From assembly GCA_947500445.1 (NCBI GenBank), contig CANMSB010000010.1, positions 62,001 through 126,000 of the forward strand: a stretch of 64,000 nucleotides of DNA. The letters run 5' to 3'. The notes under the pieces are model-generated. The model saw nothing but the letters and a program-made list of their open reading frames with translations. It did no database searches and had not been told where the DNA came from. Origin of the DNA: an uncultured Flavobacteriaceae bacterium (lineage in GTDB: Bacteria; Bacteroidota; Bacteroidia; Flavobacteriales; Flavobacteriaceae). Made by a program: the position numbers and the translations under genes. Positions 1 to 64,000 of the stretch are shown here, in pieces; position 1 is the stretch's first letter; each line of letters starts with the position of its first letter.

Positions 1-65
1 TTTTTTAACGAAGAACAGCTGAAAAAGAAACGATTTATTAGTGCTATTTCAAAGTTAAAATGGTA
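1..65 (+). repeat. Right part of a 160-bp MITE-like element (copy D, cut by window edge)
   Basis: The 65 bases match, nearly base for base, the last part of the element at 22968-23127 read on its minus strand, and end in the same inverted-repeat terminus (AAAGTTAAAATGGTA). The terminus is followed by TAA at 66-68, the 3-bp duplication seen at other copies. The other end and the central CATAGC/GCTACG core should lie just left of the window. It sits about 55 bp beyond the stop codon of the Lrp/AsnC gene. Confidence 0.85.
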
Positions 66-121
66 TAATTTCCCTGATACCTATCCTTTGGGACGTTCGG
101 ACCGACATTTTTAACAAACGG

Positions 122-580
122 CTACGATGTTCGGACACTTTTATGAATGTGGGCATTGCGCACCACATTGGACAGAATAATATGCGTTCGGGTCTCCCCG
201 TACTGTATCAGCTGGTCTATAAATTTTTCCAAATGAAACTGATCTTTGAGCACCACCTCCATTACAATGTTCTCATTCCCGGTAATGCGGTAACAATTGA
301 TCACTTCTTCCAAACCCGTGACCATGGACAAAAACGGCTTGAGTTTCCCCATAAATGCCTTAAGCGTTACAATGGCCCTAAGCTGATGGCCCGTAAGCAC
401 ATGGGAGACCATGGCATGATACCCCTCCAAAATACCCAGATCTTCCATTTTTTTTACCCGTTCCGCTACCGCAGGCGGGGTAAGCCCTACTTTACGCCCG
501 ATGTTGGCAAAAGAATCGCGCGCATTTTCCTGTAAGCAGGTCAATATGGCCCAATTAAGGTCATCTATCTTTACTTTCAA
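122..580 (-). CDS. Lrp/AsnC family transcriptional regulator
   Basis: A 152-aa protein with the two-part Lrp/AsnC layout. An N-terminal winged helix-turn-helix (about residues 5-60, including the DNA-recognition segment TPPAVAERVKKMEDLGIL) is followed by a RAM-type alpha/beta ligand-binding domain (about 70-145, with GLEEVINCYRITGNENIVMEV). Such proteins are DNA-binding octamers that respond to amino acids. The length is standard. The start is TTG at 580 (TTGAAAGTAAAG); no upstream ATG keeps the frame. It is a lone gene facing away from the small gene at 700, so its regulon cannot be inferred from neighbours; some family members act locally, others globally. Confidence 0.9.
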   Translation of the reverse strand: MKVKIDDLNWAILTCLQENARDSFANIGRKVGLTPPAVAERVKKMEDLGILEGYHAMVSHVLTGHQLRAIVTLKAFMGKLKPFLSMVTGLEEVINCYRITGNENIVMEVVLKDQFHLEKFIDQLIQYGETRTHIILSNVVRNAHIHKSVRTS

Positions 581-699
581 AATTTCGACAGTTTTATTCT
601 TACGAATTAAAGGTAAAAATTATAATTGACTTTCGATACTAAAGATAAAAAATGAGAATCCGATGTAACTTTACTTTTCTAAAATTTGTAGGAGGTATC

Positions 700-1104
700 A
701 TGGCCAAGAGAAAACAATTAGGAAGCATTCCCGTTTATCGCAAAGCGATGGACCTTTGCCATATGAGCAGGGAAATAGCATCCTATGTTTCTTTCAACAA
801 AGACCTTCTTCAACTCTACCGTTCCAATAGCTTGCGGGACCATATGGCGGATGCCATCCTGACCGATGCGATATTGATACCACAACAAATTGCGCTTGCG
901 GAACGTTCCAAATCCCACTCCGAACGGATGAGAAGCGTTTCCTTTATCCAAATCATGATACGGAACATCAATTCGTATTGTACGGGACTTGAAAAAGATG
1001 GTGTCAAAGAAAGGGAATACCTGCATCTTTTGCGAAATGAATTGCTCAGTTTTTACCGCTCCTATAAAAAATGGAGAAAAGGCCTATCGCGGGATTTTGG
1101 CTAG
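700..1104 (+). CDS. Small helical protein, possibly four-helix-bundle (23S IVS-like) family
   Basis: A 134-aa basic, all-helical protein. The start is set at ATG 700 because a strong GGAGG lies at 691-695; the frame is open back to 652 but has no ribosome site there. The pattern IPVYRKAMDLCHMSREI, then AILIPQQIALAERSKS and a long C-terminal amphipathic helix, resembles the four-helix-bundle proteins found as 23S rRNA intervening-sequence proteins and Avd-like proteins, though the usual SIPSNIAEG motif is replaced by LIPQQIALAE. No retroelement or rRNA lies nearby, so a role cannot be assigned. A clear Shine-Dalgarno is rare in this phylum and worth noting. Confidence 0.6.
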   Translation: MAKRKQLGSIPVYRKAMDLCHMSREIASYVSFNKDLLQLYRSNSLRDHMADAILTDAILIPQQIALAERSKSHSERMRSVSFIQIMIRNINSYCTGLEKDGVKEREYLHLLRNELLSFYRSYKKWRKGLSRDFG

Positions 1105-1212
1105 AACGCCCTCTTCGTAACGCTTCAACGCTAGGCAATACCAGGCAACTTTTCTTTGGAAATTTTTGACTTCTCAACACCGCAATCAAAACGACCCGAC
1201 ACTACGTCACCA

Positions 1213-1238
1213 ATACCATTTTAACTTTGAAATGGTAT
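1213..1238. repeat. 26-bp palindrome related to the MITE termini
   Basis: Arms ATACCATTT and AAATGGTAT flank the spacer TAACTTTG. The arm plus spacer is the terminal inverted repeat of the longer elements at 7692 and 22968, so this looks like two ends with the interior deleted. It lies 44 bp before the purU start. No target duplication is visible. Confidence 0.8.
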
Positions 1239-1282
1239 ACCTTATTTTTTTATCGTAAAAAGCGGTACAATGCTTAATTTTG

Positions 1283-2152
1283 ATGGTAAATACCAAAACT
1301 TTGAAGACCATTATCCTTATCCATTGCCCCGACCAACCGGGTATCGTTCACGCAACGACCGGCTTCATCCAATCCAACGGGGGAAATATTGTTTATTTAG
1401 ACCAACATGTCGACAAACAGGCGAACGTTTTTTTCATGCGTGTGGAAAGTGAGTTCGAAACGCCTACACCTGACCTGAAGGCACTGCGCGAGGATTTTGA
1501 CAAGGAGGTAGGGTTACCCTATAAAATAAAGTGGCAACTTCACACACCCGAAAACAGGCCAAAAATGGCCGTGTTCGTCTCCAAATACAACCATTGTCTG
1601 TACGACCTGCTCAGCAGGTACCATGCCGGTGAATTGGCGGTGGATATCCCGTTCATTTGTAGCAACCACGAAACCTTACGGAACATTGCGGAACAGTTTC
1701 ATATACCGTTTTTTCATATTCCCGTACAAAAGGACGCCCGGGCAAAAGCGGAAGCGGCACAACTGGAGTTGTTGCGGACACATGAAATCGACTTTGTGGT
1801 GTTGGCCCGCTACATGCAGATTGTAAGTGGTAACTTGATTGCCGAATTTCCCGATAGGATCATTAATATCCATCATTCCTTCCTACCTGCCTTTGCAGGG
1901 GCAAAACCCTATCATGCCGCGTACAAAAGGGGCGTAAAGATTATAGGTGCCACCAGCCACTATGTTACTGAAGAACTTGATGCCGGCCCGATCATTGAGC
2001 AGGATGTTACCACGGTTTCGCATTCGAACAGCATTCAGGACTTTATAACCAAGGGGCGGGACTTGGAAAAAATAGTACTTTCCCGAGCGGTGAAGCTCCA
2101 TGTGGAACGAAAGACCATGGTGTACAACAATAAAACAGTGATTTTTTCGTAA
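1283..2152 (+). CDS. purU: Formyltetrahydrofolate deformylase
   Basis: Hydrolyses 10-formyl-THF to formate and THF, balancing one-carbon pools and supplying formate for purine synthesis. The 289-aa protein has an N-terminal ACT domain (about residues 8-80, IHCPDQPGIVHATTGF) and a formyltransferase-fold catalytic domain (95-280). The catalytic triad is visible as Asn195 and His197 in INIHHSFLP and Asp233 in ELDAGPII, with the hinge GATSHYVTE. Length is typical. ATG at 1283 is preferred over the in-frame TTG three bases earlier. The DUF4197 lipoprotein gene follows after 22 bp, probably co-transcribed. A palindromic repeat lies in the upstream region. Confidence 0.95.
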   Translation: MVNTKTLKTIILIHCPDQPGIVHATTGFIQSNGGNIVYLDQHVDKQANVFFMRVESEFETPTPDLKALREDFDKEVGLPYKIKWQLHTPENRPKMAVFVSKYNHCLYDLLSRYHAGELAVDIPFICSNHETLRNIAEQFHIPFFHIPVQKDARAKAEAAQLELLRTHEIDFVVLARYMQIVSGNLIAEFPDRIINIHHSFLPAFAGAKPYHAAYKRGVKIIGATSHYVTEELDAGPIIEQDVTTVSHSNSIQDFITKGRDLEKIVLSRAVKLHVERKTMVYNNKTVIFS

Positions 2153-2174
2153 TAACTACTTAAAACGATATATA

Positions 2175-2885
2175 ATGGTAAAACGGTTCCTTCTATTTTT
2201 TATGGCTTTTCAACTGCTGGGTTGTGGAGAACTTCAACAAGTGGTCAACCAACTGCCGCAAGGCACGCAGGGAATCGGAAATACCGAAATTGCCCGTGGC
2301 CTTCGGGAAGCTTTGGATAAGGGCATCGACAAGCAAGTGGGCCGGTTGACCAAAACCGACGGTTTTTTTAAAAATGAACTTGTTAAAATCGTATTGCCGG
2401 CAGAACTGCAAAAGGTGGACAAGACCTTACGTGATATCGGCCTTTCCAAGTTGGCCGATGAAGGGCTGAAAGTGCTCAACCGAGCGGCCGAGGATGCCGT
2501 AGGGGAAGCAACACCTATTTTTGTAGACGCGGTAAAGGGAATTACCTTTAATGACGCACGTACCATTTTATTGGGAAAAGACGATGCCGCCACATCATAT
2601 TTGGACAACGCCACCCGAAACGCACTTTACGGCAAGTTCAAACCGGTTATAAAAAATTCTTTTAGCAAGGTCGGTGCCGATAAGGTATGGAGCAGCTTGA
2701 TCAGCAAATACAACGCCATACCACTTACTAAAAATGTAGACCCCGATCTAACGGAATATGTTACGCAAGAAGCACTGACCGGAGTATACACCATGATCGC
2801 GGTGGAGGAAAAAGAAATACGCAACAATGTGGCTTCAAGAACCACGGATCTTCTCAGAAAAGTATTCGTTCTGCAGGATCGCTAA
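2175..2885 (+). CDS. DUF4197 family lipoprotein
   Basis: A 236-aa exported protein. The N-terminus MVKRFLLFFMAFQLLGC carries a lipobox (LLGC, Cys17), so it should be lipidated and anchored in the envelope. The rest is helical and matches the DUF4197 pattern: IARGLREALDKGI near residue 40, then repeated amphipathic helices, DAVKGITFNDARTIL near 120, ATSYLDNATRNALYGKFKPVI near 140-160, and LTEYVTQEALTGVYTMIAVEE near 195-215. Family function is unknown. It is 22 bp downstream of purU on the same strand and is followed by a strong hairpin terminator at 3043. Confidence 0.85.
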   Translation: MVKRFLLFFMAFQLLGCGELQQVVNQLPQGTQGIGNTEIARGLREALDKGIDKQVGRLTKTDGFFKNELVKIVLPAELQKVDKTLRDIGLSKLADEGLKVLNRAAEDAVGEATPIFVDAVKGITFNDARTILLGKDDAATSYLDNATRNALYGKFKPVIKNSFSKVGADKVWSSLISKYNAIPLTKNVDPDLTEYVTQEALTGVYTMIAVEEKEIRNNVASRTTDLLRKVFVLQDR

Positions 2886-3042
2886 AAATTTGTGAACGCC
2901 ATACTATTTTACGGTTTTTTACGTTAAAAATAAAACGGCAATGGTAACGATTTCCTAATATCATGCGAACGGTATTGCAGTGAAAAAAAAAGATATTTGT
3001 TTGAGAATTTGAGTTAGTAATTTTTTGAGTTAGTTAGTTTAA

Positions 3043-3068
3043 AACCGGTGGGAGCACCGGTTTTTTTA
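3043..3068 (+). terminator. Rho-independent terminator after DUF4197 gene
   Basis: Perfect 8-bp stem AACCGGTG / CACCGGTT with a 4-base GGAG loop followed by a run of T. It lies about 155 bp past the DUF4197 stop. The stretch before it (3000-3040) has the repeated words GAGTTAGT and could be the body of a short RNA, but no matching promoter was convincing. Confidence 0.8.
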
Positions 3069-3194
3069 TGCTTTTTTAAAATATACCGATACCCGAATAA
3101 AGCAGAGCAATCAACGTATACACTTCGCTAAGCTACTGTTAATAAAGTTGAGCGATCAAAGGTCTCTTAAAAATGGCTTATATCGTAGATAATT

Positions 3195-3226
3195 AAGAAG
3201 ACAGGTTTGTTAAAACCTGTCTTCTT
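3195..3226. terminator. Perfect 14-bp inverted repeat, likely terminator for the leftward gene at 3296
   Basis: Arms AAGAAGACAGGTTT and AAACCTGTCTTCTT are exact reverse complements around the loop GTTA. It sits about 70 bp beyond the stop of the small secreted-protein gene on the minus strand. No long T run follows on either strand, so intrinsic termination is plausible but not certain; an RNA-stabilising hairpin is the alternative. Confidence 0.55.
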
Positions 3227-3295
3227 ATAACCGTGCTCCGTAAAATTCTGATTTCCCTATTTACCGAACTGTGTTTATAGACCTATCGGCGCGCT

Positions 3296-3604
3296 TCAAT
3301 TTTTCCGTTTCTTTCGCGCAGGAGAAGTAAACTTATCATCACATCCTTTATCCGGACAACCGCGATCATCACTTCTTTTTTTACAAGCTGTCCAGCCTTC
3401 TACCACCCCATTTTTGTATTCTATTGGAAAATTTGGATTGGTGATCGTATTCGTATACAAACGATACATACTGCTATCTCCCTGAGAATAGGCGGTTGCC
3501 AATTCGCAACCTGTATTATACCCTTCTTGGCTCGTTTTTTTCGCTTGAGCGCTTGAAAATTGATAACAACTTATCAATACTATAAAAATCACTAATTTTC
3601 GCAT
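3296..3604 (-). CDS. Small secreted Cys-containing protein, function unknown
   Basis: A 102-aa protein with a Sec signal peptide (about residues 1-21, MRKLVIFIVLISCYQFSSAQA). The short mature part has cysteines in TGCELAT, WTACKK, DRGCPD and KGCDDK, an even number that could form two disulfides, and a very basic tail ending ARKKRKN. It is not recognised as a known family. ATG at 3604. It stands alone between a hairpin at 3195 and the LytTR regulator gene, which runs in the same direction 180 bp upstream. Confidence 0.65.
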   Translation of the reverse strand: MRKLVIFIVLISCYQFSSAQAKKTSQEGYNTGCELATAYSQGDSSMYRLYTNTITNPNFPIEYKNGVVEGWTACKKRSDDRGCPDKGCDDKFTSPARKKRKN

Positions 3605-3785
3605 AGTTCTTCTAATTTATAAGATTAACACCGACTATTATTTTAAGTGGTTTTTGGTAAACTCCACTACTACTTCCGAATTCGAATTCTAAGTAACTGG
3701 CCCTAAATTAGTGTATGGATGAAAAGCATATTCATACGCTTATGGGAGTGTTGTATTTACCGTTGTAAGCGTGATGTTTTGAAGT

Positions 3786-4532
3786 TCAAGCGAATTTTTT
3801 GATCAGCATCCCAAGTTTTCCCTTATTTCTAGTGGAAATGGTTACACGATCACCGTTGGTAAGAATGAAGGCCTCTCGTTTATAAATCGATTTGATATTA
3901 TTTAAGTTGACCAGAGCTTGTCTGCTAGCCCTAAAAAAACCTTTCTCTGTAAGCAAGTCCTCAAAATATTTCAGTGGATGGTACGCCAAGTACTTCAATG
4001 AGTCTTTTAAAAAAAAGTAGGTATAATTTCCTTCGGCCGTACATTTCACAATATCGTTCACCGCTATAAAAACATGCTCGTTTCCGACATTTATCAACAA
4101 CCGTGAGTCGTCATGTTTCAAAAACTTCACCAGGTCACCATAGTCCCTTTCGAATTTTGCTTTTCGTTGTACTAGATTGGACATGTAAGTATGTACGACC
4201 CCAAGTAGTGCCTTTGGTTCAAACGGCTTGGTCAGATAATAAAACGCGTAGTGCTCCATGGCGGTGCGCAAATAAACATCATGGGCAGTTACAAATATGA
4301 TATCGGGAGAGTTTACGGTGATTTTTTCCAATACATCGAATCCGGTACCATCTTCCAGTTCCACATCCATGAAAACCAAATCCGGTTTTACGGTATTGAT
4401 CAGGTGAACACCCGTATCCAAGGTTTTGGCGTGGCCTTCCAAAATTATATTTGTCAAAGACGACAAAACCGAACCGATATAGTCCGCAGCGGCAGCGTCA
4501 TCTTCCAAAATTATTGCTCTAATGGGTACCAT
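3786..4532 (-). CDS. LytTR-type response regulator
   Basis: A 248-aa regulator. Residues 5-115 form a CheY-like receiver with acidic pair Glu10/Asp11, phospho-acceptor Asp56 (LVFMDVELEDG), Thr82 and conserved Lys102 (YLTKPFE). Residues 145-245 form a LytTR DNA-binding domain (VNDIVKCTAEGNYTYFF, then FFRASRQALVNLNNI). It should be phosphorylated by the histidine kinase encoded divergently 209 bp away and bind direct repeats in target promoters. The shared intergenic region is the obvious first target. Confidence 0.93.
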   Translation of the reverse strand: MVPIRAIILEDDAAAADYIGSVLSSLTNIILEGHAKTLDTGVHLINTVKPDLVFMDVELEDGTGFDVLEKITVNSPDIIFVTAHDVYLRTAMEHYAFYYLTKPFEPKALLGVVHTYMSNLVQRKAKFERDYGDLVKFLKHDDSRLLINVGNEHVFIAVNDIVKCTAEGNYTYFFLKDSLKYLAYHPLKYFEDLLTEKGFFRASRQALVNLNNIKSIYKREAFILTNGDRVTISTRNKGKLGMLIKKFA

Positions 4533-4741
4533 GAATCAGAAATAAAACACCGATCAAATAAATTGTCTTCGTTGCCCTTCGCTCAAAAACGACCTATGGC
4601 CGCTGAACGTATTTTTTATATCTTCCTCAAGATACCTAAATTGTAATGACACCAAAAAAATTAAGAGAAAATTAGAACTTCCAATGTCCATTACCTATCA
4701 AAATTTAATTCAATTTTGTGTTTTGAAACCAGAACGAGCAC

Positions 4742-6676
4742 ATGAAAAAAATCATCTATTTAGCGGCACTATTTTATATGTCGACTTCCTATTGCCAAAA
4801 AGACCATGGGCAGCAGTACATAGACACCTTTCAGATGCGCCCCATTACCATTGAAAAATTGGAGGGGTTCAAAAAAAAACTGCAAAGCAACGAGGAGTTA
4901 AAAGGATGGACCAAATACTATGCCTTTCGTTGTTACTACTTTTTTAGAAAGATGAAAAAGGATTCGGCCTTGTTTTACGCCGACAAAGCCATAAAGCACC
5001 ATCGTAATTTTGAAGCCGATCAAGAATATCAAACATCAAATCTTCAAAGGGTACATTTTGTCCGAGGCTACTACGCAAGATTGGACGACCGATATAAAGA
5101 AGCGGTAACGCATTACCACAAAGGGCTTAAAATTGCTCGTTTTGATGAAAAATTGTTTTCAAAGAAAAGTAACTACCTACCGTACATCGCTAGAGACCTT
5201 GGTAATTCGTATTTAAAATTGGGGTATCTATCGTCCGCTAAAAAGTACTATTCAGGACTATTGACCAATTTATGGTTCATGAATCGGGCCGGATGGGAAG
5301 TACACCATAAATTGGGATTAATTTACAGTTACCAAAAAGTGGTCGATTCCGCTGACTATCACTTTCATAAAGGGTTATCGTTGATCGATACAAAATTTAA
5401 GGAGCATAAAAATTACGAGGAGTACAAAGCCACCTTTTATGGAAACTTGGGAAGTCTATTTCTTCTTAAAAAAGAAAAAGATTCCGCAATACATTACTTC
5501 AAATTAATAAAAGAAACCGGGGAGTTCGCTCCTTCGTCCCGCTTACCCAAACGCAATACCATTTCAGACCTTTATCGAATAATTTACGGGTCATATGTCG
5601 CTATTTGGGAGGGTAGGAACAAGCCTGCCATAGAAAATCTAAAATCGGTTCAAAAGGCTATTGAAAAGAATGAATTGGACCAAAAAGACAGGGCGGTACA
5701 AGACTTGCGGACAAAAACCTTGGATGGACTTATTATGGCGTATACCGCCATGGCCGACTTTAGGGCGGCATTTGAAACAAGCTTGAAAAAAAATGCCCTT
5801 GACCAAACCGTTAACGACCGAATTCTCAGGGAGAATTTGGAAGAATTGGAAGCGATTTTTGAAGTTCGCGAAAAAGAACGAAAAATAGGTGCTCTCGAAA
5901 ACATAAGCCACACCCAGGAATCAAGTATAAAACAGCAGAAAACCATAATTTACTTCCTCCTTTTTTTACTTCTCATCATTTGTCTAATAGGGTATCTCTT
6001 ATGGGAACAGAAAAATTTAAAAAACAAATTGGACAAAGAATATTTAAAACAGAAACTGTTGCAAACGCAATTAGATCCACACTTTGTTTTTAATACCTTA
6101 AACTGTATTTATCATTTGACCCATAAAAATGCCATGGCCGCAGCGAGCTACATCTTGAAATTTTCTAAATTGCTGCGCTTGGTGTTGCAAAATTCCCGGG
6201 AAGAGTTTGTTTCCCTAAAAGACGAAATCAGCACGATTCAGAACTATATGGAACTCCAGTCGCAATTTGTGAAAAAATTTGATTTCAGCATCAACTGCGA
6301 TAATCAATTGTCACAAGATGACATTTTTCTACCACCCATGTTCGTTCAACCCTTTATCGAAAACACCATAGACCACGGATTCCGGTCGGACAATGGCAAT
6401 CTGCTCACTATTGATATTAACATTGATAAAATAAAAAACATACTAGAATTTACAATAGTGGACAACGGAATAGGGTACTATAATACCCTTAAGGACAAAA
6501 CAACAAAAGTAACCGAAAGGCACCGGTCATTATCGGGAAAAATTCTTGAAGAGCGCCTTTTGCTATATGCGAATTCGTTACGGACCGATGCTACATACGA
6601 AATTCAATATGCCGACGAGAAACACCAACTTGGAACCAGGGTACAGTTACAAATACCTTTTATAAACGAAACGTAA
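4742..6676 (+). CDS. TPR-containing sensor histidine kinase (LytS/YehU-like)
   Basis: A 644-aa membrane kinase. It has a signal peptide (1-18, ending SYCQ), a TPR-rich periplasmic region (about 60-350, with helix pairs such as YKEAVTHYHKGLKIA and DSAIHYFKLIKE), a coiled segment, one membrane span (about 402-424), then a His_kinase domain with the phospho-acceptor His near 446 in QLDPHFVFNTLN and an HATPase domain (MFVQPFIENTIDHGF, then VDNGIGY). This is the usual Bacteroidota partner of LytTR regulators; the cognate regulator is the divergent gene at 3786. The signal is unknown. ATG at 4742 gives a good signal peptide. Confidence 0.93.
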   Translation: MKKIIYLAALFYMSTSYCQKDHGQQYIDTFQMRPITIEKLEGFKKKLQSNEELKGWTKYYAFRCYYFFRKMKKDSALFYADKAIKHHRNFEADQEYQTSNLQRVHFVRGYYARLDDRYKEAVTHYHKGLKIARFDEKLFSKKSNYLPYIARDLGNSYLKLGYLSSAKKYYSGLLTNLWFMNRAGWEVHHKLGLIYSYQKVVDSADYHFHKGLSLIDTKFKEHKNYEEYKATFYGNLGSLFLLKKEKDSAIHYFKLIKETGEFAPSSRLPKRNTISDLYRIIYGSYVAIWEGRNKPAIENLKSVQKAIEKNELDQKDRAVQDLRTKTLDGLIMAYTAMADFRAAFETSLKKNALDQTVNDRILRENLEELEAIFEVREKERKIGALENISHTQESSIKQQKTIIYFLLFLLLIICLIGYLLWEQKNLKNKLDKEYLKQKLLQTQLDPHFVFNTLNCIYHLTHKNAMAAASYILKFSKLLRLVLQNSREEFVSLKDEISTIQNYMELQSQFVKKFDFSINCDNQLSQDDIFLPPMFVQPFIENTIDHGFRSDNGNLLTIDINIDKIKNILEFTIVDNGIGYYNTLKDKTTKVTERHRSLSGKILEERLLLYANSLRTDATYEIQYADEKHQLGTRVQLQIPFINET

Positions 6677-6688
6677 AATCCGACGATA

Positions 6689-6706
6689 AGCCAAAGGCTT
6701 TTTTAA
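6689..6706 (+). terminator. Short weak terminator after the histidine kinase gene
   Basis: AGCC-AAA-GGCT followed by six T, 13 bp past the stop codon. The 4-bp stem is short, so this is a weak call. Confidence 0.35.
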
Positions 6707-6786
6707 AATGGTACTTTTAGCTAACCATAATTCTTCACTCTCGGTTTCGGTCGGGAACAGATGGTTTACAAAACAGAAGGCAAGAA

Positions 6787-7596
6787 TTATCCTACTTCAG
6801 AGACCGCACCGGGAAGTCGTAAATTATTCAAATAATTGATTACAAGCCCATTGAACAGTTGTGGTTGCTCCACATTGACCACATGCCCGCAAAATTGAAT
6901 GGTTACCAAAGTGCTCGCCTTATGTTTTTGCACTACGTTTTCTACGGTCGGTAAAAAAAGATGGTCCTCTCCTCCCATTACATATAGCGTAGGAATTTCA
7001 ATATCGGCCCCTCGAAAGAAGCGCAACAAAGGGTTTATCTCCGAAGTGAGTTTAAACCAGCGGATAAATTCTTTTTGATATAACTTTTTGGCTTCCCTAA
7101 CGAACAACGATCTTGACTCGCGATGATTTTTGTTGGGCATAATGATGAACGCGAAAAATTTATACAACCAAATGTACGGCACTATCGATTTAAAGATAAC
7201 GCCCAACCGCATGAGTACCTGTGATCTAAAATCCAGTTTCATGATCGCTCCGCCCATTACCATACTCGATACCTTCTCCGGATATTTTTCGGCCAAATTG
7301 CGAATTAAAATGGTCCCTAAAGAGATACCCACAAAATGTGATTCGGGAATGTTTTCATAATCGATTACCTCAACAATGTCATCAGTAATGGAGTCGAAGG
7401 TGTATTTGTCGCTAAAAGCATCCTTGAGATTGGGCTTTGAATTGCCATGACCTCGCAAATCGAGCAATAGCACGTTAAAATACTTTTTGAACTCCCTAAG
7501 TTGCTTATGCCAGATGGAAGAACTGCCTCCCGCACCGTGTACAAAGGTCACCCACTGGGTAGCTTCGGTGCGCACGTAGGTAGTATAGTTTAGCAT
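6787..7596 (-). CDS. Alpha/beta-fold hydrolase
   Basis: A 269-aa cytoplasmic alpha/beta hydrolase. The oxyanion region VHGAGGSSSIWHKQ is near residue 20, LLLDLRGHGNS near 45, the nucleophile elbow G-I-S-L-G near 93, the acid Asp in MGGEDHLF near 220 and catalytic His in QFCGHVVNVEQP near 245. Substrate is not predictable. The frame is open to a TTG at 7638, but ATG at 7596 (MLNYTTYVRTEATQ) gives the usual family N-terminus. A 159-bp mobile element lies about 95 bp upstream and may separate the gene from its original promoter. Confidence 0.85.
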   Translation of the reverse strand: MLNYTTYVRTEATQWVTFVHGAGGSSSIWHKQLREFKKYFNVLLLDLRGHGNSKPNLKDAFSDKYTFDSITDDIVEVIDYENIPESHFVGISLGTILIRNLAEKYPEKVSSMVMGGAIMKLDFRSQVLMRLGVIFKSIVPYIWLYKFFAFIIMPNKNHRESRSLFVREAKKLYQKEFIRWFKLTSEINPLLRFFRGADIEIPTLYVMGGEDHLFLPTVENVVQKHKASTLVTIQFCGHVVNVEQPQLFNGLVINYLNNLRLPGAVSEVG

Positions 7597-7691
7597 AAAT
7601 GTTCGGTAATGTTCGGTCGGCCGTTTATAAGTGACCAATGTATTAAACTTTTAACGGTAAAGCCCGGTTTGATGCTATTTTTAACATTTTA

Positions 7692-7850
7692 TACCATTTT
7701 AACTTTAAAATTAACCAAGTAAAAAGCCGTCATTTTTTGTTTGGACGAAAAAGAAAAATAAAGCATAGCAGTAGCTACGGTTGTTCTTTATTTTGAAGTA
7801 TAAACGGAAAAGGACAATTTTCAATGGGTAATTCTAGGATAGAAATGGTA
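7692..7850 (+). repeat. 159-bp MITE-like element (copy B)
   Basis: Termini TACCATTTTAACTTT and AGAAATGGTA form a short inverted repeat, flanked on both sides by TTA (7689-7691 and 7851-7853), a 3-bp target duplication. The central word CATAGC-AGTA-GCTACG lies at the same offset (about base 74) as in the copies at 22968 and 59730, and the word AGGACAATTTT near base 130 aligns with AGGGCAATTTT in the 59730 copy. No open frame of note. It lies upstream of the alpha/beta hydrolase gene. Confidence 0.85.
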
Positions 7851-7853
7851 TTA

Positions 7854-8216
7854 TGTTGCTACCGCTACTAAAACAACTATTGTTTTTACGAAAGATAGTT
7901 TTAAAAACATTTGGGACGACCCTTGATTTCGAAAAGTATGGGTACCATGAAGAAGGCAACGACCATCCATTTAACACCCTGTTAAACAACCAACTACCAT
8001 AAAGATACCATTCCCTCAATCCGCACGGACCAAATAATGGGCTTGGTTCCATTTGTCGCCAAAACCTATACGAAACATTTTAAACCGTAAAGGATACACC
8101 TGAACGGTCGTTTTGGACCGACCGCATCAAAAGAACTGATTTTTAAGGTTGTACAACGATCTGTCAAGTCCAAAAGGCGGTTTGTAACGTATATTTGTAA
8201 AAAGCAACATTTTGTT
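7854..8216. other. 363-bp stretch without a recognised gene
   Basis: A 49-codon plus-strand frame (7853-8002, start ATG overlapping the target duplication of copy B) and a 72-codon minus-strand frame are open, but neither has recognisable protein features. The stretch could be the eroded remains of a gene interrupted by the neighbouring element. The promoter of the small gene at 8217 should lie at its right end. Confidence 0.5.
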
Positions 8217-8414
8217 ATGGAAAAGCAGTATTGTAAGGTAGGAACGGTAACCCCACTCAGTTCGGGTAGTAAAACGATAGCACTTTTGGAGTATCAGTAT
8301 CAGCACTTTTTGGAAAAAGCTTCAAAAGGAGAATACGCCGATGCGAAGCTTGGTGAGTTTTTTGAACTAAAGGCACTAAAAATCAAAAAGATTTTAGAAA
8401 ACCTGGTCGCTTAA
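8217..8414 (+). CDS. Small 65-aa helical protein, function unknown
   Basis: A 65-aa protein with a helix-rich C-terminal half ([28 protein letters not shown], then a Lys-rich amphipathic helix). No signal peptide or membrane segment and no recognised family. The coding character is good (charged, well-formed helices, ATG start) and its TAA interlocks with the opposite-strand stop of pyrF: the two stops share the TTAA at 8411-8414. Similar compact small proteins beside pyrF or prfA are found in related genomes, but that is recollection rather than a search. Confidence 0.65.
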
Positions 8415-9235
8415 GACGTTATTTTTTGAAGTTCTACCGCCATCTGTTCCTGCAGCAGCTGTGCACTTTTACCCGCTTCCGAAGCGAAATCCACTCCGTC
8501 GGAAGCATAGATAATGCCTCTTGAAGAATTTACCAATAGGCCTACATCGGCAGTCATTCCATATTTACACACCTCGGCCAGACTTCCACCCTGCGCCCCA
8601 ACACCGGGCACCAATAAAAAGCTATTGGGTATGATACTGCGGATTTCGGTCAAAAATTCCGCTTTGGTAGCCCCTACAACATACATCAACCGATGGGCAT
8701 TCTGGTAGTCTTTGGAGGTTTGCAATACCTTTTGATATAAGGGAAGGCCATTTATATCTTGTGTTTGATAATCAAAAGCGCCTTTATTAGAGGTCAATGC
8801 CAACAAAATGGCGTGCTTGTCCTCGAACGCCAAAAAAGGTTCTACCGCATCTTTACCCATATAGGGCGCTACGGTAATGGAATCGAAATTCAGGTTTTCA
8901 AAGAATGCTTTGGCATATCGGGAAGCGGTGTTGCCGATATCCCCTCTTTTTGCATCGGCAATGGTAAATATATCGGGATAGTTTTCATTTAAATAGCCAA
9001 TGGTACGCTCTAGCGCCTTCCAGCCCTCCAATCCATAGGCTTCATAAAAAGCGATATTCGGCTTGTAGGCCACACAGTATTGATGGGAAGCATCGATAAT
9101 GGCCTTATTGAACTCAAAAATCGGGTCATCCGAATCCAACAGATGTCGGGGTATCTTATCAAGATCGGTATCGAGTCCGACCGCTAAAAACGATTGTTTT
9201 TGATGTATCTGTTCGATTAACTTTTCAATGGTCAT
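8411..9235 (-). CDS. pyrF: Orotidine 5'-phosphate decarboxylase (type 2)
   Basis: Last step of UMP synthesis: OMP to UMP and CO2. The 274-aa TIM-barrel protein is the longer type 2 form. The catalytic Asp-Lys-Asp charge array is seen in [17 protein letters not shown] (Asp94, Lys96, Asp99). [13 protein letters not shown] near the N-terminus and [12 protein letters not shown] near 210 bind substrate and phosphate. ATG at 9235. prfA lies 272 bp upstream on the same strand, an arrangement I recall as common in the phylum. The stop overlaps that of the convergent 65-aa gene. Confidence 0.96.
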
Positions 9236-9507
9236 TGGAAACTAACGGTTTTTTATCAACGAATTAAAATTTATTGGCAAAGAAGTGGTCTATGTTCGTT
9301 ACCCAAAACTGCCTTCAAAATGAACAATCTTATAAACGGAAAATTTAAAAATTGCCTGTTGTCCAATAGAGGGATCGGATATCCTCGAGGGTATTGCCAA
9401 AGTCGCGAGCAAAAGCTTACCAAACTATTATTGTCAATTTTTTGAGTAAGCCGTACCCTCATAAATACATTTTCATCCTTTCGTACACATTTGGTAATTG
9501 CACCCTA

Positions 9508-10584
9508 TCAAAACGTTTCGGACGCCTCTTTGAGCTTCTCGGTATTTTCGACCAAACTTAGTTCGTCAATAATTTTTTGAACATCGCCATCAATGATATT
9601 TTGCAGATCGTAGAGCGTCAATCCGATACGGTGGTCGGTTACCCGTCCTTGTGGATAGTTGTACGTGCGTATTTTGGCGGACCGGTCGCCACTGCTCACC
9701 TGCGAATTTCGTTTGGCGGCATCTTCTTCCTGCTTTTTGGCGAGTTCCAGATCGTACAGTCGTGAACGAAGTACTTTAAACGCCTTCTCCTTGTTTTTAT
9801 GTTGTGATTTTTGATCCTGGCATTGCGCCACCAAACCTGTGGGAACGTGCGTCAAACGAACGGCGGAATAAGTGGTATTTACCGATTGTCCTCCTGGGCC
9901 CGAGGAACAGAAAAAATCGATTCGAACATCTTTGGGGTCTATTTGCACATCAAAATCCTCCGCTTCCGGAAGTACCATAACGGTAGCTGCACTGGTGTGT
10001 ACCCGTCCCTGCGTTTCGGTCTGTGGAACACGTTGTACCCGGTGTACCCCGGCCTCAAATTTCAGGGTCCCGTATACGTCTTCCCCGCTTACTTCAAACT
10101 GTATCTCTTTATACCCTCCGCTGGTACCCTCGCTCAAATCGATAACGTTGGTCCTCCATCCTTTTGATTCACAGTACTTGGTATACATACGGAAGAGGTC
10201 GCCCGCAAAAATACTGGCTTCATCACCACCGGTTCCGGCACGTATTTCCACCACCACATCTTTTGCGTCTTCGGGGTCTTTTGGAATGAGCATCAGTTTG
10301 ATCTCTTCCTCCAAAAGCGGCATTTGTGCCTTGCCCTCTTCCAATTGCATTTTGGCCATTTCCACCATCTCGGCATCACTACCATCGGCAATGATCTCCT
10401 CGGCCTCGGAAATGTTATCGGTGATTTCGATATAGCGGTTCCGTTTTTCGACCAGCTGTTTTAAATCCTTATACTCTTTGGTCAATTGTACGTAACGCTT
10501 TTGATCGCTTATAATGTCCGGTTGTATAATAAGGTCGGACACCTCATCAAAGCGTTGTTTTACAATGTTCAATTTATCGATCAT
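9508..10584 (-). CDS. prfA: Peptide chain release factor 1
   Basis: Recognises UAA and UAG in the ribosomal A site and triggers peptide release. The 358-aa protein has the class I layout: helical domain 1, then the superdomain with the codon-reading PxT tripeptide (Pro187-Gln-Thr189, in [18 protein letters not shown]) and the catalytic GGQ loop (residues 231-233, [14 protein letters not shown]). The motif [17 protein letters not shown] is conserved in both RF1 and RF2; the PQT rather than SPF tripeptide makes it RF1. ATG at 10584. Gln233 is the residue normally methylated by PrmC. Confidence 0.97.
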
Positions 10585-10754
10585 ATTCCTCTATTCGGTG
10601 CGAAAGAAGTTCCGCCGCTGCAATTGCGAATTTACGATAAATTGTACATTAATAAAGAACGGATCTACGCCCCTCTAAAATCTTTTTAATGAATTTGGTC
10701 CACGAAATGTAAGGCTTCAAGAGGAATTAAAGCAAAGTGGTTTTTTAAGTACCC

Positions 10755-11750
10755 TTAGTCGGAACCATCAAGTAAGATCCCGTCGCTTTTGTACATATTG
10801 TCGTCGTCGTCTATCAAGATTACCTCTGGACCGCCCAATTGATCGATCAAGGCTATTCCCGCTTCTTTGCCCATAATAAAAACAGCTGTTGCAAGCGCAT
10901 CACATGTTTCGGCACTTTTAGCAAATACCGATACCCTTTTAATGCCAGTGGCGGGCATGCCGTTCCTTGGGTCTATAATATGTGTATATTTTTTTCCGTT
11001 AAAAATGACATATTTATCGGAGTTTTCGGAGGTGGCAACGGACGACTCCACAATAGGTAACCACGAAAAAATCCGTTGTCGCCCTTTGAGGTGGGCCACC
11101 CCTACCAACCACTTCTCGCCGCTGGCCTTTGTACCCCAGGTAGTGGTATCGCCTCCCGCGTTAATAACGCCGGAAATCACCTGTTTCGATACCAGAAGTT
11201 GTTTTGCCCTATCGGCGGCATACCCCTTCCCTATGGCACCAAAGCCAATTTTCATTCCTTTCTCCTTAAGATACACGGTGCGTTTGGCGGCATTCAATAT
11301 AATTTTTTCGTAGCCCACTTTGGCGATCGACTTTTTTAATTCGGAAGCCGTGGGCATACGCTCCATGGTTCCGTCAAATTTCCAAATGGTATTGATCGAG
11401 GCAAAGGTAAGGTCGAAGGCCCCATTGGTAATGGCGGATACCTGGTTCGCACGTTCGATCAGGGCAAACAGTTCGTCACTGACCTTCACCGGTTTTATAC
11501 CTGCATTTTTGTTGATCAAGGCCGTTTCAGAGTCGGGATTCCAGGCGGAAATCATTTTCTCTATTCTTTCGATCTCCGCGATTGCCTCATCAATACTGAT
11601 GTATCCCAATTCCTCGTTAACGGATACTACGGTTATCTCAAAAGGACTCCCCATAAGGGTCACGTTTCGGTTGACCGTAACGTACCCGCCATCCTGCGCC
11701 GAACCATACAGCACCGATAAAAAGAACAGAAAGGGAATGAGCCCTTTCAC
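10755..11750 (-). CDS. apbE: FAD:protein FMN transferase (ApbE family)
   Basis: Transfers FMN from FAD onto Thr/Ser of exported or membrane flavoproteins such as Rnf/Nqr subunits. The 331-aa protein has a Sec signal peptide (1-19, ending YGSAQ), placing it outside the inner membrane. ApbE landmarks: MGSPFEITVVS near 32, SAWNPDSETALINKNAG near 92, GFGAIGKGYAADRAKQ near 173, INAGGDTTTWG near 197 and THIIDPRNGMPATG near 255. The start is GTG 11750, overlapping the stop of the thioredoxin gene (GTGA), so the two are translationally coupled. No obvious flavinylation target is encoded beside it. Confidence 0.93.
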   Translation of the reverse strand: MKGLIPFLFFLSVLYGSAQDGGYVTVNRNVTLMGSPFEITVVSVNEELGYISIDEAIAEIERIEKMISAWNPDSETALINKNAGIKPVKVSDELFALIERANQVSAITNGAFDLTFASINTIWKFDGTMERMPTASELKKSIAKVGYEKIILNAAKRTVYLKEKGMKIGFGAIGKGYAADRAKQLLVSKQVISGVINAGGDTTTWGTKASGEKWLVGVAHLKGRQRIFSWLPIVESSVATSENSDKYVIFNGKKYTHIIDPRNGMPATGIKRVSVFAKSAETCDALATAVFIMGKEAGIALIDQLGGPEVILIDDDDNMYKSDGILLDGSD

Positions 11751-12196
11751 GGGACCAATCGGTTTAGTTGTTCAAAATAGTTTTGAGGGCTTATTTTTTT
11801 GTAACCCAAGGCTCCCGTGGCATTCCCATCCGCGTCCAATACGACCACTAACGGAAAATGACCTCGTGGATTCAAGCGCGCCGCGAGTGCGGCGTTGGTG
11901 TCCGCTTTGTCCGCGGATAGCCGATTTACCTTTTTTATGGGAAAGTCGGCCTTGTAGAAAATAAATTGCTCGTTATTATTACTTTTCACGTATTCCGATT
12001 GCCAGATTTCCCGATCCAATTTGATACAGGGTGCACACCAATCGGAACCACTGAACACCACAACAAGTGTTTTGTTATCTTCCTTCGCCATTTTTACGGC
12101 ATGGGCATAGTCTACTTCCCAAGTCTGCCCTATGGCGGCGAAAGCATAACTGTAGACAAAAAGAGCAAGTATCGGCTTCATCATTAGCTTAATCAT
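11747..12196 (-). CDS. Exported thioredoxin-family protein
   Basis: A 149-aa periplasmic thioredoxin-fold protein with a signal peptide (to about residue 24, AFAAIGQ) and an active site in FSGSDWCAPCIKLDREIW (Cys54-Ala-Pro-Cys57). It continues with the fold's VVVLDADG strand and cis-Pro region (GHFPLVVV). CAPC with a following KLDREIW is typical of the thioredoxin_7/DUF255-like reductases of this phylum. It starts 18 bp after the Rieske gene and overlaps apbE by 4 bp, making a Rieske-thioredoxin-ApbE operon; it probably keeps a thiol or Fe-S/flavin partner reduced. Alternative in-frame starts lie 12-15 bp downstream. Confidence 0.88.
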   Translation of the reverse strand: MIKLMMKPILALFVYSYAFAAIGQTWEVDYAHAVKMAKEDNKTLVVVFSGSDWCAPCIKLDREIWQSEYVKSNNNEQFIFYKADFPIKKVNRLSADKADTNAALAARLNPRGHFPLVVVLDADGNATGALGYKKISPQNYFEQLNRLVP

Positions 12197-12214
12197 ACAA
12201 AATGGGTGCCATTC

Positions 12215-12661
12215 TTATTCGAACACCCTTAAAACAGTATCCGTAAGCGTGGTATTGTAGACCTTTAAAACCTTGGCAGGGCTGTTATCCACTTGGTTCA
12301 ATGGAGTTCCGTCCTGTTCGAATTGGGAACCGTGTACATCGCAATAAAAAATACCGCCGTTCTGCGATACGAACCGAACCTGGTCGTACCCTTGGTGACT
12401 GCATATTTGGCTTGCAGCGATCAATTCCCCCTCCAAATTCCGTGCGACGACCACATCGTTTTTGAGAATATATCCTCCGTTTTCAATCAAATCAGCGGCT
12501 TCCGGCGAATTAAGATCGACCGTAAAATCGACTCCCGTGGGTTCGTCCTTTATCGTCCCGTCGGGTTCGTCCCCATCTTTGGAACATCCTTGAACACAGG
12601 GGAACAACAGGGCAAAAGCCGCGCCTGCGCCCATACTTCTTAAAAATTGTTTTCTTTCCAT
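12215..12661 (-). CDS. Rieske [2Fe-2S] lipoprotein
   Basis: A 148-aa single-domain Rieske protein. Cluster ligands are Cys87 and His89 (QICSHQGY) and Cys107 and His110 (YCDVHGSQF). The N-terminus carries a hydrophobic signal ending in VQGC (Cys26 lipobox); the ERKQFLR start resembles a Tat motif with Lys/Arg variation, which would suit a folded cofactor protein. ATG 12661 is chosen because it begins the signal; the frame is open upstream to 12691. First gene of the operon with thioredoxin and apbE. No quinol-oxidising cytochrome partner is nearby, so an electron-shuttle role is inference. Confidence 0.9.
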   Translation of the reverse strand: MERKQFLRSMGAGAAFALLFPCVQGCSKDGDEPDGTIKDEPTGVDFTVDLNSPEAADLIENGGYILKNDVVVARNLEGELIAASQICSHQGYDQVRFVSQNGGIFYCDVHGSQFEQDGTPLNQVDNSPAKVLKVYNTTLTDTVLRVFE

Positions 12662-12783
12662 AACATACCTAGTTACAAAAAGAACGTGCAAAACGTGGGA
12701 ATCGTATCAAAATCGTGGAGAATTCGACATACGGACGAACCATACGGACAAATGGTACAAGGCAACCAAGGAAAAGCTTACAG

Positions 12784-13965
12784 CTAGGCATATTCAAAGA
12801 CCCCGTACGCACTTTTAATGGTCAACTTTTTTGTATCGCTAGCGGTTACCTTGCCCACGATTTGCGCCGCCACACCGAAACGTTTCGACACACGGATGAT
12901 TTCGGGCGCTACCTCGGGGGATACATAAAACTCCAAACGATGACCGCAATTAAAGACCTTGTACATTTCCTGCCAATCGGTTCCCGACTGTTCCTGAATC
13001 AGTTTGAACAGTGGCGGAACGGGAAACAAATTGTTCTTTACCACATGAAGCTTATCAATAAAATGAAGAATTTTGGTCTGTGCCCCTCCACTGCAATGCA
13101 CCATACCGTGGATCTGCTGCCCTCCTAAATCTTTTAGGATAGCCTTTACAATGGGCGCATAGGTACGTGTTGGTGACAATACCAGTTTACCGGCATCCAG
13201 GGGCGCATCGGAAACCGTATCGGTAAGTTTCACGTCACCGGAATATACCAAAGCCTCGGGAACGGCGGCATCATAACTTTCAGGATACTTTGCGGCCAGA
13301 TATTTTGAAAACACATCGTGTCGCGCCGAGGTGAGCCCATTACTTCCCATTCCCCCATTGTATTCGTTTTCATAGATTGCCTGACCAAAAGAAGCCAAGC
13401 CCACGATAACGTCTCCTGGCCGTATATTGGCGTTGTCGACTACATCAGTTCTTTTGATCCTGGCGGTAACGGTGGAATCTACGATGATGGTACGCACCAA
13501 ATCGCCAACATCCGCCGTTTCCCCGCCAGTGGAATGAATGGTAATGCCATGTTTTTCCAAGTCTGAAATAAGCGATTCGGTTCCATTGATAATGGCCGAG
13601 ATCACCTCGCCGGGAATCAAGTTTTTATTCCTACCGATGGTAGATGAAAGCATGATATTATCGGTCGCGCCAACACAGATAAGATCATCGATATTCATGA
13701 TCAATGCGTCCTGGGCGATTCCCTTCCAAACCGATAGGTCACCGGTCTCCTTCCAATACATGTAGGCCAGGGCCGATTTTGTTCCCGCGCCATCGGCATG
13801 CATGATCAAACAGTACTCCTCGTCACCGGTCAGGTAATCCGGTACAATTTTACAAAAAGCCTTTGGGAAGATGCCTTTATCGATATTCTTGATTGCATTG
13901 TGCACGTCTTCTTTATCGGCGGAAACGCCTCTTTGCTGGTACCTTTCACTGGCTGAGGAACTCAT
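12784..13965 (-). CDS. purM: Phosphoribosylformylglycinamidine cyclo-ligase (AIR synthetase)
   Basis: Converts FGAM and ATP to AIR in purine synthesis. The 393-aa protein begins MSSSASERYQQRGVSADKED. The ATP/Mg region MHADGAGTKSALAYMYWKE lies near residue 55-75, then IAQDALIMNIDDLICVGA, HSTGGETADVGDLVRTIIVD, and the C-terminal GMVHCSGGAQTKILHF. It is longer than the E. coli enzyme (345 aa), matching the form I associate with Bacteroidota. ATG 13965 is used; the frame runs open to 14055 but that stretch lacks conserved features. glnN ends 150 bp upstream on the same strand. Confidence 0.93.
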   Translation of the reverse strand: MSSSASERYQQRGVSADKEDVHNAIKNIDKGIFPKAFCKIVPDYLTGDEEYCLIMHADGAGTKSALAYMYWKETGDLSVWKGIAQDALIMNIDDLICVGATDNIMLSSTIGRNKNLIPGEVISAIINGTESLISDLEKHGITIHSTGGETADVGDLVRTIIVDSTVTARIKRTDVVDNANIRPGDVIVGLASFGQAIYENEYNGGMGSNGLTSARHDVFSKYLAAKYPESYDAAVPEALVYSGDVKLTDTVSDAPLDAGKLVLSPTRTYAPIVKAILKDLGGQQIHGMVHCSGGAQTKILHFIDKLHVVKNNLFPVPPLFKLIQEQSGTDWQEMYKVFNCGHRLEFYVSPEVAPEIIRVSKRFGVAAQIVGKVTASDTKKLTIKSAYGVFEYA

Positions 13966-14115
13966 GGAATCTGTTTTGGCAAAAATAGGAAATCGTGTTA
14001 AAAAAATGTCATTTCGATCATTTAATGCTAAGGAAAACGCCCGAGCCTTCTGCACATACCCGCAAAGGGCACCATCACCGTGGTGGATAGGATACCATAC
14101 ATGGAAAAAAGACCC

Positions 14116-16302
14116 TTATTTGATAAAAAGAAGCTCTCGGTATTTGGTCAAGGGCCAAACGCTGTCATCTACCAATTTTTCCAGGGAATCGCAATGCTGT
14201 CGAATAGTGTGGAAATAGGGAAGTACGTTTTCGCAATACGAAACGGCTTTTTTGTGGGTGTCGGATATTTTGTTTGCCTTTTTGCGGGCATCGCCCATAG
14301 CATCGATCATTTTTTTAAGTGTAGCGATATGTTCCGCCATTTGTTCGATCAAGGATAATTGTCCCCCGGCCAATGGACGGTGCGCAGCACCAAAAATATC
14401 CTTGAGTCCGGTAACGTTTTTGATGAGTTTGTTTTGATACGTTATGGTCGCCGGTAGCACATAGCCATATACCAATTCCCCAAAAAGACGGCTTTCAATT
14501 TGAACATGCAATATGTAGGCCTCCAATTCCACTTCCTGTCTTGCACGAATTTCGGTCTCGCTCATGACCTTGGTCGCTTTAAACAAGGCAATGGTCTTGC
14601 TTGCGGTAAGTACCCGAAGTGCTTGTGGACAATTTTTATTATTGCTCAGTTTTCTTCTCTTGGCTTCCTTCTGCCAAGCATCACTGTATCCATCGCCATC
14701 AAAACGGATACGCTTGGAGGTTTTTATATATTCCCGCAAAACATTGAAAACCGCTTCGTCCTTCTTTAAGTTTTTTGTGTCGATCAGGGCATCGACCTCT
14801 TTTTTAAACGCCCTGAGCTGTTTGGACACAATAGTGTTCAACACCGTCATCGGCTTGGCGCAATTGGTTTTGGCCCCTACCCCGCGCATTTCAAACTTAT
14901 TGCCGGTAAAGGCAAAGGGAGAAGTGCGGTTTCGATCGGTATTGTCCAATAAAATTTCCGGGATCTTACCGACCACGTTCAACTTCAGTTCCGTTTTTTC
15001 TTCCGGCGACAGTTTTCCTTGGGACACCCCTTCCAATTCATCCAATACGTTGCCCAGTTGTTCCCCGATAAATATGGAAAGAATAGCGGGCGGCGCCTCA
15101 TTGGCCCCCAAACGATGATCGTTGCTAGCGGAAGCAATGGAAGACCGTAGCAACTCCTCGTAGGTATCTACCGCCTTTATGGTGTTGATGAAAAACGTAA
15201 GGAACTGTAGGTTTTTCATCGGTGTAGATCCTGGACTCAACAGATTGACCCCGGTATCCGTGGCCAAGGACCAGTTGTTGTGTTTTCCGGAACCGTTTAT
15301 TCCGGCAAAGGGTTTTTCGTGAAATAGTACTTTAAAATGGTGTTTGTCGGCCACTTTTTCCATTACGTCCATCAACAATAGGTTATGGTCGACCGCCAAA
15401 TTGGCCTCTTCGTACACCGGTGCCAACTCAAATTGATTGGGCGCCACTTCATTATGGCGCGTTTTAACGGGAATACCGAGTAGGGTACATTCTTTTTCGA
15501 GGTCTTTCATAAAACCGATGGCCCGTTGTGGTATGACGCCAAAGTAATGATCGTCCAACTGCTGCCCTTTTGCCGCGGCATTTCCGATCAATGTACGGCC
15601 CGTCATATTGATATCGGGCCTTGAATGTGCCAAGGCCTTATCGATCAAAAAGTACTCTTGTTCCCAACCCAAAGTGGCATTCACCTTTGAAACGTTCTTA
15701 TCAAAGTACCGTGCAACCGCGGTGGCGGCCTCATCAATGGAATTCAACGCCCGTAAGAGCGGGGCCTTGTTGTCGAGTGCCTCACCGGTGTAGGATACGA
15801 ATATCGTAGGTATACAGAGGGTAGTGTCGTACACAAAAGCAGGGGATGTAGGATCCCATGCGGTGTACCCCCTGGCCTCAAAGGTATTTCGGATACCGCC
15901 GCTCGGAAAGCTGGAGGCATCGGGCTCTTGTTGCACCAATTGCCCCCCTCCAAATTTCTCTAAAGCCTTTCCGTCCGGCAAAAGATCAAAAAAAGCGTCG
16001 TGTTTCTCGGCGGTAGCACCGGTCAACGGCTGAAACCAATGCGTGTAATGGGTCGCCCCTATCGATATGGCCCATGCCTTCATCGCTTCCGCTACCTGAT
16101 CGGCAATTTTCCGATCTATTTTCGATCCCGAAAAAACCGCTCCCTTTACGCTGTTCAGCGCGTCTTTTGTCAGATATTGGATCATTTTATCCTCGTTAAA
16201 GACGTTTTTCGCAAAAAAATCGGAGCGCCTTCCCTCCTCTTTTACTTCGATAATCGGCCTTTTTTGACTCTCTAAAATGGCTTTAAAACGTTGTTTGGAC
16301 AT
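14116..16302 (-). CDS. glnN: Glutamine synthetase type III
   Basis: ATP-dependent synthesis of glutamine from glutamate and ammonium. The 728-aa length and the N-terminal segment (GATHYTHWFQPLTGATAEKHDAFF near 80-105) are diagnostic of GSIII dodecamers. Further landmarks: GWEQEYFLIDKAL near 205, KTRHNEVAPNQFELAPVYEE near 275, INGSGKHNNWSLATDTG near 335 and NDHRLGANEAPPAILSIF near 395. ATG 16302. It is divergent from a type II enzyme gene at 16510; the shared 207 bp hold a -33/-7 promoter for each gene and an 8-bp dyad, so joint nitrogen control is likely. Confidence 0.96.
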   Translation of the reverse strand: MSKQRFKAILESQKRPIIEVKEEGRRSDFFAKNVFNEDKMIQYLTKDALNSVKGAVFSGSKIDRKIADQVAEAMKAWAISIGATHYTHWFQPLTGATAEKHDAFFDLLPDGKALEKFGGGQLVQQEPDASSFPSGGIRNTFEARGYTAWDPTSPAFVYDTTLCIPTIFVSYTGEALDNKAPLLRALNSIDEAATAVARYFDKNVSKVNATLGWEQEYFLIDKALAHSRPDINMTGRTLIGNAAAKGQQLDDHYFGVIPQRAIGFMKDLEKECTLLGIPVKTRHNEVAPNQFELAPVYEEANLAVDHNLLLMDVMEKVADKHHFKVLFHEKPFAGINGSGKHNNWSLATDTGVNLLSPGSTPMKNLQFLTFFINTIKAVDTYEELLRSSIASASNDHRLGANEAPPAILSIFIGEQLGNVLDELEGVSQGKLSPEEKTELKLNVVGKIPEILLDNTDRNRTSPFAFTGNKFEMRGVGAKTNCAKPMTVLNTIVSKQLRAFKKEVDALIDTKNLKKDEAVFNVLREYIKTSKRIRFDGDGYSDAWQKEAKRRKLSNNKNCPQALRVLTASKTIALFKATKVMSETEIRARQEVELEAYILHVQIESRLFGELVYGYVLPATITYQNKLIKNVTGLKDIFGAAHRPLAGGQLSLIEQMAEHIATLKKMIDAMGDARKKANKISDTHKKAVSYCENVLPYFHTIRQHCDSLEKLVDDSVWPLTKYRELLFIK

Positions 16303-16343
16303 GGTCGTTCTACTTTTCGATGAGCATTTTGTTGAAAACTTGT

Positions 16344-16377
16344 CAAAATTAGCATCAAAAAATAACTATTTCACAAA
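16344..16377 (-). promoter_or_regulatory. glnN promoter (TTTG / TAnnTTTG type)
   Basis: On the minus strand TTTG (16377-16374) is followed after 22 bp by TAATTTTG (16351-16344), a full match to the Bacteroidota -33/-7 consensus. Transcription would start about 35 bp before the glnN ATG. Confidence 0.75.
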
Positions 16378-16393
16378 ATACCCTTAAAAAAAT

Positions 16394-16436
16394 GGGGGTA
16401 ATCAAAAAAAGATTAAAATGTTAACTATTTACCCCC
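16394..16436. promoter_or_regulatory. Dyad between glnN and glnA promoters
   Basis: Arms GGGGGTAA (16394-16401) and TTACCCCC (16429-16436) are perfect reverse complements 27 bp apart. They sit between the two divergent promoters, the right arm ending 5 bp before the glnA -33 box. Position and symmetry suit a shared nitrogen regulator site; an RNA hairpin is the alternative. Confidence 0.5.
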
Positions 16437-16441
16437 TCATT

Positions 16442-16474
16442 TTTGAGCTCAATTCGTCAAAAAAATTATTTTTG
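16442..16474 (+). promoter_or_regulatory. glnA promoter (TTTG / TAnnTTTG type)
   Basis: TTTG at 16442-16445 and TATTTTTG at 16467-16474, spaced 21 bp, match the phylum consensus. Expected start of transcription near 16481, about 30 bp before the glnA ATG. Confidence 0.78.
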
Positions 16475-16509
16475 TAGGTCTTTTAATTTAAAATTAACTA
16501 CCGAATATT

Positions 16510-17526
16510 ATGAGTAAATCAAAATTGGAGTATATCTGGTTGGATGGGTATTTCCCGACACAGAACATGCGAAGTAAGACCAAAGTGGTAAACGACTTTG
16601 GCGGAAAGCTAGAAGATTGCCCTATGTGGTCTTTTGATGGAAGTTCAACAAAACAAGCGGAAGGTGGAGCTTCAGATTGCTTGCTTAAACCGGTAGCTAT
16701 TTATCCAGACCCCGCCAGAAAAGACGGTTTCTTGGTAATGACCGAAGTTTTAAATGCAGATGGTACCCCACACGTTTCTAACGGGCGTTCCACTATTGAC
16801 GATGATGATAATGATTTCTGGTTCGGTTTTGAACAGGAGTATTTTATCATGGACACCAAAACACAGCTTCCTTTAGGTTTTCCCGTTGGAGGTTACCCTG
16901 CTCCACAGGGAATGTACTATTGTTCCGTCGGTGGAAGAAACACCCATGGAAGGGAATTGGTGGAAAAACATGCCGATCTATGTATTGCAGCGGGTCTTAA
17001 TTTTGAAGGAATCAACCAAGAGGTGGCTTCCGGACAGTGGGAATTTCAATTGTTCGGCAAGGGCGCAAAAATTGCCGGTGATGAAATTTGGATAGCACGA
17101 TATCTTTTAGACCGTTTGACCGAAGACTATGGATACTATATCGAATATCATCCAAAGCCATTAGGGAAGGATATGGATTGGAACGGTTCGGGTATGCATG
17201 CCAACTTCTCCAACAATACGTTGCGAACCTGTGGGGACAAAGCGACTTATGAAAAAATATGTGAAGCTTTCAGACCTGTGGTCAAGGAGCATATTGCGGT
17301 TTATGGAGAGTTTAACGACCAGCGTTTGACCGGAGACCATGAAACACAGTCTATCGACGAATTCAGTTTTGGAATCTCCGACAGGGGCGCTTCTATCCGA
17401 ATTCCGATCGCTACCGTAGAAAGTGGCTGGAAAGGATGGTTGGAAGATCGTAGACCTGCTTCCAACGGTGACCCGTACAAAATTGCAAGTAGAATTATTA
17501 AAACGGTAAAATCAGCAGACGTATAG
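16510..17526 (+). CDS. glnA: Glutamine synthetase type II (eukaryote-like)
   Basis: A 338-aa glutamine synthetase of the short, eukaryote-like class. It has a beta-grasp domain (SKLEYIWLDGYFPTQNMRSKT, then MWSFDGSSTKQAEG) and catalytic domain landmarks FGFEQEYFIMD near 108, GINQEVASGQWEFQ near 172, DWNGSGMHANFSN near 222 and GDHETQSIDEFSFGISDRGASIRIP near 276. It lacks the adenylylation Tyr loop of GSI. Codon use here (many AAA, GGT, TTA and GGA) looks more like that of a highly expressed gene than its neighbours. It has its own consensus promoter and a strong terminator, so it is monocistronic. It coexists with GSIII encoded divergently. Confidence 0.95.
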   Translation: MSKSKLEYIWLDGYFPTQNMRSKTKVVNDFGGKLEDCPMWSFDGSSTKQAEGGASDCLLKPVAIYPDPARKDGFLVMTEVLNADGTPHVSNGRSTIDDDDNDFWFGFEQEYFIMDTKTQLPLGFPVGGYPAPQGMYYCSVGGRNTHGRELVEKHADLCIAAGLNFEGINQEVASGQWEFQLFGKGAKIAGDEIWIARYLLDRLTEDYGYYIEYHPKPLGKDMDWNGSGMHANFSNNTLRTCGDKATYEKICEAFRPVVKEHIAVYGEFNDQRLTGDHETQSIDEFSFGISDRGASIRIPIATVESGWKGWLEDRRPASNGDPYKIASRIIKTVKSADV

Positions 17527-17554
17527 TCGTTTTACCATATCAATTGTTGTTAAG

Positions 17555-17598
17555 AAAAACCGCTTTCGAATCTTGTATTTGAAAGCGGTTTTTGGTTT
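17555..17598 (+). terminator. glnA terminator
   Basis: Perfect 13-bp stem AAAAACCGCTTTC / GAAAGCGGTTTTT with a 13-base loop, followed by GGTTTTT. The A and T tails would let it work in both directions, which also suits the convergent gene ending at 17685. Confidence 0.9.
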
Positions 17599-17684
17599 TT
17601 CACAGCAGCTCGTTCCCCTGTGGTAAATACCCCTTTTCGTCCAACGGACAAGGTTGTACGGGCCCATTAGGTAATGATAACCGG

Positions 17685-19295
17685 CTACCGTTCCAATACC
17701 AGACCGCCCGCTACTTTCTGCAATGGGGTGTTCATCCAATAATCCCCAAAATCATCGGGTCTTTCAACCGGCTGTCCTTTAAAAATAGGAATACTCTTGT
17801 TCATAAACATATCGGACTCCGGAACATCCGTGATCCAACTGACCCGTTGCACAAAAAACTCCCTAAACTGATCGTACTCCTCTATTTCCGAATGGTTTAT
17901 CTTTCGCCCGTAGGTATCTTCAATGTCCATTACATTTACTATCAGGTCGCCGGATACATAATCTACGTTTTGCGACAGTTCGCAAATTTCCCGAAAAGCC
18001 TGTTCTTCACGTTGGTTTGCCAGCTTCGGAAACAACTTTACTTGATCTCCCATGACAACTACCCGTTCAAATTTCAACTTTTTGCCCTTATACAAGAACC
18101 GATAATTCCCTTTTTGAAAGGCTCTTTTTTCTGCTACATCACCGGTAAACGAAAGTTTAAATGCCTTTTGATCCGGTAGTACCATCACTTCCCGTACCCT
18201 GAACTCCGGTGGTTTCCGAACTTGAAACCTATTGTTGAACGAAATGTAGTTCAAGTACATTTTACCTTCCTTTCTTCGGTATTCCGTAATTACCCTATAA
18301 TGCAGACGCTCTTTCTCAATGGTGTGCTTTGGTTTTAAAGGATCCTTTTCCTTCACCTTACGCAAAACGGTATACTCCATTTTATGGATGGCAAAATCCC
18401 TTTTGGAAATGTAGATCGTCCCCGAAGCATTGTAGGGATGCATCGTTTTTTTAAAGTGGATGCGGTACAGTACCTCATCATCCAAAACCACATTTTTTCC
18501 GATAAAAAAATCATGATTGGGCACAAAATTATAATGAAGGCGATTGACGAAGGAATACGAATTGATCCTGTGGTTGCGGATTGCATCGTGAATCTTTAGT
18601 ATGGTAAACACATTGCCGCCATAGTTATTGAGATAACTGTTGTTATCTATTATTTTTTGGTTGGAAGCGTAGTCGTACGGTTGCGCTCCCAAAGTATCTC
18701 TTCCAAAGGTGGCATTTTGTCGGTACGCGTACAATTTCACTTTGGACGTTTCCCAGTCCAACTCATCAAAACCGCGATCGAAAACATTTAAAATGGCTTC
18801 GTTAAGATTTATATACTTATTGTCTTTTAATTGATAGTCCCTATAGTAGCCCACCGTTGAAAAGGAGTTTATCGGATGATTCCTTATGATACGCTCAATC
18901 GCTTTCTTAACAATTTTTTTGGCGGACAACGGTTTCCTTTTTTCGGCAATAACGATAGCTTCGTCGAGCTCAAATATGCTGGGAACGAGTCGTATCCGAT
19001 TCACCATGGTTCGATAAAGATTCTTCATGTCCACCTCTTTTTTTAGATACCCAAGGCACGATATCTCCAAAACATCCCCAAAGTCCTGAAATTTTTCTGG
19101 AATTTTAAACCCACCATCCCTGTTCGAGATTACACCAAGGGAGTATCCTTTTATCCGTATGGTGGCAAAAGGAATCGGCTCCTGCGTTTTTCCATCAAAA
19201 AGCATCCCCTCTATAAAGCCATCCTGGCCATTAGCTCCGACAGTTATCAAAAAAAATAGGGTCAGTAGGGTATTTCTAAAGCGCATAACATTCAT
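17685..19295 (-). CDS. Secreted carboxypeptidase-regulatory-like domain protein
   Basis: A 536-aa exported protein. After a signal peptide (to about residue 23, VGANGQ) comes a CarboxypepD_reg-like beta-sandwich (FIEGMLFDGKTQEPIPFATIRIKGY near 27, GVISNRDGGFKIP near 54, LEISCLGYLKKEV near 75), the fold found at the start of TonB receptors, but no plug or barrel follows. The remaining ~430 residues form a domain typical of flavobacterial 'carboxypeptidase-like regulatory domain' proteins, rich in beta strands and charged residues, with no assigned function. ATG 19295 or 19286 are both possible. It is a single gene, convergent with glnA. Confidence 0.8.
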   Translation of the reverse strand: MNVMRFRNTLLTLFFLITVGANGQDGFIEGMLFDGKTQEPIPFATIRIKGYSLGVISNRDGGFKIPEKFQDFGDVLEISCLGYLKKEVDMKNLYRTMVNRIRLVPSIFELDEAIVIAEKRKPLSAKKIVKKAIERIIRNHPINSFSTVGYYRDYQLKDNKYINLNEAILNVFDRGFDELDWETSKVKLYAYRQNATFGRDTLGAQPYDYASNQKIIDNNSYLNNYGGNVFTILKIHDAIRNHRINSYSFVNRLHYNFVPNHDFFIGKNVVLDDEVLYRIHFKKTMHPYNASGTIYISKRDFAIHKMEYTVLRKVKEKDPLKPKHTIEKERLHYRVITEYRRKEGKMYLNYISFNNRFQVRKPPEFRVREVMVLPDQKAFKLSFTGDVAEKRAFQKGNYRFLYKGKKLKFERVVVMGDQVKLFPKLANQREEQAFREICELSQNVDYVSGDLIVNVMDIEDTYGRKINHSEIEEYDQFREFFVQRVSWITDVPESDMFMNKSIPIFKGQPVERPDDFGDYWMNTPLQKVAGGLVLER

Positions 19296-19454
19296 TTTAG
19301 TCCAATAGTGCGTCCTTGTCCCCTATCCGAAACCCAAGTACGGAGCGGCTATTTACCCCAATGCCCGTCACAATATTCGAACACCTTACATGGCGTACAG
19401 GCGTTAATAAGGCTTCAAATCCAAAAGATTTCAGTAGTGCAAAAACGATTCCAA

Positions 19455-20393
19455 TTACTTAATGGTAAAGTACACAAAAAGTAAATAAAGGCCCACAAGA
19501 ATTATGCCATCTCGCCACCCTAAACGTAATCCTTTTGGGAAAAAAACCAGGGGCAACAGCAGGAAGGAAAAGCCCAGCATCCAAAAGATATCGTTTTCGA
19601 GTAATCGTTGGTCCATGACCCGTATCGGCGTAATGATGGAAGTGATGCCCAATACCGCCAAAATATTAAAAATATTGGACCCTAAAAGGTTCCCTAAAGA
19701 AATTGCTTTTTCCTTTTTTATCACCGCAATAATGGAAGCCGCCAGCTCCGGAATACTCGTTCCTATGGATACAATGGTGACCCCGATAATCCTCTCGCTT
19801 ACCCCGTAGGTTTCTGCCAACCCTACGGCTCCGGTAATGAGCAATTCCGAACCACCCCATAGGGCAGTCCCGCCGAGACCTAAAAAAAGTACCGTTTTGA
19901 ACAAGGGCAGGGGAATATCGTCTTCGGGAATTTCATCTACTACGGCGGTTTTTTGGAAGCGCAGCAGGTAAACCAAAAACAAGAACAAGAGGCTTACCAT
20001 AACAATACCTTCATATTGTTGTATTTCGCCATCGAAAAAAATCGTTCCAAAGAACAGTAGGGAAGCTACCATCATTACTGGCCAATCGGTAGTGTAAAAA
20101 CTTTTGTTCACATCGATCCCGCCCAAAATAACGGTAACTCCCAGAACCAGACCAAGATTCGCAATGTTGGAACCAACTACATTGCCCAACGCCAAATCGG
20201 GAAAACCGTCCAAAGCCGCTTTGATGCTCACAATAAGTTCCGGGGCGGAGGTAGCAAAGGAGACCACCGTCATTCCGATTACGATTTTTGGGATATTGAG
20301 CTTAAGGGAGAGCGCCACGGCCGCCTTCAACAACCAGTTTCCACCAGCGATCAAGAGCACTAGGCCCGCTATGATATAAAAAAGATTGAGCAT
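19455..20393 (-). CDS. Calcium/sodium antiporter (YrbG/CaxA family)
   Basis: A 312-aa inner-membrane protein of the CaCA superfamily with about ten membrane spans. The two inverted alpha-repeats that form the ion site are clear: SFATSAPELIVSIKAA with GNVVGSNIANLGLVLG near 45-85, and SIGTSIPELAASIIAV with GNLLGSNIFNILAVLG near 205-245. Acidic residues in both PEL motifs bind Na and Ca. Length is usual. ATG 20393. A degenerate copy of the MITE-end palindrome lies about 70 bp upstream. No operon partners. Confidence 0.93.
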   Translation of the reverse strand: MLNLFYIIAGLVLLIAGGNWLLKAAVALSLKLNIPKIVIGMTVVSFATSAPELIVSIKAALDGFPDLALGNVVGSNIANLGLVLGVTVILGGIDVNKSFYTTDWPVMMVASLLFFGTIFFDGEIQQYEGIVMVSLLFLFLVYLLRFQKTAVVDEIPEDDIPLPLFKTVLFLGLGGTALWGGSELLITGAVGLAETYGVSERIIGVTIVSIGTSIPELAASIIAVIKKEKAISLGNLLGSNIFNILAVLGITSIITPIRVMDQRLLENDIFWMLGFSFLLLPLVFFPKGLRLGWRDGIILVGLYLLFVYFTIK

Positions 20394-21162
20394 TGGTCAG
20401 TGCTTATAAACTTACCGACAAATATAGAACAAGATTTTTACCTAAACCGAAAACTCTTTGTTATACCATTCTAACTTTGAAATGGTTTGGGGTGTTTTTA
20501 ATCCATAGTAATTGTTGACCGCCAAATGCAACTACCAAGGTGTTGAAGATCTGAAGCTACAAATACTCCCGGGAAAGGCTTCCCCTAAATTGAATACGCT
20601 CCACTAACCATGGTAATCAAGCAAGGGAACCATTTGCCCCATTACCTCACCTTAAAGGAACCTGTTTAAACGAATACTACTAGAAGATACCAACGTAAAT
20701 TGCCAAAACGGACAAAAGATAGGTTTCCCATACCTTTCAAAAAGCTGCAAAACCGATTTTTTTGTTGACCAAAACCGAACGCTAACACCCGCCTTTCTGA
20801 TTATTATTTTTTGGTTCAAAAGAACGGAATCTTCAAAAAAAGGTGTTTTTGGAGCGGAAATGCCCTTGTCATCAAAAAAGTCGTTTAAAACACCCCTTCA
20901 TTCATAATACTCTATAAGGCAAAAATGATTTATAACTATCTGTTTGAAACAACTCTCAAGAGGTCGTGTATACTTTTAATATCATAATCGTCTTTTTACT
21001 TACAATTTCGTATTCAATTGCATTAATTTCAATGATTTTGCTAGGAAATATGTGACTTTTTGATATATCTTATTTGGATAATCGATTATCGAGTACTATT
21101 TACTCAACCCATAAGCGCTCCTAAAAAAGCTTCTTAGGGCTAACCTAAAAACCTTATTTCAT
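20394..21162. other. 770-bp AT-rich stretch without a recognised gene
   Basis: No protein-like frame is seen on either strand. It holds a degenerate palindrome at 20463-20487 (arms ATACCATT / AATGGTtt around CTAACTTTG), clearly related to the MITE ends. The rest, including several stop-riddled frames around 20500-20750, may be decayed coding sequence but nothing identifiable remains. Confidence 0.5.
20463..20487. repeat. Degenerate MITE-end palindrome
   Basis: ATACCATT-CTAACTTTGA-AATGGTTT: the left arm and spacer match the 26-bp palindrome at 1213 with one change, and the right arm has one further mismatch. It lies upstream of the antiporter gene. Confidence 0.65.
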
Positions 21163-21225
21163 ATGATTGCACTCGCCAAGATTTTAATGTTACTGTTGCT
21201 TTCATTGTTCATGACACTGTACTAA
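21163..21225 (+). CDS. Possible 20-aa hydrophobic peptide
   Basis: An ATG-to-TAA frame encodes MIALAKILMLLLLSLFMTLY, a single membrane-spanning helix with one Lys. It is followed 33 bp later by a hairpin (21258-21275), so the unit looks like a short transcript. Such tiny hydrophobic peptides can be type I toxins, membrane modulators or chance frames; nothing here decides. No Shine-Dalgarno is evident. Confidence 0.3.
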   Translation: MIALAKILMLLLLSLFMTLY

Positions 21226-21257
21226 AGCAAACCCATATAGGCCTATATTAAAACCCG

Positions 21258-21275
21258 ACCGTCTGCAGGCGGTCT
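21258..21275 (+). terminator. Short hairpin, possible terminator
   Basis: GACCGTC-TGCA-GGCGGTC forms a 7-bp stem (one G-T pair) followed by TTATTATTG. A weak terminator between the possible 20-aa gene and the 50-aa gene. Confidence 0.45.
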
Positions 21276-21318
21276 TATTATTGTTTTCAGAAGTACCTAT
21301 ATTTGTAAAAACCACCAC

Positions 21319-21471
21319 ATGAAACTAGCGTTTTTTCGATTTTTGGCCAAGGTCAACAGTGTGTTGTTGCCTTCTTACACAAAAAAACGTTTGGACCTCT
21401 CCAAAGCCTCTAAAATACAGCTTGCCATTATCGGCTGGCGGTATTATGTGACCACAAGGGCCCTATCCTAG
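21319..21471 (+). CDS. Conserved 50-aa flavobacterial protein
   Basis: The frame MKLAFFRFLAKVNSVLLPSY continues with TKKRLDLSKASKIQLAIIGW and RYYVTTRALS. It has the look of a 50-residue family I recall as widespread in Flavobacteriia and often mislabelled 'SsrA-binding protein'; true SmpB is about three times longer, so that name is not supported. Basic, with a short hydrophobic N-terminal helix. Its TAG is shared with the opposite-strand stop of apt: both genes end in the CTAG at 21468-21471. Coding character and the interlocked stops support a real gene. Confidence 0.75.
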   Translation: MKLAFFRFLAKVNSVLLPSYTKKRLDLSKASKIQLAIIGWRYYVTTRALS

Positions 21472-21980
21472 TATTGTATCAACGAGCGTACCTCGTGACC
21501 CTTTAATTTTTCCTTCCCTTTCAAAAATTCCAGTTCGATCAAAAAGTTGCACTGTACTATTGTGCCACCCAGCTTCTCCACCAATGCACAGACCGCCTCG
21601 GCCGTACCACCGGTCGCCAACACATCGTCGTGGATCAAAATACGCTCTCCTTCGATAATACTATCCTTGTGAATTTCTAGGGTGTCGGTGCCATATTCCA
21701 AGTCGTATGTTTGAGAAACCTTTTCGAAAGGTAACTTCCCGGCCTTGCGCACGGGAACAAATCCCGCGTTCAATTCCATTGCCAACAAAGGGCCGTAAAA
21801 GAAACCCCTGCTTTCCATACCGATCACTTTGTCGATCGGTGTCTTCGGAACTAAATTTAGCAATGCCATCGCCGAAGCTTTAAAAGCCTTTTCATGCTGA
21901 AGTAAAGGGGTAATATCCTTAAAGGTAATCCCTTCGGAAGGGAAGTTTTCGACATCGCGGATGTAATGGTTGAAATTCAT
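21468..21980 (-). CDS. apt: Adenine phosphoribosyltransferase
   Basis: Salvages adenine to AMP using PRPP. The 170-aa protein has N-terminal FPSEGITFKDITPLL, substrate loop IGMESRGFFYGPLLA near 53, VPVRKAGKLPFEK near 76 and the PRPP-binding motif ILIHDDVLATGGTAEAV near 113-130. Length and order are standard. ATG 21980. The stop overlaps that of the convergent 50-aa gene. tRNA-Arg lies 160 bp upstream on the other strand. Confidence 0.96.
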   Translation of the reverse strand: MNFNHYIRDVENFPSEGITFKDITPLLQHEKAFKASAMALLNLVPKTPIDKVIGMESRGFFYGPLLAMELNAGFVPVRKAGKLPFEKVSQTYDLEYGTDTLEIHKDSIIEGERILIHDDVLATGGTAEAVCALVEKLGGTIVQCNFLIELEFLKGKEKLKGHEVRSLIQY

Positions 21981-22140
21981 TTCTTTTATCGGCAGTTATT
22001 TTGCCCTAAAAGTAAAAAGAAATATATTTGCAGCCCGCTAAATGGAAACAAAAGCATTCCCAGCGCTAGTGAAGCGTGCCAAAAGAATGTATTCCGTTTC
22101 GCATCAAGAGGTGAATAGCAATGTTACACCTTCTTTTTTT

Positions 22141-22214
22141 GGCCCTGTGGCGCAACTGGATAGCGCATCTGACTACGAATCAGAAGGTTACAAGTTCGAA
22201 TCTTGTCAGGGTCA
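22141..22214 (+). tRNA. tRNA-Arg (anticodon ACG)
   Basis: A 74-nt cloverleaf: acceptor arms GGCCCTG / CAGGGTC, D-arm GCGCAACTGGATAGCGC, anticodon arm TCTGA-CTACGAA-TCAGA with anticodon ACG at 22175-22177, and T-arm with GTTCGAATC. Discriminator A at 22214 is followed by encoded CC. ACG is normally deaminated to ICG to read CGU, CGC and CGA. A terminator follows within 10 bp. Confidence 0.97.
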
Positions 22215-22221
22215 CCTTTTC

Positions 22222-22260
22222 AAACGCAAATACGCTGAAAAACAGCTATTTGCGTTTTTT
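22222..22260 (+). terminator. tRNA-Arg terminator
   Basis: Stem ACGCAAATA-GCTG pairs with CAGC-TATTTGCGT (one bulged C) around an A-rich loop, followed by a T run. Confidence 0.88.
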
Positions 22261-22281
22261 TATTGCTGTTTTGCCCACTAA

Positions 22282-22791
22282 TGCACGATGAAATTTTATT
22301 AGGACATGTCGATGTACGATGCCAAGAGGTATCGCGCTACTTATGACACACTTCTTTGGTGGAATTTGGAAAACGCTAGGCCTTCAATGGAGACCTCCGA
22401 TAATACCGCTCATGATCCGATTAATGGCAATGGAAGTTTCTACCCTGTTCTTCCGTCCCAATAAATGTCAAAGACCGAACACGGCTCTCCGCCAAAGTTT
22501 TTAAACCCCATGTATCAAACCGGGGCCACGATGGGAACTTTTTGCATACCAGATATCTGTACCAAGTAGGTCGACCGTTCCATACTTTTTGGCCTCGAGT
22601 TTACCCAAAGAAGTTACGGACCACTATCGGGGCTGTTCGTTAAGCGATAAGTATATGGGTTATTTGAAAAAAACAGCAATATAATGGGCTTGTTGGAACA
22701 AGCATGTACTAGGTGATTTCGGTCATCAAAAAAATGCCAAAAAATCAATTTTTGTTAGCTACCCTTTTACCGCCATAGTCCACTGGCCGCA
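22282..22791. other. 510-bp stretch with possible decayed coding sequence
   Basis: No intact gene. One plus-strand frame beginning at ATG 22312 (MYDAKRYRATYDTLLWWNLE...) reads as protein-like for 50 codons, stops at 22462, resumes at once with MSKTEHGSPPKFLNP and then stops again. The succession of stops in one frame suggests an eroded gene. No family is recognised. Confidence 0.4.
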
Positions 22792-23531
22792 TTAACGAAG
22801 TATTTCCGTCACATACACTACGCCAAATATCCAACCCAAATATAAAGCCGTGTATCCCAAAGCATAAACCGCTGCAACTCCCAGATTCCCTTTTGTAATA
22901 ATGGACTTGGAAAACACCAGTTTTAACGCTCTAAAAAACAACCAATACAAGGTGGTCAGAATAATAATACCATTTTAACTTTGAAATAGCACTAATAAAT
23001 GGTTTCTTTTTCAGTTATTCTTCGTTAAAAAAAATAACCGTAGCTACGGCTATGCTTAGGTTTTTCGCCTTGAATGCCTAAAAAATAATTCAATTTCTAT
23101 ACGTACCATTTAAAAGTTAAAATGGTATAAAAGCAAAACCAAAACACCGCTTCGAGAAATACGAGCAAAACAATGATCAGAATAGTCATTCCGATCCAAA
23201 GCAATACGGAGAGTATGATTCCACCAATTCCATCTCCAACGTTAAAGGAAGGAGCATCGAAATCCGGTGTTACATCTTGTATAAGGCTTCCGCTCTTTAA
23301 ATTTTGGAATTTTGGAAAGTCGTCTCTTAAACCCACTCCTTTATGCAGTCCGTATGTCATAAACAAAAAGAGTGCGGTTCCTATAATCGACAAGGATAAG
23401 TATATATTGGAAGTTAGCGTGCGCTGATCATTTTGTCCGGTTAAGTAAACGATCAAAACCGTGATTCCGATGACTACTAGGGAAACGGTAAAAACCGACT
23501 TTCCCATAAGATATGTTTCCTTTGCTTTCAA
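22792..23531 (-). pseudogene. Membrane protein gene split by a mobile element
   Basis: The 5' part (23531 to about 23129) encodes a multi-span membrane protein: MGKSVFTVSLVVIGITVLIV, SNIYLSLSIIGTALFLFMTYGL, a linker with FDAPSFNVGDGIGG, then IILSVLLWIGMTILIIVLLV and EAVFWFCFY. The frame then enters the element and ends after about ten element-encoded residues (TILTFKWYV, stop 23097). Beyond the element, minus-strand 22964-22792 reads LTTLYWLFFRALKLVFSKSI, then a last membrane helix (ALGYTALYLGWIFGVVYVTEILR) and a TAA. The two parts look like one protein. Excising the element and one TTA leaves them one base out of frame, so a second lesion exists. Confidence 0.75.
22968..23127 (-). repeat. 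160-bp MITE-like element (copy C)
   Basis: Termini TACCATTTTAACTTT and AAAAGTTAAAATGGTA are inverted repeats, flanked by TAA on both sides (22965-22967 and 23128-23130), a 3-bp target duplication. Read on the minus strand it has CATAGC-CGTA-GCTACG at base 74-90, the same place as copies at 7692 and 59730, and its right part is nearly identical to copy D at the window start. No coding capacity. Inserted into a membrane-protein gene. Confidence 0.92.
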
Positions 23532-23769
23532 TCGCTTTTTGTATTAAGGGTACATCATGATGTTTACCATGAGATATACGCCCGTTGTTCAACTCGGACG
23601 GACATCGATTTTGACGATATCCGCAGTGTGTTTTTATGGAACCAACTCCGGTATCGGTCGGGATCATTTCCGTAGATGGCCGAATGGCGAAACCAAAAAA
23701 ACGCTCACTTTCGCCACCAAAAGTAGCATCGTTTTTAAATTTAAATGGAATTTTAAGGGGTATCGAACA

Positions 23770-24138
23770 TCATTTGCCTTTTCCTTTTTTAGGTTTTCGT
23801 TTTGCGGGTATGCTCCCAATCAAATTACTGTTATGTTTGATCAAAGTCACAACTTTTTCAGCCGTTTCTTCAAAATCGTCCGCGCTTTCCGGAAGTACGA
23901 GCCATGATTTTATTTTAAAGGTTTTCAGGTTTCTCAAAGATGGGAACAGCTCCTTTAGGGCTTGGTGATGTACTACCTTTGTACAGACCCATATTCCGTT
24001 ATCCTGCGGAATTTCTTCTTTTTGTCGCGTGGCCAAGACTACCTTGTCCCCAATATAAATGGCGGAGGTCCCGAACAGCCGCTTGGTATATGCGGGCAGG
24101 GGGTACAATAAATCTAAAACAAAATCGTGGGGAATCAT
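23770..24138 (-). CDS. Conserved protein, TfoX-N-like
   Basis: A 122-aa cytoplasmic protein. MIPHDFVLDLLYPLPAYTKRLFGTSAIYIGDKVVLATRQKEE has the pattern of TfoX N-terminal-like proteins (FG..A.Y...K.V), followed by DNGIWVCTK, HHQALKELFPSLRNL, WLVLPESADDFEETA and a Lys-rich tail PAKRKPKKGKGK. I recall similar unnamed proteins in this phylum; function is unknown, and the similarity to the competence regulator TfoX is only to its N-terminal fold. ATG 24138. It stands alone. Confidence 0.75.
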   Translation of the reverse strand: MIPHDFVLDLLYPLPAYTKRLFGTSAIYIGDKVVLATRQKEEIPQDNGIWVCTKVVHHQALKELFPSLRNLKTFKIKSWLVLPESADDFEETAEKVVTLIKHNSNLIGSIPAKRKPKKGKGK

Positions 24139-24324
24139 ACTCCAAAAATAAAAGGTAATGTTGGAAACACCTCACCTATTACCTAAAAACGATTTAGCAT
24201 TTTCCAGGAGCCCCCAAACAACTTCTGATCAATAGACTCAAAACAAAAATTGTTGTCAAAGCGCTTGTCAGTCAAAAAAAAATGACCCATATTTGAAACA
24301 AACAGATTGGTCTATTTAATTATC

Positions 24325-24906
24325 ATGAACAGAAAACACAATAAGGAAGACATCTTGCGAAAGGGAATGGCCCTTTTTCGCTTAAATGGATATCACAAAA
24401 CGGGAACCAATGAGATTATTCACGAAGCGGGTATTTCCCGTGGCTCCTTTTACAATTTTTTTAAGGACAAGGATGATTTTGGTGTTCAGGTCTTGGACTT
24501 TTATGGGATTTGGTCTACCGATTATATGAAAACGGTGCTGACCGATAAAGCACTAAATCCGAAGCAACGCTTGGTTCATTTGTTCGATATTTTCGTACAG
24601 GGGTACAAGACCGAAAATTACAAATGGGGCTGCCTACTTGTAGGAATGTCCCAAGAACTGGGCCAAGTCAACCCATCCTTTACCGAAGCCTGTCATCGTA
24701 ATTTCGAGGATTTCGTTGCGGTTTTTGAACCATGCGTCCGAGCCGGACAAAAAGAAGGGGGCATTTCAAAAAAACAGGACTCTCGGACGCTCACCCTTGC
24801 CATTTTGGCTATGTATAACGGTGCTTTGGTATTGATGAAATCCGGTATGCGCCACGAACCCCTAGCGGCATTTCAAGAACAATTAAACCTAATGTTGGAA
24901 CCATAA
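24325..24906 (+). CDS. TetR/AcrR family transcriptional regulator
   Basis: A 193-aa repressor-type protein. The TetR helix-turn-helix is at residues 4-50 (ILRKGMALFRLNGYHKTGTNEIIHEAGISRGSFYNFFKDKDDFG), followed by an all-helical ligand-binding domain with KWGCLLVGMSQELGQ near 98, a pattern of the TetR_C/YxaF-LmrA-type subfamily. ATG 24325 is used rather than the in-frame TTG 18 bp earlier. The DinB gene starts 3 bp after its stop, so both are in one transcript and DinB may be a detoxifying partner. Confidence 0.93.
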   Translation: MNRKHNKEDILRKGMALFRLNGYHKTGTNEIIHEAGISRGSFYNFFKDKDDFGVQVLDFYGIWSTDYMKTVLTDKALNPKQRLVHLFDIFVQGYKTENYKWGCLLVGMSQELGQVNPSFTEACHRNFEDFVAVFEPCVRAGQKEGGISKKQDSRTLTLAILAMYNGALVLMKSGMRHEPLAAFQEQLNLMLEP

Positions 24907-24909
24907 CCT

Positions 24910-25347
24910 ATGACAAAAGAAGCACTTATCAAAAAATGGAAGGGAAACAAGCGATACACCCTAAAATTTGTGGAGGCAATGCCCGAGCAAAACTATGATC
25001 TAAAGCCCGTAATCGGCATGAAAACCTATAAATCCCAATTGGCCCATATTACCAGTTGGCTGAGGACCCATAGTCGTTTTGTAACGGATTACGAGTTTGA
25101 AAAAGAAAAAATGACCTCCAAGGACCAGATCAATTCGGCACTTGAAACATTTTTCGATACTTTTTTGGAACACTTAGCGGCCATGAATGATGTACAACTT
25201 CATGAAACGGTACCTGTTTGGTACGGAAAAACCGCTCGTTATCAAATCGCCAATGTTATGGACAATCATTTGGCGCATCATCGTGGACAACTAGTGGTGT
25301 ATTTGAGGTTGAATGATATAAAACCACCCTCCTATGTGGGTTGGTAA
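24910..25347 (+). CDS. DinB family protein
   Basis: A 145-aa four-helix-bundle protein of the DinB/YfiT type, putative metal-dependent thiol transferases. The His ligands are visible as LAHITSW near residue 46 and the pair in NHLAHHRGQLVVYLRLNDI near 120-135, followed by the family's ending PPSYVGW. Coupled to the upstream TetR gene. Substrate unknown. Confidence 0.9.
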   Translation: MTKEALIKKWKGNKRYTLKFVEAMPEQNYDLKPVIGMKTYKSQLAHITSWLRTHSRFVTDYEFEKEKMTSKDQINSALETFFDTFLEHLAAMNDVQLHETVPVWYGKTARYQIANVMDNHLAHHRGQLVVYLRLNDIKPPSYVGW

Positions 25348-25402
25348 TTCCGTTTTGTATCTGTTTTGGACAGATCGATCTTCACAATTAAAAACACATT
25401 GA

Positions 25403-25471
25403 ACCAAATTACCAAATCCTTGATCCGATATACCAAATGATCTCCCCCCATACCTTGCAAATTTGTGGTAT
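25403..25471 (+). promoter_or_regulatory. Candidate operator region upstream of SRPBCC gene
   Basis: Three direct copies of ACCAAAT (25403-25409, 25411-25417, 25432-25438) are followed by an imperfect palindrome at 25450-25471 with outer arms ATACC / GGTAT and inner core CAAATTTG. Directly repeated half-sites suit an AraC-type activator such as the one encoded at 26205. No binding protein is proven. Confidence 0.4.
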
Positions 25472-25502
25472 TGAAATTCATAACAATTAAAAACAATTAA
25501 AA

Positions 25503-25931
25503 ATGAAAAGAGGAATACAGACCCAGCATCACATTAAAGCTCCTATCACCACCGTTTGGGACTTCATTAAAACCGGTGCCCAATGGGAACAATGGCTACC
25601 GATACTTTCCGGTTCACAGGTCAATGGTAACAAAAGAACATGTGAGATCCCTACTCCCGACGGTGGAAAAGACGTTATGGAAGAGTTGTTTTTGGTGTCC
25701 GATATAGAAAAAACATTTGTCTATCAAGTACACAAACAAGCATCCTTTCCTGCCGAGGACATCGTAGGCTATATCCGACTTGAAGAAAAGGGAGCGGACA
25801 CAGCACTATTTTGGTCCGTTGAGATGAACGTTGCATCGGAGGAGGTTTTTAACCAACTAAAAGGACAGATCGAGCATATCTATTCCGAAAGCACCTCTAA
25901 TCTTGAACAGCTCGCCACGGCCCTCATTTAA
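25503..25931 (+). CDS. SRPBCC (START/Bet v1-like) family protein
   Basis: A 142-aa helix-grip protein: IQTQHHIKAPITTVWDFIKTGAQWEQWLPILSG at the start, beta strands with VMEELFLVSDIEKTFVYQV, and a long C-terminal helix (SEEVFNQLKGQIEHIYSESTSNLEQLATAL). These bind hydrophobic ligands; ligand unknown. Family members in similar settings sit with SDR genes and AraC regulators; here an SDR remnant and an AraC gene follow. ATG 25503. Confidence 0.85.
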   Translation: MKRGIQTQHHIKAPITTVWDFIKTGAQWEQWLPILSGSQVNGNKRTCEIPTPDGGKDVMEELFLVSDIEKTFVYQVHKQASFPAEDIVGYIRLEEKGADTALFWSVEMNVASEEVFNQLKGQIEHIYSESTSNLEQLATALI

Positions 25932-25941
25932 CAGCTAACGA

Positions 25942-26072
25942 CATGGGGACGTTTGAACGATAACGTTATCATCGTTATGGGTGATAACGGTGGTATTGGC
26001 CATGCGACCGCGCTCGGATTTATCGAAGAAGGTGCAATAGTTCTGGTTTCCGGAAAAAGTAAGAAGCTTTAG
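25942..26072 (+). pseudogene. Short-chain dehydrogenase remnant (N-terminal fragment)
   Basis: A frame without a proper start reads GRLNDNVIIVMGDNGGIGHA, then TALGFIEEGAIVLVSGKSKKL and a stop. It is the first beta-alpha-beta unit of an SDR Rossmann fold, with the glycine motif GxxGGIG (in place of TGGxGGIG) and the following LGF.EEGA. The rest of the ~250-residue domain is absent. It lies 10 bp past the SRPBCC stop and before AraC, so it was probably once part of that transcript. Confidence 0.7.
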
Positions 26073-26204
26073 GCCACTCATTTATAGGGTATCCGGTGAT
26101 TTTATTACCGTACTTCCCGACCTGGTTAAAATTGAAAGCAAAGTGTATTACAATAAAACGGACCGTTACCCCTTCTGAGCGCGACGTGGCACAAAAAACC
26201 GGTT

Positions 26205-27068
26205 ATGATTTTAAATTTTCAAAAAGTAGACCTTCTAAACAAAACCGTTTTCAGGCGCATACAATTTACCCCGCCCTTAAAAGGATCTGAAATAATGGAA
26301 AGCGAAGCCTGTCTTATGTACGCCTTAAACGGAAACAGCATTATTTATGGAAGCGACCGCTCCATAACTATCGGTAACGAACAGAGTGTATTGATGAAAT
26401 GTGGAAATTTTGTTAGCAATTGGAAAGTTACGGAGACGACGGTCCCATACGAGGTCATTGCCATACATTTCTTTCCGGATGTGTTAAAAGCTGTTTTCGA
26501 CCCTACGATTCCAGAATACCTATCGGCCCCTCGGAACAAAAACAATATCGTTTTTCATAAAATTCGGGCGAATGCCATCCTCAAAAGCTATATCGATAGC
26601 CTTATGGTGTATTTTGACAACCCTAGTCTGTTCACTGAAGATAGCATCAAACTTAAACTAAGGGAACTCATAGGCCTTTTATACCAACTTGACGGTGGCG
26701 GTGTTCGGGCAATTTTAAGCGATATGTTCAACCCTCATAGGGCAGCCTTTAAAAAGGTAGTAGCGGCCCATTTGTTCCACAACCTTTCGTTAGATGAATT
26801 TGCCACCTTATTGAACATTAGCGTTTCTACCTTTAAAAGAAAGTTTAAAGAAGTCTATCACACTACCCCTGGACAATATATAACCAAGAAAAAATTAGAC
26901 CGTGCTGCCAGGCTTTTAAAAACTTCCGAAGAAAGGGTAACCGACATTTGCTATGATTGCGGCTTTGGCGACCTCAGCAACTTTACCAAACTTTTTTCAA
27001 AACATTACGGTTTTACCCCTTCGGACTATCGGGAAAAGCGCGGTTCCGAACTCCTGCAAAACAACTGA
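26205..27068 (+). CDS. AraC family transcriptional regulator
   Basis: A 287-aa regulator with an N-terminal sensor domain of the ExsA/AraC_N type (about 1-170, with MYALNGNSIIYGSDRSITIG) and a C-terminal double helix-turn-helix (about 190-280: LSLDEFATLLNISVSTFKRKFKEVYHTTPGQYI, then VTDICYDCGFGDLSNFTKLFSKHYGFTPSDYR). The second motif is the AraC signature. Likely target is the SRPBCC/SDR unit just upstream. ATG 26205. Confidence 0.92.
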   Translation: MILNFQKVDLLNKTVFRRIQFTPPLKGSEIMESEACLMYALNGNSIIYGSDRSITIGNEQSVLMKCGNFVSNWKVTETTVPYEVIAIHFFPDVLKAVFDPTIPEYLSAPRNKNNIVFHKIRANAILKSYIDSLMVYFDNPSLFTEDSIKLKLRELIGLLYQLDGGGVRAILSDMFNPHRAAFKKVVAAHLFHNLSLDEFATLLNISVSTFKRKFKEVYHTTPGQYITKKKLDRAARLLKTSEERVTDICYDCGFGDLSNFTKLFSKHYGFTPSDYREKRGSELLQNN

Positions 27069-27478
27069 AACCTACCGTAACCATTACCCTTTAAACATGC
27101 CATTTCCAATAGTCGTTTTAAATAAATGTCACTCCTACGACTATTTCCTCAGTACCATTCCCCGTTCCCAAAACGATACTTGGACCGTTCTTGACGATTT
27201 TGGAAATATTTACATTTGGAATACCGGAAGGTAATGGCCTCCCGATCTACGTCTACGACTTCCGGAACAAAAGGTATCATTGGAAATTCTAAATCCGATC
27301 ATAATCAAACCCAATAGGCAACAGGAACCAAAACTTCATAAAGGACCTGGAACGCTATTTAAAAAAGGGCGACAAAATCACATGTGCCGAACTCAAATCA
27401 GTGAATTAGATTCTTCCCAAAAAAGGTCTTAGCATAACCACGGTCGAGGTAAATTTCCAGATAGACGGACACCTACTT
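27069..27478. other. 410-bp stretch without a recognised gene
   Basis: Short open frames occur (for example ATG 27097 to 27234, 45 codons) but none looks like a known protein. It lies between the AraC stop and the end of the convergent oxidoreductase gene. No clear terminator hairpin was seen for the long leftward operon. Confidence 0.45.
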
Positions 27479-28807
27479 TTACAGCTTAGGCTCCCAGCCT
27501 TTGGCATATTCCCGTTTCCAATGCTGCATGACCTTATCGTTATTGGTCACCTTACCTGTAGCGGCATCGATCTGCAACATATGGCCGGCGTCCTGTGCCA
27601 TATTTCCCAAATGGCATAGCATGGTAGAAATACTGGCATCCTTAATATCGGAATTTAACGATCTGTCCTTACGGATGGCCTCAAAAAAGTTACCGACATG
27701 ATCAACATCCAGAGCTCCGATACCCTGCGTATTGGTCGTTGCGCTTTGTGCTGCCTCAAATTCGAATTTAAGGGGATTTCCTCCAAGGTCATACAATTTA
27801 TAGGCGTTCCTACTCAACTCGATAGACCCTTTGGATCCGTATATCGTTACTCCCCTGCCATCGCGTTTTGGTTTCATTACCCCCCGGCTGTGCCCGTTCC
27901 AAGTAATGAATTTATTGCCCTCGAACTGATAGGTTACCTGTTGGTTGTCCACAAATTGCCAGTCATCATCGTAGGTGTATTTGCCCCCAAAAGAGGTAAC
28001 CGTTTTTGGAAGGTTCACACCCAAGGCCCACCTACAAATATCAATTTCATGCGTTCCGTTGTTATGTATTTCGCCGGTACCCCACGTACGGAACCAATGC
28101 CAGTTGTATGGGTGAATATTATCCCGGTAGTCCTCTTTTGGGGCAGGCCCTTGCCAAAGGTCCCAATCCAAAGTTTTGGGAACTTCCATAGCCGTTCCTT
28201 TCCCGATCGAGCCGCGATTGTTCGAATAAAAGGCCTCCCCTCGGTATACTTCACCAATAATGCCTTTTTTAATATCCTCCATGGCCAAAATAGATGTTTT
28301 CGCCGATCGTTGCTGGTTGCCCATCTGCACCTTTTTTCCATACTTCTTTTGGGCGGCCACCAATAGGTCATTTTCGTATGGGTTGTGGCTACAGGGCTTC
28401 TCCACATATACATGTTTTCCGGCTTGCAGGGCCATAATGGCCATTGGGGCGTGCCAATGTTCCGGAGTGGCGATAAACACCGCATCAACATCCTTATCCT
28501 CCAATACTTTTCGAAAATCCTTTTCTACTTTGGGAACGTAACCAATATTTTTCTGGCACCATTCGTTGTGCTCCGTTATGATCACATCGTCCACGTCACA
28601 GTTGTACAAAATTTTGGCGTTCGCATCGTTGCTAATGGCGATAACATGTGCCTTTGCCCTGCTGCGCACCCCTATTATGGCACAATTGACCTGATCGTTG
28701 GCGCCCAAAACACGGGCATAGCCCTTGGATGGCATCAGCACGCCCCCAAGGGCTACGGCAGCACTTCCCGCCGTCGTTTTTTTGATAAAACTTCTTCTTG
28801 TTCCCAT
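27479..28807 (-). CDS. Tat-exported Gfo/Idh/MocA family oxidoreductase
   Basis: A 442-aa NAD(P)-dependent sugar oxidoreductase. The N-terminus MGTRRSFIKKTTAGSAAVALGG is a twin-arginine signal (Arg4-Arg5), so it is exported folded with bound nucleotide. The Rossmann part has CAIIGVRSRAKAHVIAI near 42; the family motif VEKPCSHNPYEND carries the catalytic-site Lys; GTHEIDICRWALG near 250 provides the His/Asp of the sugar site. Such exported proteins can keep NAD tightly bound and cycle it. Last gene of the uronate operon, 4 bp after the DUF1080 lipoprotein gene. It probably oxidises C3 of a glycoside; a pure dehydrogenase role is the alternative. Confidence 0.9.
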   Translation of the reverse strand: MGTRRSFIKKTTAGSAAVALGGVLMPSKGYARVLGANDQVNCAIIGVRSRAKAHVIAISNDANAKILYNCDVDDVIITEHNEWCQKNIGYVPKVEKDFRKVLEDKDVDAVFIATPEHWHAPMAIMALQAGKHVYVEKPCSHNPYENDLLVAAQKKYGKKVQMGNQQRSAKTSILAMEDIKKGIIGEVYRGEAFYSNNRGSIGKGTAMEVPKTLDWDLWQGPAPKEDYRDNIHPYNWHWFRTWGTGEIHNNGTHEIDICRWALGVNLPKTVTSFGGKYTYDDDWQFVDNQQVTYQFEGNKFITWNGHSRGVMKPKRDGRGVTIYGSKGSIELSRNAYKLYDLGGNPLKFEFEAAQSATTNTQGIGALDVDHVGNFFEAIRKDRSLNSDIKDASISTMLCHLGNMAQDAGHMLQIDAATGKVTNNDKVMQHWKREYAKGWEPKL

Positions 28808-28811
28808 ATTC

Positions 28812-30194
28812 CTATTCCTTAGCTATTGATTTGATCTTTATATTTTTAAAGTGTACCAGATCTCCATGATCTTGCAATAAAATTTGTCCGTCTTCGCCCT
28901 CCCCAAAATTGGGCCATACCTTGTATTTGCTTTCGGCCACCAGTTTTCGGAACGCATCGCTCTTTCGTTCGTACTCCAATACCTTTACTCCATTGAGCCA
29001 ATGCTCCACATGGTTTGCTTTGGATACGATATGGGCGGTGTTCCATTCGCCGATCGGCTTTGCGGGTTTTGCGGCATCGGCTTCTATAAGGTCGTACAAC
29101 GACGCCAAGGTTCGGCTTCCGGCATGGCTTCCAAGCTTGGCATCGGGGTGCCTGGCGTCGTCCAAAATTTGATACTCCAACCCAATGGAAGATCCTGGAC
29201 CTTTGTTCAACTCGGTATCCACATAATATTTGATACCACTGTTTGCGGTTTCGGTCAACTTAAAATCGACTTTCAGTTCAAAATCGGCATATCGCTTTAC
29301 CGTAACGATATCGCCCCCAGCGGTAGACTCTTCCCCTCCAGTGGCCAAAACGGACAATACCCCGTCCCTGATTACCCAACCTTCTTCGGGAAAACGCTCC
29401 AAACGGGCACCTCTCCAACCATCGGAAGTTGCTCCGTCCCATAACATTTCCCATCCTTCTTCACGTTCTTTTTTTGTCAATTTGTTTTTGGTGACCAGTG
29501 GCGGTACCGAGGTTTTTTTAACGTACTTCGCTACGCTATCCGTTATGATCCTGATATTTTTCCATTGAATTTCGGTTCCCGCTTTTTGATCGCCGTAAAT
29601 ACTGTGTACCTGCAGCCCTATAAATCCCCTGGCGGTTTGTTCATCGATCAAATGTGCCGCGGGCGTTCCGTTTATCCAAGTTTTTAAAGTGTCGCCGAAT
29701 GCTTCGATACGGTAGTGGTTCCACTCGTTCTGTTTGAAGGCCTTTTGGGCCGCTGTATTATTTTCCAAAGGATATAACCATCCACGTGCGCCTTCTTCAT
29801 AAATTCCCGCGCTCCAGGCCCGATCCGATGGGTCGATCTCTATCTGATACCCATGTACCCTTCCATCTTGATAATAGGGAAAACTGTTGCTACGGATCTG
29901 GATTCCCGAGTTCATCGTAGCATCGACCAGATATTCCAATTCCAATATAAAGTCCCCATACATTTTATCCGAGGTCATAAACGAATTTGGTGTGTTGTCT
30001 ACCGTGGTACCAACGATAGCGCCATCTCGAATGCTGTAGGTGGCCGTTCCTCCCTTTTGCGACCAACCTTCAAGATCCTTACCGTTAAAAAGCGCGACCC
30101 AAGGAGTGGTATCCTTCGGGGTTTCCGTACATCCCATAGCAAAAAGAAGGGCGAAAAGGGACGCGAATTTGACGTAATGCTTTTGTTTTTTCAT
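28812..30194 (-). CDS. Lipoprotein with two DUF1080 (3-keto-glycoside hydrolase type) domains
   Basis: A 460-aa envelope protein. The signal ends in the lipobox AMGC (Cys22). Two concanavalin-like DUF1080 domains follow: first at about 32-215 (WVALFNGKDLEGWSQKGG, SGIQIRSNS, WNHYRIEAFGDTLKTWING), second at about 245-455 (WEMLWDGATSDGWRGA, NSGIKYYVDTE, WNTAHIVSKANHVEHWLNGVKV). Members of this family have been shown to cleave 3-keto-glycosides made by Gfo/Idh/MocA enzymes; the neighbour at 27479 is such an enzyme. ATG 30194 is used because it begins the signal peptide; the open frame to 30404 is overlap with dctM. It follows dctM by 23 bp. Confidence 0.9.
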   Translation of the reverse strand: MKKQKHYVKFASLFALLFAMGCTETPKDTTPWVALFNGKDLEGWSQKGGTATYSIRDGAIVGTTVDNTPNSFMTSDKMYGDFILELEYLVDATMNSGIQIRSNSFPYYQDGRVHGYQIEIDPSDRAWSAGIYEEGARGWLYPLENNTAAQKAFKQNEWNHYRIEAFGDTLKTWINGTPAAHLIDEQTARGFIGLQVHSIYGDQKAGTEIQWKNIRIITDSVAKYVKKTSVPPLVTKNKLTKKEREEGWEMLWDGATSDGWRGARLERFPEEGWVIRDGVLSVLATGGEESTAGGDIVTVKRYADFELKVDFKLTETANSGIKYYVDTELNKGPGSSIGLEYQILDDARHPDAKLGSHAGSRTLASLYDLIEADAAKPAKPIGEWNTAHIVSKANHVEHWLNGVKVLEYERKSDAFRKLVAESKYKVWPNFGEGEDGQILLQDHGDLVHFKNIKIKSIAKE

Positions 30195-30217
30195 TTTTCT
30201 TGATTTGTTGTTTATTC

Positions 30218-31513
30218 CTATAAATTGAACAGCGAGGGCAACCATAAACTCAACTGTGGAAAATACGTTACTAAAAAAAGTGCAACGATCATGGCCAGAA
30301 AAAGCGGCAGCAAGGGCCTTACTACTTTTTCGATAGTCGTCTTCGCGACACCAACCCCTACAAAAAGGACCGAACCTACCGGAGGCGTGCATAAGCCGAT
30401 ACAAAGATTTAAGATCATCACGATACCAAAATGCACTGGATCCAGACCCAATTTGGTTACCACGGGCAGAAATATGGGCGTAAAAATCAATACGGCCGGT
30501 GTAATGTCCATAAAAATACCCACCACCAACAAAATGATATTGATCAATAACAGGATCATAATCTTATTGTCGGTCAGCCCCAAAAGCCCGGAACTGATCT
30601 CTTGGGGAATATGTTCGAACGAAAGCACCCATGACATGCTCATCGATGCTCCGATCAACAGCATTACGATCGCCGTGGTCGCCGAAGCGTCCAAAAGGAT
30701 CTGCGGCAACTTTTCCAATGAGATCTCCCTATAAAAAAAGCCGAGCAGCATGCTGTACAATACTGCTATGGCAGATGCTTCCGTAGCGGTAAAAATACCG
30801 GCTACAATGCCCCCGATGACCAATACCAATAAAAACAAGCTCGGTACCGCATCGACAAAGGTTCGAAAGACCGATTTTAAGGAGCTTCTTTTACCGACGG
30901 GATACTTTTTTTTCTTCGCCCATATCGATGCCACGATCATCAGGAAGAGTCCTGTCAATATTCCGGGAATATACCCCGCCAAAAACAGTGCAGCGATAGA
31001 AGCGCCGCCGCTGGCAAGGGAAAAGACGATCAAAACGTTGCTCGGTGGTATGATCAGCCCGGTAGTAGCCGAGGTAATGTTTACTGCGGCCCCGAACTCC
31101 TTATCGTATCCGTCTTTTTCCATTTCGGGGCCCAATATACTTCCCATGGCGGAAGCGGAGGCCATTGCAGATCCGGCGATGGCCCCCATAAGCATTGCCG
31201 AAATTACATTGATCAAAGCCAGACCACCGGGTAGGGCGCCCACCAAGGTTTTTGCAAAAGCGATCAACCTGTGGGCTATTCCGCCCTTGTTCATCAATTC
31301 CCCGGAAAGGATAAAAAAGGGTATCGCCAAAAGTGCAAAGCTATCGAGGCCCGTGGCCATCCGCTGCGATACGGTGGTAAACGCCGCTACGGACGGAATG
31401 CTGATCAACATGGTCAACAAGGACGAAATCGCAATGCTCCAGGCTACTGGGGTACCGATGGCCAAAAGACTGACAAAACTTAAAATAAGCACCAATATCG
31501 GAAGGTATTCCAT
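30218..31513 (-). CDS. dctM: TRAP transporter large permease
   Basis: A 431-aa inner-membrane protein with about 12 spans, the Na-coupled channel subunit of a TRAP system. Family landmarks: ATGLDSFALLAIPFFILSGELMNKGGIA near 50-78, SAMLMGAIAGSAMASASAMGSILGPEM near 105, SATTGLIIPPSNVLIVFSLASGG near 147, and LCIGLCTPPVGSVLFVGVGVA near 375. One base separates it from dctQ. Given the operon, the substrate is a hexuronate or a uronate-containing disaccharide. Confidence 0.95.
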   Translation of the reverse strand: MEYLPILVLILSFVSLLAIGTPVAWSIAISSLLTMLISIPSVAAFTTVSQRMATGLDSFALLAIPFFILSGELMNKGGIAHRLIAFAKTLVGALPGGLALINVISAMLMGAIAGSAMASASAMGSILGPEMEKDGYDKEFGAAVNITSATTGLIIPPSNVLIVFSLASGGASIAALFLAGYIPGILTGLFLMIVASIWAKKKKYPVGKRSSLKSVFRTFVDAVPSLFLLVLVIGGIVAGIFTATEASAIAVLYSMLLGFFYREISLEKLPQILLDASATTAIVMLLIGASMSMSWVLSFEHIPQEISSGLLGLTDNKIMILLLINIILLVVGIFMDITPAVLIFTPIFLPVVTKLGLDPVHFGIVMILNLCIGLCTPPVGSVLFVGVGVAKTTIEKVVRPLLPLFLAMIVALFLVTYFPQLSLWLPSLFNL

Positions 31514-31514
31514 T

Positions 31515-31976
31515 TTACGTCTTTTTTAGGATGTCCGAAATTTTATAATAGATGATCACTAGCCCACTCAACGGTATCACCAGATACACCAATGCCAAGG
31601 GCAAACGAAGGGCCGGTGAATATTGCTCGAGCAAATAGGTGATGTATACCAATTTGGAACCGCCGACGACCAATCCAAAAAAACAGAACAGCAGGACTAC
31701 GCCCCGTACTATCTGCTGCAATTGTTTTTGGGTCTTTTCGGAAGCACGGTCCGGTAGTACGGTGATGGCCACATGCCCGTTTTTACCGGAAACGTAGGCC
31801 GCACCCAGTACACCGACCCAAATCATCAAATAACGGGCAAGTTCGTCGGTAAAGGAGCTCGGACTGTTCAAAACGTATCGGCTAAACACTTGCCAAAGCA
31901 CGTTCAATACCATTATGCCCATAATGGTGATAAGCACATTGGCAAGAATACGATCGACTATTTTTCTGGCTTTCAT
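31515..31976 (-). CDS. dctQ: TRAP transporter small permease
   Basis: A 153-aa four-span membrane protein of the DctQ family: ILANVLITIMGIMVLNVLWQVFSRYVLNSPSSFTDELARYLMIWVGVLGAAYV is the diagnostic first half (W-Q-x-x-x-R-Y, then E-L-A-R), followed by GHVAITVLPDR. It forms the membrane complex with DctM and docks the binding protein. Genes are ordered P-Q-M, 3 bp after dctP and 1 bp before dctM. Confidence 0.95.
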   Translation of the reverse strand: MKARKIVDRILANVLITIMGIMVLNVLWQVFSRYVLNSPSSFTDELARYLMIWVGVLGAAYVSGKNGHVAITVLPDRASEKTQKQLQQIVRGVVLLFCFFGLVVGGSKLVYITYLLEQYSPALRLPLALVYLVIPLSGLVIIYYKISDILKKT

Positions 31977-31979
31977 CGG

Positions 31980-32948
31980 TTACTCCGCTTTTATTTTTTG
32001 AATTAGGGCATATAGCTCCGGATCGGATTTAATGGCCTCGTACATGGGCGCCACTTTTGCCGAAAATTGTTCTTTGCCCGGCCGCACCACCTGTACGCCC
32101 GCTTTTTTTACCGCTTCCAATGCCTCGGCCTCGGCCTCGGCCCAAAGGGAACGTTGGTGCGCTACCGATTTTTTCACCGATTCCTGCATCCATTGCTGTT
32201 CCTTTTCGGTAAGCGTATCCCAAAAGTGGGTACTGGCGACCAATACGTCGGGGGAATAGGTATGTTCGTTAAGGGCATAGTACTTACAGACCTCATAATG
32301 CCGGGACAAATAAAAGCTGGGCGGATTGTTTTCGGCACCGTCGACCACGCCTTGCTGTAGCGCGGTATACAGTTCTCCCCATGAAATAGGGGTGGGCGAA
32401 CCTCCCAGATTGGACACCATATCCATGGCCGTATTGCTTTCCATCACCCGAATCTTTTTCCCATTAAGGTTCGCGGGTGCCATTACCGGTTTGTCCTTGG
32501 TATAAAAACTACGGCTTCCCGCATCATAAAAACATAACCCTTTCAGCCAATACTTTTTTCCGTCGTCCAGCACTTCCTGTCCGATAGGCCCGTCCAAAAC
32601 GGAAAAAGCGTGCTCCCGATTTCGAAACAAATAAGGAAGTCCCAATGCCTTTGCTTTTGGCGCAAAATTTTCAAGTGTGGCCACGGAAACTTTGGTCATG
32701 TCCAAACTTCCGATCTGCAAGAGTTCCAAAACCTCCCGTTCGGTCCCCAATTGTTGACTGGGATAAATTTCAAGTTTCAAACTGCCGTTCGATCGTTCAA
32801 CAAGATCTTCCCCCATTGCGAACATGGCCCTATGTACGGGATGATTGACATCCAATCCGTGCGCCAAACGAATCGTTTTTACATCGGAAACATTGGCACA
32901 GGATGCCAGAACGAATACCAAAGCAAACATTTGAACGATACGGTTCAT
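31980..32948 (-). CDS. dctP: TRAP transporter substrate-binding lipoprotein
   Basis: A 322-aa DctP-family binding protein. The signal MNRIVQMFALVFVLASC has a lipobox Cys17, so it is tethered rather than free. LAHGLDVNHPVHRAMFAMGEDL begins the fold; the carboxylate-binding Arg is expected in GKKIRVMESNTAMDMVSNLGGSPTPISWGELYTALQQGVVDGAENNP (about 150-200), the family's signature. ATG 32948 overlaps the eda stop by 4 bp. The set of uronate genes around it points to a hexuronate ligand. Confidence 0.94.
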   Translation of the reverse strand: MNRIVQMFALVFVLASCANVSDVKTIRLAHGLDVNHPVHRAMFAMGEDLVERSNGSLKLEIYPSQQLGTEREVLELLQIGSLDMTKVSVATLENFAPKAKALGLPYLFRNREHAFSVLDGPIGQEVLDDGKKYWLKGLCFYDAGSRSFYTKDKPVMAPANLNGKKIRVMESNTAMDMVSNLGGSPTPISWGELYTALQQGVVDGAENNPPSFYLSRHYEVCKYYALNEHTYSPDVLVASTHFWDTLTEKEQQWMQESVKKSVAHQRSLWAEAEAEALEAVKKAGVQVVRPGKEQFSAKVAPMYEAIKSDPELYALIQKIKAE

Positions 32949-33622
32949 CCGAGTTGTTTTTTTAAGTTTTGTATGGTTTGAAGTACTGCGGCCACATTGT
33001 GCTGCAACGTATCGAACCGTTCATCCTCCAAAAGGGTTTTGGAAATCAGTTTTGAGCCCATACCTACGCAGGTGACGCCGGCTTCGAACCATCCTTTTAG
33101 GTTTTCCGCCTCGGTACTTACCCCACCGGTAGGCATAACGCTCGTCCAGGGCTGTGGCCCCTTGATGGCCTTTACGAAATCGGGGCCATAAATGGCTCCC
33201 GGGAAAAGTTTGACGATTTCGCAGCCCAATTCTTCGGCATTGTTGATTTCGGTCAAGGAACCACAGCCGGGAGACCACAGTACCTTTCTTCTGTTGCAAA
33301 CGATGGCAATATCCTTCCGAAGGGAGGGCGTAACCACAAAATTGGCCCCCAACTGCAGGAATAAGGAGGCGGCGGCCGCATCGGTAATGGACCCCACACC
33401 CATGATCATCCCCGGTAATTCCTTAAGGGCGTATTTGTTGAGTTCCCCAAAAACATCGGCGGCGAAATCGCCCCTAGCCGTGAACTCCAACAAACGCGCA
33501 CCACCATCATAACATGCCCGTAGCACCTTTTTGCCCACAGCGATATCGCTATGATAAAACAAGGGAACCATACCGGTGTCCTGCATGACCCCTACCACTT
33601 CTAATCTGGAATATTTTGCCAT
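32945..33622 (-). CDS. eda: KDPG aldolase
   Basis: Splits 2-keto-3-deoxy-6-phosphogluconate into pyruvate and glyceraldehyde-3-phosphate. The 225-aa TIM-barrel protein has the Schiff-base Lys in CEIVKLFPG (about 138), the glyoxylate/phosphate motif MPTGGVS near 170, and GVTCVGMGSKLI near 185. Slightly longer than E. coli Eda (213 aa). ATG 33622. It is 56 bp after kdgK, with a small hairpin between, and overlaps dctP. Confidence 0.93.
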   Translation of the reverse strand: MAKYSRLEVVGVMQDTGMVPLFYHSDIAVGKKVLRACYDGGARLLEFTARGDFAADVFGELNKYALKELPGMIMGVGSITDAAAASLFLQLGANFVVTPSLRKDIAIVCNRRKVLWSPGCGSLTEINNAEELGCEIVKLFPGAIYGPDFVKAIKGPQPWTSVMPTGGVSTEAENLKGWFEAGVTCVGMGSKLISKTLLEDERFDTLQHNVAAVLQTIQNLKKQLG

Positions 33623-33635
33623 ATATTTTAGTTGT

Positions 33636-33660
33636 GAAAGCGGATATCGGTTTCGCTTTC
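33636..33660 (-). other. Intercistronic hairpin between kdgK and eda
   Basis: GAAAGCG and CGCTTTC form a 7-bp stem with an 11-base loop in the only sizeable gap (56 bp) of the first eight genes. No T run follows, so it is more likely an RNA-processing or stability element than a terminator. Confidence 0.4.
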
Positions 33661-33678
33661 GATCATTTTTTACATTTT

Positions 33679-34719
33679 TTATCTGGCGACCCTGCCCGAG
33701 GCATCCCCACCCATTAATTTTTCTACCTCGGCAACGGTGACCAAGTTCGCATCGCCCTTTATGGTATGTTTCAAACAGGAGGCCGCAACAGCAAAATTCA
33801 AGGCGTTTTGATCATCGTCGGGATAGGTCAACAGCCCATAGATCAATCCTCCCATAAAGGAGTCGCCCCCGCCTACGCGATCGACGATATCCGTAATTTG
33901 ATATTCCGGTGATTTGTATAGTGTAGTACCATCATACAATACTCCTGCCCAAGTGTTGTGCGATGCGGAAATGGATCCCCGTAAAGTAGTGATCACCTTT
34001 TTTGCCCTCGGAAAACGTTCTAGCATCTGTTGGCATACCGATAAAAAGGCTTCTGCCTTCACATGGTCTCCTTGCATCGTAATATCCAACCCCTCCGGTT
34101 TGATTCCAAAGTGTTTTTCGGCATCTTCCTCATTTCCCAAAATAATATCGCAATAGGACGTCAGCGCTGTCATAATGGCCTCACGATCGCCACCGTACTT
34201 CCATAGTTTTGCCCTGTAATTTAAATCGGTTGAAATGGTAATTCCCATTTCACTTGCCACCTGCACCGCTTCCAAACATGCATCGGCAGCACCTTGGGAT
34301 ATCGCCGGGGTAATACCGGTCCAATGAAACCATTCCACCTCCTTAAAAACCGTTTTCCAATCGATCATTCCAGCCTTAATTTCAGCCATAGCGGAATGGG
34401 CGCGATCGTACACCACCTTACTCCCCCTACTTACCGCCCCGGTCTCCAAAAAGTAAATACCCAAGCGGTCGCCCCCAAAAACGATGTTTTCGGTACGTAC
34501 GCCGCGTTTGCGCATTTCCATGAGTGCACATTGCCCCATATCATTGTCGGGCAACCTGGTAACAAAACTTACCGGAACCCCATAGTTTGCCAACGAAACC
34601 GCAACGTTCGATTCTCCGCCACCATATACCACATCAAAGGAGTTTGCCTGCGAAAATCTTAAAAATCCGGGAGGTGATAACCGTAGCATTATTTCTCCAA
34701 AAGTGACTACTTTTTTCAT
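33679..34719 (-). CDS. kdgK: 2-keto-3-deoxygluconate kinase (PfkB family)
   Basis: Phosphorylates KDG to KDPG with ATP. The 346-aa ribokinase-fold protein has the N-terminal GEIMLRLSPPGFLRFSQ and GGGESNVAVSLANYGV motifs of PfkB sugar kinases and the C-terminal anion-hole/catalytic motif VDRVGGGDSFMGGLIYGLL with catalytic Asp near 290. YFLETGAVSRGSKVVYDRAHSA matches KDG kinases. ATG 34719, 2 bp after uxaC. Its substrate is fixed by the pathway genes around it. Confidence 0.92.
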   Translation of the reverse strand: MKKVVTFGEIMLRLSPPGFLRFSQANSFDVVYGGGESNVAVSLANYGVPVSFVTRLPDNDMGQCALMEMRKRGVRTENIVFGGDRLGIYFLETGAVSRGSKVVYDRAHSAMAEIKAGMIDWKTVFKEVEWFHWTGITPAISQGAADACLEAVQVASEMGITISTDLNYRAKLWKYGGDREAIMTALTSYCDIILGNEEDAEKHFGIKPEGLDITMQGDHVKAEAFLSVCQQMLERFPRAKKVITTLRGSISASHNTWAGVLYDGTTLYKSPEYQITDIVDRVGGGDSFMGGLIYGLLTYPDDDQNALNFAVAASCLKHTIKGDANLVTVAEVEKLMGGDASGRVAR

Positions 34720-34721
34720 TC

Positions 34722-36131
34722 TTATTTTTTCTTGAAATTGAAATAGGTGTTGGCATTATGGTAACAAATATCCTGAACCACCTGGCCAATATGTGCCATG
34801 TCTTTGGGCAAATGCCCCTTTTGAATATCGTTTCCAAAAATGTTGCACAACAATCTTCTAAAATACTCGTGTCTTGGAAAGGATAGGAAGCTGCGGGAAT
34901 CAGTCAACATGCCTACAAAACAGCTGAGCAATCCCATATTGGAAAGGGCGTTCATTTGCCGTTCCATTCCATCCAATTGATCCATATGCCACCAACCCGA
35001 ACCGAACTGTACCTTTCCACGGATACTTCCATCGTTGAAGTTTCCCGCCATGGTGGCGAAAACCTCGTTCTGGGAGGGGTTCAAATTATATAATATTGTT
35101 TTTGCCAACTGATCCGTAACATCCAAGGCGTTCAAAAACTTGCCCAAAGCATGTGCTTGATGAAGGTCTCCTATGGAATCGAAACCCATATCGGGACCGA
35201 GGGCATCAAATTTTCTTCGGTTTACGTTCCTTAACGGTCCGAGGTGAAATTGCTGTACCCAACCCAAACGTGCATACTCCCGACAGAGCTGCAATAACGT
35301 ATGGTATTTGAAATAATGCAGCGCTTCCAATTTCAGCTCCTTTCCGGATGAAATCCGTTGGAATACCGTTTCAATATCGTACGTACCTTCGGTGACGTAG
35401 TACATTTGCTCCATACCGTGATCGGCCGACCGACATCCGTTGGCGTCAAAAAATGCGATTCTGTTTTTAAGTGCGCCGATCAGCTCCTCGAAAGAAGTAA
35501 TGGATTGCCCTGCCGACGCGGCCAATTTTTCAAGATAGCTTTTGTATTCGGTATGATTTTCCGCAGCCAACGCCTTATCGGGCCTAAAAGACGGGAACAT
35601 ACGAAGTGGGCCATCACTTTTCGCCATTTGTTGATGATACTCCAAGGAATCGATGGGATCGTCGGTCGTGCATACGACCTCCACTTCCATTTGCCGTAAA
35701 AGCCCTTGTACACTATGGGTAGGTTCCTGTAATCGTTCTTCGGTACGGTCATAAATTTCCATTGCGTTCGCTCCGGTTAGCAGTGCATCGATACCGAAGT
35801 ACCGTTTAAGTTCCAGGTGCGTCCAATGGTACAAGGGGTTCCGTAAGGTAAACGGAACGGTTTCCGCCCATTTCGCAAACTTTTCCCGATCGGAAGCCGT
35901 GCCGGTAACATAGGCTTCATCGACACCGAACGTTCGCATGGCGCGCCACTTGTAATGGTCCCCGACCAACCAAGCATGGGTCAGGTTTTGAAACTTATGG
36001 TCGGCCGCTATATGGCCTGGGGAAAGGTGGTTGTGGTAATCGACAATGGGTACGGTAGCCGCGTAGTTGTGGTACAGCTCCTCGGCGTAAGCGCTTTCCA
36101 ATAGAAAGTTGTCATGCATAAATTGCTTCAT
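34722..36131 (-). CDS. uxaC: Glucuronate/galacturonate isomerase
   Basis: Isomerises D-glucuronate to D-fructuronate (and galacturonate to tagaturonate). The 469-aa amidohydrolase-fold protein opens with [14 protein letters not shown] (metal-type HxH motif near residue 33), has [13 protein letters not shown] near 155, [13 protein letters not shown] near 293, and ends with the family's [25 protein letters not shown]. Length matches E. coli UxaC (470). It overlaps uxuA by 4 bp (ATGA). No uxaB or uxaA is present, so the glucuronate branch is the main route here. Confidence 0.95.
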
Positions 36132-37327
36132 ACCATGGCTTTTTCGATACCCATTTTCAATCCCCTTAACTCCGCAAGTCCCCGCAAACGTCCGATACCG
36201 GAATACCCGGGATTCGTTTGTTTCCTGAGATCGTCCAGCATCTGATGCCCGTGGTCGGGCCGCATAGGTATTTGATCATCTTCCCTACCCTCGGAAGTGC
36301 GGCGTTGCTGCTCCAATACGATATGTTTTACGATTTCGAACATATCGGCATCCCCTTCCAAATGATTCGCTTCATAAAAATTGCCCTGTCCGTCCCTGGT
36401 CGTGTTCCGCAAATGCAGAAAATGCACCCGATCGGCAAAACGTCGGAAAATTTCGGGCAGATCGTTATCCGCCAAAACCCCCAGTGACCCCGTGCAGAAT
36501 GTCATACCATTATTAATGGCGGGTACCGCTTTAAAAATATGGGCGTAATCGTCACTGTTACACATGATTCTGGGCAGTCCCAAAATCGAAAATGGCGGAT
36601 CATCGGGATGAATGCACATTCGCACTCCTTCTGCCTCGGCGACGGGCATAATCGCGTTCAGGAAGTGGACCAAATTGTCCCGCATTTTGTTTTCATCGAT
36701 TCCTTTATAGGTATCCAAAATTTCTTGGAACCGGGCAAGATCATAGCCTTTTTCGGGAACCGGATAGCTTTCTTCCGAACCCGGCAATCCGGCAATAATA
36801 GTTTTCACCAGTTGCCATGTTTCCTTTTCGGACATGGTTTCAAAATAGGCTTTCGCCTTCATCACCTCTGTATCGGAATAGGCATCTTGGGCACCCGGTC
36901 GTTTTAAAACAAAAAGATCAAAGGCCCGTAAGGCATCGCTATTGAATTCCAGCGCTTTTGACCCATCGGCCAGTTCCAGATCCAATCGGGTCCGGGTCCA
37001 ATCCAAAACCGGCATAAAATTGTAACAGACCACATGAATACCACAACGGGCCAGGTTTACCAAACTTTGTTTGTAGTTGTCGATATGGCGTTCGAACGCT
37101 CCCGAACGGGTTTTGATCTGTTCGTGTATGGGAAGCGACTCTACCACGGACCACACCAAGCCGGCATCTGCGATCTGCTGTTTGCGTTTCTCAATTTCCT
37201 CTACGGGCCAAACCGCTCCATTGGCGATGTGGTGCAAGGCCGTAACAATTCCCGTGGCGCCCGCCTGTTTGATATCGGACAAACTCACCGGGTCGTCGGG
37301 ACCGTACCATCTCCAAGTTTCTATCAT
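36128..37327 (-). CDS. uxuA: Mannonate dehydratase
   Basis: Dehydrates D-mannonate to 2-keto-3-deoxygluconate. The 399-aa TIM-barrel protein begins [33 protein letters not shown], the UxuA signature, and has metal/substrate motifs [18 protein letters not shown] near 235, FCTGSLGV near 275, VHFLHLRNT near 300 and MRPDHGHQM near 350. Length matches E. coli UxuA (394). It lies 19 bp after the SDR gene and overlaps uxaC. Confidence 0.96.
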
Positions 37328-37346
37328 TTTTTAAGCTATTCCGTTG

Positions 37347-38171
37347 TTAAACACCGCTAAAGGCACTGAAACCACCATCTATAGGGATAATGGCCCCAGT
37401 AACAAAACTGGCGGCACCGCTCAAAAGCCAGTGTATGGTACCGTTGAGCTCGTCCGCTTCACCAAAACGCTTCATCGGCGTATTGGCAACGATAGTGTTT
37501 CCGCGAGCGGTATAACTACCGTCCTCATTGGTCAACAAACGTCGGTTTTGATTGCCGATAAAAAATCCGGGCGCTATGGCATTTACCCGAACCTTATCCC
37601 CAAACTTGGTAGCCAGCTCGGTGGCCAGCCAACGGGTAAAAATATCGATTGCCGCTTTGGAGGTCGAATACCCCACTACCCTAGTAACCGCCTGCGTGGC
37701 CGTCATGGACGAAATGTTTATGATACAACCCGCTCCGGCATGCGCCATTGCTTTCCCAAAAACAAGGGATGGCATTACCGATCCGTCCAAATTGAGTTGC
37801 GACACTTTTCTAAAATCATCCATTTCCAGGTCAAAGATCGTTTGATCCTCCCCGATGGTGGCTCCCGGCATGTTCCCCCCGGCAGCATTGATCAATGCAT
37901 CTATCCTACCCCATTTGTGCAGCAAAGCCTCCTTTATATTTTCCAGATCCGGCTTCGAAAGCACACTGCCCACATACCCGACCACCTGTTCGCTTATCGT
38001 TTTTAACGAGTTTACCTTAAGGTCGATAGCCTCTTGATTTAAATCGATCAAGGCCACTTTGGCCCCCGCCGATAAAAGATATTTGGCCATATTGCTCCCC
38101 AGAACTCCTACCCCACCGGTAATGACGATAACATTACCGGAAATATCAAATATGTTGGGATTCATTTTCAA
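37347..38171 (-). CDS. SDR-family fructuronate reductase (D-mannonate oxidoreductase)
   Basis: A 274-aa short-chain dehydrogenase. It has the cofactor motif TGGVGVLG (18-25), NAAGG near 93, the catalytic Ser in IINISSM near 150 and YSTSKAA near 168, and the C-terminal PFDG-type ending IPIDGGFSAFSG. The position as first gene before uxuA and uxaC, with no classical UxuB elsewhere in the operon, makes it the fructuronate-to-mannonate reductase; SDR enzymes with this role are known. ATG 38171. The divergent Nudix regulator starts 142 bp away. Confidence 0.88.
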   Translation of the reverse strand: MKMNPNIFDISGNVIVITGGVGVLGSNMAKYLLSAGAKVALIDLNQEAIDLKVNSLKTISEQVVGYVGSVLSKPDLENIKEALLHKWGRIDALINAAGGNMPGATIGEDQTIFDLEMDDFRKVSQLNLDGSVMPSLVFGKAMAHAGAGCIINISSMTATQAVTRVVGYSTSKAAIDIFTRWLATELATKFGDKVRVNAIAPGFFIGNQNRRLLTNEDGSYTARGNTIVANTPMKRFGEADELNGTIHWLLSGAASFVTGAIIPIDGGFSAFSGV

Positions 38172-38227
38172 TTGTGTTTGGATACTTTTACGGTCAAAAG
38201 AAATACTTTTGGCGCTTTCGTTTAATC

Positions 38228-38244
38228 TGTGTACTTTTTACACA
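38228..38244. promoter_or_regulatory. Candidate operator in the uronate operon/regulator divergent region
   Basis: TGTGTA-CTTTT-TACACA is a perfect 6-bp dyad. It lies 57 bp upstream of the SDR start and 70 bp upstream of the regulator start. NrtR-type regulators bind palindromes in divergent regions, so this is the best candidate site in the 142 bp. Confidence 0.45.
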
Positions 38245-38313
38245 CATTTATCGAAAATATGTTTTTTTAGAAGAATAGAAAAATAAAACCGTATAAACTT
38301 TGTTACCGATTTT

Positions 38314-38988
38314 GTGGAAAAAGAGCAGTTACAACATATTCAAGTAAAGTCCGACTCCTTCGAATGCTCCGTAACAACGGACATTGCCGTATTTGGATAC
38401 GTAGAGGGCAGTTTTAAAATATTGCTTACCAAAAGAACCGTTGGCGACTTTAAAAACCGATGGCTTTTACCCGGTGGTGCAATGGAAGATAAAGAGACCT
38501 TGGAAGACTGTGCCGAAAAAGTACTGTTCGCCCTAACGGGATTCAAGGATATCCATTTTGAACAGGTACGGGCCTATAGCGCCCTATTGCGCCACCCGAT
38601 AAAACGGGTGATCACCATCTGTTTTTATGCCTTGGTAAAGCCGGAAAACCACCCCTTGGCCCTCAAAGGCGATGTTGAAGAAATTGCCTGGTTCGATATG
38701 GACCGTATCCCGGAAAATTTGGGATTCGACCATGGGCAATTGCTAAGGGACGCCCATACCCACATGAAGGACAACTTGAAAGATAAGCTTGTTGTTGGGG
38801 AGCTGCTGCCCCAAAAATTCACGCTCGCGGAACTCCAGAACCTTTATGAGACCATTCTCGGTACGCGCTTGGACAAAAGAAACTTTCGAAAACGTATTCT
38901 ACAAATGGATTTGCTTGAAAACACTAACGAGAAAAAAATTGGCGTGAAAGGGGGACCTTTGTTGTACCGTTACAAAAAGAAACGTTAG
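38314..38988 (+). CDS. Nudix-domain winged-helix transcriptional regulator (NrtR/AraR-like)
   Basis: A 224-aa regulator. Residues 20-150 form a Nudix fold (TDIAVFGYVEGSFKILLTKR, NRWLLPGGAMEDKETLEDCAEKVLFALTG). The catalytic REUXEE core of the Nudix box is replaced by AEKVLFALTG, so hydrolase activity should be lost. Residues 160-220 form the winged helix of this family (FTLAELQNLYETILGTRLDKRNFRKRILQMDLLE). Members act as sugar-responsive repressors in Bacteroidota (AraR type). Divergent from the uronate operon, which it probably controls with a uronate-derived effector. Start is GTG 38314. Confidence 0.88.
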   Translation: MEKEQLQHIQVKSDSFECSVTTDIAVFGYVEGSFKILLTKRTVGDFKNRWLLPGGAMEDKETLEDCAEKVLFALTGFKDIHFEQVRAYSALLRHPIKRVITICFYALVKPENHPLALKGDVEEIAWFDMDRIPENLGFDHGQLLRDAHTHMKDNLKDKLVVGELLPQKFTLAELQNLYETILGTRLDKRNFRKRILQMDLLENTNEKKIGVKGGPLLYRYKKKR

Positions 38989-39075
38989 GCTTTCCGGAGA
39001 CAAACCATGTTTGGCGAAAAATAAAAATGTTCTTCTTTTCGTTGTCAAAACGTCAAACCCTATATCGCTAATGTC

Positions 39076-40347
39076 ATGAAATGGTCAAAAAAATCGTCCT
39101 TATTGCTTTTATTCGCTTTTCCTTTGCTCTTTGGACAATTAAAAACGGACACTATGGTATTGAATGATTTTTTAGCCCTTGCTAGAACGGAGCTTATTAC
39201 AACGGCATTGGAGCGCTTGAACGTTGTTGAAAACAGTACGTATACGGTAGCGGATTTTAATGCCGTTCGCGTATTGAAAAGTACCCACAGCATCAAAGTC
39301 CAGTTTGCGAACACTATCCTTTATATACCCGAAAACGAAAGCTTTTATAGCGATATTGAAATTACCCTACCCGCCAATGAAGTTCACAAATTTGGAATTG
39401 AGGGGGATGGAACTGTCCAAAATAAGGGGCTCTATCGACCCAAGGCTTCGGATGCGGCGCCTATCGGTTTTGTACTACAACATTTAAACATCGATCCATT
39501 GAACAATCGTTATCGAAATTTTTATGATGCAAAGCTCTGTATTTTTGAAAAAGGGGCCACTTATGAAATCCGCGAAAAAACGAAGACCCCTGAAAAGGGA
39601 GGGGGGTATCGTATTATGGTAATGGATAAGAGCACAGGGGAAACCCTATCCAAACTAGAGGGCTCCTATGCCCGGACCAAGGGTCCGACTCCTCTGGGCC
39701 AACAGGAGGTTTTTGAAGAAATAATCGATAATTCTACGGCGGTCGACCGGTTGATCGCCTCCGGGAGATCGAATATTATCGCGCTCGCGCTACAGCAAAT
39801 TAACAAGGCCCAAAAGAAACCTATAACCGTAACGGATTTTCATTTTGTGCGCGTGATGGCGAACCACATCAAAATAGAAGTACAGTTTGGATTTAATCTT
39901 CGTTTTAGCACCACGGAAAATAGCTACTATAAAGACATTAAAGTCACACTTCCCGACAATTTTGTTTCCGGCGCCCGAGACTATGACAACGATTTCACTA
40001 CAAATTCGAACTTGAACCAAGAGGATTCAGAAAAGCTTCAATTTGTTTTAGAGGCCCTTAAATTCGATACGACCTACATGTCGAAAGGATTTCAACCCGG
40101 AATCATTACCATATCGGAACAGGACGACTATTTTACTTTTTCGGACGAAACCCGGTTTCCCGAATTGGGCGGAGGGTTCTCATCGCAGGATATCGAAAAG
40201 GAGACCGGAAAGGTCGGTGCTATGCTCCAAGGCCATTACGAAAGAGACCCCCATTTGGGATTCAAAAGGGAAATCGACCTGAAACATAATGATATGAAGA
40301 TGGTGCCCATACCGGAACATGAAAAATTTCGGGAAATTACGGACTGA
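39076..40347 (+). CDS. Secreted protein with two tandem copies of an unknown domain
   Basis: A 423-aa exported protein with signal peptide (1-20, LLLLFAFPLLFGQ). The mature part is an internal duplication of about 165 residues. Copy 1 (about 28-195): LARTELITTALERLN, TVADFNAVRVLKSTHSIKVQF, NESFYSDIEITLPAN, LEGSYAR. Copy 2 (about 232-395): ASGRSNIIALALQQIN, TVTDFHFVRVMANHIKIEVQF, ENSYYKDIKVTLPDN, LQGHYER. Each copy also ends with a PE.GGG segment (TPEKGGGY, FPELGGGF). No family recognised; no T9SS sorting domain or lipobox, so it is probably periplasmic. No clear operon partners. Confidence 0.8.
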   Translation: MKWSKKSSLLLLFAFPLLFGQLKTDTMVLNDFLALARTELITTALERLNVVENSTYTVADFNAVRVLKSTHSIKVQFANTILYIPENESFYSDIEITLPANEVHKFGIEGDGTVQNKGLYRPKASDAAPIGFVLQHLNIDPLNNRYRNFYDAKLCIFEKGATYEIREKTKTPEKGGGYRIMVMDKSTGETLSKLEGSYARTKGPTPLGQQEVFEEIIDNSTAVDRLIASGRSNIIALALQQINKAQKKPITVTDFHFVRVMANHIKIEVQFGFNLRFSTTENSYYKDIKVTLPDNFVSGARDYDNDFTTNSNLNQEDSEKLQFVLEALKFDTTYMSKGFQPGIITISEQDDYFTFSDETRFPELGGGFSSQDIEKETGKVGAMLQGHYERDPHLGFKREIDLKHNDMKMVPIPEHEKFREITD

Positions 40348-40532
40348 TGCTTTCAAGCTTTGCAAATTGGACCATTACCAAGGAAATGACCAAACTACAT
40401 CCTTCTTTTAAAAGAGCGCATTAAGTGACAAGAGTTCCTTGCCGGGATAGCACTCCAACGCCTCCTTTGCTTTTCAGACAGGTATAACAGTGCGTTTTGC
40501 CTCTGTCCGGTATTGCCGGAAGGCACTGTTAA

Positions 40533-40638
40533 TACCATTTTTGATGTTAAATTACCCTTTAAAAATTTATCTTTTCCGTGTATGCTTCAAAATAAAATTC
40601 CTGGTTTTTATTTGCGTAGTTTAACAACAGAAATGGTA
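40533..40638 (+). repeat. 106-bp MITE-like element (short subfamily)
   Basis: Termini TACCATTTTTGATGTTAAA and GTTTAACAACAGAAATGGTA are imperfect inverted repeats, flanked by TAA on both sides (40530-40532, 40639-40641). The interior word CCTGGTTTTTATTTGCGTA matches the copy at 52566 with one change, so both belong to one subfamily that shares the TACCATTT end and TAA duplication with the 160-bp elements. Lies 22 bp past the LysR gene stop. Confidence 0.88.
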
Positions 40639-40660
40639 TAAGGCCGCCGAAAACATCGGG

Positions 40661-41581
40661 TTATTCGTCCACCCAATCAAAAAACTTCGAGGTAATGGCC
40701 GTTTTTTCCCTTTCCAAATATTCGAGAAAGGACGCGGCGACCGGGGATAGCTTTTTCTTTTTTCGCCAAACCAAGTTCCATTGGGTCTCTATCGGTAGTC
40801 CATCAAAAGGAATAACGCTGATCGCCCCTTGGTTCACTGCGTTCCGAATTCCGATCATCGGCATAATGGAATACCCTAAGCCCGCAATAACGGCCTGTTT
40901 TAGTGCTTCATTGGAAGTCAACTCAATTTTTTTACTGACCGGTAAGTTCTTACCTTGAATAAAGGCTTCCATGGCATTGCGTGTTGCCGAACCTTGCTCG
41001 CGGTACAATAAGGGCTGTTCCTTAAAAATGAGTTGTTCGCTCCCCTCCCTGTTCGTTTCGTGCACCGCGCTACCTACCAAATATAAACGGTTGGGCAGCA
41101 AGGGCATTCGCGACAGTTCCAAATGATCGGGCAGTACCGAAACCAGCGCAAAATCTACTTTGTTTTCTTCCAGGTCCCGCACTACTTTAAGTTTATTGGT
41201 CACATCCATTGAAAAATCGATATCCGGATGTGCGTTTACAAAATCAGAGAGGTAGTACGGCATTACGTATTTGCCCGTGGAGACCACAGAGATGGAGAGT
41301 TTGCCCGCTAACTTCCCTTGATATCTGCTGGTTTTATATTCAATGGCCGCAACTTCCTCCAAAATTCGTTTTGCCGCTACGGCAATTTCCGTACCGAACG
41401 GAGTAACGTATAACTTTCTACCAATAACCTCTGTTAATGGGAGCGGAAACTGATCTTGAAACTTCTTGAGCTGGATGGAAACGGCCGGTTGGGTCAAAAA
41501 CAACGCTTCGGAAGCCTTGGTCACGCTGCCCTTGTTCACTATTTCGACAAACACCTGAAGCTGATGCAAAGTATACTTCAT
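40661..41581 (-). CDS. LysR family transcriptional regulator
   Basis: A 306-aa regulator: helix-turn-helix at 1-60 (LHQLQVFVEIVNKGSVTKASEALFLTQPAVSIQLKKFQ) and a two-lobed effector domain (90-295), with SIQLKKFQDQF and ISVVSTGKYVMPYYLSDFV resembling CbbR/CynR-type members. ATG 41581 is preferred to the TTG 6 bp earlier. Divergent from an SbtA-like bicarbonate transporter operon; a T-N11-A LysR box lies 10 bp before its own start. Control of inorganic carbon uptake is the natural inference. Confidence 0.93.
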   Translation of the reverse strand: MKYTLHQLQVFVEIVNKGSVTKASEALFLTQPAVSIQLKKFQDQFPLPLTEVIGRKLYVTPFGTEIAVAAKRILEEVAAIEYKTSRYQGKLAGKLSISVVSTGKYVMPYYLSDFVNAHPDIDFSMDVTNKLKVVRDLEENKVDFALVSVLPDHLELSRMPLLPNRLYLVGSAVHETNREGSEQLIFKEQPLLYREQGSATRNAMEAFIQGKNLPVSKKIELTSNEALKQAVIAGLGYSIMPMIGIRNAVNQGAISVIPFDGLPIETQWNLVWRKKKKLSPVAASFLEYLEREKTAITSKFFDWVDE

Positions 41582-41590
41582 AAACAATTC

Positions 41591-41605
41591 TTATGTATTT
41601 CATAA
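41591..41605. promoter_or_regulatory. LysR-type binding box (T-N11-A)
   Basis: TTATG-TATTT-CATAA is a perfect 5-bp dyad containing the T-N11-A pattern (T41592, A41604) of LysR regulators, 9 bp upstream of the lysR ATG. A second, looser dyad, TTCATA at 41599 and TATGAA at 41624, shares its right half. Placement suits autorepression and activation of the divergent operon. Confidence 0.6.
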
Positions 41606-41674
41606 TAAATATAAATAAAAATATATGAATTAAAATACCCAGCTTTGCAGTGTTAAATTAAAAATCGTTTTATC

Positions 41675-41956
41675 ATGGACATACAACGGAATCTAAAATT
41701 TACCACCGAACACGTACGGACCGAGCCAAGGACCAGCCCCCTTGTAAAGTTTGAAGGAACGGAACTGATCGAAAACTTTCGCATTTTTCTGACAGTACTT
41801 TTTTTTATCGGTTACTTCGCCGCCTTACTTTTTAGTTGTATCACCTACAATCCAATGTTTTGGAGTTTGGTAAAAGTAGGTGTCATTTGCGGTCTGGTCG
41901 GTTTTATAGCCTTTCATTCAAACAAATCAGTCATATTAAAAACAAACAACAAATGA
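41675..41956 (+). CDS. Small two-span membrane protein in the SbtA operon
   Basis: A 93-aa protein: soluble, basic N-terminus (MDIQRNLKFTTEHVRTEPRT), then two membrane helices (about 36-58, FLTVLFFIGYFAALLFSCIT, and 64-82, LVKVGVICGLVGFIAF) and a basic tail. No known family. Its stop overlaps the start of the next gene by 4 bp (ATGA-type), so all three genes are co-expressed. It may be an accessory or regulatory subunit of the transporter. Confidence 0.72.
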   Translation: MDIQRNLKFTTEHVRTEPRTSPLVKFEGTELIENFRIFLTVLFFIGYFAALLFSCITYNPMFWSLVKVGVICGLVGFIAFHSNKSVILKTNNK

Positions 41957-42246
41957 AAACCTTAACAGCAGTAGCCCACAAAGTACAATTGGTAGATGGT
42001 GTTTTCACCGCAACGGAAGCAAAAGATGTGGTCAATTCCTTGATCAACGAAAAAGTCAATTTTCACAAAATCCAGCGCCTTGCCATGTGCGAAGGGGATT
42101 GCGATAGCGACACCAGTTACGATGATGGCCGCGTAGCGCAATTGCTACAGGAAAAAGAAAATTTTAAGGAAGTGTACCAAGAGGCGAAACTTTCTGGTAA
42201 AAAAGTGCGTATCAGCGGCGTTCTGACCGTTGACATCATCGACTAA
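41953..42246 (+). CDS. 97-aa soluble protein of unknown function in the SbtA operon
   Basis: The start ATG 41953 overlaps the upstream stop; the longer open frame to 41836 is not needed. Pattern: VQLVDGVFTATEAKDVVNSLINEKVNFHKIQ, an acidic Cys-containing loop MCEGDCDSDTSYDDGR, a charged helix with LLQEKENFKEVYQEAK, and a final strand GKKVRISGVLTVDIID. I recall small flavobacterial proteins with a similar F-x-P/T-x-EA...FH start and strand end, all unnamed. It is not a PII-type SbtB. The Asp-rich loop could bind a metal. Confidence 0.7.
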   Translation: MKTLTAVAHKVQLVDGVFTATEAKDVVNSLINEKVNFHKIQRLAMCEGDCDSDTSYDDGRVAQLLQEKENFKEVYQEAKLSGKKVRISGVLTVDIID

Positions 42247-42266
42247 CCGCATTCACGTAACAATCA

Positions 42267-43229
42267 ATGGATATACAGCTCTTAGGGGATAACCTGACCA
42301 ACCCTGCCCTATTGTTCTTTATTCTTGGACTAATAGCATCGCAACTCAGGAGCGATCTGGAAATCCCTAAGAACTCGTCCAAATTCATATCCCTGTACCT
42401 CTTGCTGGCCATTGGCTTTAAAGGTGGTCAGGAATTGGCGCACAGTACCTTCAACGCCGATATTCTATGGGCCGTGGTACTCGGGCTGTTACTGGCCTTA
42501 CTGGTTCCATTGTACACCTATTTCATTCTAAGGCTCCGGTTCAGTGTGGAAAACGCCGGCGCCATTGCCGCGGCTTACGGTTCGGTAAGCGCAGTCACTT
42601 TTGTTACGGCCATTAGTTTCCTGGAAATGGAGCAAATCGATTTTGGCGGCCACATGGTTGCGGTAATGGCCTTAATGGAAGCGCCCTCGATAATCGTAGG
42701 GGTATTGTTAATGCGTATTTACTCGAATGGAAAACGCTCTACCCGCGAACTCTTGGGTCTAGTAAAGCACGCACTCACCAATGGAAGCGTGTTGTTGATA
42801 TTGGGCAGTTTGGTTATCGGTTTTATGGCCAACGATGAACAGGCCGCAGGTATCAAACCTTTTACGACAGATATTTTTAAAGGATTTTTAGCAGTGTTCC
42901 TGTTGGATATGGGCATCACTAGCGGTAAAAAAATCGGTTCGCTTATCAAAAAAGGATGGTTCGCGCTACTTTTCGCCATTTTAGTACCCTTGATTAACGG
43001 AATTGCCATTGCCAAACTTTCCGGTAGTTTCTTGAGCGGTGACGGCGACCGCTTTTTGTTGGCCATATTGGCCGCAAGTGCCTCATATATTGCCGTACCC
43101 GCGGCCATGCGTATCGCGGCACCCAAAGCAAATCCAAGTTTGTACTTGCCCATGGCCCTTGCCATTACCTTTCCTTTCAACATCACCTTAGGAATGCCGA
43201 TATACCTGTATGTTATCCAGCATTTGTAA
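42267..43229 (+). CDS. SbtA-like sodium-dependent bicarbonate transporter
   Basis: A 320-aa membrane protein with about ten spans of the SbtA family (formerly DUF897). Landmarks: LTNPALLFFILGLIASQLRSDLEIP at the start, LLLAIGFKGGQELA near 46, AGAIAAAYGSVSAVTFVTA near 93, and in the second half LDMGITSG near 213, ASASYIAVPAAMRIAAP near 271. The inverted repeat of the fold is visible in the paired GFKGG / DMGITSG segments. In heterotrophs it would supply bicarbonate for carboxylases. LysR is divergent. Transport substrate is by family only. Confidence 0.88.
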   Translation: MDIQLLGDNLTNPALLFFILGLIASQLRSDLEIPKNSSKFISLYLLLAIGFKGGQELAHSTFNADILWAVVLGLLLALLVPLYTYFILRLRFSVENAGAIAAAYGSVSAVTFVTAISFLEMEQIDFGGHMVAVMALMEAPSIIVGVLLMRIYSNGKRSTRELLGLVKHALTNGSVLLILGSLVIGFMANDEQAAGIKPFTTDIFKGFLAVFLLDMGITSGKKIGSLIKKGWFALLFAILVPLINGIAIAKLSGSFLSGDGDRFLLAILAASASYIAVPAAMRIAAPKANPSLYLPMALAITFPFNITLGMPIYLYVIQHL

Positions 43230-43381
43230 GTGTTGTTCAGGTTGTCGTTGTTTTTGTTTGTTGGTTAAAGTGATCTAAAAAAATTCCAAAACCAATTTTC
43301 GACACAACAGCATTTACGGTTCCTGCTGCTTTCGTTTTAAAAAATTCGCATTATCTTTTGACGAATTAGCGCAAAAACAGC

Positions 43382-44170
43382 ATGAAGCTTGGTTTTAAAC
43401 ATATTTGGCCGGTATTGCTTTTGGTAGGATGCGGTCCAAAAATTACTTCTTCAAAAGTTTGGCAGGGACAACGGAAGGCGGCTATATGCCTTACCTATGA
43501 TGATGGGATGCAATCACATTTGGACGTGGCCATTCCCCAATTGGACCGTCTTGGCTTACGGGGAACGTTTTATCTGAACACCGTAAAAGAAAGAGATAAC
43601 ATACTTGGCTGGAAAGCAGCCGCAAGAGCTGGACATGAATTGGGAAACCATAGTCTTTTCCACCCGTGCCCAAATTCCTTTGGTTGGCCTAAAGAACTCA
43701 CTACCGAAAACTATACCGTAGCGGATATTTTAAAGGAAATTGAAGCGGTGAACCATCTTCTTAAGAACTTGGATCCGAACCGAAAGCGCTTTTCCTATGC
43801 ATATCCCTGCAATAACACTGAGGTTGGTTCAAAATCTTATATTGTACCCCTTAAAAAATCAGGGCTCATACAATACGCAAGAGGCGGTGGCAAAACACCG
43901 ATCGTAACTACTGATTTTGACAATTTAAATCGCATGCACGTGTATTCTTGGGCCGTTCCCGAAGGCACAACCGCAACGGCCCTTATTGCCTTTGCGCAAA
44001 AGGCAAAACAAGATGGCGGCCTCGCCGTATTTCAGTTCCATGGCGTGGATGGGGAATGGATAAAAGTATCGGGGGAAGCGCACGAAAAATTACTTGAATT
44101 TCTTTCGGACAACGCTTCGGAATATTGGGTGGCACCATTTTCAGAAATTATGGACCATTTGTACAGGTAA
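43382..44170 (+). CDS. Polysaccharide deacetylase family lipoprotein
   Basis: A 262-aa NodB-fold protein with lipobox Cys17 (VLLLVGC). The metal-dependent deacetylase site is clear: Asp40-Asp41 in CLTYDDGMQSH and His90/His94 in ELGNHSLFHPC; the catalytic tail has FQFHGVDGEW near 220. Such enzymes remove N- or O-acetyl groups from chito-oligosaccharides or other glycans. ATG 43382. Single gene; nothing nearby identifies the substrate. Confidence 0.9.
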   Translation: MKLGFKHIWPVLLLVGCGPKITSSKVWQGQRKAAICLTYDDGMQSHLDVAIPQLDRLGLRGTFYLNTVKERDNILGWKAAARAGHELGNHSLFHPCPNSFGWPKELTTENYTVADILKEIEAVNHLLKNLDPNRKRFSYAYPCNNTEVGSKSYIVPLKKSGLIQYARGGGKTPIVTTDFDNLNRMHVYSWAVPEGTTATALIAFAQKAKQDGGLAVFQFHGVDGEWIKVSGEAHEKLLEFLSDNASEYWVAPFSEIMDHLYR

Positions 44171-44421
44171 CCACGGTTTGCGCTACATGGCTCCAATAAA
44201 AAACCTAGATAGTCCTAAACCCAGCTCATAGTTCCGTTCCTATTTGCATCTCATTGATGAAATCTTCCGAATAAATGTTCTTGATCGAACTCTTTTCTGA
44301 ATGGCTTTTGGTTGTTTAAAAATCCGCACGCACTCCTAAAAACGGGCAGTCAAAAAATAGGATTGTGCTTGGGGTACTACGGCCCACTAAGCCATAACAG
44401 CCACCAAAATCGGACAACCCA

Positions 44422-46725
44422 TCAACGCTTTAAGGTAAAATGTCCTTTAAAGGTTTCCCCATCGGTATTTTCGAAAAGGAACCAATAATCCGAATCGGGC
44501 AACGGAGTTCCCCGATAAGTACCGTTCCACCCTTGCTCTTGGGCGAGCAGCCGTGCGACCAGCTTTCCATACCTATCGAATATCGCTACGGTCGACTCTG
44601 GAAAATGCTCACCTGCCCTTATTTTCCAAAAATCGTTGTGGCCGTCGGCGTTGGGCGTAAAAAACTTTTGGTATCCCAAGGCAACAACTTCCTTCATCAT
44701 TCCCCCACAACCATTTTTGGCCCTAACATGTACCGGATACTTGCCCGGTTCAACTTTTAAAACGGGACTGTCCTGAAATACATTACCATCTATGGAATAT
44801 TGAAAATCTTCAGGGTTGTCTACATTAACGATGATGGACAGATCATCGGTAAAATGGTTGACGGTAGTGGAAAAATCGTCCAGAACCGTTGCCGGAACAA
44901 CATCAAAATAAATCGTATTGGAACAGTTGGTATCCCCAGTGGTATCCGTTACGGTTAAACTGAAGATTCCAAAACGTGTAATGGTCAAACCGCGCGAATT
45001 GGAAATTTCCTCGTCCGTACCATCGCGCCAAGACCAGGTAGCAAAAGCACCCCCGTCCAGCTCCAACATTGGATTATCAGGGCAGAGAACATACCTCTGC
45101 TCCAAAAGCGGTTCGGGAATGGGAAACACGGTGATACCGACCTCGGAAACGGCATAGCAATTTTCCGACAACACATTGGTTACCCTGGCGAACAAACGTT
45201 CGTTGGGCACGGATGTCGCATATTCGGTTTTTAAAATCTCGCCCACATCGGTATTGGCTCCGGTTTCGTTGCGGTGGTAGGAAACTTCAAAAACCGTAGG
45301 GTCCTGCCCTTGCAACACTTGGTTGTCCAAAAGGGCCAAGTCAACAAAATATGTTCCGGTTCCATCAACATCACACAGGGCGTGTTCCGCTTCAAAAGCG
45401 GCCGCATTTTCATAAATGGTGATTACGGCATGCTCATCCTGAATTCGGGTATCGCGTTCCAAAGTTACACTTACATTATAGATTCCCGGGCTTTCATAAA
45501 CATGACCCGGATTTGCAAGGTCCGATGTTTCGCCATCACCAAAATCCCAATAAAAACGAGTTTCCGGCTCAGCACCAATTACCGAAAAGGCAGTGGTATC
45601 CCCAAAACAAAATCCGTTTGCCTGTATGCCGGCATTAAAGTAAGAGGTGATGAACGGCGGTAGTCCAAAAGTACTGTGCCCTGTACCGAGCGAAACCGCA
45701 TTGGCCATAAAACCACTATCCGCACCAGCTGCATCGGGGCGTTGGATGACCGCGAGTTGTTTTGCCCCAGCAACATAAATTTTACCATCTAGCGCCAATT
45801 GAAGCCCACCTGTGGTCTGTTCGGGTACGTTTAACGGAAAGACCGAGGCGGCCACATCAGGGGCATTGAGATCGAATTGATAAATATCTTCCTTAATAAT
45901 GGAAGCGTAAAGATAGTTGGTTCTGGGCGAGAATTCCAGGCCGTAGAAATCCTTGATAGCGGATTGCATCAATACCTTTGGATTGGACACTTTTCCCGTA
46001 GCCGCATCAAAGTCGAGCAATTCCAGACCGACAAAGGAGTGACAAGCGGCTATTTTGCTCCCATCCGGCGATGTTTTAAGATAACCACGACTTTTAAACA
46101 CATCTTCGTCCGAAGCGGGATAATCCAAACTGAAACCGACATTGCTGATCACCGGGTCGGTACTCACACCACTTGCCGTGACCAAATAGGCCAGATAGGC
46201 ATTCGATCCCCAATCGTGCGCCAGTACCCAAATATCGCTACCATTACGGTGCATGACCGCGGTCAACTTTTCGGTTACCAAAGGCCGGAGCGCAACATTT
46301 TTCTTTACAACATCGCCCGTTCCACTGTTGGCGTTCATGTCGATCTCCGAGTAATAGAGGCCGTCCCTCAATTGAAAATAGGTAGTAAACACGATATACC
46401 GATCAGCGTTGTCCGGAACCGGTACAATAATTCCCGATTGGGTACTGGAGGAGTGCCCTTTTAAATCACTACCGTTGGGCATGGGCAAATGGTCTTGCCC
46501 CCATACGGTAACCCCATCGGTATAAAACAATAGGTTTCCCTCTTCATCGGACATTGTGGCGCAACCTTCGGCAGTAGATAATGCCCCGTCTTCAAGCACG
46601 ACCGGACTTCCACTATTGAAATCCAAGCCTGCGTTGTCTCCAAAATACCATACGGCGGCCTGCTGTTGGGCCTGTAATTGTTGCAACAACACCGTAAAGA
46701 ACAGTACGATATATACTCTTTTCAA
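44422..46725 (-). CDS. T9SS-secreted protein with PKD and gliding-motility C-terminal domain
   Basis: A 767-aa surface protein. Signal peptide (1-20, LLQQLQAQ), a large N-terminal region resembling a beta-propeller (AVWYFGDNAGLDFNSGSP, VPDNADRYIVFTT, DIWVLAHDWGSNAYLAY, KISPDGSK-type repeats), a PKD domain (YWDFGDGETSDLANPGHVYESPGIYNVSVTL near 393-425), Ig-like segments and a C-terminal CHU_C domain (FFTPNADGHNDFWKI, IFDRYGKLVARL, WNGTYRGTPLPDSDYWFLFE, GHFTLKR). The last is the type B-like signal for the type IX secretion system. Likely an adhesin or structural protein; no enzyme motif. Confidence 0.9.
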   Translation of the reverse strand: MKRVYIVLFFTVLLQQLQAQQQAAVWYFGDNAGLDFNSGSPVVLEDGALSTAEGCATMSDEEGNLLFYTDGVTVWGQDHLPMPNGSDLKGHSSSTQSGIIVPVPDNADRYIVFTTYFQLRDGLYYSEIDMNANSGTGDVVKKNVALRPLVTEKLTAVMHRNGSDIWVLAHDWGSNAYLAYLVTASGVSTDPVISNVGFSLDYPASDEDVFKSRGYLKTSPDGSKIAACHSFVGLELLDFDAATGKVSNPKVLMQSAIKDFYGLEFSPRTNYLYASIIKEDIYQFDLNAPDVAASVFPLNVPEQTTGGLQLALDGKIYVAGAKQLAVIQRPDAAGADSGFMANAVSLGTGHSTFGLPPFITSYFNAGIQANGFCFGDTTAFSVIGAEPETRFYWDFGDGETSDLANPGHVYESPGIYNVSVTLERDTRIQDEHAVITIYENAAAFEAEHALCDVDGTGTYFVDLALLDNQVLQGQDPTVFEVSYHRNETGANTDVGEILKTEYATSVPNERLFARVTNVLSENCYAVSEVGITVFPIPEPLLEQRYVLCPDNPMLELDGGAFATWSWRDGTDEEISNSRGLTITRFGIFSLTVTDTTGDTNCSNTIYFDVVPATVLDDFSTTVNHFTDDLSIIVNVDNPEDFQYSIDGNVFQDSPVLKVEPGKYPVHVRAKNGCGGMMKEVVALGYQKFFTPNADGHNDFWKIRAGEHFPESTVAIFDRYGKLVARLLAQEQGWNGTYRGTPLPDSDYWFLFENTDGETFKGHFTLKR

Positions 46726-46935
46726 AACACTAGTAGGTTAATGATAGGGCCGATTTGGGATTGGCAATATCTATGAGAACCAAACGCACAAAATATCGTT
46801 TAAGTACATTCCATACCTCCATTCTATACCGATCATACTGTTAAAGTTTTGTGTCACCGGCCCTTTGATAGCCTTTTCCGGACCGTTTCCGTCCGTCTTG
46901 GTTTCCGTTCCGCTCCGCAGTTATGGAAAGCTCGT

Positions 46936-46957
46936 GCCATTTAAACTTTGAAATGGC
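46936..46957. repeat. 22-bp palindrome related to the MITE termini
   Basis: GCCATTT-AAACTTTG-AAATGGC: the same arm and spacer pattern as the 26-bp palindrome at 1213, with compensating changes in both arms (GCC/GGC instead of ACC/GGT). Paired changes suggest the hairpin itself is conserved. It lies upstream of the YeeE gene. Confidence 0.7.
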
Positions 46958-46971
46958 ATAACTTCTGAACC

Positions 46972-46994
46972 CTAGGGTAACATTCGTTACCTAG
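46972..46994. promoter_or_regulatory. Candidate operator upstream of the YeeE/YedE pair
   Basis: GGTAAC-ATTC-GTTACC is a perfect 6-bp dyad, extended on both sides by CTAG (one extra G on the left). It ends 37 bp before the first gene start, where a repressor would block transcription. Sulfur-sensing ArsR-type repressors are common for such genes, but none is encoded here. Confidence 0.5.
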
Positions 46995-47031
46995 CTCGAA
47001 ACGGATTCTGAGTATCTTTATCAAAAAAAGT

Positions 47032-47589
47032 ATGGATTTCATTCTAGACCCTTGGCCGTGGTATGTATCCGGCCCTTTGATTGCCATAGTGATGCTGCTG
47101 TTGGTTTTTTTTGGTAAGACATTCGGAATGTCGTCCAACCTGCGTACCCTTTGTGCTATGGGTGGTGCCGGCAAACATGCCGATTTCTTCGCCTTTGATT
47201 GGAAATCCCAAAAGTGGAACCTAACCGTGGTGGCGGGAGCGATTATCGGGGGTTTTGTTGCCGTGACATTTTTATCCGATCAAAAACCCATTGCCTTAAA
47301 CCCCGAAACGGTTGCAGCTTTGAGCGAGTTGGGGTTTGAAAAGGTCGGTGCGGCGCTTTTGCCCGGCGAACTTTACGATTGGGATCAGGTTTGGAGCGTC
47401 AAGGGCATGTCCATTATTTTAATCGCTGGCTTTTTGGTAGGGTTTGGTACCCGCTATGCCGGAGGATGCACCTCGGGACATGCCATTACCGGGCTTAGCA
47501 ATCTGCAGTTGCCTTCATTGATCGCGGTAATCGGTTTTTTTATTGGTGGGTTGTTGATGACCCATGTACTCTTCCCATTAATTTTTTAA
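47032..47589 (+). CDS. YeeE/YedE family sulfur transport protein, first half
   Basis: A 185-aa membrane protein with about five spans. The YeeE/YedE (DUF395) signature GTRYAGGCTSGHAITGLSNLQLPS with its conserved Cys is at about 143-165, and SSNLRTLCAMGG near 36-47 gives a second Cys. These Cys residues are thought to relay thiosulfate or sulfane sulfur through the membrane. It is followed 1 bp later by the second half; together they match the length of one full YeeE. Confidence 0.9.
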   Translation: MDFILDPWPWYVSGPLIAIVMLLLVFFGKTFGMSSNLRTLCAMGGAGKHADFFAFDWKSQKWNLTVVAGAIIGGFVAVTFLSDQKPIALNPETVAALSELGFEKVGAALLPGELYDWDQVWSVKGMSIILIAGFLVGFGTRYAGGCTSGHAITGLSNLQLPSLIAVIGFFIGGLLMTHVLFPLIF

Positions 47590-47590
47590 G

Positions 47591-48004
47591 ATGAAGTTTC
47601 TAAAATTTTTAAGTGTCGGTATATTGTTCGGTATCATCTTGGTGAAATCGGAAGCGGTATCGTGGTACCGTATTTATGAAATGTTCCGATTTGAAGCCCT
47701 GCACATGCATGGTATTATCGGGTCCGCAGTCGGTGTGGGTATGCTCGGGCTGTTCCTATTCAAACGAATGGGGGTCAAGGATGTGGCGGGAAACTCCATT
47801 GCACTTCCCCAGAAAAAGAAGTCCCTTATACGATACCTTGTGGGCGGCTCGTTATTCGGCCTGGGATGGGCGTTGGCGGGCGCATGCCCCGGTCCGATGT
47901 ATGTTTTAATCGGTACCGGTAATTATAGTGTTGTGCTCTTAATATTTGCGGCACTGATCGGCACTTTTGCATACGGACTGGTGAAAGAAAAGTTACCGCA
48001 TTAA
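47591..48004 (+). CDS. YeeE/YedE family sulfur transport protein, second half
   Basis: A 137-aa, four-span partner of the upstream gene (DUF6691-type half). It has AGACPGPMYVLIGTG near 96, the second half's conserved Cys motif, and begins with a membrane helix followed by LHMHGIIGSAVGVGMLGL. The one-base spacing shows coupled translation. Split YeeE pairs of this kind usually sit with rhodanese or MBL-fold sulfur dioxygenase genes; none is present here. Confidence 0.9.
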   Translation: MKFLKFLSVGILFGIILVKSEAVSWYRIYEMFRFEALHMHGIIGSAVGVGMLGLFLFKRMGVKDVAGNSIALPQKKKSLIRYLVGGSLFGLGWALAGACPGPMYVLIGTGNYSVVLLIFAALIGTFAYGLVKEKLPH

Positions 48005-48006
48005 AA

Positions 48007-48032
48007 AAGGGGGTCGTTTCCACGGCCCCCTT
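48007..48032. terminator. Terminator between convergent genes
   Basis: AAGGGGGTCG / CGGCCCCCTT stem (one G-T pair) with a TTTCCA loop. The A run on its left gives a U run for leftward transcripts, so it best serves the metalloprotease gene, with weaker rightward action for the YeeE pair. Confidence 0.85.
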
Positions 48033-48054
48033 CAGTAGTATTAAAACAAAAAAC

Positions 48055-48900
48055 TTAGTACAAAAAGTTCAATGCCGTAATATCGTTGTTGTTGAACTCA
48101 CCGTTAACACCGTCGTTAAAGCAGGCCAACATAATGGAATTCGGATCAAATCCGGATGGTGTTCCTGGAATCAAGATCGCTCCCACTCCTGCACTACCTT
48201 CGTTCACGTTGTCACCACAGCTTTGACGGCTAAAGTAATCCGTATGACGGAAACCGATAGAATGCCCCATTTCATGACAGATAACATGCTCGTTCACGTT
48301 GTTGGAGCTTCCGGAAAGCCCGTAAATTTGAATGAACTTAAAAGGATTTCCTCCTGAAGGAAAACCAGCCGACCCACCTGAAGACCCAGGATTGTTCACC
48401 GAATTGTCATAAATGACCATATCGGCGCTCGTAGAAGCCGCGAAAGTAAGGGTGAAACGGATGTTCAAGTTCAGTCTATTGTAGTTATTGACCGCCCATT
48501 GCAAACCGGTTCTTCCAGCGCTGCTCAAAGCAAATTGACCACCGGTATAACCGATAACGCTGATCGTCTTGGGCTGACTGACCAAATTGGTGGTGCGATA
48601 CTGTTCGCTCCATATTTCCATTTCCCCATCCTTCAAATTCTGCATGGCCTGAATTTGTTCTGTACTGAAGAAAAGATCTTCGACCATAACACCCTCTTGC
48701 GAACTTCCATCGGGATATTCGTTAACAAAAGGTACCGCAGCTTTACCGTTCAGGTAAAAGCCATCTAGTTTTGCTACCAAATCATCACTTACGGCATCCG
48801 AAGAAGCCACATCGGATTCGGTGTTGTCCTTCTCACAGGATGCGACCAAAACGACGGATGACAAAGCAACCACTTTCATAAAGTTTCGTAATTTTCTCAT
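48055..48900 (-). CDS. M57-like zinc metalloprotease lipoprotein
   Basis: A 281-aa lipoprotein (lipobox VASC near residue 22). The zinc site is HEMGHSIGFRHTDY near 210 (HExxHxxGxxH), as in the 'dual-action HEIGH' metallopeptidase group; downstream SIMLACFNDG replaces the usual Met-turn and NNNDITALNFLY ends the protein. The prodomain-like N-terminal half includes GLQWAVNNYNRLNLNIRFTL. Probably a surface or periplasmic protease. ATG 48900. Confidence 0.87.
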   Translation of the reverse strand: MRKLRNFMKVVALSSVVLVASCEKDNTESDVASSDAVSDDLVAKLDGFYLNGKAAVPFVNEYPDGSSQEGVMVEDLFFSTEQIQAMQNLKDGEMEIWSEQYRTTNLVSQPKTISVIGYTGGQFALSSAGRTGLQWAVNNYNRLNLNIRFTLTFAASTSADMVIYDNSVNNPGSSGGSAGFPSGGNPFKFIQIYGLSGSSNNVNEHVICHEMGHSIGFRHTDYFSRQSCGDNVNEGSAGVGAILIPGTPSGFDPNSIMLACFNDGVNGEFNNNDITALNFLY

Positions 48901-49176
48901 TTTTTAATACGATTTATGTTAATAATATATTAATGTCCAAACCTTGTGCACCAAGTTAAGACACCGTTAAAATATTAACTTTTATCGATAAACCGCACTT
49001 TTTACTCAAAAAATCGACGAAATACTGCTGTTTTTGCCGATTTTTCCGCTATTTTGGGTTAACATTTTTTAAGATTTGGTTTCCTACAAAAAAACGATAC
49101 GTTTTTGGTCGAAAAAAAGATAAAAACACCAGATTTTCTTTTGAAAACCGATACTTTTAAAAGGTGAATACCTGCT

Positions 49177-52020
49177 ATGAAAAAGTGTTTTTGGTTTATG
49201 GCCCTTTTTGTCCAATGGTGTATCGGACAGCAAAAGATAGCTCCGATTTGGAGTTCTTTTGCCAGCGATAGCATCAGTATGGAACAAAGCGTTTCTTCAA
49301 AAAATGGCCAAAAAACATTTTTGGTGCGTTTCGCACATCCAATCAAAAGAGAACGCCTAAGGGACGAGGGGTATACATTAAAACGCTTTTTGGACCCGTA
49401 CCACGCCATTGTTTCCATCACCGATACAGCTATCCTAAAAAAGAAAAAAGGACTTTCCGCAGTACCCGCAAACGATTGGTGGAAAGTAGCGGACCGCCTT
49501 ATCCAGAACATCGGCAATACCAATAGTGCTCTACCCTATGTGACGACAACCGACAATGCGGAACGCACACTGGCGCTATTGGCCAAATTTCCGGATGTTA
49601 CCATAGTACACCGTCATTTCAATACCATTTACTTCAAGGCAAGCACGGTTTCCTTTCTTTCAGAGCTTATGGCAGAACCGACTGTCCGCTATATCGGCAA
49701 GGAAACCCTTAAAACCGTCCCTGAAAGTACCGTAAGGGACTTGAACCCATCCATAAATAATATTCCAAAAATATACCGAGACCATCCCGAACTGAACGGC
49801 AATGGGATAACCGTTTCGGTAAAGGACAACAAGTTTCGCGAAGGGGATATCGACTTGATCGATAAACTCACCGACTCCCCTTTGATCGCCGAAACGGTGG
49901 ACGATCATGCTACTGACATGGCGACCATTATCGCCGGCCTGGGCAATTCCTCGATCAAGGGCAAGGGAATCGCCCCTGGGGCAAAACTACAATCCTCGGA
50001 CTTTTCCTTGGTATCGCCAGACCCTGAAACCAACCTATCGTCGGCCGGTATTTTTGTGCAAAACCATTCCTACGGTACGGCCATCGAAAACTTTTACGGC
50101 TCGGTAGCTGCCGCATACGACGACCACACCTATACCCATTCTGAAGAACTACATGTTTTTTCGGCCGGGAATGACGGACAGGAAATTCCAACGGACGGCC
50201 CCTATGCAGACCTAGGTACCTATGGTAACCTTACGGGAAACTTTAAAATGGCGAAAAACACCCTACTTGTAGGAGCTACCAATGAGGAAGGACAGGTGGT
50301 TTCGTTTTCGTCGAGCGGACCGACTTATGATGGTAGGGTCAAACCGGACCTCGTGGCCTATAGCATTACCGGAACATCGAATGCTACGGCATTGACCTCT
50401 GGGGTAGCCGCGCTACTGCTCCAAGGGTATCAACAATGGTATGGCGAAACCCCGACCGCAGCCCTATTAAAAGCGGTATTGATCTCTACGGCCGACGACC
50501 TAAATTCCCCAGGCCCCGACCATCGTTCGGGCTACGGCGCGGTAAATGCGTATAAAGCACTGGAAAACATTAGATCGAACCGTTTTGTTACCGGTACAGT
50601 AGATGGGGGAACCGATCAAAATTTTACGATTACCGTGCCTCCCAATACCAAATTTTTAAAGGCGACCTTGGTATGGACGGATGCACCCGCGGAGGTCAAT
50701 AGCAATAAGGCACTGGTGAACGATTTGGACCTTACCATTGTCGATGGCCAAAACAACACCTATATGCCATGGGTATTGCGTACCGACCCTTCCTTATCGG
50801 CACTCGAAACAGCAGCGACCACCGGGATTGACCGTCTGAACAATGTGGAACAAATCCTGATAACGGACCCGGCGCCCGGACAAATGGACCTTAGGGTATC
50901 GGGATTCGATATTTCTGGCGGCCCCCAAGCTTTTGCGATTGCCTATGAAGTACAAAACAATGATTTTTTCCAATGGAACTATCCCGTAAGCGGGGACAAC
51001 CTGCCCTATGATGGGGAAACCCTCAGCTATCTCAGATGGGAAAACAGCTTCGACCAGGAGTCCGGAATACTGGAAGTAAGCTATAACAACGGTGTCGATT
51101 GGGAAACAATCGCGGAGGAGGCATCACTGGAAGAAGGTTTTCTCCTATGGTCCCCGCCAGAGGGATTGAGTGCCACCGGTATCCTTAAAATGACCATTGG
51201 CACCAGGGAATACCTCTCCGATTCCTTTCAAATTTCCAGGGCTCCGACCATTAATGTTGCCTTGGATTGTAGGGACGCTGTGGAAATTACCTGGAACGCG
51301 CAAGAACAGGACGACGCGTACGAAGTTTATAATTTGAACGGGGCCGATCTTGAGCTCTTATCTACCGTTAGGGACACGGCATTGGTCGTTAGCGTGCAGG
51401 AAATCGCATCGCCCTATTTTTCGATAAAACCCGTATTGAACGACGGAAGTTCGGGCATACGCAGCGAAACAATCGATTACCGCACCTTCGGCGGCCCTTG
51501 TTATGACGCTTCACTGATTGCCAATAAAAGCGAGGATGGTACCGGAGCGGCGCTTTCTATTGCCCTTAGCAGCCTTTATGAAGTAGCTACCGTGGCCATT
51601 GAGCGGCAACAAGGGGATGCCTTTGTCGAAATCGGCACGCTGGAAACCTTGGACGCCCGGGATACGACATACTTCGACCCCATGCCCATTGAAGGCCTCA
51701 ACCGTTATCGCATACGTATCGATCTTACCGATGGCACCGCTTTCTTTTCAGGGGAAGCCGATCTCGTTTTTTTAAGGACCAATCCCTTTATAGCCTTACC
51801 GAACCCCATAAGCACGGGCATTACCGTCTATTCCGCTGATATTCCTGCAGATGAAGTATGGATAGAAATTTATGACCTGACCGGAAAACAGGTATTCCGA
51901 AAAACGATAACGGAGGAACAGGAATTTGTGGTCTTGGATCAACTACGAACGGGAATGTACTTGATCAAACTGTTCACCTCAAGGGGAAGGACCAGTGCCC
52001 AACTGGTTTATAAAAACTGA
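49177..52020 (+). CDS. S8 (subtilisin-like) serine protease with T9SS sorting domain
   Basis: A 947-aa secreted protease. Signal peptide (1-18), propeptide-like region (to about 205), S8 catalytic domain (about 208-470), jelly-roll domains and a C-terminal T9SS type A sorting domain (FIALPNPISTGITVYSA, then VWIEIYDLTGKQVF and LRTGMYLIKLFTSRGRTSAQLVYK). Catalytic residues: Asp217 (VSVKDNKF), His244 (DDHATDMATIIAG), Ser401 (GTSNATALTSGVAALL), with the Asn oxyanion in FSAGNDGQE near 330. The motifs around Asp and His differ from the usual DTG and HGTH. Single gene. Confidence 0.92.
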   Translation: MKKCFWFMALFVQWCIGQQKIAPIWSSFASDSISMEQSVSSKNGQKTFLVRFAHPIKRERLRDEGYTLKRFLDPYHAIVSITDTAILKKKKGLSAVPANDWWKVADRLIQNIGNTNSALPYVTTTDNAERTLALLAKFPDVTIVHRHFNTIYFKASTVSFLSELMAEPTVRYIGKETLKTVPESTVRDLNPSINNIPKIYRDHPELNGNGITVSVKDNKFREGDIDLIDKLTDSPLIAETVDDHATDMATIIAGLGNSSIKGKGIAPGAKLQSSDFSLVSPDPETNLSSAGIFVQNHSYGTAIENFYGSVAAAYDDHTYTHSEELHVFSAGNDGQEIPTDGPYADLGTYGNLTGNFKMAKNTLLVGATNEEGQVVSFSSSGPTYDGRVKPDLVAYSITGTSNATALTSGVAALLLQGYQQWYGETPTAALLKAVLISTADDLNSPGPDHRSGYGAVNAYKALENIRSNRFVTGTVDGGTDQNFTITVPPNTKFLKATLVWTDAPAEVNSNKALVNDLDLTIVDGQNNTYMPWVLRTDPSLSALETAATTGIDRLNNVEQILITDPAPGQMDLRVSGFDISGGPQAFAIAYEVQNNDFFQWNYPVSGDNLPYDGETLSYLRWENSFDQESGILEVSYNNGVDWETIAEEASLEEGFLLWSPPEGLSATGILKMTIGTREYLSDSFQISRAPTINVALDCRDAVEITWNAQEQDDAYEVYNLNGADLELLSTVRDTALVVSVQEIASPYFSIKPVLNDGSSGIRSETIDYRTFGGPCYDASLIANKSEDGTGAALSIALSSLYEVATVAIERQQGDAFVEIGTLETLDARDTTYFDPMPIEGLNRYRIRIDLTDGTAFFSGEADLVFLRTNPFIALPNPISTGITVYSADIPADEVWIEIYDLTGKQVFRKTITEEQEFVVLDQLRTGMYLIKLFTSRGRTSAQLVYKN

Positions 52021-52107
52021 TACCAACTACCTAAGTAGATGATATAAATAGTTCTCGCGTAATGCGAATACAGTTGCCAATTATAAAAAAGAAGTTGGAT
52101 AGTCGTA

Positions 52108-52383
52108 TTACACGATTTCGGCACTGAGGCCTGCTTGGAGCAAACGGCTGCAACGTGGTTTCAAATCATCGTATTCCCCCGTTTTAACCGTGCATTTTCC
52201 ATTATAATGTACAATTAGGGAACACTGTTCGGCCTGTTCCGGGGAGTGTTCACATACGGCGATCAATGTTTCGATTACATGGTCAAAGGTGTTGACCTCA
52301 TCATTGAAGAGTACGATCTCATTTTGTTTGACGGTCTCCTCCTCCAATAATACATCCTCTTGGTACTTTTCTTTGTAACCCAT
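52108..52383 (-). CDS. clpS: ATP-dependent Clp protease adaptor ClpS
   Basis: A 91-aa adaptor that delivers N-degron substrates to ClpA/ClpC. NEIVLFNDEVNTFDHVIETLIAVCEHSPEQAEQCSLIVHYNGKCTVKTG matches the ClpS core: the ND.V.TF/M..V motif that binds the N-terminal residue and the A..C...VH..G..V strand contacting ClpA. ATG 52383. It follows prmA, as I recall for related genomes, though a mobile element now lies between. Confidence 0.93.
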   Translation of the reverse strand: MGYKEKYQEDVLLEEETVKQNEIVLFNDEVNTFDHVIETLIAVCEHSPEQAEQCSLIVHYNGKCTVKTGEYDDLKPRCSRLLQAGLSAEIV

Positions 52384-52565
52384 AACAATAACTTTAACGT
52401 TATACCTGTGGTTTCAAGATTAAATATAACCTTCTGAACTGAAAAAAAAACGCTTTCCGGTTTTTTTAACAGAATCATTTTGCGCTTAGGAATGTCAGTC
52501 CAGCGAGAAATACCGTGGGAAATTTCAGCACATAAGCACCAACATGTCAACTCTTTAGACCATAA

Positions 52566-52665
52566 TACCATTTCTGATGTTAGTTTGCCCCTTAACACTT
52601 GTTCTTTTTCGCCTAAACAAAAAATCCCTGGTTTCTATTTGCGTATGCTAACATCAGAAATAGCA
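52566..52665 (+). repeat. 100-bp MITE-like element (short subfamily)
   Basis: Termini TACCATTTCTGATGTTAG and CTAACATCAGAAATAGCA are near-perfect inverted repeats, flanked by TAA on both sides (52563-52565, 52666-52668). The interior CCTGGTTTCTATTTGCGTA matches the copy at 40533. It overlaps the 3' end of prmA and now supplies its stop codon. Confidence 0.92.
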
Positions 52666-53498
52666 TAATGGGCCGCGACCCAATTATTTTTTTCACGATT
52701 TGACCGATACTCGAGCCCCGATAGTGACGCACGTTCGTTCACCAAGGGTAGGTCTTCTTCAAAAAAACCGCTCAGGAAAAGCTGTCCCCCCGGGCGCAAG
52801 GCCCCGGCATAGGAAGGAATATCGCTCAGTAAAATATTACGGTTGATATTTGCCAAGATGAGGTCGTACTTCTTTTCACCGATCAAAGCCACATCCCCCT
52901 CAAAAACCTGTATATGGGAGCAGCCATTACGATTTACATTCTCTTTTGCGTTTAAAAAACACCAATGGTCTATATCTATCGCATCGATCGATTTTGCTCC
53001 CTTCATGGCTGCTAAGATGGCGAGCACCCCGGTTCCGCTACCCATATCCAAAACCGCTTTTTTTTGCATATCGTTGGCCAAAATATACGCCAGCATCATA
53101 TGGGTGGTCTCATGGTGACCGGTACCAAAACTCATTTTGGGCATGATCACAATGTCGTATTCCACATCCACCTTGTCATGAAAGGGGGCGCGTACTACAC
53201 AGGTATCGCCTACGCTAATGGGTTCAAAATGCCGCTCCCAGTTTGCGTTCCAATTCTCCTGTTGAATTTCACGTTTGGAATGGGAAAATTCGAAATCGGT
53301 ATTCGACAGTATCGAAATTTTTTGAAGTACATCGGGGTCCCAATCTTCTTTTTGGATATATGCCAGTACCCCATCTTCGTTTTCCACAAAACTTTCAAAA
53401 CCCTCCTCGCCCAGCTCCGCAATCAAAATATCGCATGCGGGCTGTAAAGGGTTTACGTTAAAAACATACTCTACATAAACCGTATCCGTATCTGCCAT
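52635..53498 (-). CDS. prmA: Ribosomal protein L11 methyltransferase
   Basis: Trimethylates ribosomal protein L11. The 287-aa protein has the N-terminal substrate domain and a Rossmann methyltransferase domain with SAM motif AVLDMGSGTGVLAILAAMKGAK near 140-160, PKMSFGTGHHETTHMML near 115 and the catalytic LILANINRNIL near 210. ATG 53498 is used (MADTDTVYVEYVFNV); the frame is open upstream. The last nine residues (AISDVSIRK) and the stop are encoded by the inserted element; without it the gene would end HYGLKS-stop. tpiA is 19 bp upstream. Confidence 0.93.
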   Translation of the reverse strand: MADTDTVYVEYVFNVNPLQPACDILIAELGEEGFESFVENEDGVLAYIQKEDWDPDVLQKISILSNTDFEFSHSKREIQQENWNANWERHFEPISVGDTCVVRAPFHDKVDVEYDIVIMPKMSFGTGHHETTHMMLAYILANDMQKKAVLDMGSGTGVLAILAAMKGAKSIDAIDIDHWCFLNAKENVNRNGCSHIQVFEGDVALIGEKKYDLILANINRNILLSDIPSYAGALRPGGQLFLSGFFEEDLPLVNERASLSGLEYRSNREKNNWVAAHYAISDVSIRK

Positions 53499-53517
53499 CA
53501 AAAAAATAAAAGGTTGT

Positions 53518-54267
53518 CTATATTGCCTTGATAATGGCGATAAAATCATCGGCTACCAGTGAGGCGCCCCCGATCAAACCACCGTCCACATCTGGTTTGG
53601 AGAAAATTTCATTGGCATTTCCAGGCTTTACACTACCACCATACAATATGGATACATTACCGGCAACATTGGCGTCGTAACGATCGGTAATCGTTTTTCG
53701 GATAAAGGCGTGCATTTCTTGCGCCTGCTCCGGTGAAGCCGTTTCCCCGGTGCCGATGGCCCATACCGGTTCGTAAGCCAAAACAATATTTTTCCATGCC
53801 GAAGCATCCAAGGAGAACAGCGCATTTTTTAGCTGGTCGGCCACTACGTTAAAATGGTTCCCGGATTTTCTATCTTCCAATTCTTCCCCAAAACAAAACA
53901 TGGTACGAATGTTCTTTTCTAGGGCAAACGTTACTTTTTTAGCCAAAATAGCATCGGTTTCCCCAAAATAGGCCCTACGTTCGGAATGACCGATGATGGC
54001 GGTATCCACACCAATATCCAACAACATATCTGCGGAAATCTCGCCGGTATATGCGCCGCTTTCTGCAAAATGCATGTTTTGGGCAATGACCGCTATAATG
54101 GAATCATCAAGATACCGGACCGCTTCACCCAGATTTACGTAAGGTGGGGCGACCATTACTTCGGCATTCGTATCGGGCAGTTTTGCCGATAACTCCGCCA
54201 ACAAGGCTTCGGTCTCGGTCCTATTTTTATTCATCTTCCAGTTTCCTGCTACTATTTTACTTCTCAT
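53518..54267 (-). CDS. tpiA: Triosephosphate isomerase
   Basis: Interconverts DHAP and glyceraldehyde-3-phosphate. The 249-aa TIM barrel has N-terminal VAGNWKMNK (catalytic Asn and Lys), IIGHSERRAYFGE with catalytic His near 97, AYEPVWAIGTG with catalytic Glu near 167 and the phosphate loop YGGSV and GGLIGGASL at the end. Length is standard. ATG 54267. It follows the DoxX-family gene by 47 bp and precedes prmA by 19 bp on the same strand. Confidence 0.97.
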   Translation of the reverse strand: MRSKIVAGNWKMNKNRTETEALLAELSAKLPDTNAEVMVAPPYVNLGEAVRYLDDSIIAVIAQNMHFAESGAYTGEISADMLLDIGVDTAIIGHSERRAYFGETDAILAKKVTFALEKNIRTMFCFGEELEDRKSGNHFNVVADQLKNALFSLDASAWKNIVLAYEPVWAIGTGETASPEQAQEMHAFIRKTITDRYDANVAGNVSILYGGSVKPGNANEIFSKPDVDGGLIGGASLVADDFIAIIKAI

Positions 54268-54314
54268 TATAATGACTGTTTATTTTCGTGATTACGTTAT
54301 ACGTGTTCCTATTG

Positions 54315-55418
54315 CTATTCTTTAAATTCCAGTTCGTCCAAATCATTGAAATGCACTTTTTGGACTATAGTGCCCTTTTCCAACACCAATACTCCGGGAT
54401 TGGAACGCACTATTGTTTTTAAAGCCGTTTCATCGGTAAAATAAAAATCGAATCCGAGTCCATAATCGTTGATCAAGGGTCCGGTAAGTGCATCGTTGGA
54501 GGCGGACATACCGATGACCTGATAGCCTTTTTCCAAGGCGGTATCGGTAACGGTCTTGATTTCCGAATACACATTGCGTTCCGTTTTGGCCACATCATAG
54601 GCGATGACCATTACCAACTTTGGCGCGACCAACAGGGTATCGGTAAAATCGGTTCCGTTCCGTTCCAATGTAAAATCATGTATCGGTGGTTCATATCCCT
54701 TCTGCACTTCCGTAGTTTCAACATCGATGAACTCCCCTTCTACATTTGGGTAATCGCCCTGTGTTACGATAACCTCTTCCTTGCCATCAATTTTAAACTT
54801 CCAGGCATAATCAAAGATGGCCGCCGGTGCCCCTTCGGGGACGTTCATTCCATCTTGAATATTGGCCCCTATCTTATATGGTCTGAAATCGATTACGGGA
54901 AGGTGCCGCAGCACATATCTTGCATATAGCGCACTGATCACCAAAGCCGCGACGGTAATGATACGCTTGGCATTGGAACCGACGATCGGTTTAATGAAGG
55001 CCCTTCCCTTGAAAAGTATCAGGATGAGCACCAATAAAATCACATCTTTGATAAAGGACTGCCAAGGGGTCAGCTTTAACGCATCGCCAAAGCAACCACA
55101 ATCGGTAACCTTATTGAAATAAGCGGAATAAAAGGTGAGAAAGGTAAAGCCCAAAATCATTGCCAAAAGGCTCCACACCGTAAATTTTATACGAAACCCT
55201 ACCAAGAGCATTACCCCCAATAGCACCTCGAGTATGACGACAAAAATAGAAATATACAGCGCATAAGGTTCGAAGAAGGGCAAATCGAGCACGCCCGGGC
55301 TAAAATACTCTTCCAATTTAAAAGAGAAGCCTACGGGATCGTTCAGTTTTATAAATCCGCTTACGATAAATAACACCCCTACTAAAACCCTGCTTATGGA
55401 AACCAAATATTTCATCAT
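54315..55418 (-). CDS. DoxX/MauE-like membrane protein with thioredoxin-like tail (BT_3928 family)
   Basis: A 367-aa protein. The N-terminal 160 residues form four membrane spans of the DoxX/MauE type (RVLVGVLFIVSGFIKLNDPVGFSFKLEEYF, LEVLLGVMLLVGF), with the motif TDCGCFGDALKLTPWQSF carrying two Cys near 110. The C-terminal 170 residues form a soluble thioredoxin-like region without a CxxC site (KLVMVIAYDVAKTERN, GYQVIGMSASND, FTDETALKTIVRSNPGVLVL). Probably linked to disulfide or thiol balance at the membrane. Conserved just before tpiA in this group. Second Met (55415) could also start it. Confidence 0.88.
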   Translation of the reverse strand: MMKYLVSISRVLVGVLFIVSGFIKLNDPVGFSFKLEEYFSPGVLDLPFFEPYALYISIFVVILEVLLGVMLLVGFRIKFTVWSLLAMILGFTFLTFYSAYFNKVTDCGCFGDALKLTPWQSFIKDVILLVLILILFKGRAFIKPIVGSNAKRIITVAALVISALYARYVLRHLPVIDFRPYKIGANIQDGMNVPEGAPAAIFDYAWKFKIDGKEEVIVTQGDYPNVEGEFIDVETTEVQKGYEPPIHDFTLERNGTDFTDTLLVAPKLVMVIAYDVAKTERNVYSEIKTVTDTALEKGYQVIGMSASNDALTGPLINDYGLGFDFYFTDETALKTIVRSNPGVLVLEKGTIVQKVHFNDLDELEFKE

Positions 55419-55497
55419 TTGCTCAACTTCCTTTTAAATATTTTCCGCACATTATGTTTGTCATGTTCCAAAAAATGGTCTGCTACAACTGACCGCG

Positions 55498-56043
55498 TTA
55501 TTCCGGTTCGGCCCCTAAATGGATCATGGCGAAAACGGCATAGTTCACCATGTCCTGATAGTTGGCATCGATACCCTCACTGACCAACGTTTTCCCCTTA
55601 TTGTCCTCTATTTGTTTGACCCGTAATATTTTTTGTAAAATAAGATCGGTAAGCGAACTCACGCGCATGTCCCTCCAAGCTTCGCCATAATCGTGATTTT
55701 TATTTTCCATCAACCGTTTTGTTTCATGGGTGTGGGCATCGAACAGCGCCAAAGCTTCGGAGACCGAAAGATCGGGCTGGTCGGCAACACCCTTCTTCAG
55801 CTGAACCAATGCCATAATGGAGTAGTTGATGATTCCGATAAACTCGGAACGCTCCCCTTCGTCCACTTTGCGCACCTGATTTTCCTGCAAACCTCGAATA
55901 CGTTGCGCTTTGATAAAAATTTGATCCGTTAACGAGGGAAGTCGAAGAATTCTCCAAGCACTGCCATAGTCGCTCATTTTCTTTTCGAATAGCGCGCGAC
56001 ACGTTTGAATAACGTGGTCGTATTGTTCGGAGGTTTGCTGCAT
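55498..56043 (-). CDS. DUF1599 domain protein (duplicated domain)
   Basis: A 181-aa cytoplasmic protein built of two tandem copies of one unit. Copy 1 (about 14-85): FEKKMSDYGSAWRILRLPSLTDQIFIKAQRI and INYSIMALVQLK. Copy 2 (about 100-178): MENKNHDYGEAWRDMRVSSLTDLILQKILRV and VNYAVFAMIHLG. The DYG.AWR..R..SLTD.I..K signature is DUF1599, related to the dATP/dUTP pyrophosphatase-like all-alpha folds. Function untested. ATG 56043. Divergent from folP, heads the tpiA-prmA-clpS run. Confidence 0.88.
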   Translation of the reverse strand: MQQTSEQYDHVIQTCRALFEKKMSDYGSAWRILRLPSLTDQIFIKAQRIRGLQENQVRKVDEGERSEFIGIINYSIMALVQLKKGVADQPDLSVSEALALFDAHTHETKRLMENKNHDYGEAWRDMRVSSLTDLILQKILRVKQIEDNKGKTLVSEGIDANYQDMVNYAVFAMIHLGAEPE

Positions 56044-56173
56044 CGTAATCGCTCTAATTTGCGTAAATTTCGTTCAAAATTTTGAATTCTTGGACTTCGG
56101 CGGTCGTAAACCCCGAGTTTGAAGGCAAATCTCGTGTTTTAAACTTGTTTTGTCAAACGATACCCTTGCGAAT

Positions 56174-56995
56174 ATGACCTTAAACTGTAAAGGCACCCTG
56201 ATCGACCTCACCGTTCCTAAAATAATGGGAATCCTAAACGTTACTCCCGACTCTTTTTACGACGGTGGCCGATACTCGGATAATGAGGGCGTATTGGCAC
56301 AGGTAACCAAAATGTTGGATGAGGGCGCCACGTTTATCGACCTGGGCGCTTATAGCTCACGCCCCGGAGCGCAAGCGGTATCCGAAACGGAGGAATTGCA
56401 ACGTATTTTACCGATAGTACGGCTGTTGTTGGACCATTTTCCAAAAATAACATTGTCCATAGACACCTTTAGGAGCAGCGTGGCCGCCGAATGTATAGCC
56501 GCCGGTGCCGCCATGATCAACGATATTTCCGCCGGAACAAGGGATACGGAAATGCTGGCTACCGTAGCACGTTTGCGGGTACCCTATATTATGATGCATA
56601 TGCGGGGAACTGCGAAGACCATGCAGGAACAGACCGACTATAGCGATCTGCTTACGGACATCCTATTCTATTTTTCAGAGCGGATTGCCGCGGCAAGGAC
56701 GCTCGGAATTCATGACATTGTAGTAGATCCCGGTTTTGGTTTTGCCAAAACCCTGGAGCAAAATTACGAGCTGTTGTCGCACCTTGACGCTTTCAAAGCC
56801 CTGGAACTTCCAATTTTGGTGGGGCTTAGCAGAAAATCGATGATCTATAAAGCGTTGGGCACCACTGCGGAAAACGCCCTGAACGGGTCTACCGTTTTGC
56901 ATACCTATGCCTTGCAAAAAGGCGCACAAATACTTCGGGTACACGACGTTAAGGAGGCAATGGAGGCCATCACACTTTCACAGCTTTTAGCTTAA
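56174..56995 (+). CDS. folP: Dihydropteroate synthase
   Basis: Condenses p-aminobenzoate with dihydropterin pyrophosphate in folate synthesis; the sulfonamide target. The 273-aa TIM barrel has the signatures MGILNVTPDSFYDGGRY near 18, IDLGAYSSRPGA near 56, LSIDTFRSSVA near 98, MINDISAG near 116, MMHMRGTAKTMQ near 140 and VGLSRKSMI near 217. ATG 56174 is chosen; an in-frame TTG lies 24 bp earlier. cdaA follows after 107 bp, the usual arrangement in this phylum. Confidence 0.96.
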   Translation: MTLNCKGTLIDLTVPKIMGILNVTPDSFYDGGRYSDNEGVLAQVTKMLDEGATFIDLGAYSSRPGAQAVSETEELQRILPIVRLLLDHFPKITLSIDTFRSSVAAECIAAGAAMINDISAGTRDTEMLATVARLRVPYIMMHMRGTAKTMQEQTDYSDLLTDILFYFSERIAAARTLGIHDIVVDPGFGFAKTLEQNYELLSHLDAFKALELPILVGLSRKSMIYKALGTTAENALNGSTVLHTYALQKGAQILRVHDVKEAMEAITLSQLLA

Positions 56996-57102
56996 GTTCA
57001 CGTCCATTACCATGATTTTCGACCTCCCGACACCGGTAGTTCGGATACCATCGATTTTGGTACGTCTATTTTTCATAATTTTACCAAAACGGCGAAAGGG
57101 AA

Positions 57103-57888
57103 TTGGATTTTTTGAATTTTATCGAATTTAAGATAACGGATGTCCTTGATATTATTCTGGTCGCCATTCTTCTTTACTATATCTACAAATTGGTCCGCGG
57201 CTCCGTGGCCATCAACATCTTTATCGGAATCGTTATTGTTTGGACCTTTTGGAAACTGACCGAATTGTTGGGTATGGAAATGATCAGTAGTATGGTCGGT
57301 GCCTTTATGCAAGTTGGCCTGATTGCCCTGATCATTGTATTTCAACAGGAAATACGTAAGTTTTTGCTGATGATCGGTTCGACCAATTTTGCGAACAAAC
57401 GAAACTTTGTAAAACATTTTAAGTTTTTAAGACAGGAAGGGTTGACCACCAGTTTGGATGTGAACGCCATTTTAGGGGCGTGCGAAAACATGGCCAGTTC
57501 CAAAACGGGAGCCCTTTTGGTATTTGCCCGAAACAACTCCTTGGACTTTGTTAAATCGACGGGGGATATTATGTACTCCGAGGTAAACCAACCGATCTTG
57601 GAGAGCATCTTTTATAAAAACAGTCCCCTCCATGATGGCGCTGTAGTAATAGAAAACAATTATATCGTAGCGACGAGGGTAATACTGCCCGTTTCCAATG
57701 AACGTGGTATTCCGCTGCGCTTCGGGTTACGGCATCGTGCAGCGGTGGGCATTACGGACAAGACCGATGCGATCGCACTGGTAGTCAGTGAGGAAACGGG
57801 AAACATCTCCTACATTAAAAACGGCGCCTTTGTCCCTTTTAAGGATACCGAAAGCCTTTCCAACATGCTAAAAGAGGATTTGGTTTAA
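57103..57888 (+). CDS. cdaA: Diadenylate cyclase CdaA
   Basis: Makes c-di-AMP from two ATP. The 261-aa protein has three N-terminal membrane spans (IILVAILLYYIYKLV, IFIGIVIVWTFWKL, AFMQVGLIALIIVFQQE) and a DAC (DisA_N) domain with DGA at 178-180 (LHDGAVVIENN) and RHR at 210-212 (FGLRHRAAVGITD). The start is TTG 57103, preceded by AAAGGGA; no ATG alternative keeps the first span. c-di-AMP normally controls potassium and cell-wall balance. No CdaR-type partner is adjacent. Confidence 0.94.
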   Translation: MDFLNFIEFKITDVLDIILVAILLYYIYKLVRGSVAINIFIGIVIVWTFWKLTELLGMEMISSMVGAFMQVGLIALIIVFQQEIRKFLLMIGSTNFANKRNFVKHFKFLRQEGLTTSLDVNAILGACENMASSKTGALLVFARNNSLDFVKSTGDIMYSEVNQPILESIFYKNSPLHDGAVVIENNYIVATRVILPVSNERGIPLRFGLRHRAAVGITDKTDAIALVVSEETGNISYIKNGAFVPFKDTESLSNMLKEDLV

Positions 57889-57961
57889 AGAAACTCATCA
57901 GGTCCAATATTACTTAGAAGCTACTTTAGTGAATTACCAAACTTGATATGGCTACCTATCA

Positions 57962-59728
57962 TCAAGCAACCTCGTCGGCCAAAAATTGGGCCTCGTAGAG
58001 GGTGTTATAGTAGCCACCTTTTTTCAGAAGTTCTTTATGGGTTCCGGTCTCCACAATTTTACCGGCATCCATCACCAAAATCTTATCCGCCTTTTTAATG
58101 GTCGCCAACCGGTGTGCAATAATAATGGAGGTACGGCCCTCTGTAATTTTTTCCGTTGCCTTTTGTATGAGCTGCTCGGAATAGGTATCTACGGATGACG
58201 TGGCCTCGTCCAACACCAAAATACTCGGATCGCTGACATAGGCCCTTAAAAAAGCGATCAACTGTCGCTGTCCGCTCGATAGCATGGTTCCACGCTCCTT
58301 TACGTTATAGGTATACCCTCCGGGAAGACTTTCGATAAACTCGTGCACTCCGATCTGTTTTGCCGCCGCCTCGATTTGCTGTAGGGACACCTCCGCGTCC
58401 TTTAAAGAGATATTGTTGGCAATGGTATCGGCAAAAAGAAAAACATCTTGCAAAACCACCGCGATATGTGAGCGTAAGTTGGACAAGGTGTATTCCTTTA
58501 TGGAAACGCCATCCACCGAAATGGTACCGGAATTTATTTCATAAAAACGGTTCAAAAGGTTAATGATGGTCGATTTACCGGCCCCTGTCGACCCGACAAT
58601 GGCCACGGTCTCCCCTGCTTTCACATCGAAAGAAATACCGTGCAACACCTCCTCGTCCGCCAAATAGCCAAAGTGGACATCCTTAAAAGAGATTTCCCCT
58701 TGTACCTGTTCCCGTTCCGTTGCTCCAGAATCGGCAATACGGCTGTCGGTATCCAAAATGGCAAATACGCGATTGGCCGCGACCATGCCCATCTGTAGGG
58801 TATTGAACTTATCGGCAATCTGCCGTAGCGGCCTAAAAAGAAGTTCTATCAAAAATAGAAAGGAAACAATGGTACCGATGGTGTCGGGTACAACGCTGTT
58901 CAAATCCTGTAATACGCCAAAATACACCACCAAACCTACCGCTATGGCAGAGACAATTTCGGCAATCGGAAAAAAAATGGAATTGTACCATACCGTTTTT
59001 AACCAAGCGTTCTGATGTTTCTCGTTGATCTTCCTGAATTTTTCTTTCTCGATTTCCTCACGTGTGAACAACTGTACTATTTTCATGCCCGTTATACGCT
59101 CTTGCACAAAAGAGTTTAAATTGGATACCTGGGCACGCACTTCGATAAACGCGATTTTCATTGCTTTTTGAAACAATCGGGTAGCATATAGGATGATCGG
59201 CAACAGGGCAAAGACCAATAAAGCCAATCTCCAGTTAAGATATAACATCACTATTGCTGCCGTTAGCATTTTCAATAAATCGGCAACGATCACAAAAAAG
59301 CCTTGACTAAAAATTTCCCCGATGCGCTGCATATCGGCCACTGCCCTGGTGACCAAAACCCCAATGGACGAGTTATCAAAATACTGCATTCGAAAACCCA
59401 TCATCTTTTGGAAAAGGGCCACACGTATATCCTTGATCACCGATTGCCCTAGCCAATTGGCATAATAGTTAAAACCCAACTGACTGATCACCTGCCCCAA
59501 TAACACTCCCAGCATGGTCAATGTAAGGGTCAACAACTTGTCGGCATCGTTCGGTTTTATGGCCTCGTTTACGATCTTTCCGGCAAAAGAAGCCGTCAAT
59601 ACGGCAAAAACGGACAACAGTACAGCGGCAAGGGCCACCCCATAAAACGTTGTGCGATACGGTCTTGTATGCGCGATCAACCGCTTGAACAAGTTGTAAT
59701 CAAATGCCTTCCCCGAATTATTTTCCAT
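57962..59728 (-). CDS. ABC transporter, fused permease/ATPase (MsbA-like exporter)
   Basis: A 588-aa half-transporter. Six spans at about 25-310 (TTFYGVALAAVLLSVFAVL, IVMLYLNWRLALLVFALLPIIL), then an ATPase with Walker A VGSTGAGKSTIINLLNRF near 375, Q-loop VVLQDVFLFADT, signature LSSGQRQLIAF near 475, Walker B ILVLDEATSSVD and switch IIIAHRL. Likely exports lipid or drug. The open frame begins three codons earlier (59737), but those codons (ATG-AGT-TCA) lie inside the inserted 160-bp element; ATG 59728 was the original start. Same strand as truA. Confidence 0.92.
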   Translation of the reverse strand: MENNSGKAFDYNLFKRLIAHTRPYRTTFYGVALAAVLLSVFAVLTASFAGKIVNEAIKPNDADKLLTLTLTMLGVLLGQVISQLGFNYYANWLGQSVIKDIRVALFQKMMGFRMQYFDNSSIGVLVTRAVADMQRIGEIFSQGFFVIVADLLKMLTAAIVMLYLNWRLALLVFALLPIILYATRLFQKAMKIAFIEVRAQVSNLNSFVQERITGMKIVQLFTREEIEKEKFRKINEKHQNAWLKTVWYNSIFFPIAEIVSAIAVGLVVYFGVLQDLNSVVPDTIGTIVSFLFLIELLFRPLRQIADKFNTLQMGMVAANRVFAILDTDSRIADSGATEREQVQGEISFKDVHFGYLADEEVLHGISFDVKAGETVAIVGSTGAGKSTIINLLNRFYEINSGTISVDGVSIKEYTLSNLRSHIAVVLQDVFLFADTIANNISLKDAEVSLQQIEAAAKQIGVHEFIESLPGGYTYNVKERGTMLSSGQRQLIAFLRAYVSDPSILVLDEATSSVDTYSEQLIQKATEKITEGRTSIIIAHRLATIKKADKILVMDAGKIVETGTHKELLKKGGYYNTLYEAQFLADEVA

Positions 59729-59729
59729 T

Positions 59730-59889
59730 GAACTCATTTAGACTTTTTTAATTGGCTAAAAAATTGCCCTTTACAGCCCTGTTTTTGCCTTTTTTTCCTC
59801 TCGTAGCCCTGCTATGAAACTCAAAAAAGTCTTCAACAGGCCTTTAAATCACTAATTTTCGCTTCAATCCAAAAAGTCTAAATGAGTTC
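59730..59889 (-). repeat. 160-bp MITE-like element (copy A) between truA and ABC gene
   Basis: Perfect 19-bp terminal inverted repeats GAACTCATTTAGACTTTTT, flanked by ATT on both sides (59727-59729, 59890-59892). On the minus strand CATAGC-AGG-GCTACG lies at base 74-88, and AGGGCAATTTT near base 130, the same places as in the 7692 copy. Length equals copy C exactly though the termini differ from the TACCATTT type. Removing it and one ATT restores a TAATG overlap between the truA stop and the ABC start. Confidence 0.9.
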
Positions 59890-59890
59890 A

Positions 59891-60634
59891 TTACTTAAAT
59901 AGCTCCTGCGGATATAAAACCCTGGTTAAATATAATCCTTTTGCCGGTACCGAAGGGCCCGCCATGGCCCGGTCCTTACTGGCGATGACCGCATGTAGCG
60001 CCTCTGGTAATTTTTTACCCGTTCCGATGTCCAATAAGGTACCCACGATCGCTCGCACCATGTTCCTTAGAAATCGATCCGCCGTAATCGAAAAGACCAA
60101 TCGCTCCCCCACAACTTGCCATTGTGCCGAACGGATATCGCAGCGATAGGTTTTTACATCGGTGTTGGATTTGGAAAAACATTCGAAATCGTCATACTCC
60201 AATAATAGGGATGCCGCACGGTTCATCGCTGCTACGTCCAATGGCATTTTAACATAATGTGCCAGACCCGTTAAAAAAGGATTTTTTTGCTGTGTCACCC
60301 AATATTCATAACCCCGTTCCACCGCATGAAAACGTGCGTGGGCCGTATCGGAAACCTCAAAAATTTCCTCGACGGCAATACCCTCGGGCAAAAATGCGTT
60401 CAAACGATGCGTCAATTCAGATTGTTCGGCGATACCATCACTGTCAAAATGGGCAAACATGGTCTTTGCATGTACTCCTGCGTCCGTTCGACCGGCACCG
60501 ACCAAGTTTATGGCATTCCCCAACAGCTTGGAAAAAGCATCTTCCATTACCGATTGCACGGTAATGGCATTCGGTTGTTTTTGCCACCCGTGGTACGCGG
60601 TTCCCATATATGAAAACTGAACAAAATATCTCAA
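59891..60634 (-). CDS. truA: tRNA pseudouridine(38-40) synthase
   Basis: Isomerises uridines 38-40 in the anticodon arm. The 247-aa protein begins RYFVQFSYMGTAYHGWQKQPN, has the catalytic Asp51 in GAGRTDAGVHAKTMF and FLRNMVRAIVGTLLDIGTGK near 195-215. The frame is open to a GTG at 60670, but a -7 box (TATCTTTG) lies just inside that stretch, so translation must begin at TTG 60634, which also gives the family N-terminus. The stop codon overlaps the target duplication of copy A; the ABC gene was originally joined to it. Confidence 0.94.
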   Translation of the reverse strand: MRYFVQFSYMGTAYHGWQKQPNAITVQSVMEDAFSKLLGNAINLVGAGRTDAGVHAKTMFAHFDSDGIAEQSELTHRLNAFLPEGIAVEEIFEVSDTAHARFHAVERGYEYWVTQQKNPFLTGLAHYVKMPLDVAAMNRAASLLLEYDDFECFSKSNTDVKTYRCDIRSAQWQVVGERLVFSITADRFLRNMVRAIVGTLLDIGTGKKLPEALHAVIASKDRAMAGPSVPAKGLYLTRVLYPQELFK

Positions 60635-60659
60635 GGAAGAAAAGTAGGATTCACGAATG

Positions 60660-60667
60660 CAAAGATA
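60660..60667 (-). promoter_or_regulatory. truA promoter -7 box
   Basis: TATCTTTG on the minus strand is an exact TAnnTTTG match. Transcription would begin near 60653, giving a leader of about 19 nt before the TTG start at 60634. No well-spaced -33 TTG is evident. Confidence 0.55.
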
Positions 60668-60876
60668 CACATTAGGGGAAACAAGCCTGCTTAAAAAGTG
60701 GCACCGGAATCGGAAAGCCGTAATAATCGTGTTAAACCTTAAGAGTACATAGGCTCGATCACTAAAAGGAAATGTGCAACGAAAGGATAAAAACTAAAGC
60801 ATTATTTTTAATCGGGAAATTTTCACTGGCCGTTCCTATTTTTATAGCTTAGCGGACCGAACAATAGCAATCGTAC

Positions 60877-61371
60877 GTGACCAAAATTCTACTTTTATCG
60901 GATACCCATTCCCATATGGACGATAGCATACTAAAATATGCTGCCCAGGCAGATGAAATTTGGCATGCGGGGGATATCGGCAGTTTATCCGTTACCGATA
61001 CCCTGGCAAAGATCAAACCGCTGCGCGCGGTATACGGCAATATCGACAACGCGGCCATTCAGCAGGAATTTCCGTTGAACGATCGTTTTTTTTGCGAGGA
61101 GGTATCGGTGTTTATGACGCATATCGGTGGCTATCCCCCAAAATACAATGCGCGTACCCGGAACGAGATCAAAAATGACCCTCCACAATTGTTTATCTGT
61201 GGGCATTCCCATATTTTAAAAGTGATGATGGACAAAAAACTGCAGGTGTTGCATATGAATCCCGGAGCTTGTGGAAAACATGGTTTTCATCATGTGCGGA
61301 CCATGCTACGTTTCGAAATCGATGGAAAAGACATTAAAAACCTAGAGGTCGTGGAATTGGGGAAACGATAA
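60877..61371 (+). CDS. Metallophosphoesterase (YfcE/MJ0936 family)
   Basis: A 164-aa cytoplasmic phosphodiesterase. Metal ligands: Asp9 and His11 (LLLSDTHSHMD), Asp33 (HAGDIGS), Asn in VYGNIDN near 57, His in MTHIGGYPP near 82 and GHSHILKV near 110. Compact length is typical of YfcE-type phosphodiesterases. The start is GTG 60877. Divergent from truA with a ~200-bp gap. Substrate unknown. Confidence 0.9.
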   Translation: MTKILLLSDTHSHMDDSILKYAAQADEIWHAGDIGSLSVTDTLAKIKPLRAVYGNIDNAAIQQEFPLNDRFFCEEVSVFMTHIGGYPPKYNARTRNEIKNDPPQLFICGHSHILKVMMDKKLQVLHMNPGACGKHGFHHVRTMLRFEIDGKDIKNLEVVELGKR

Positions 61372-61450
61372 CCTTATTCAGGAACCATCTTTTTCTCCTT
61401 ATTTTCGTAAACCGACAAAACGCATAACAATCCTTTTAATCAAGCTCAAA

Positions 61451-62752
61451 ATGACCTTTGCACAACGAATGGCGACCATGATCGCCTTGATCTTACTGTT
61501 TCAATTTACGGCGATTGCCCAAGTATCCATTTCCCTGGACAGACCCGATGGAATCTTTTCGGTGGGGGAAACAGTCCATTGGACCATTACCCTAGATAAG
61601 GATGCAAAATTAGACTCCCTTACCTATTCTTTAAAGCTTGGCGGGCTCACGGTCGTTTCCGAGGGGGCCCTACCCACAAAAGGCAACAAGGCACGGTTGC
61701 AACATCAATTTACCGCCCCTGGTGCCATTTTACTCGAACTCGACTGGGTAACTGCGAACGGGTCGCATAACGAACAGCTGAGCGGGGCCATTGCAGACCC
61801 CGACAAAATAGCGCTCTCAAGCGAACGCCCGGCCGATTTCGATGCCTTTTGGGACAAGCAGATCGAACTACTAAAGGCCATCCCCAAAAACACCCAGATA
61901 CAACACCGTCATTTGCCGGAAAATCCGAATATCGAATATGCCCATATTCAGATGAAAAACATTAACAAAAGTTGGATCCGTGGCCAAATGGCAAAACCAA
62001 AGGACAACAAAAAACTTCCCGCGCTGTTGATCGTGCAATGGGCAGGGGTATATCCATTACAACCCGAATGGGCCATCGACAAGGCCAAAGAGGGTTGGTT
62101 GGTACTCAACATCAACCCCCATGACCTGCCTATCGACCGGGAGCAGCATTTTTATACCGAAAAAAAAGAAGGTTTTCTAAAAGATTACCCCTCCATTGAT
62201 AATGAGAGTAGGGAACAGAGCTACTTTTTACGCATGTACCTTTCTTGTTTCCGTGCCGCCGAATACTTGACCGAACATCCCGATTGGGACGGAGAGACCT
62301 TGGTCGTCATGGGAACGAGCCAGGGAGGCCTGCAGGCCGTGGTTACGGCGGGACTGCATCCTAAGATAACCGCCTCCATGGCTTTGGTACCCGCAGGTTT
62401 TGATACTATGGGCCCCACGATCGGCAGAAAGGGCGGTTGGCCCCATTGGTATACCAATACCGAAGGAAAAGACAAGGAAAAAGTATGGGCTACCAGTCGG
62501 TATTATGATGTGGCCAATTTTGTACCCAACATTACCTGCCCCATGCTCGTGGGTATTGGCCTGCTCGACCAAACTTGCCCGCCGGAGGGTATTTATGCCG
62601 GTATCAACCAATTGAAAGGGTATCGAGAAGTGTTGTTGTTGCCCCGTTCGGAACACCAATCCAAAGAAGGTTCCCAGGACGCCTACACCCAAAAATTGGA
62701 AACGTTTTGGTTACCTGCCCTTAGGGAGGGAACGTTCTCCGTTAAAGATTGA
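61451..62752 (+). CDS. Secreted acetyl esterase (AXE1/cephalosporin-C deacetylase family)
   Basis: A 433-aa exported esterase. After a signal peptide (1-24, FQFTAIAQ) comes an N-terminal beta-domain of about 100 residues (ISLDRPDGIFSVGETVHWTI), then the AXE1 alpha/beta hydrolase: RPADFDAFWDKQIELL near 120, nucleophile Ser290 in VMGTSQGGLQAV, acid Asp in GIGLLDQTCPPEG near 375 and His in RSEHQSKEG near 402. Removes acetyl groups from xylan or other sugars. ATG 61451. Possibly linked to glycan use with the uronate operon, but 23 kb away. Confidence 0.9.
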   Translation: MTFAQRMATMIALILLFQFTAIAQVSISLDRPDGIFSVGETVHWTITLDKDAKLDSLTYSLKLGGLTVVSEGALPTKGNKARLQHQFTAPGAILLELDWVTANGSHNEQLSGAIADPDKIALSSERPADFDAFWDKQIELLKAIPKNTQIQHRHLPENPNIEYAHIQMKNINKSWIRGQMAKPKDNKKLPALLIVQWAGVYPLQPEWAIDKAKEGWLVLNINPHDLPIDREQHFYTEKKEGFLKDYPSIDNESREQSYFLRMYLSCFRAAEYLTEHPDWDGETLVVMGTSQGGLQAVVTAGLHPKITASMALVPAGFDTMGPTIGRKGGWPHWYTNTEGKDKEKVWATSRYYDVANFVPNITCPMLVGIGLLDQTCPPEGIYAGINQLKGYREVLLLPRSEHQSKEGSQDAYTQKLETFWLPALREGTFSVKD

Positions 62753-62831
62753 ATAAAGCGGTCGCACGGCACCCTTACCGTGGTATGCTCCGAGTATGGC
62801 ATTACTATGCAGAGTACCTTGCGTATGGTAC

Positions 62832-62861
62832 AAAAAAAGCCCAGGGAACAACCCCTGGGCT
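62832..62861 (-). terminator. Terminator of the DUF4293 gene
   Basis: AGCCCAGGG / CCCTGGGCT stem (9 bp) with a short loop; the A run at 62832-62838 becomes a U run on the minus-strand transcript. It lies 30 bp past the DUF4293 stop. Confidence 0.9.
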
Positions 62862-62890
62862 CACGCACTAATACTACTAAGATGTAAGGT

Positions 62891-63301
62891 TTATCGCAAA
62901 CGATCCACAGATTTTACAAGATCCTCATCCTTTTTAATGTTCCTGTTGGCCAGGACCAAAAAAACGATAGAAATAATAGGAATCAGCATCCCAATACCCT
63001 TCTCCGAAACCAAGGTTTCTCCAGATAAGTTTAGCGATCGGTAAACGAAAAATCCTAGTAAAAAAAGATTTAATATCATATTCAATCTGTTTATCACAAA
63101 TTGATTTTTTCTATTCTTGAACAACAAAATAGCCACAAGGGCCAAAACGGCGATGACATAGAACGAAATGGAAATCAACATTTCATTGCTTGCATAAATT
63201 TCCGTACCGCTAGCATCGGACCAAAGGTGCAACCAAAAGGGCAAAACGCCCGCAATAATCAGTACCAAGAGTAAATATACGGTTTGAATTCTCTGCAACA
63301 T
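62891..63301 (-). CDS. DUF4293 family membrane protein
   Basis: A 136-aa protein with four membrane spans: MLQRIQTVYLLLVLIIAGVLPFWLHLW, ISFYVIAVLALVAILLF, RLNMILNLFLLGFFVYRSL and GMLIPIISIVFLVLANR. The start MLQRIQT(I/V)(Y/W)L is the DUF4293 signature. It is divergent from rho, the arrangement I recall as standard in Flavobacteriia. Function unknown. ATG 63301. Confidence 0.92.
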   Translation of the reverse strand: MLQRIQTVYLLLVLIIAGVLPFWLHLWSDASGTEIYASNEMLISISFYVIAVLALVAILLFKNRKNQFVINRLNMILNLFLLGFFVYRSLNLSGETLVSEKGIGMLIPIISIVFLVLANRNIKKDEDLVKSVDRLR

Positions 63302-63492
63302 GGACTATTAACGTTTTAAGCATCGCAAAAGTACAGGTCTTTTTAAAAATATTCATTTAATGTTGAAAATAATTTGTATTATTGTTGCGTTAAGACAAAG
63401 CACTTACCCTCTGGGATTTCATTCCCCAGTTTATCCAATTAACAGAAGACTTCAACAATTTTCAACACTCGTACTAATTTACACATACTTTA

Positions 63493-64000
63493 ATGTTTGA
63501 AATTTCAGATTTAAAAGCTAAAAAGCTACCTGAACTTCAGGAAATAGCATCCGGATTAAAAGTTCCCAAATACAAATCCCTCAAAAAACTGGACCTTGTT
63601 TATCAAATTTTAGATGTGCAAGCGGCCGACCCCAAAAAAGTAGCCGAAGTGGCCCCAGCCAAAAAGCAACCGGAAGCCACCGAAACAAAAAAACCGGCCC
63701 CGGCAAAGCCCAAGGTAAAAAGGGAACGGGTGGATAAAAACAGGCCGAATCCGAAACCCCGTGCGGAACAGGACAAAAAGTCACAAAAAACGGAATCGAA
63801 CAACGATACCAAAGAAAAGACCGAAGTTAAAAAACCGGAACACAACGCCCCTCGAAAAGAACAGCACAAACCCCAAAGCAAAAATAGGCCCCAACGGCCC
63901 CAAAAGCAGCAAAATTACGATAAGAGTAATTTTGACAAAGATTTGCGCAACCGTTATAAGGAACCCGAATTTGAATTCGATAGCATTATTGAAAGTGAAG
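63493..64000 (+). CDS. rho: Transcription termination factor Rho (5' part, cut by window end)
   Basis: The first 169 codons of rho. MFEISDLKAKKLPELQEIASGLKVPKYKSLKKLDLVYQIL is the SAP-like N-terminal Rho domain. It is followed by the long basic, low-complexity insertion typical of this phylum (repeated Lys/Pro/Glu/Gln, for example KKPAPAKPKVKRERV and KPQSKNRPQRPQKQQN) before the RNA-binding domain that would come next (EFEFDSIIESE). The ATPase part lies outside. ATG 63493. The 190-bp leader contains an inverted repeat CTGGG / CCCAG near 63411-63430, a possible attenuation site. Confidence 0.93.
   Translation, partial: MFEISDLKAKKLPELQEIASGLKVPKYKSLKKLDLVYQILDVQAADPKKVAEVAPAKKQPEATETKKPAPAKPKVKRERVDKNRPNPKPRAEQDKKSQKTESNNDTKEKTEVKKPEHNAPRKEQHKPQSKNRPQRPQKQQNYDKSNFDKDLRNRYKEPEFEFDSIIESE

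Follow-up and report, generated by a model that had tools for sequence, protein, structure and literature searches.

The question whether the PII-like control of the bicarbonate transporter SbtA can be replaced is posed directly by a gene cassette of an uncultured Flavobacteriaceae bacterium, located in a stretch of 64,000 nucleotides referred to here as the window. To our knowledge, the control of bicarbonate uptake in heterotrophic marine bacteria is little studied, and a literature search, covering subscription journals thinly, returned no paper recognised as dealing with this cassette or with its small soluble protein P97. The accessible part of one report (PMC5932025) describes sbtA as biased towards proteorhodopsin-bearing Flavobacteriia. 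In the reading developed below, the window probably carries a cassette with which a heterotrophic flavobacterium takes up inorganic carbon (Ci), switched by a LysR-type regulator and equipped with an importer partner and with P97 as a feedback component.

The cassette and its predicted importer

The genes for the LysR-type regulator, the small proteins P93 and P97 and the SbtA-family transporter occupy positions 40661–43229 of the window, lysR being divergent from the other three. The features are as follows:

40661–41581, minus strand: LysR-type regulator; the end at 41581 assumes an ATG start, an alternative TTG being possible at 41587
41579–41595: predicted LysR box CATAA-N7-TTATG of the T-N11-A type, from comparison of relatives; half-sites CATAA (41579–41583, overlapping the lysR start codon) and TTATG (41591–41595)
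41591–41605: dyad TTATG-N5-CATAA, a less conserved register, 9 bp before the lysR ATG
41602–41627, plus strand: conserved A+T core ATAATAAATATAAATAAAAATATATG, with 0 mismatches to the pattern, extending the operator towards the promoter
41640–41647, plus strand: CAGCTTTG, at the position of the conserved t.A..TTTGc of the relatives' regions
41675–41956, plus strand: P93, small membrane protein of 93 aa with two predicted transmembrane helices
41953–42246, plus strand: P97, soluble protein of 97 aa, from a family without a Pfam model, with a β-α-α-β structural model
42267–43229, plus strand: homologue of the SbtA-family (PF05982, Sbt_1) Na+-dependent bicarbonate transporter, 320 aa

All the features given for the operon in a preliminary description of this DNA—a two-span protein of 93 residues and one of 97, encoded by overlapping genes before SbtA—are present, the ATG of P97 at 41953 overlapping the stop codon of P93 (ATGA) and 20 bp separating the end of P97 from the start of the SbtA gene. 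In profile searches, neither P93 nor P97 reaches any Pfam or NCBIfam cut-off. The next gene downstream of SbtA, at 43382, encodes a polysaccharide-deacetylase homologue and appears unrelated.

The transporter covers the PF05982 profile completely (1–308 of 308; E 6.1e-113, 377.6 bits against a cut-off of 27), and in a PDB search with E values up to 1 its sole match was SbtA (7cye, 2.3e-25). Concerning the residues at which HCO3− was docked in Synechocystis SbtA, S114 and S324 are kept, as S108 and S273, and Y140 and S327 are changed, to M134 and A276; the Na+ positions in the comparison are Y104/G105/S106 and A269/S271, which are main-chain contacts. The homologue is a predicted bicarbonate importer, its substrate being unproven because only two of the four docked residues are kept.

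Gene neighbourhoods of P97 and of the small membrane proteins

Among 60 relatives, P97 was present in 15 and SbtA, over its cut-off, in 14; in 12 of these 14 the two genes are neighbours. An even sample of 299 Flavobacteriaceae genomes contained 77 matches to the P97 profile in 66 genomes (two of the matches overlap at one place, in G251, and contain stop codons), 46 matches to PF05982 over the cut-off (two weak ones, in G005 and G181, being excluded) and 24 to DabA (PF10070). On the same strand and within 2.3 kb, 68 of the 77 P97 matches had SbtA (44) or dabA (24) and, counted from the transporters with a limit of 6 kb, P97 was present at 39 of the 46 SbtA and 21 of the 24 DabA loci. The linkage of the small genes with SbtA, whose conservation had been suggested as a check, is thus upheld within the family; 7 of the 46 SbtA loci have no nearby P97, or 6 (40 having it) if a weaker match in G268 is counted. 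The distance is short, 39 of the 44 SbtA-linked P97 matches lying at most 122 bp from the SbtA match, and the link outlives rearrangement, since P97 may precede or follow sbtA, depending on the genome. At the level of whole genomes, P97 goes together with SbtA or DabA (59 with both, 7 and 7 with one of the two, 226 with neither), the Fisher p of 2.7e-46 being nominal, as the genomes are related. Among 80 named P97 loci, spanning Kordia, Aquimarina, Maribacter, Allomuricauda, Nonlabens, Winogradskyella, Saprospirales and others, SbtA was found at 65, DabB and/or DabA at 8 and neither at 7.

The association loosens at higher ranks. A class-level sample of 247 genomes gave matches to P97 in 44, to SbtA in 66 and to DabA in 56, and P97 lay within 4 kb at 21 of the 68 SbtA matches and at 4 of the 58 DabA matches, a count that leaves out nine short fragments among the 67 DabA rows; one P97–DabA pair (G441) exceeds the limit by 13 bases. 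The remaining 47 SbtA matches had no P97 nearby, and one (L266) of the 20 inspected closely showed a weak P97. Conversely, 23 of the 51 P97 matches of the class had neither SbtA nor DabA within 4 kb, and 19 of these, at 15 loci, adjoin isocitrate dehydrogenase (IDH), with LysR at 12 of the 15; the IDH matches PF00180 and PF18324 in the one member tested. Another of the 23, the match in G429 (E 6.2e-4), falls within a frame of 1938 aa and is likely to be false. In a sample of the phylum, 15 of 228 genomes had P97, one of them outside the class.

Neighbourhoods were compared at 137 distinct P97 loci, mostly picked for carrying P97 and with repeated P97 sequences removed; within 4.5 kb they contain SbtA at 84, the DAB pump (DabB-DabA) at 22, IDH at 27—across several families—and LysR or a transporter at 134. 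As the loci were picked for P97, this set is no estimate of frequency, for which the 299-genome and class samples serve. A transporter is absent at 31 of the 137, 17 having IDH and 14 neither. LysR is a more constant neighbour of P97 than the transporters, being found within 4.5 kb at 120 of the 137 loci, 28 of them without a transporter; a transporter with no LysR occurs at 14 of the 137, or at 12 of the 108 loci having 4.5 kb of DNA on both sides. The preliminary description had made the pairing depend on the small genes not being widespread without SbtA, nor SbtA without them, which holds in part: P97 occurs also with DAB, with IDH or with LysR alone, and SbtA occurs without P97 in 7 of 46 cases in the family and in 47 of 68 in the class.

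P97 is dispensable, in view of the low proximity at class level and of the loci having SbtA and LysR without it (L092, L094–L097). Several P97-less loci combine SbtA and LysR with a β-carbonic anhydrase (L092, L095, L096 and L265), and in two others (L273 and L274) a third kind of small protein lies upstream. None of the 84 distinct SbtA loci with P97 has a PII-like gene beside SbtA, compared with 6 of the 27 that lack P97 (p 1.3e-4; before dropping repeats, 0 of 92 SbtA loci with P97, p 8.5e-5), and the count of 6 is a lower bound, since the profile overlooked a PII-like neighbour at L264 that was recognised by eye. That P97 and SbtB exclude each other may reflect no more than a separation of lineages. 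The earlier remark that no SbtB-like gene is present here agrees both with this comparison and with the operon of the window, which contains none; the single P-II match of its own genome adjoins an AmtB-like gene (AmtB read by eye).

With regard to the exchange of the importer, a quick LysR tree of 131 rows requires at least 4 changes of the DAB label, at least 2 of them forced by well-supported branches. In genome G005, LysR stands at a decayed locus (L052) together with fragments similar to IDH and sbtA, and the P97-TM-DabB-DabA operon is found complete elsewhere (L049); these loci may show the process of exchange. In G213, P97 and LysR (L091) are found in a gene setting where relatives hold sbtA, DabB-DabA being located elsewhere (L099).

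P93 has two hydrophobic segments and was modelled as a helix hairpin (28–57 and 62–90; mean pLDDT 73.9). When searched as a single sequence against profiles of four groups of small membrane proteins, it matched TM87 (46.5 bits) and, weakly, TM79 (12.1 bits), and was unmatched by TM71 and TM80. Comparison of the groups by hhalign gave probabilities of 92–97 for TM71 with TM79, TM80 and TM87 and for TM87 with TM79, but only 16–17 for TM80 with TM79 and TM87, links that may partly reflect shared hydrophobicity. By these matches, P93 belongs to a diverse set of small membrane proteins accompanying SbtA or DabB-DabA. A member of these groups stands beside P97 at 55 of the 84 SbtA and 18 of the 22 DAB loci (73 of the 106 loci with a transporter), at none of the 17 IDH-only loci and at 1 of the 14 others. 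A looser rule, accepting every small ORF on the same strand that has two hydrophobic segments, gives a weaker contrast (69/84, 18/22, 3/17 and 3/14, respectively). Based on the group counts, the membrane protein follows the importer and P97 follows the LysR regulon.

The operator and the LysR-type regulator

A perfect T-N11-A dyad in the register TTATG-N5-CATAA had been reported before the divergent lysR gene. A real predicted site is indeed located there, but its conserved register is N7, not N5: of 129 distinct LysR/target intergenic regions, 112 have CATAA-N7-TTATG with at most one mismatch and 69 have it exactly, although these regions, being related, are not independent and the start codon itself supplies part of the left half. 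In 105 of the 112 it occupies one fixed position, its CAT being the complement of the lysR start codon. The N5 dyad is exact in 17 of the 129 regions, the commonest dyad per set reaching 5–9 in 20 shuffle sets; in the window it is the only exact match versus 0.09 expected, with at least one match in 9 of 100 shuffles, so that taken alone it is weakly significant.

The operator consensus of the LysR/target intergenic regions reads CATAAAt..t.tTTATGt.tt..ATaA.AAATATAAATAAAAATatATgAat........t.A..TTTGca. The conserved t.A..TTTGc resembles the Bacteroidota −7 element, with the consensus TAnnTTTG. The N7 dyad (at most 1 mismatch) and the A+T core (at most 3 mismatches) are distributed over the types of loci as follows:

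P97 and SbtA: dyad 60/67, core 62/67
DabA and P97: dyad 16/18, core 18/18
IDH and P97: dyad 14/16, core 13/16
P97 only: dyad 10/12, core 11/12
SbtA without P97: dyad 6/9, core 7/9
IDH, P97 and SbtA: dyad 3/4, core 4/4
IDH and SbtA without P97: dyad 2/2, core absent (more than 3 mismatches) at both
IDH alone: dyad 1/1, core absent (more than 3 mismatches) at this sole locus
Shuffles (mononucleotide for the dyad): dyad 20/387, core 4/387

One operator thus appears common to the SbtA, DAB and IDH loci and is a candidate site for LysR. In the whole genome of the bacterium, the core pattern with at most 3 mismatches has one site, 41602–41627; as a control with the pattern reversed likewise yielded 1, this number by itself does not exceed chance, and the site is recognised by its place. 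The same scan found no further regulon members in that genome.

The solved structures nearest to the regulator in the PDB search were 5y2v (6.4e-49), 5z49 (5.2e-34) and 5y2w (5.9e-28), the next different protein being 8sbf (1.1e-22). The first, which we take to be NdhR (NdhR/CcmR), shares with 5y2w the PDB name ‘Rubisco operon transcriptional regulator’, and 5z49 is, by its PDB name, the regulatory domain of CmpR. Judged from its sequence, the regulator is of the NdhR/CmpR/CbbR kind, closest to NdhR and CmpR; against the CbbR model NF045990 of NCBIfam it scored 173.8 bits, well under the cut-off of 450 bits.

For 2-oxoglutarate bound to NdhR, the available text of a review (PMC13249358) names the contacts Ser224, Asn225, Tyr105 and ‘Lys10’, the last of which is taken here as Lys104, since the chain numbering sets K104 beside Y105. 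All four are present in the regulator of the window, as K104, Y105, S223 and N224, and are retained in 125, 131, 124 and 130, respectively, of 131 LysR orthologues, two distant LysRs having been set aside. The effector nevertheless stays unfixed by these residues because, according to the same portion of the review, CmpR uses this interface of NdhR for a different ligand (PMC13249358). At the 2-phosphoglycolate site of NdhR, T102, N164, R194 and T200 are kept, and T101, H130 and R267 are replaced by S, K and T, respectively. The presence of IDH—an enzyme making 2-oxoglutarate—near many of the relatives' loci would fit a 2-oxoglutarate signal for LysR.

The linkage, the shared operator and the kinship of the regulator are established by comparative sequence analysis; on the same ground, LysR faces P97 together with an exchangeable set, i.e. 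SbtA with a small membrane protein, DabB-DabA with a related one, or IDH. The exchangeable Bacteroidota cassette, its operator and the two protein families without a Pfam name are, as far as we have seen, apparently new.

The role of P97 and comparison with known systems

The P97 family was represented by 101 homologues, whose Pfam matches at E ≤ 0.1 are weak and scattered, none being shared by more than 3 members. Residues L13, F18, H38 and L64 are invariant and G16, E22, K34, F37 and R60 nearly so. The AlphaFold2 model (pLDDT 92.5) consists of a strand (7–18), two helices (20–46 and 55–81) and a second strand (85–94); from the register of the hairpin, H38 and K34 of the first helix should sit near R60 and L64 of the second, where they may form a site for an anion or a partner. 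A diverged PII protein was ruled out by the profile search—P-II is absent from the 25 families listed, out of 26, that the 101 members matched at E ≤ 0.1, an SbtB-like protein serving as positive control matching P-II at 1.1e-11—and by a model without the ferredoxin-like fold and T-loop; with no Pfam family and a confident β-α-α-β model, P97 is predicted not to be PII-like. Foldseek found no match to the PDB at E ≤ 0.001 (best 0.31). The best VIA-align match (Z 7.7, rmsd 2.6 over 61 residues of plain helix hairpin) does not rise above the stated background; no weight was given to 7uq2 (Z 7.1), a phage protein that binds cyclic nucleotides, and folds missing from the VIA-align list prove nothing. 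The loop CEGDCDSD, for which metal or redox sensing had been proposed, is variable (C46 in 48, C50 in 8 and both cysteines in 5 of the 101 homologues), and such sensing was rejected as a feature of the family.

In the reading preferred here, a shortage of HCO3− for anaplerotic or other carboxylations would act through a metabolite of the TCA cycle, 2-oxoglutarate being the likeliest, which would occupy the interface used by NdhR, alter the binding of LysR and so switch the importer on. The small membrane protein would be a dedicated, SbtC-like partner of the importer, assisting or restraining it, and P97 a soluble feedback component in the place that a PII-like SbtB would hold. On balance, P97 is more likely than not a regulator of some kind, the possible levels of action being divided among LysR, the importer and metabolism. 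P97, whose role we infer, is a promising candidate for a novel component of bicarbonate control outside the PII class, as the importer is exchangeable (SbtA or DAB) while LysR, the DNA site and P97 persist. The earlier suggestion that the small proteins are a different regulator is retained insofar as they stand in the place of SbtB; P97, if a regulator, would not be specific to SbtA, since it also accompanies DAB, IDH and LysR alone, and for the same reason it more likely acts at a shared level (LysR, or the Ci/2-oxoglutarate signal) than as a plug of SbtA. With a probability that we place a little below even, P97 founds a new non-PII family of Ci homeostasis in Bacteroidota, a single soluble protein with a helical hairpin serving two unrelated importers, SbtA and DAB, as well as the TCA enzyme IDH, under one 2-oxoglutarate-responsive NdhR-like LysR; it would be the counterpart of the SbtB of cyanobacteria and of some other Bacteroidota.

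If P97 replaced SbtB directly, gating import by binding to SbtA (and to DabA/DabB) from the cytosolic side, its operon position, its distance from SbtA (at most 122 bp in 39 of 44 cases) and the lack of any PII-like gene together with it beside SbtA (0/84 vs 6/27) would be explained, yet it also stands beside the unrelated DabB-DabA, at 17 loci with IDH and at 14 others that have neither, and its model lacks the PII fold, so we regard such a replacement as improbable. Somewhat less doubtful, although still rather unlikely, is a P97 that works with LysR, as its co-activator or anti-activator or by carrying its ligand, the transporters and IDH being just targets. No neighbour is as constant as LysR (120 of the 137 loci, 28 without a transporter) and the P97-only loci keep the operator (dyad 10/12, core 11/12); against this stand the 14 of 137 loci with a transporter and no LysR within 4.5 kb, where LysR could act in trans, and the several LysR-SbtA loci without P97.

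The proximity of P97 to IDH of the type PF00180 plus PF18324 at 27 of the 137 loci, in several families, would suit an action on this enzyme, or on the TCA turnover of CO2 and 2-oxoglutarate, the importers having joined the regulon later; in Flavobacteriaceae, however, P97 is mostly found with importers, IDH being present at a minority of those loci, and the chance of this reading is judged low. It is very unlikely that the PF05982 protein carries another substrate and that the cassette does not concern bicarbonate: two of the four modelled HCO3− contacts differ, but the importer is exchanged with DabB-DabA under the same operator, LysR is nearest to NdhR/CmpR, and carbonic-anhydrase or PII-like neighbours occur in some relatives. 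The cassette as set out above, with a LysR switch, an importer partner and P97 feedback, can be tested through concrete parts: one operator, a regulator whose effector is predicted, and two families that Pfam does not name; a regulator common to SbtA and DAB would also help work transferring Ci pumps among organisms.

Control of SbtA by LysR is known in cyanobacteria, and the sites of CmpR/CbbR regulators have a TNA-N7-TNA-like spacing resembling the box described here. These regulators share the divergent arrangement, too, the regulatory domain of CmpR (5z49) being a solved relative. The cyanobacterial SbtA-SbtB(-SbtC) system under NdhR/CcmR likewise joins an SbtA-family transporter with the same kind of LysR and has a gene for a small soluble protein in the operon, SbtB there and P97 here. 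The site of NdhR, given as ATAG-N8-CTAT in the available text of the review (PMC13249358), is a short AT-rich dyad as well, compared with ATAA-N7-TTAT here. SbtB is PII-like, with a ferredoxin-like fold and a T-loop (PMC8352866), whereas P97 is not and has no Pfam P-II match. SbtC is encoded, as P93, upstream of sbtA, the likeness being one of position and membrane prediction; the accessible portion of a commentary (PMC13360264) reports that Synechocystis SbtC assists or restrains the importer and perhaps has one helix, in contrast to the two predicted in P93. As for the DAB/MpsAB pump, its operon in S. aureus includes mpsC, described in the available part of PMC6689103 as dispensable; DabB-DabA is the transporter at 22 of the 137 P97 loci, usually under the same LysR operator, and the window carries SbtA instead. 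Unlike in the cyanobacterial SbtA system, the same kind of LysR together with P97 also serves, in relatives, DAB pumps and IDH, and the host is here taken to be a heterotroph.

Carbon importers beside P97

In genome G005, the LysR locus L052 (contig C58, 7165-7580) is in decay and carries isocitrate dehydrogenase (IDH)-like and sbtA-like fragments, and the same genome contains a complete P97-TM-DabB-DabA operon, TM being a small membrane protein, at locus L049 (contig C13, 8012-12649). The pair is perhaps a snapshot of the exchange of inorganic carbon importers, one ousting another. In a further genome (G251, contig C1, locus L124, about 6600-6880), stop codons break the match to P97, the 97-aa soluble protein family, adjoining DabB-DabA; judging from this sequence, the pump can be retained while P97 is lost.

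Other genes of the window

Three features were recognized by eye:

36128-38988, mannonate-dehydratase-like gene and short-chain dehydrogenase, adjoined by a NUDIX-type protein resembling the NrtR regulators
39076-40347, 423-aa protein with two similar halves
47032-48004, two neighbouring genes with the look of YeeE/YedE-type sulfur-compound transporters

For the 423-aa protein, Pfam gave nothing at E values of 1 or below.

Recurrent neighbours of SbtA, P97 and IDH

The loci of relatives hold further proteins:

L273:6766-7149 and L274:4820-5128, another type of small soluble protein immediately upstream of SbtA, with divergent LysR alongside
L246:6335-7171, DUF6671 protein near P97, IDH or SbtA, as at 12 more loci (13 altogether)
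L182:4758-5075, CutA1-like gene near P97, as at other P97 loci

The first, matched by neither the P97 nor the PII-like profiles used, is possibly a third kind of SbtA partner. The DUF6671 assignment (PF20376) comes from the single member tested, and the one CutA1-like protein tested matched PF03091 above the cut-off. The CutA1-like gene lies near P97 at 23 of the 137 distinct P97 loci, a set mostly chosen for carrying P97, so that the count is no estimate of frequency; at L240, L241 and L254 it adjoins P97/IDH in distant families. Since CutA1 is a trimeric, ferredoxin-like protein, this CutA1-like protein could be a second candidate PII-like signal protein.
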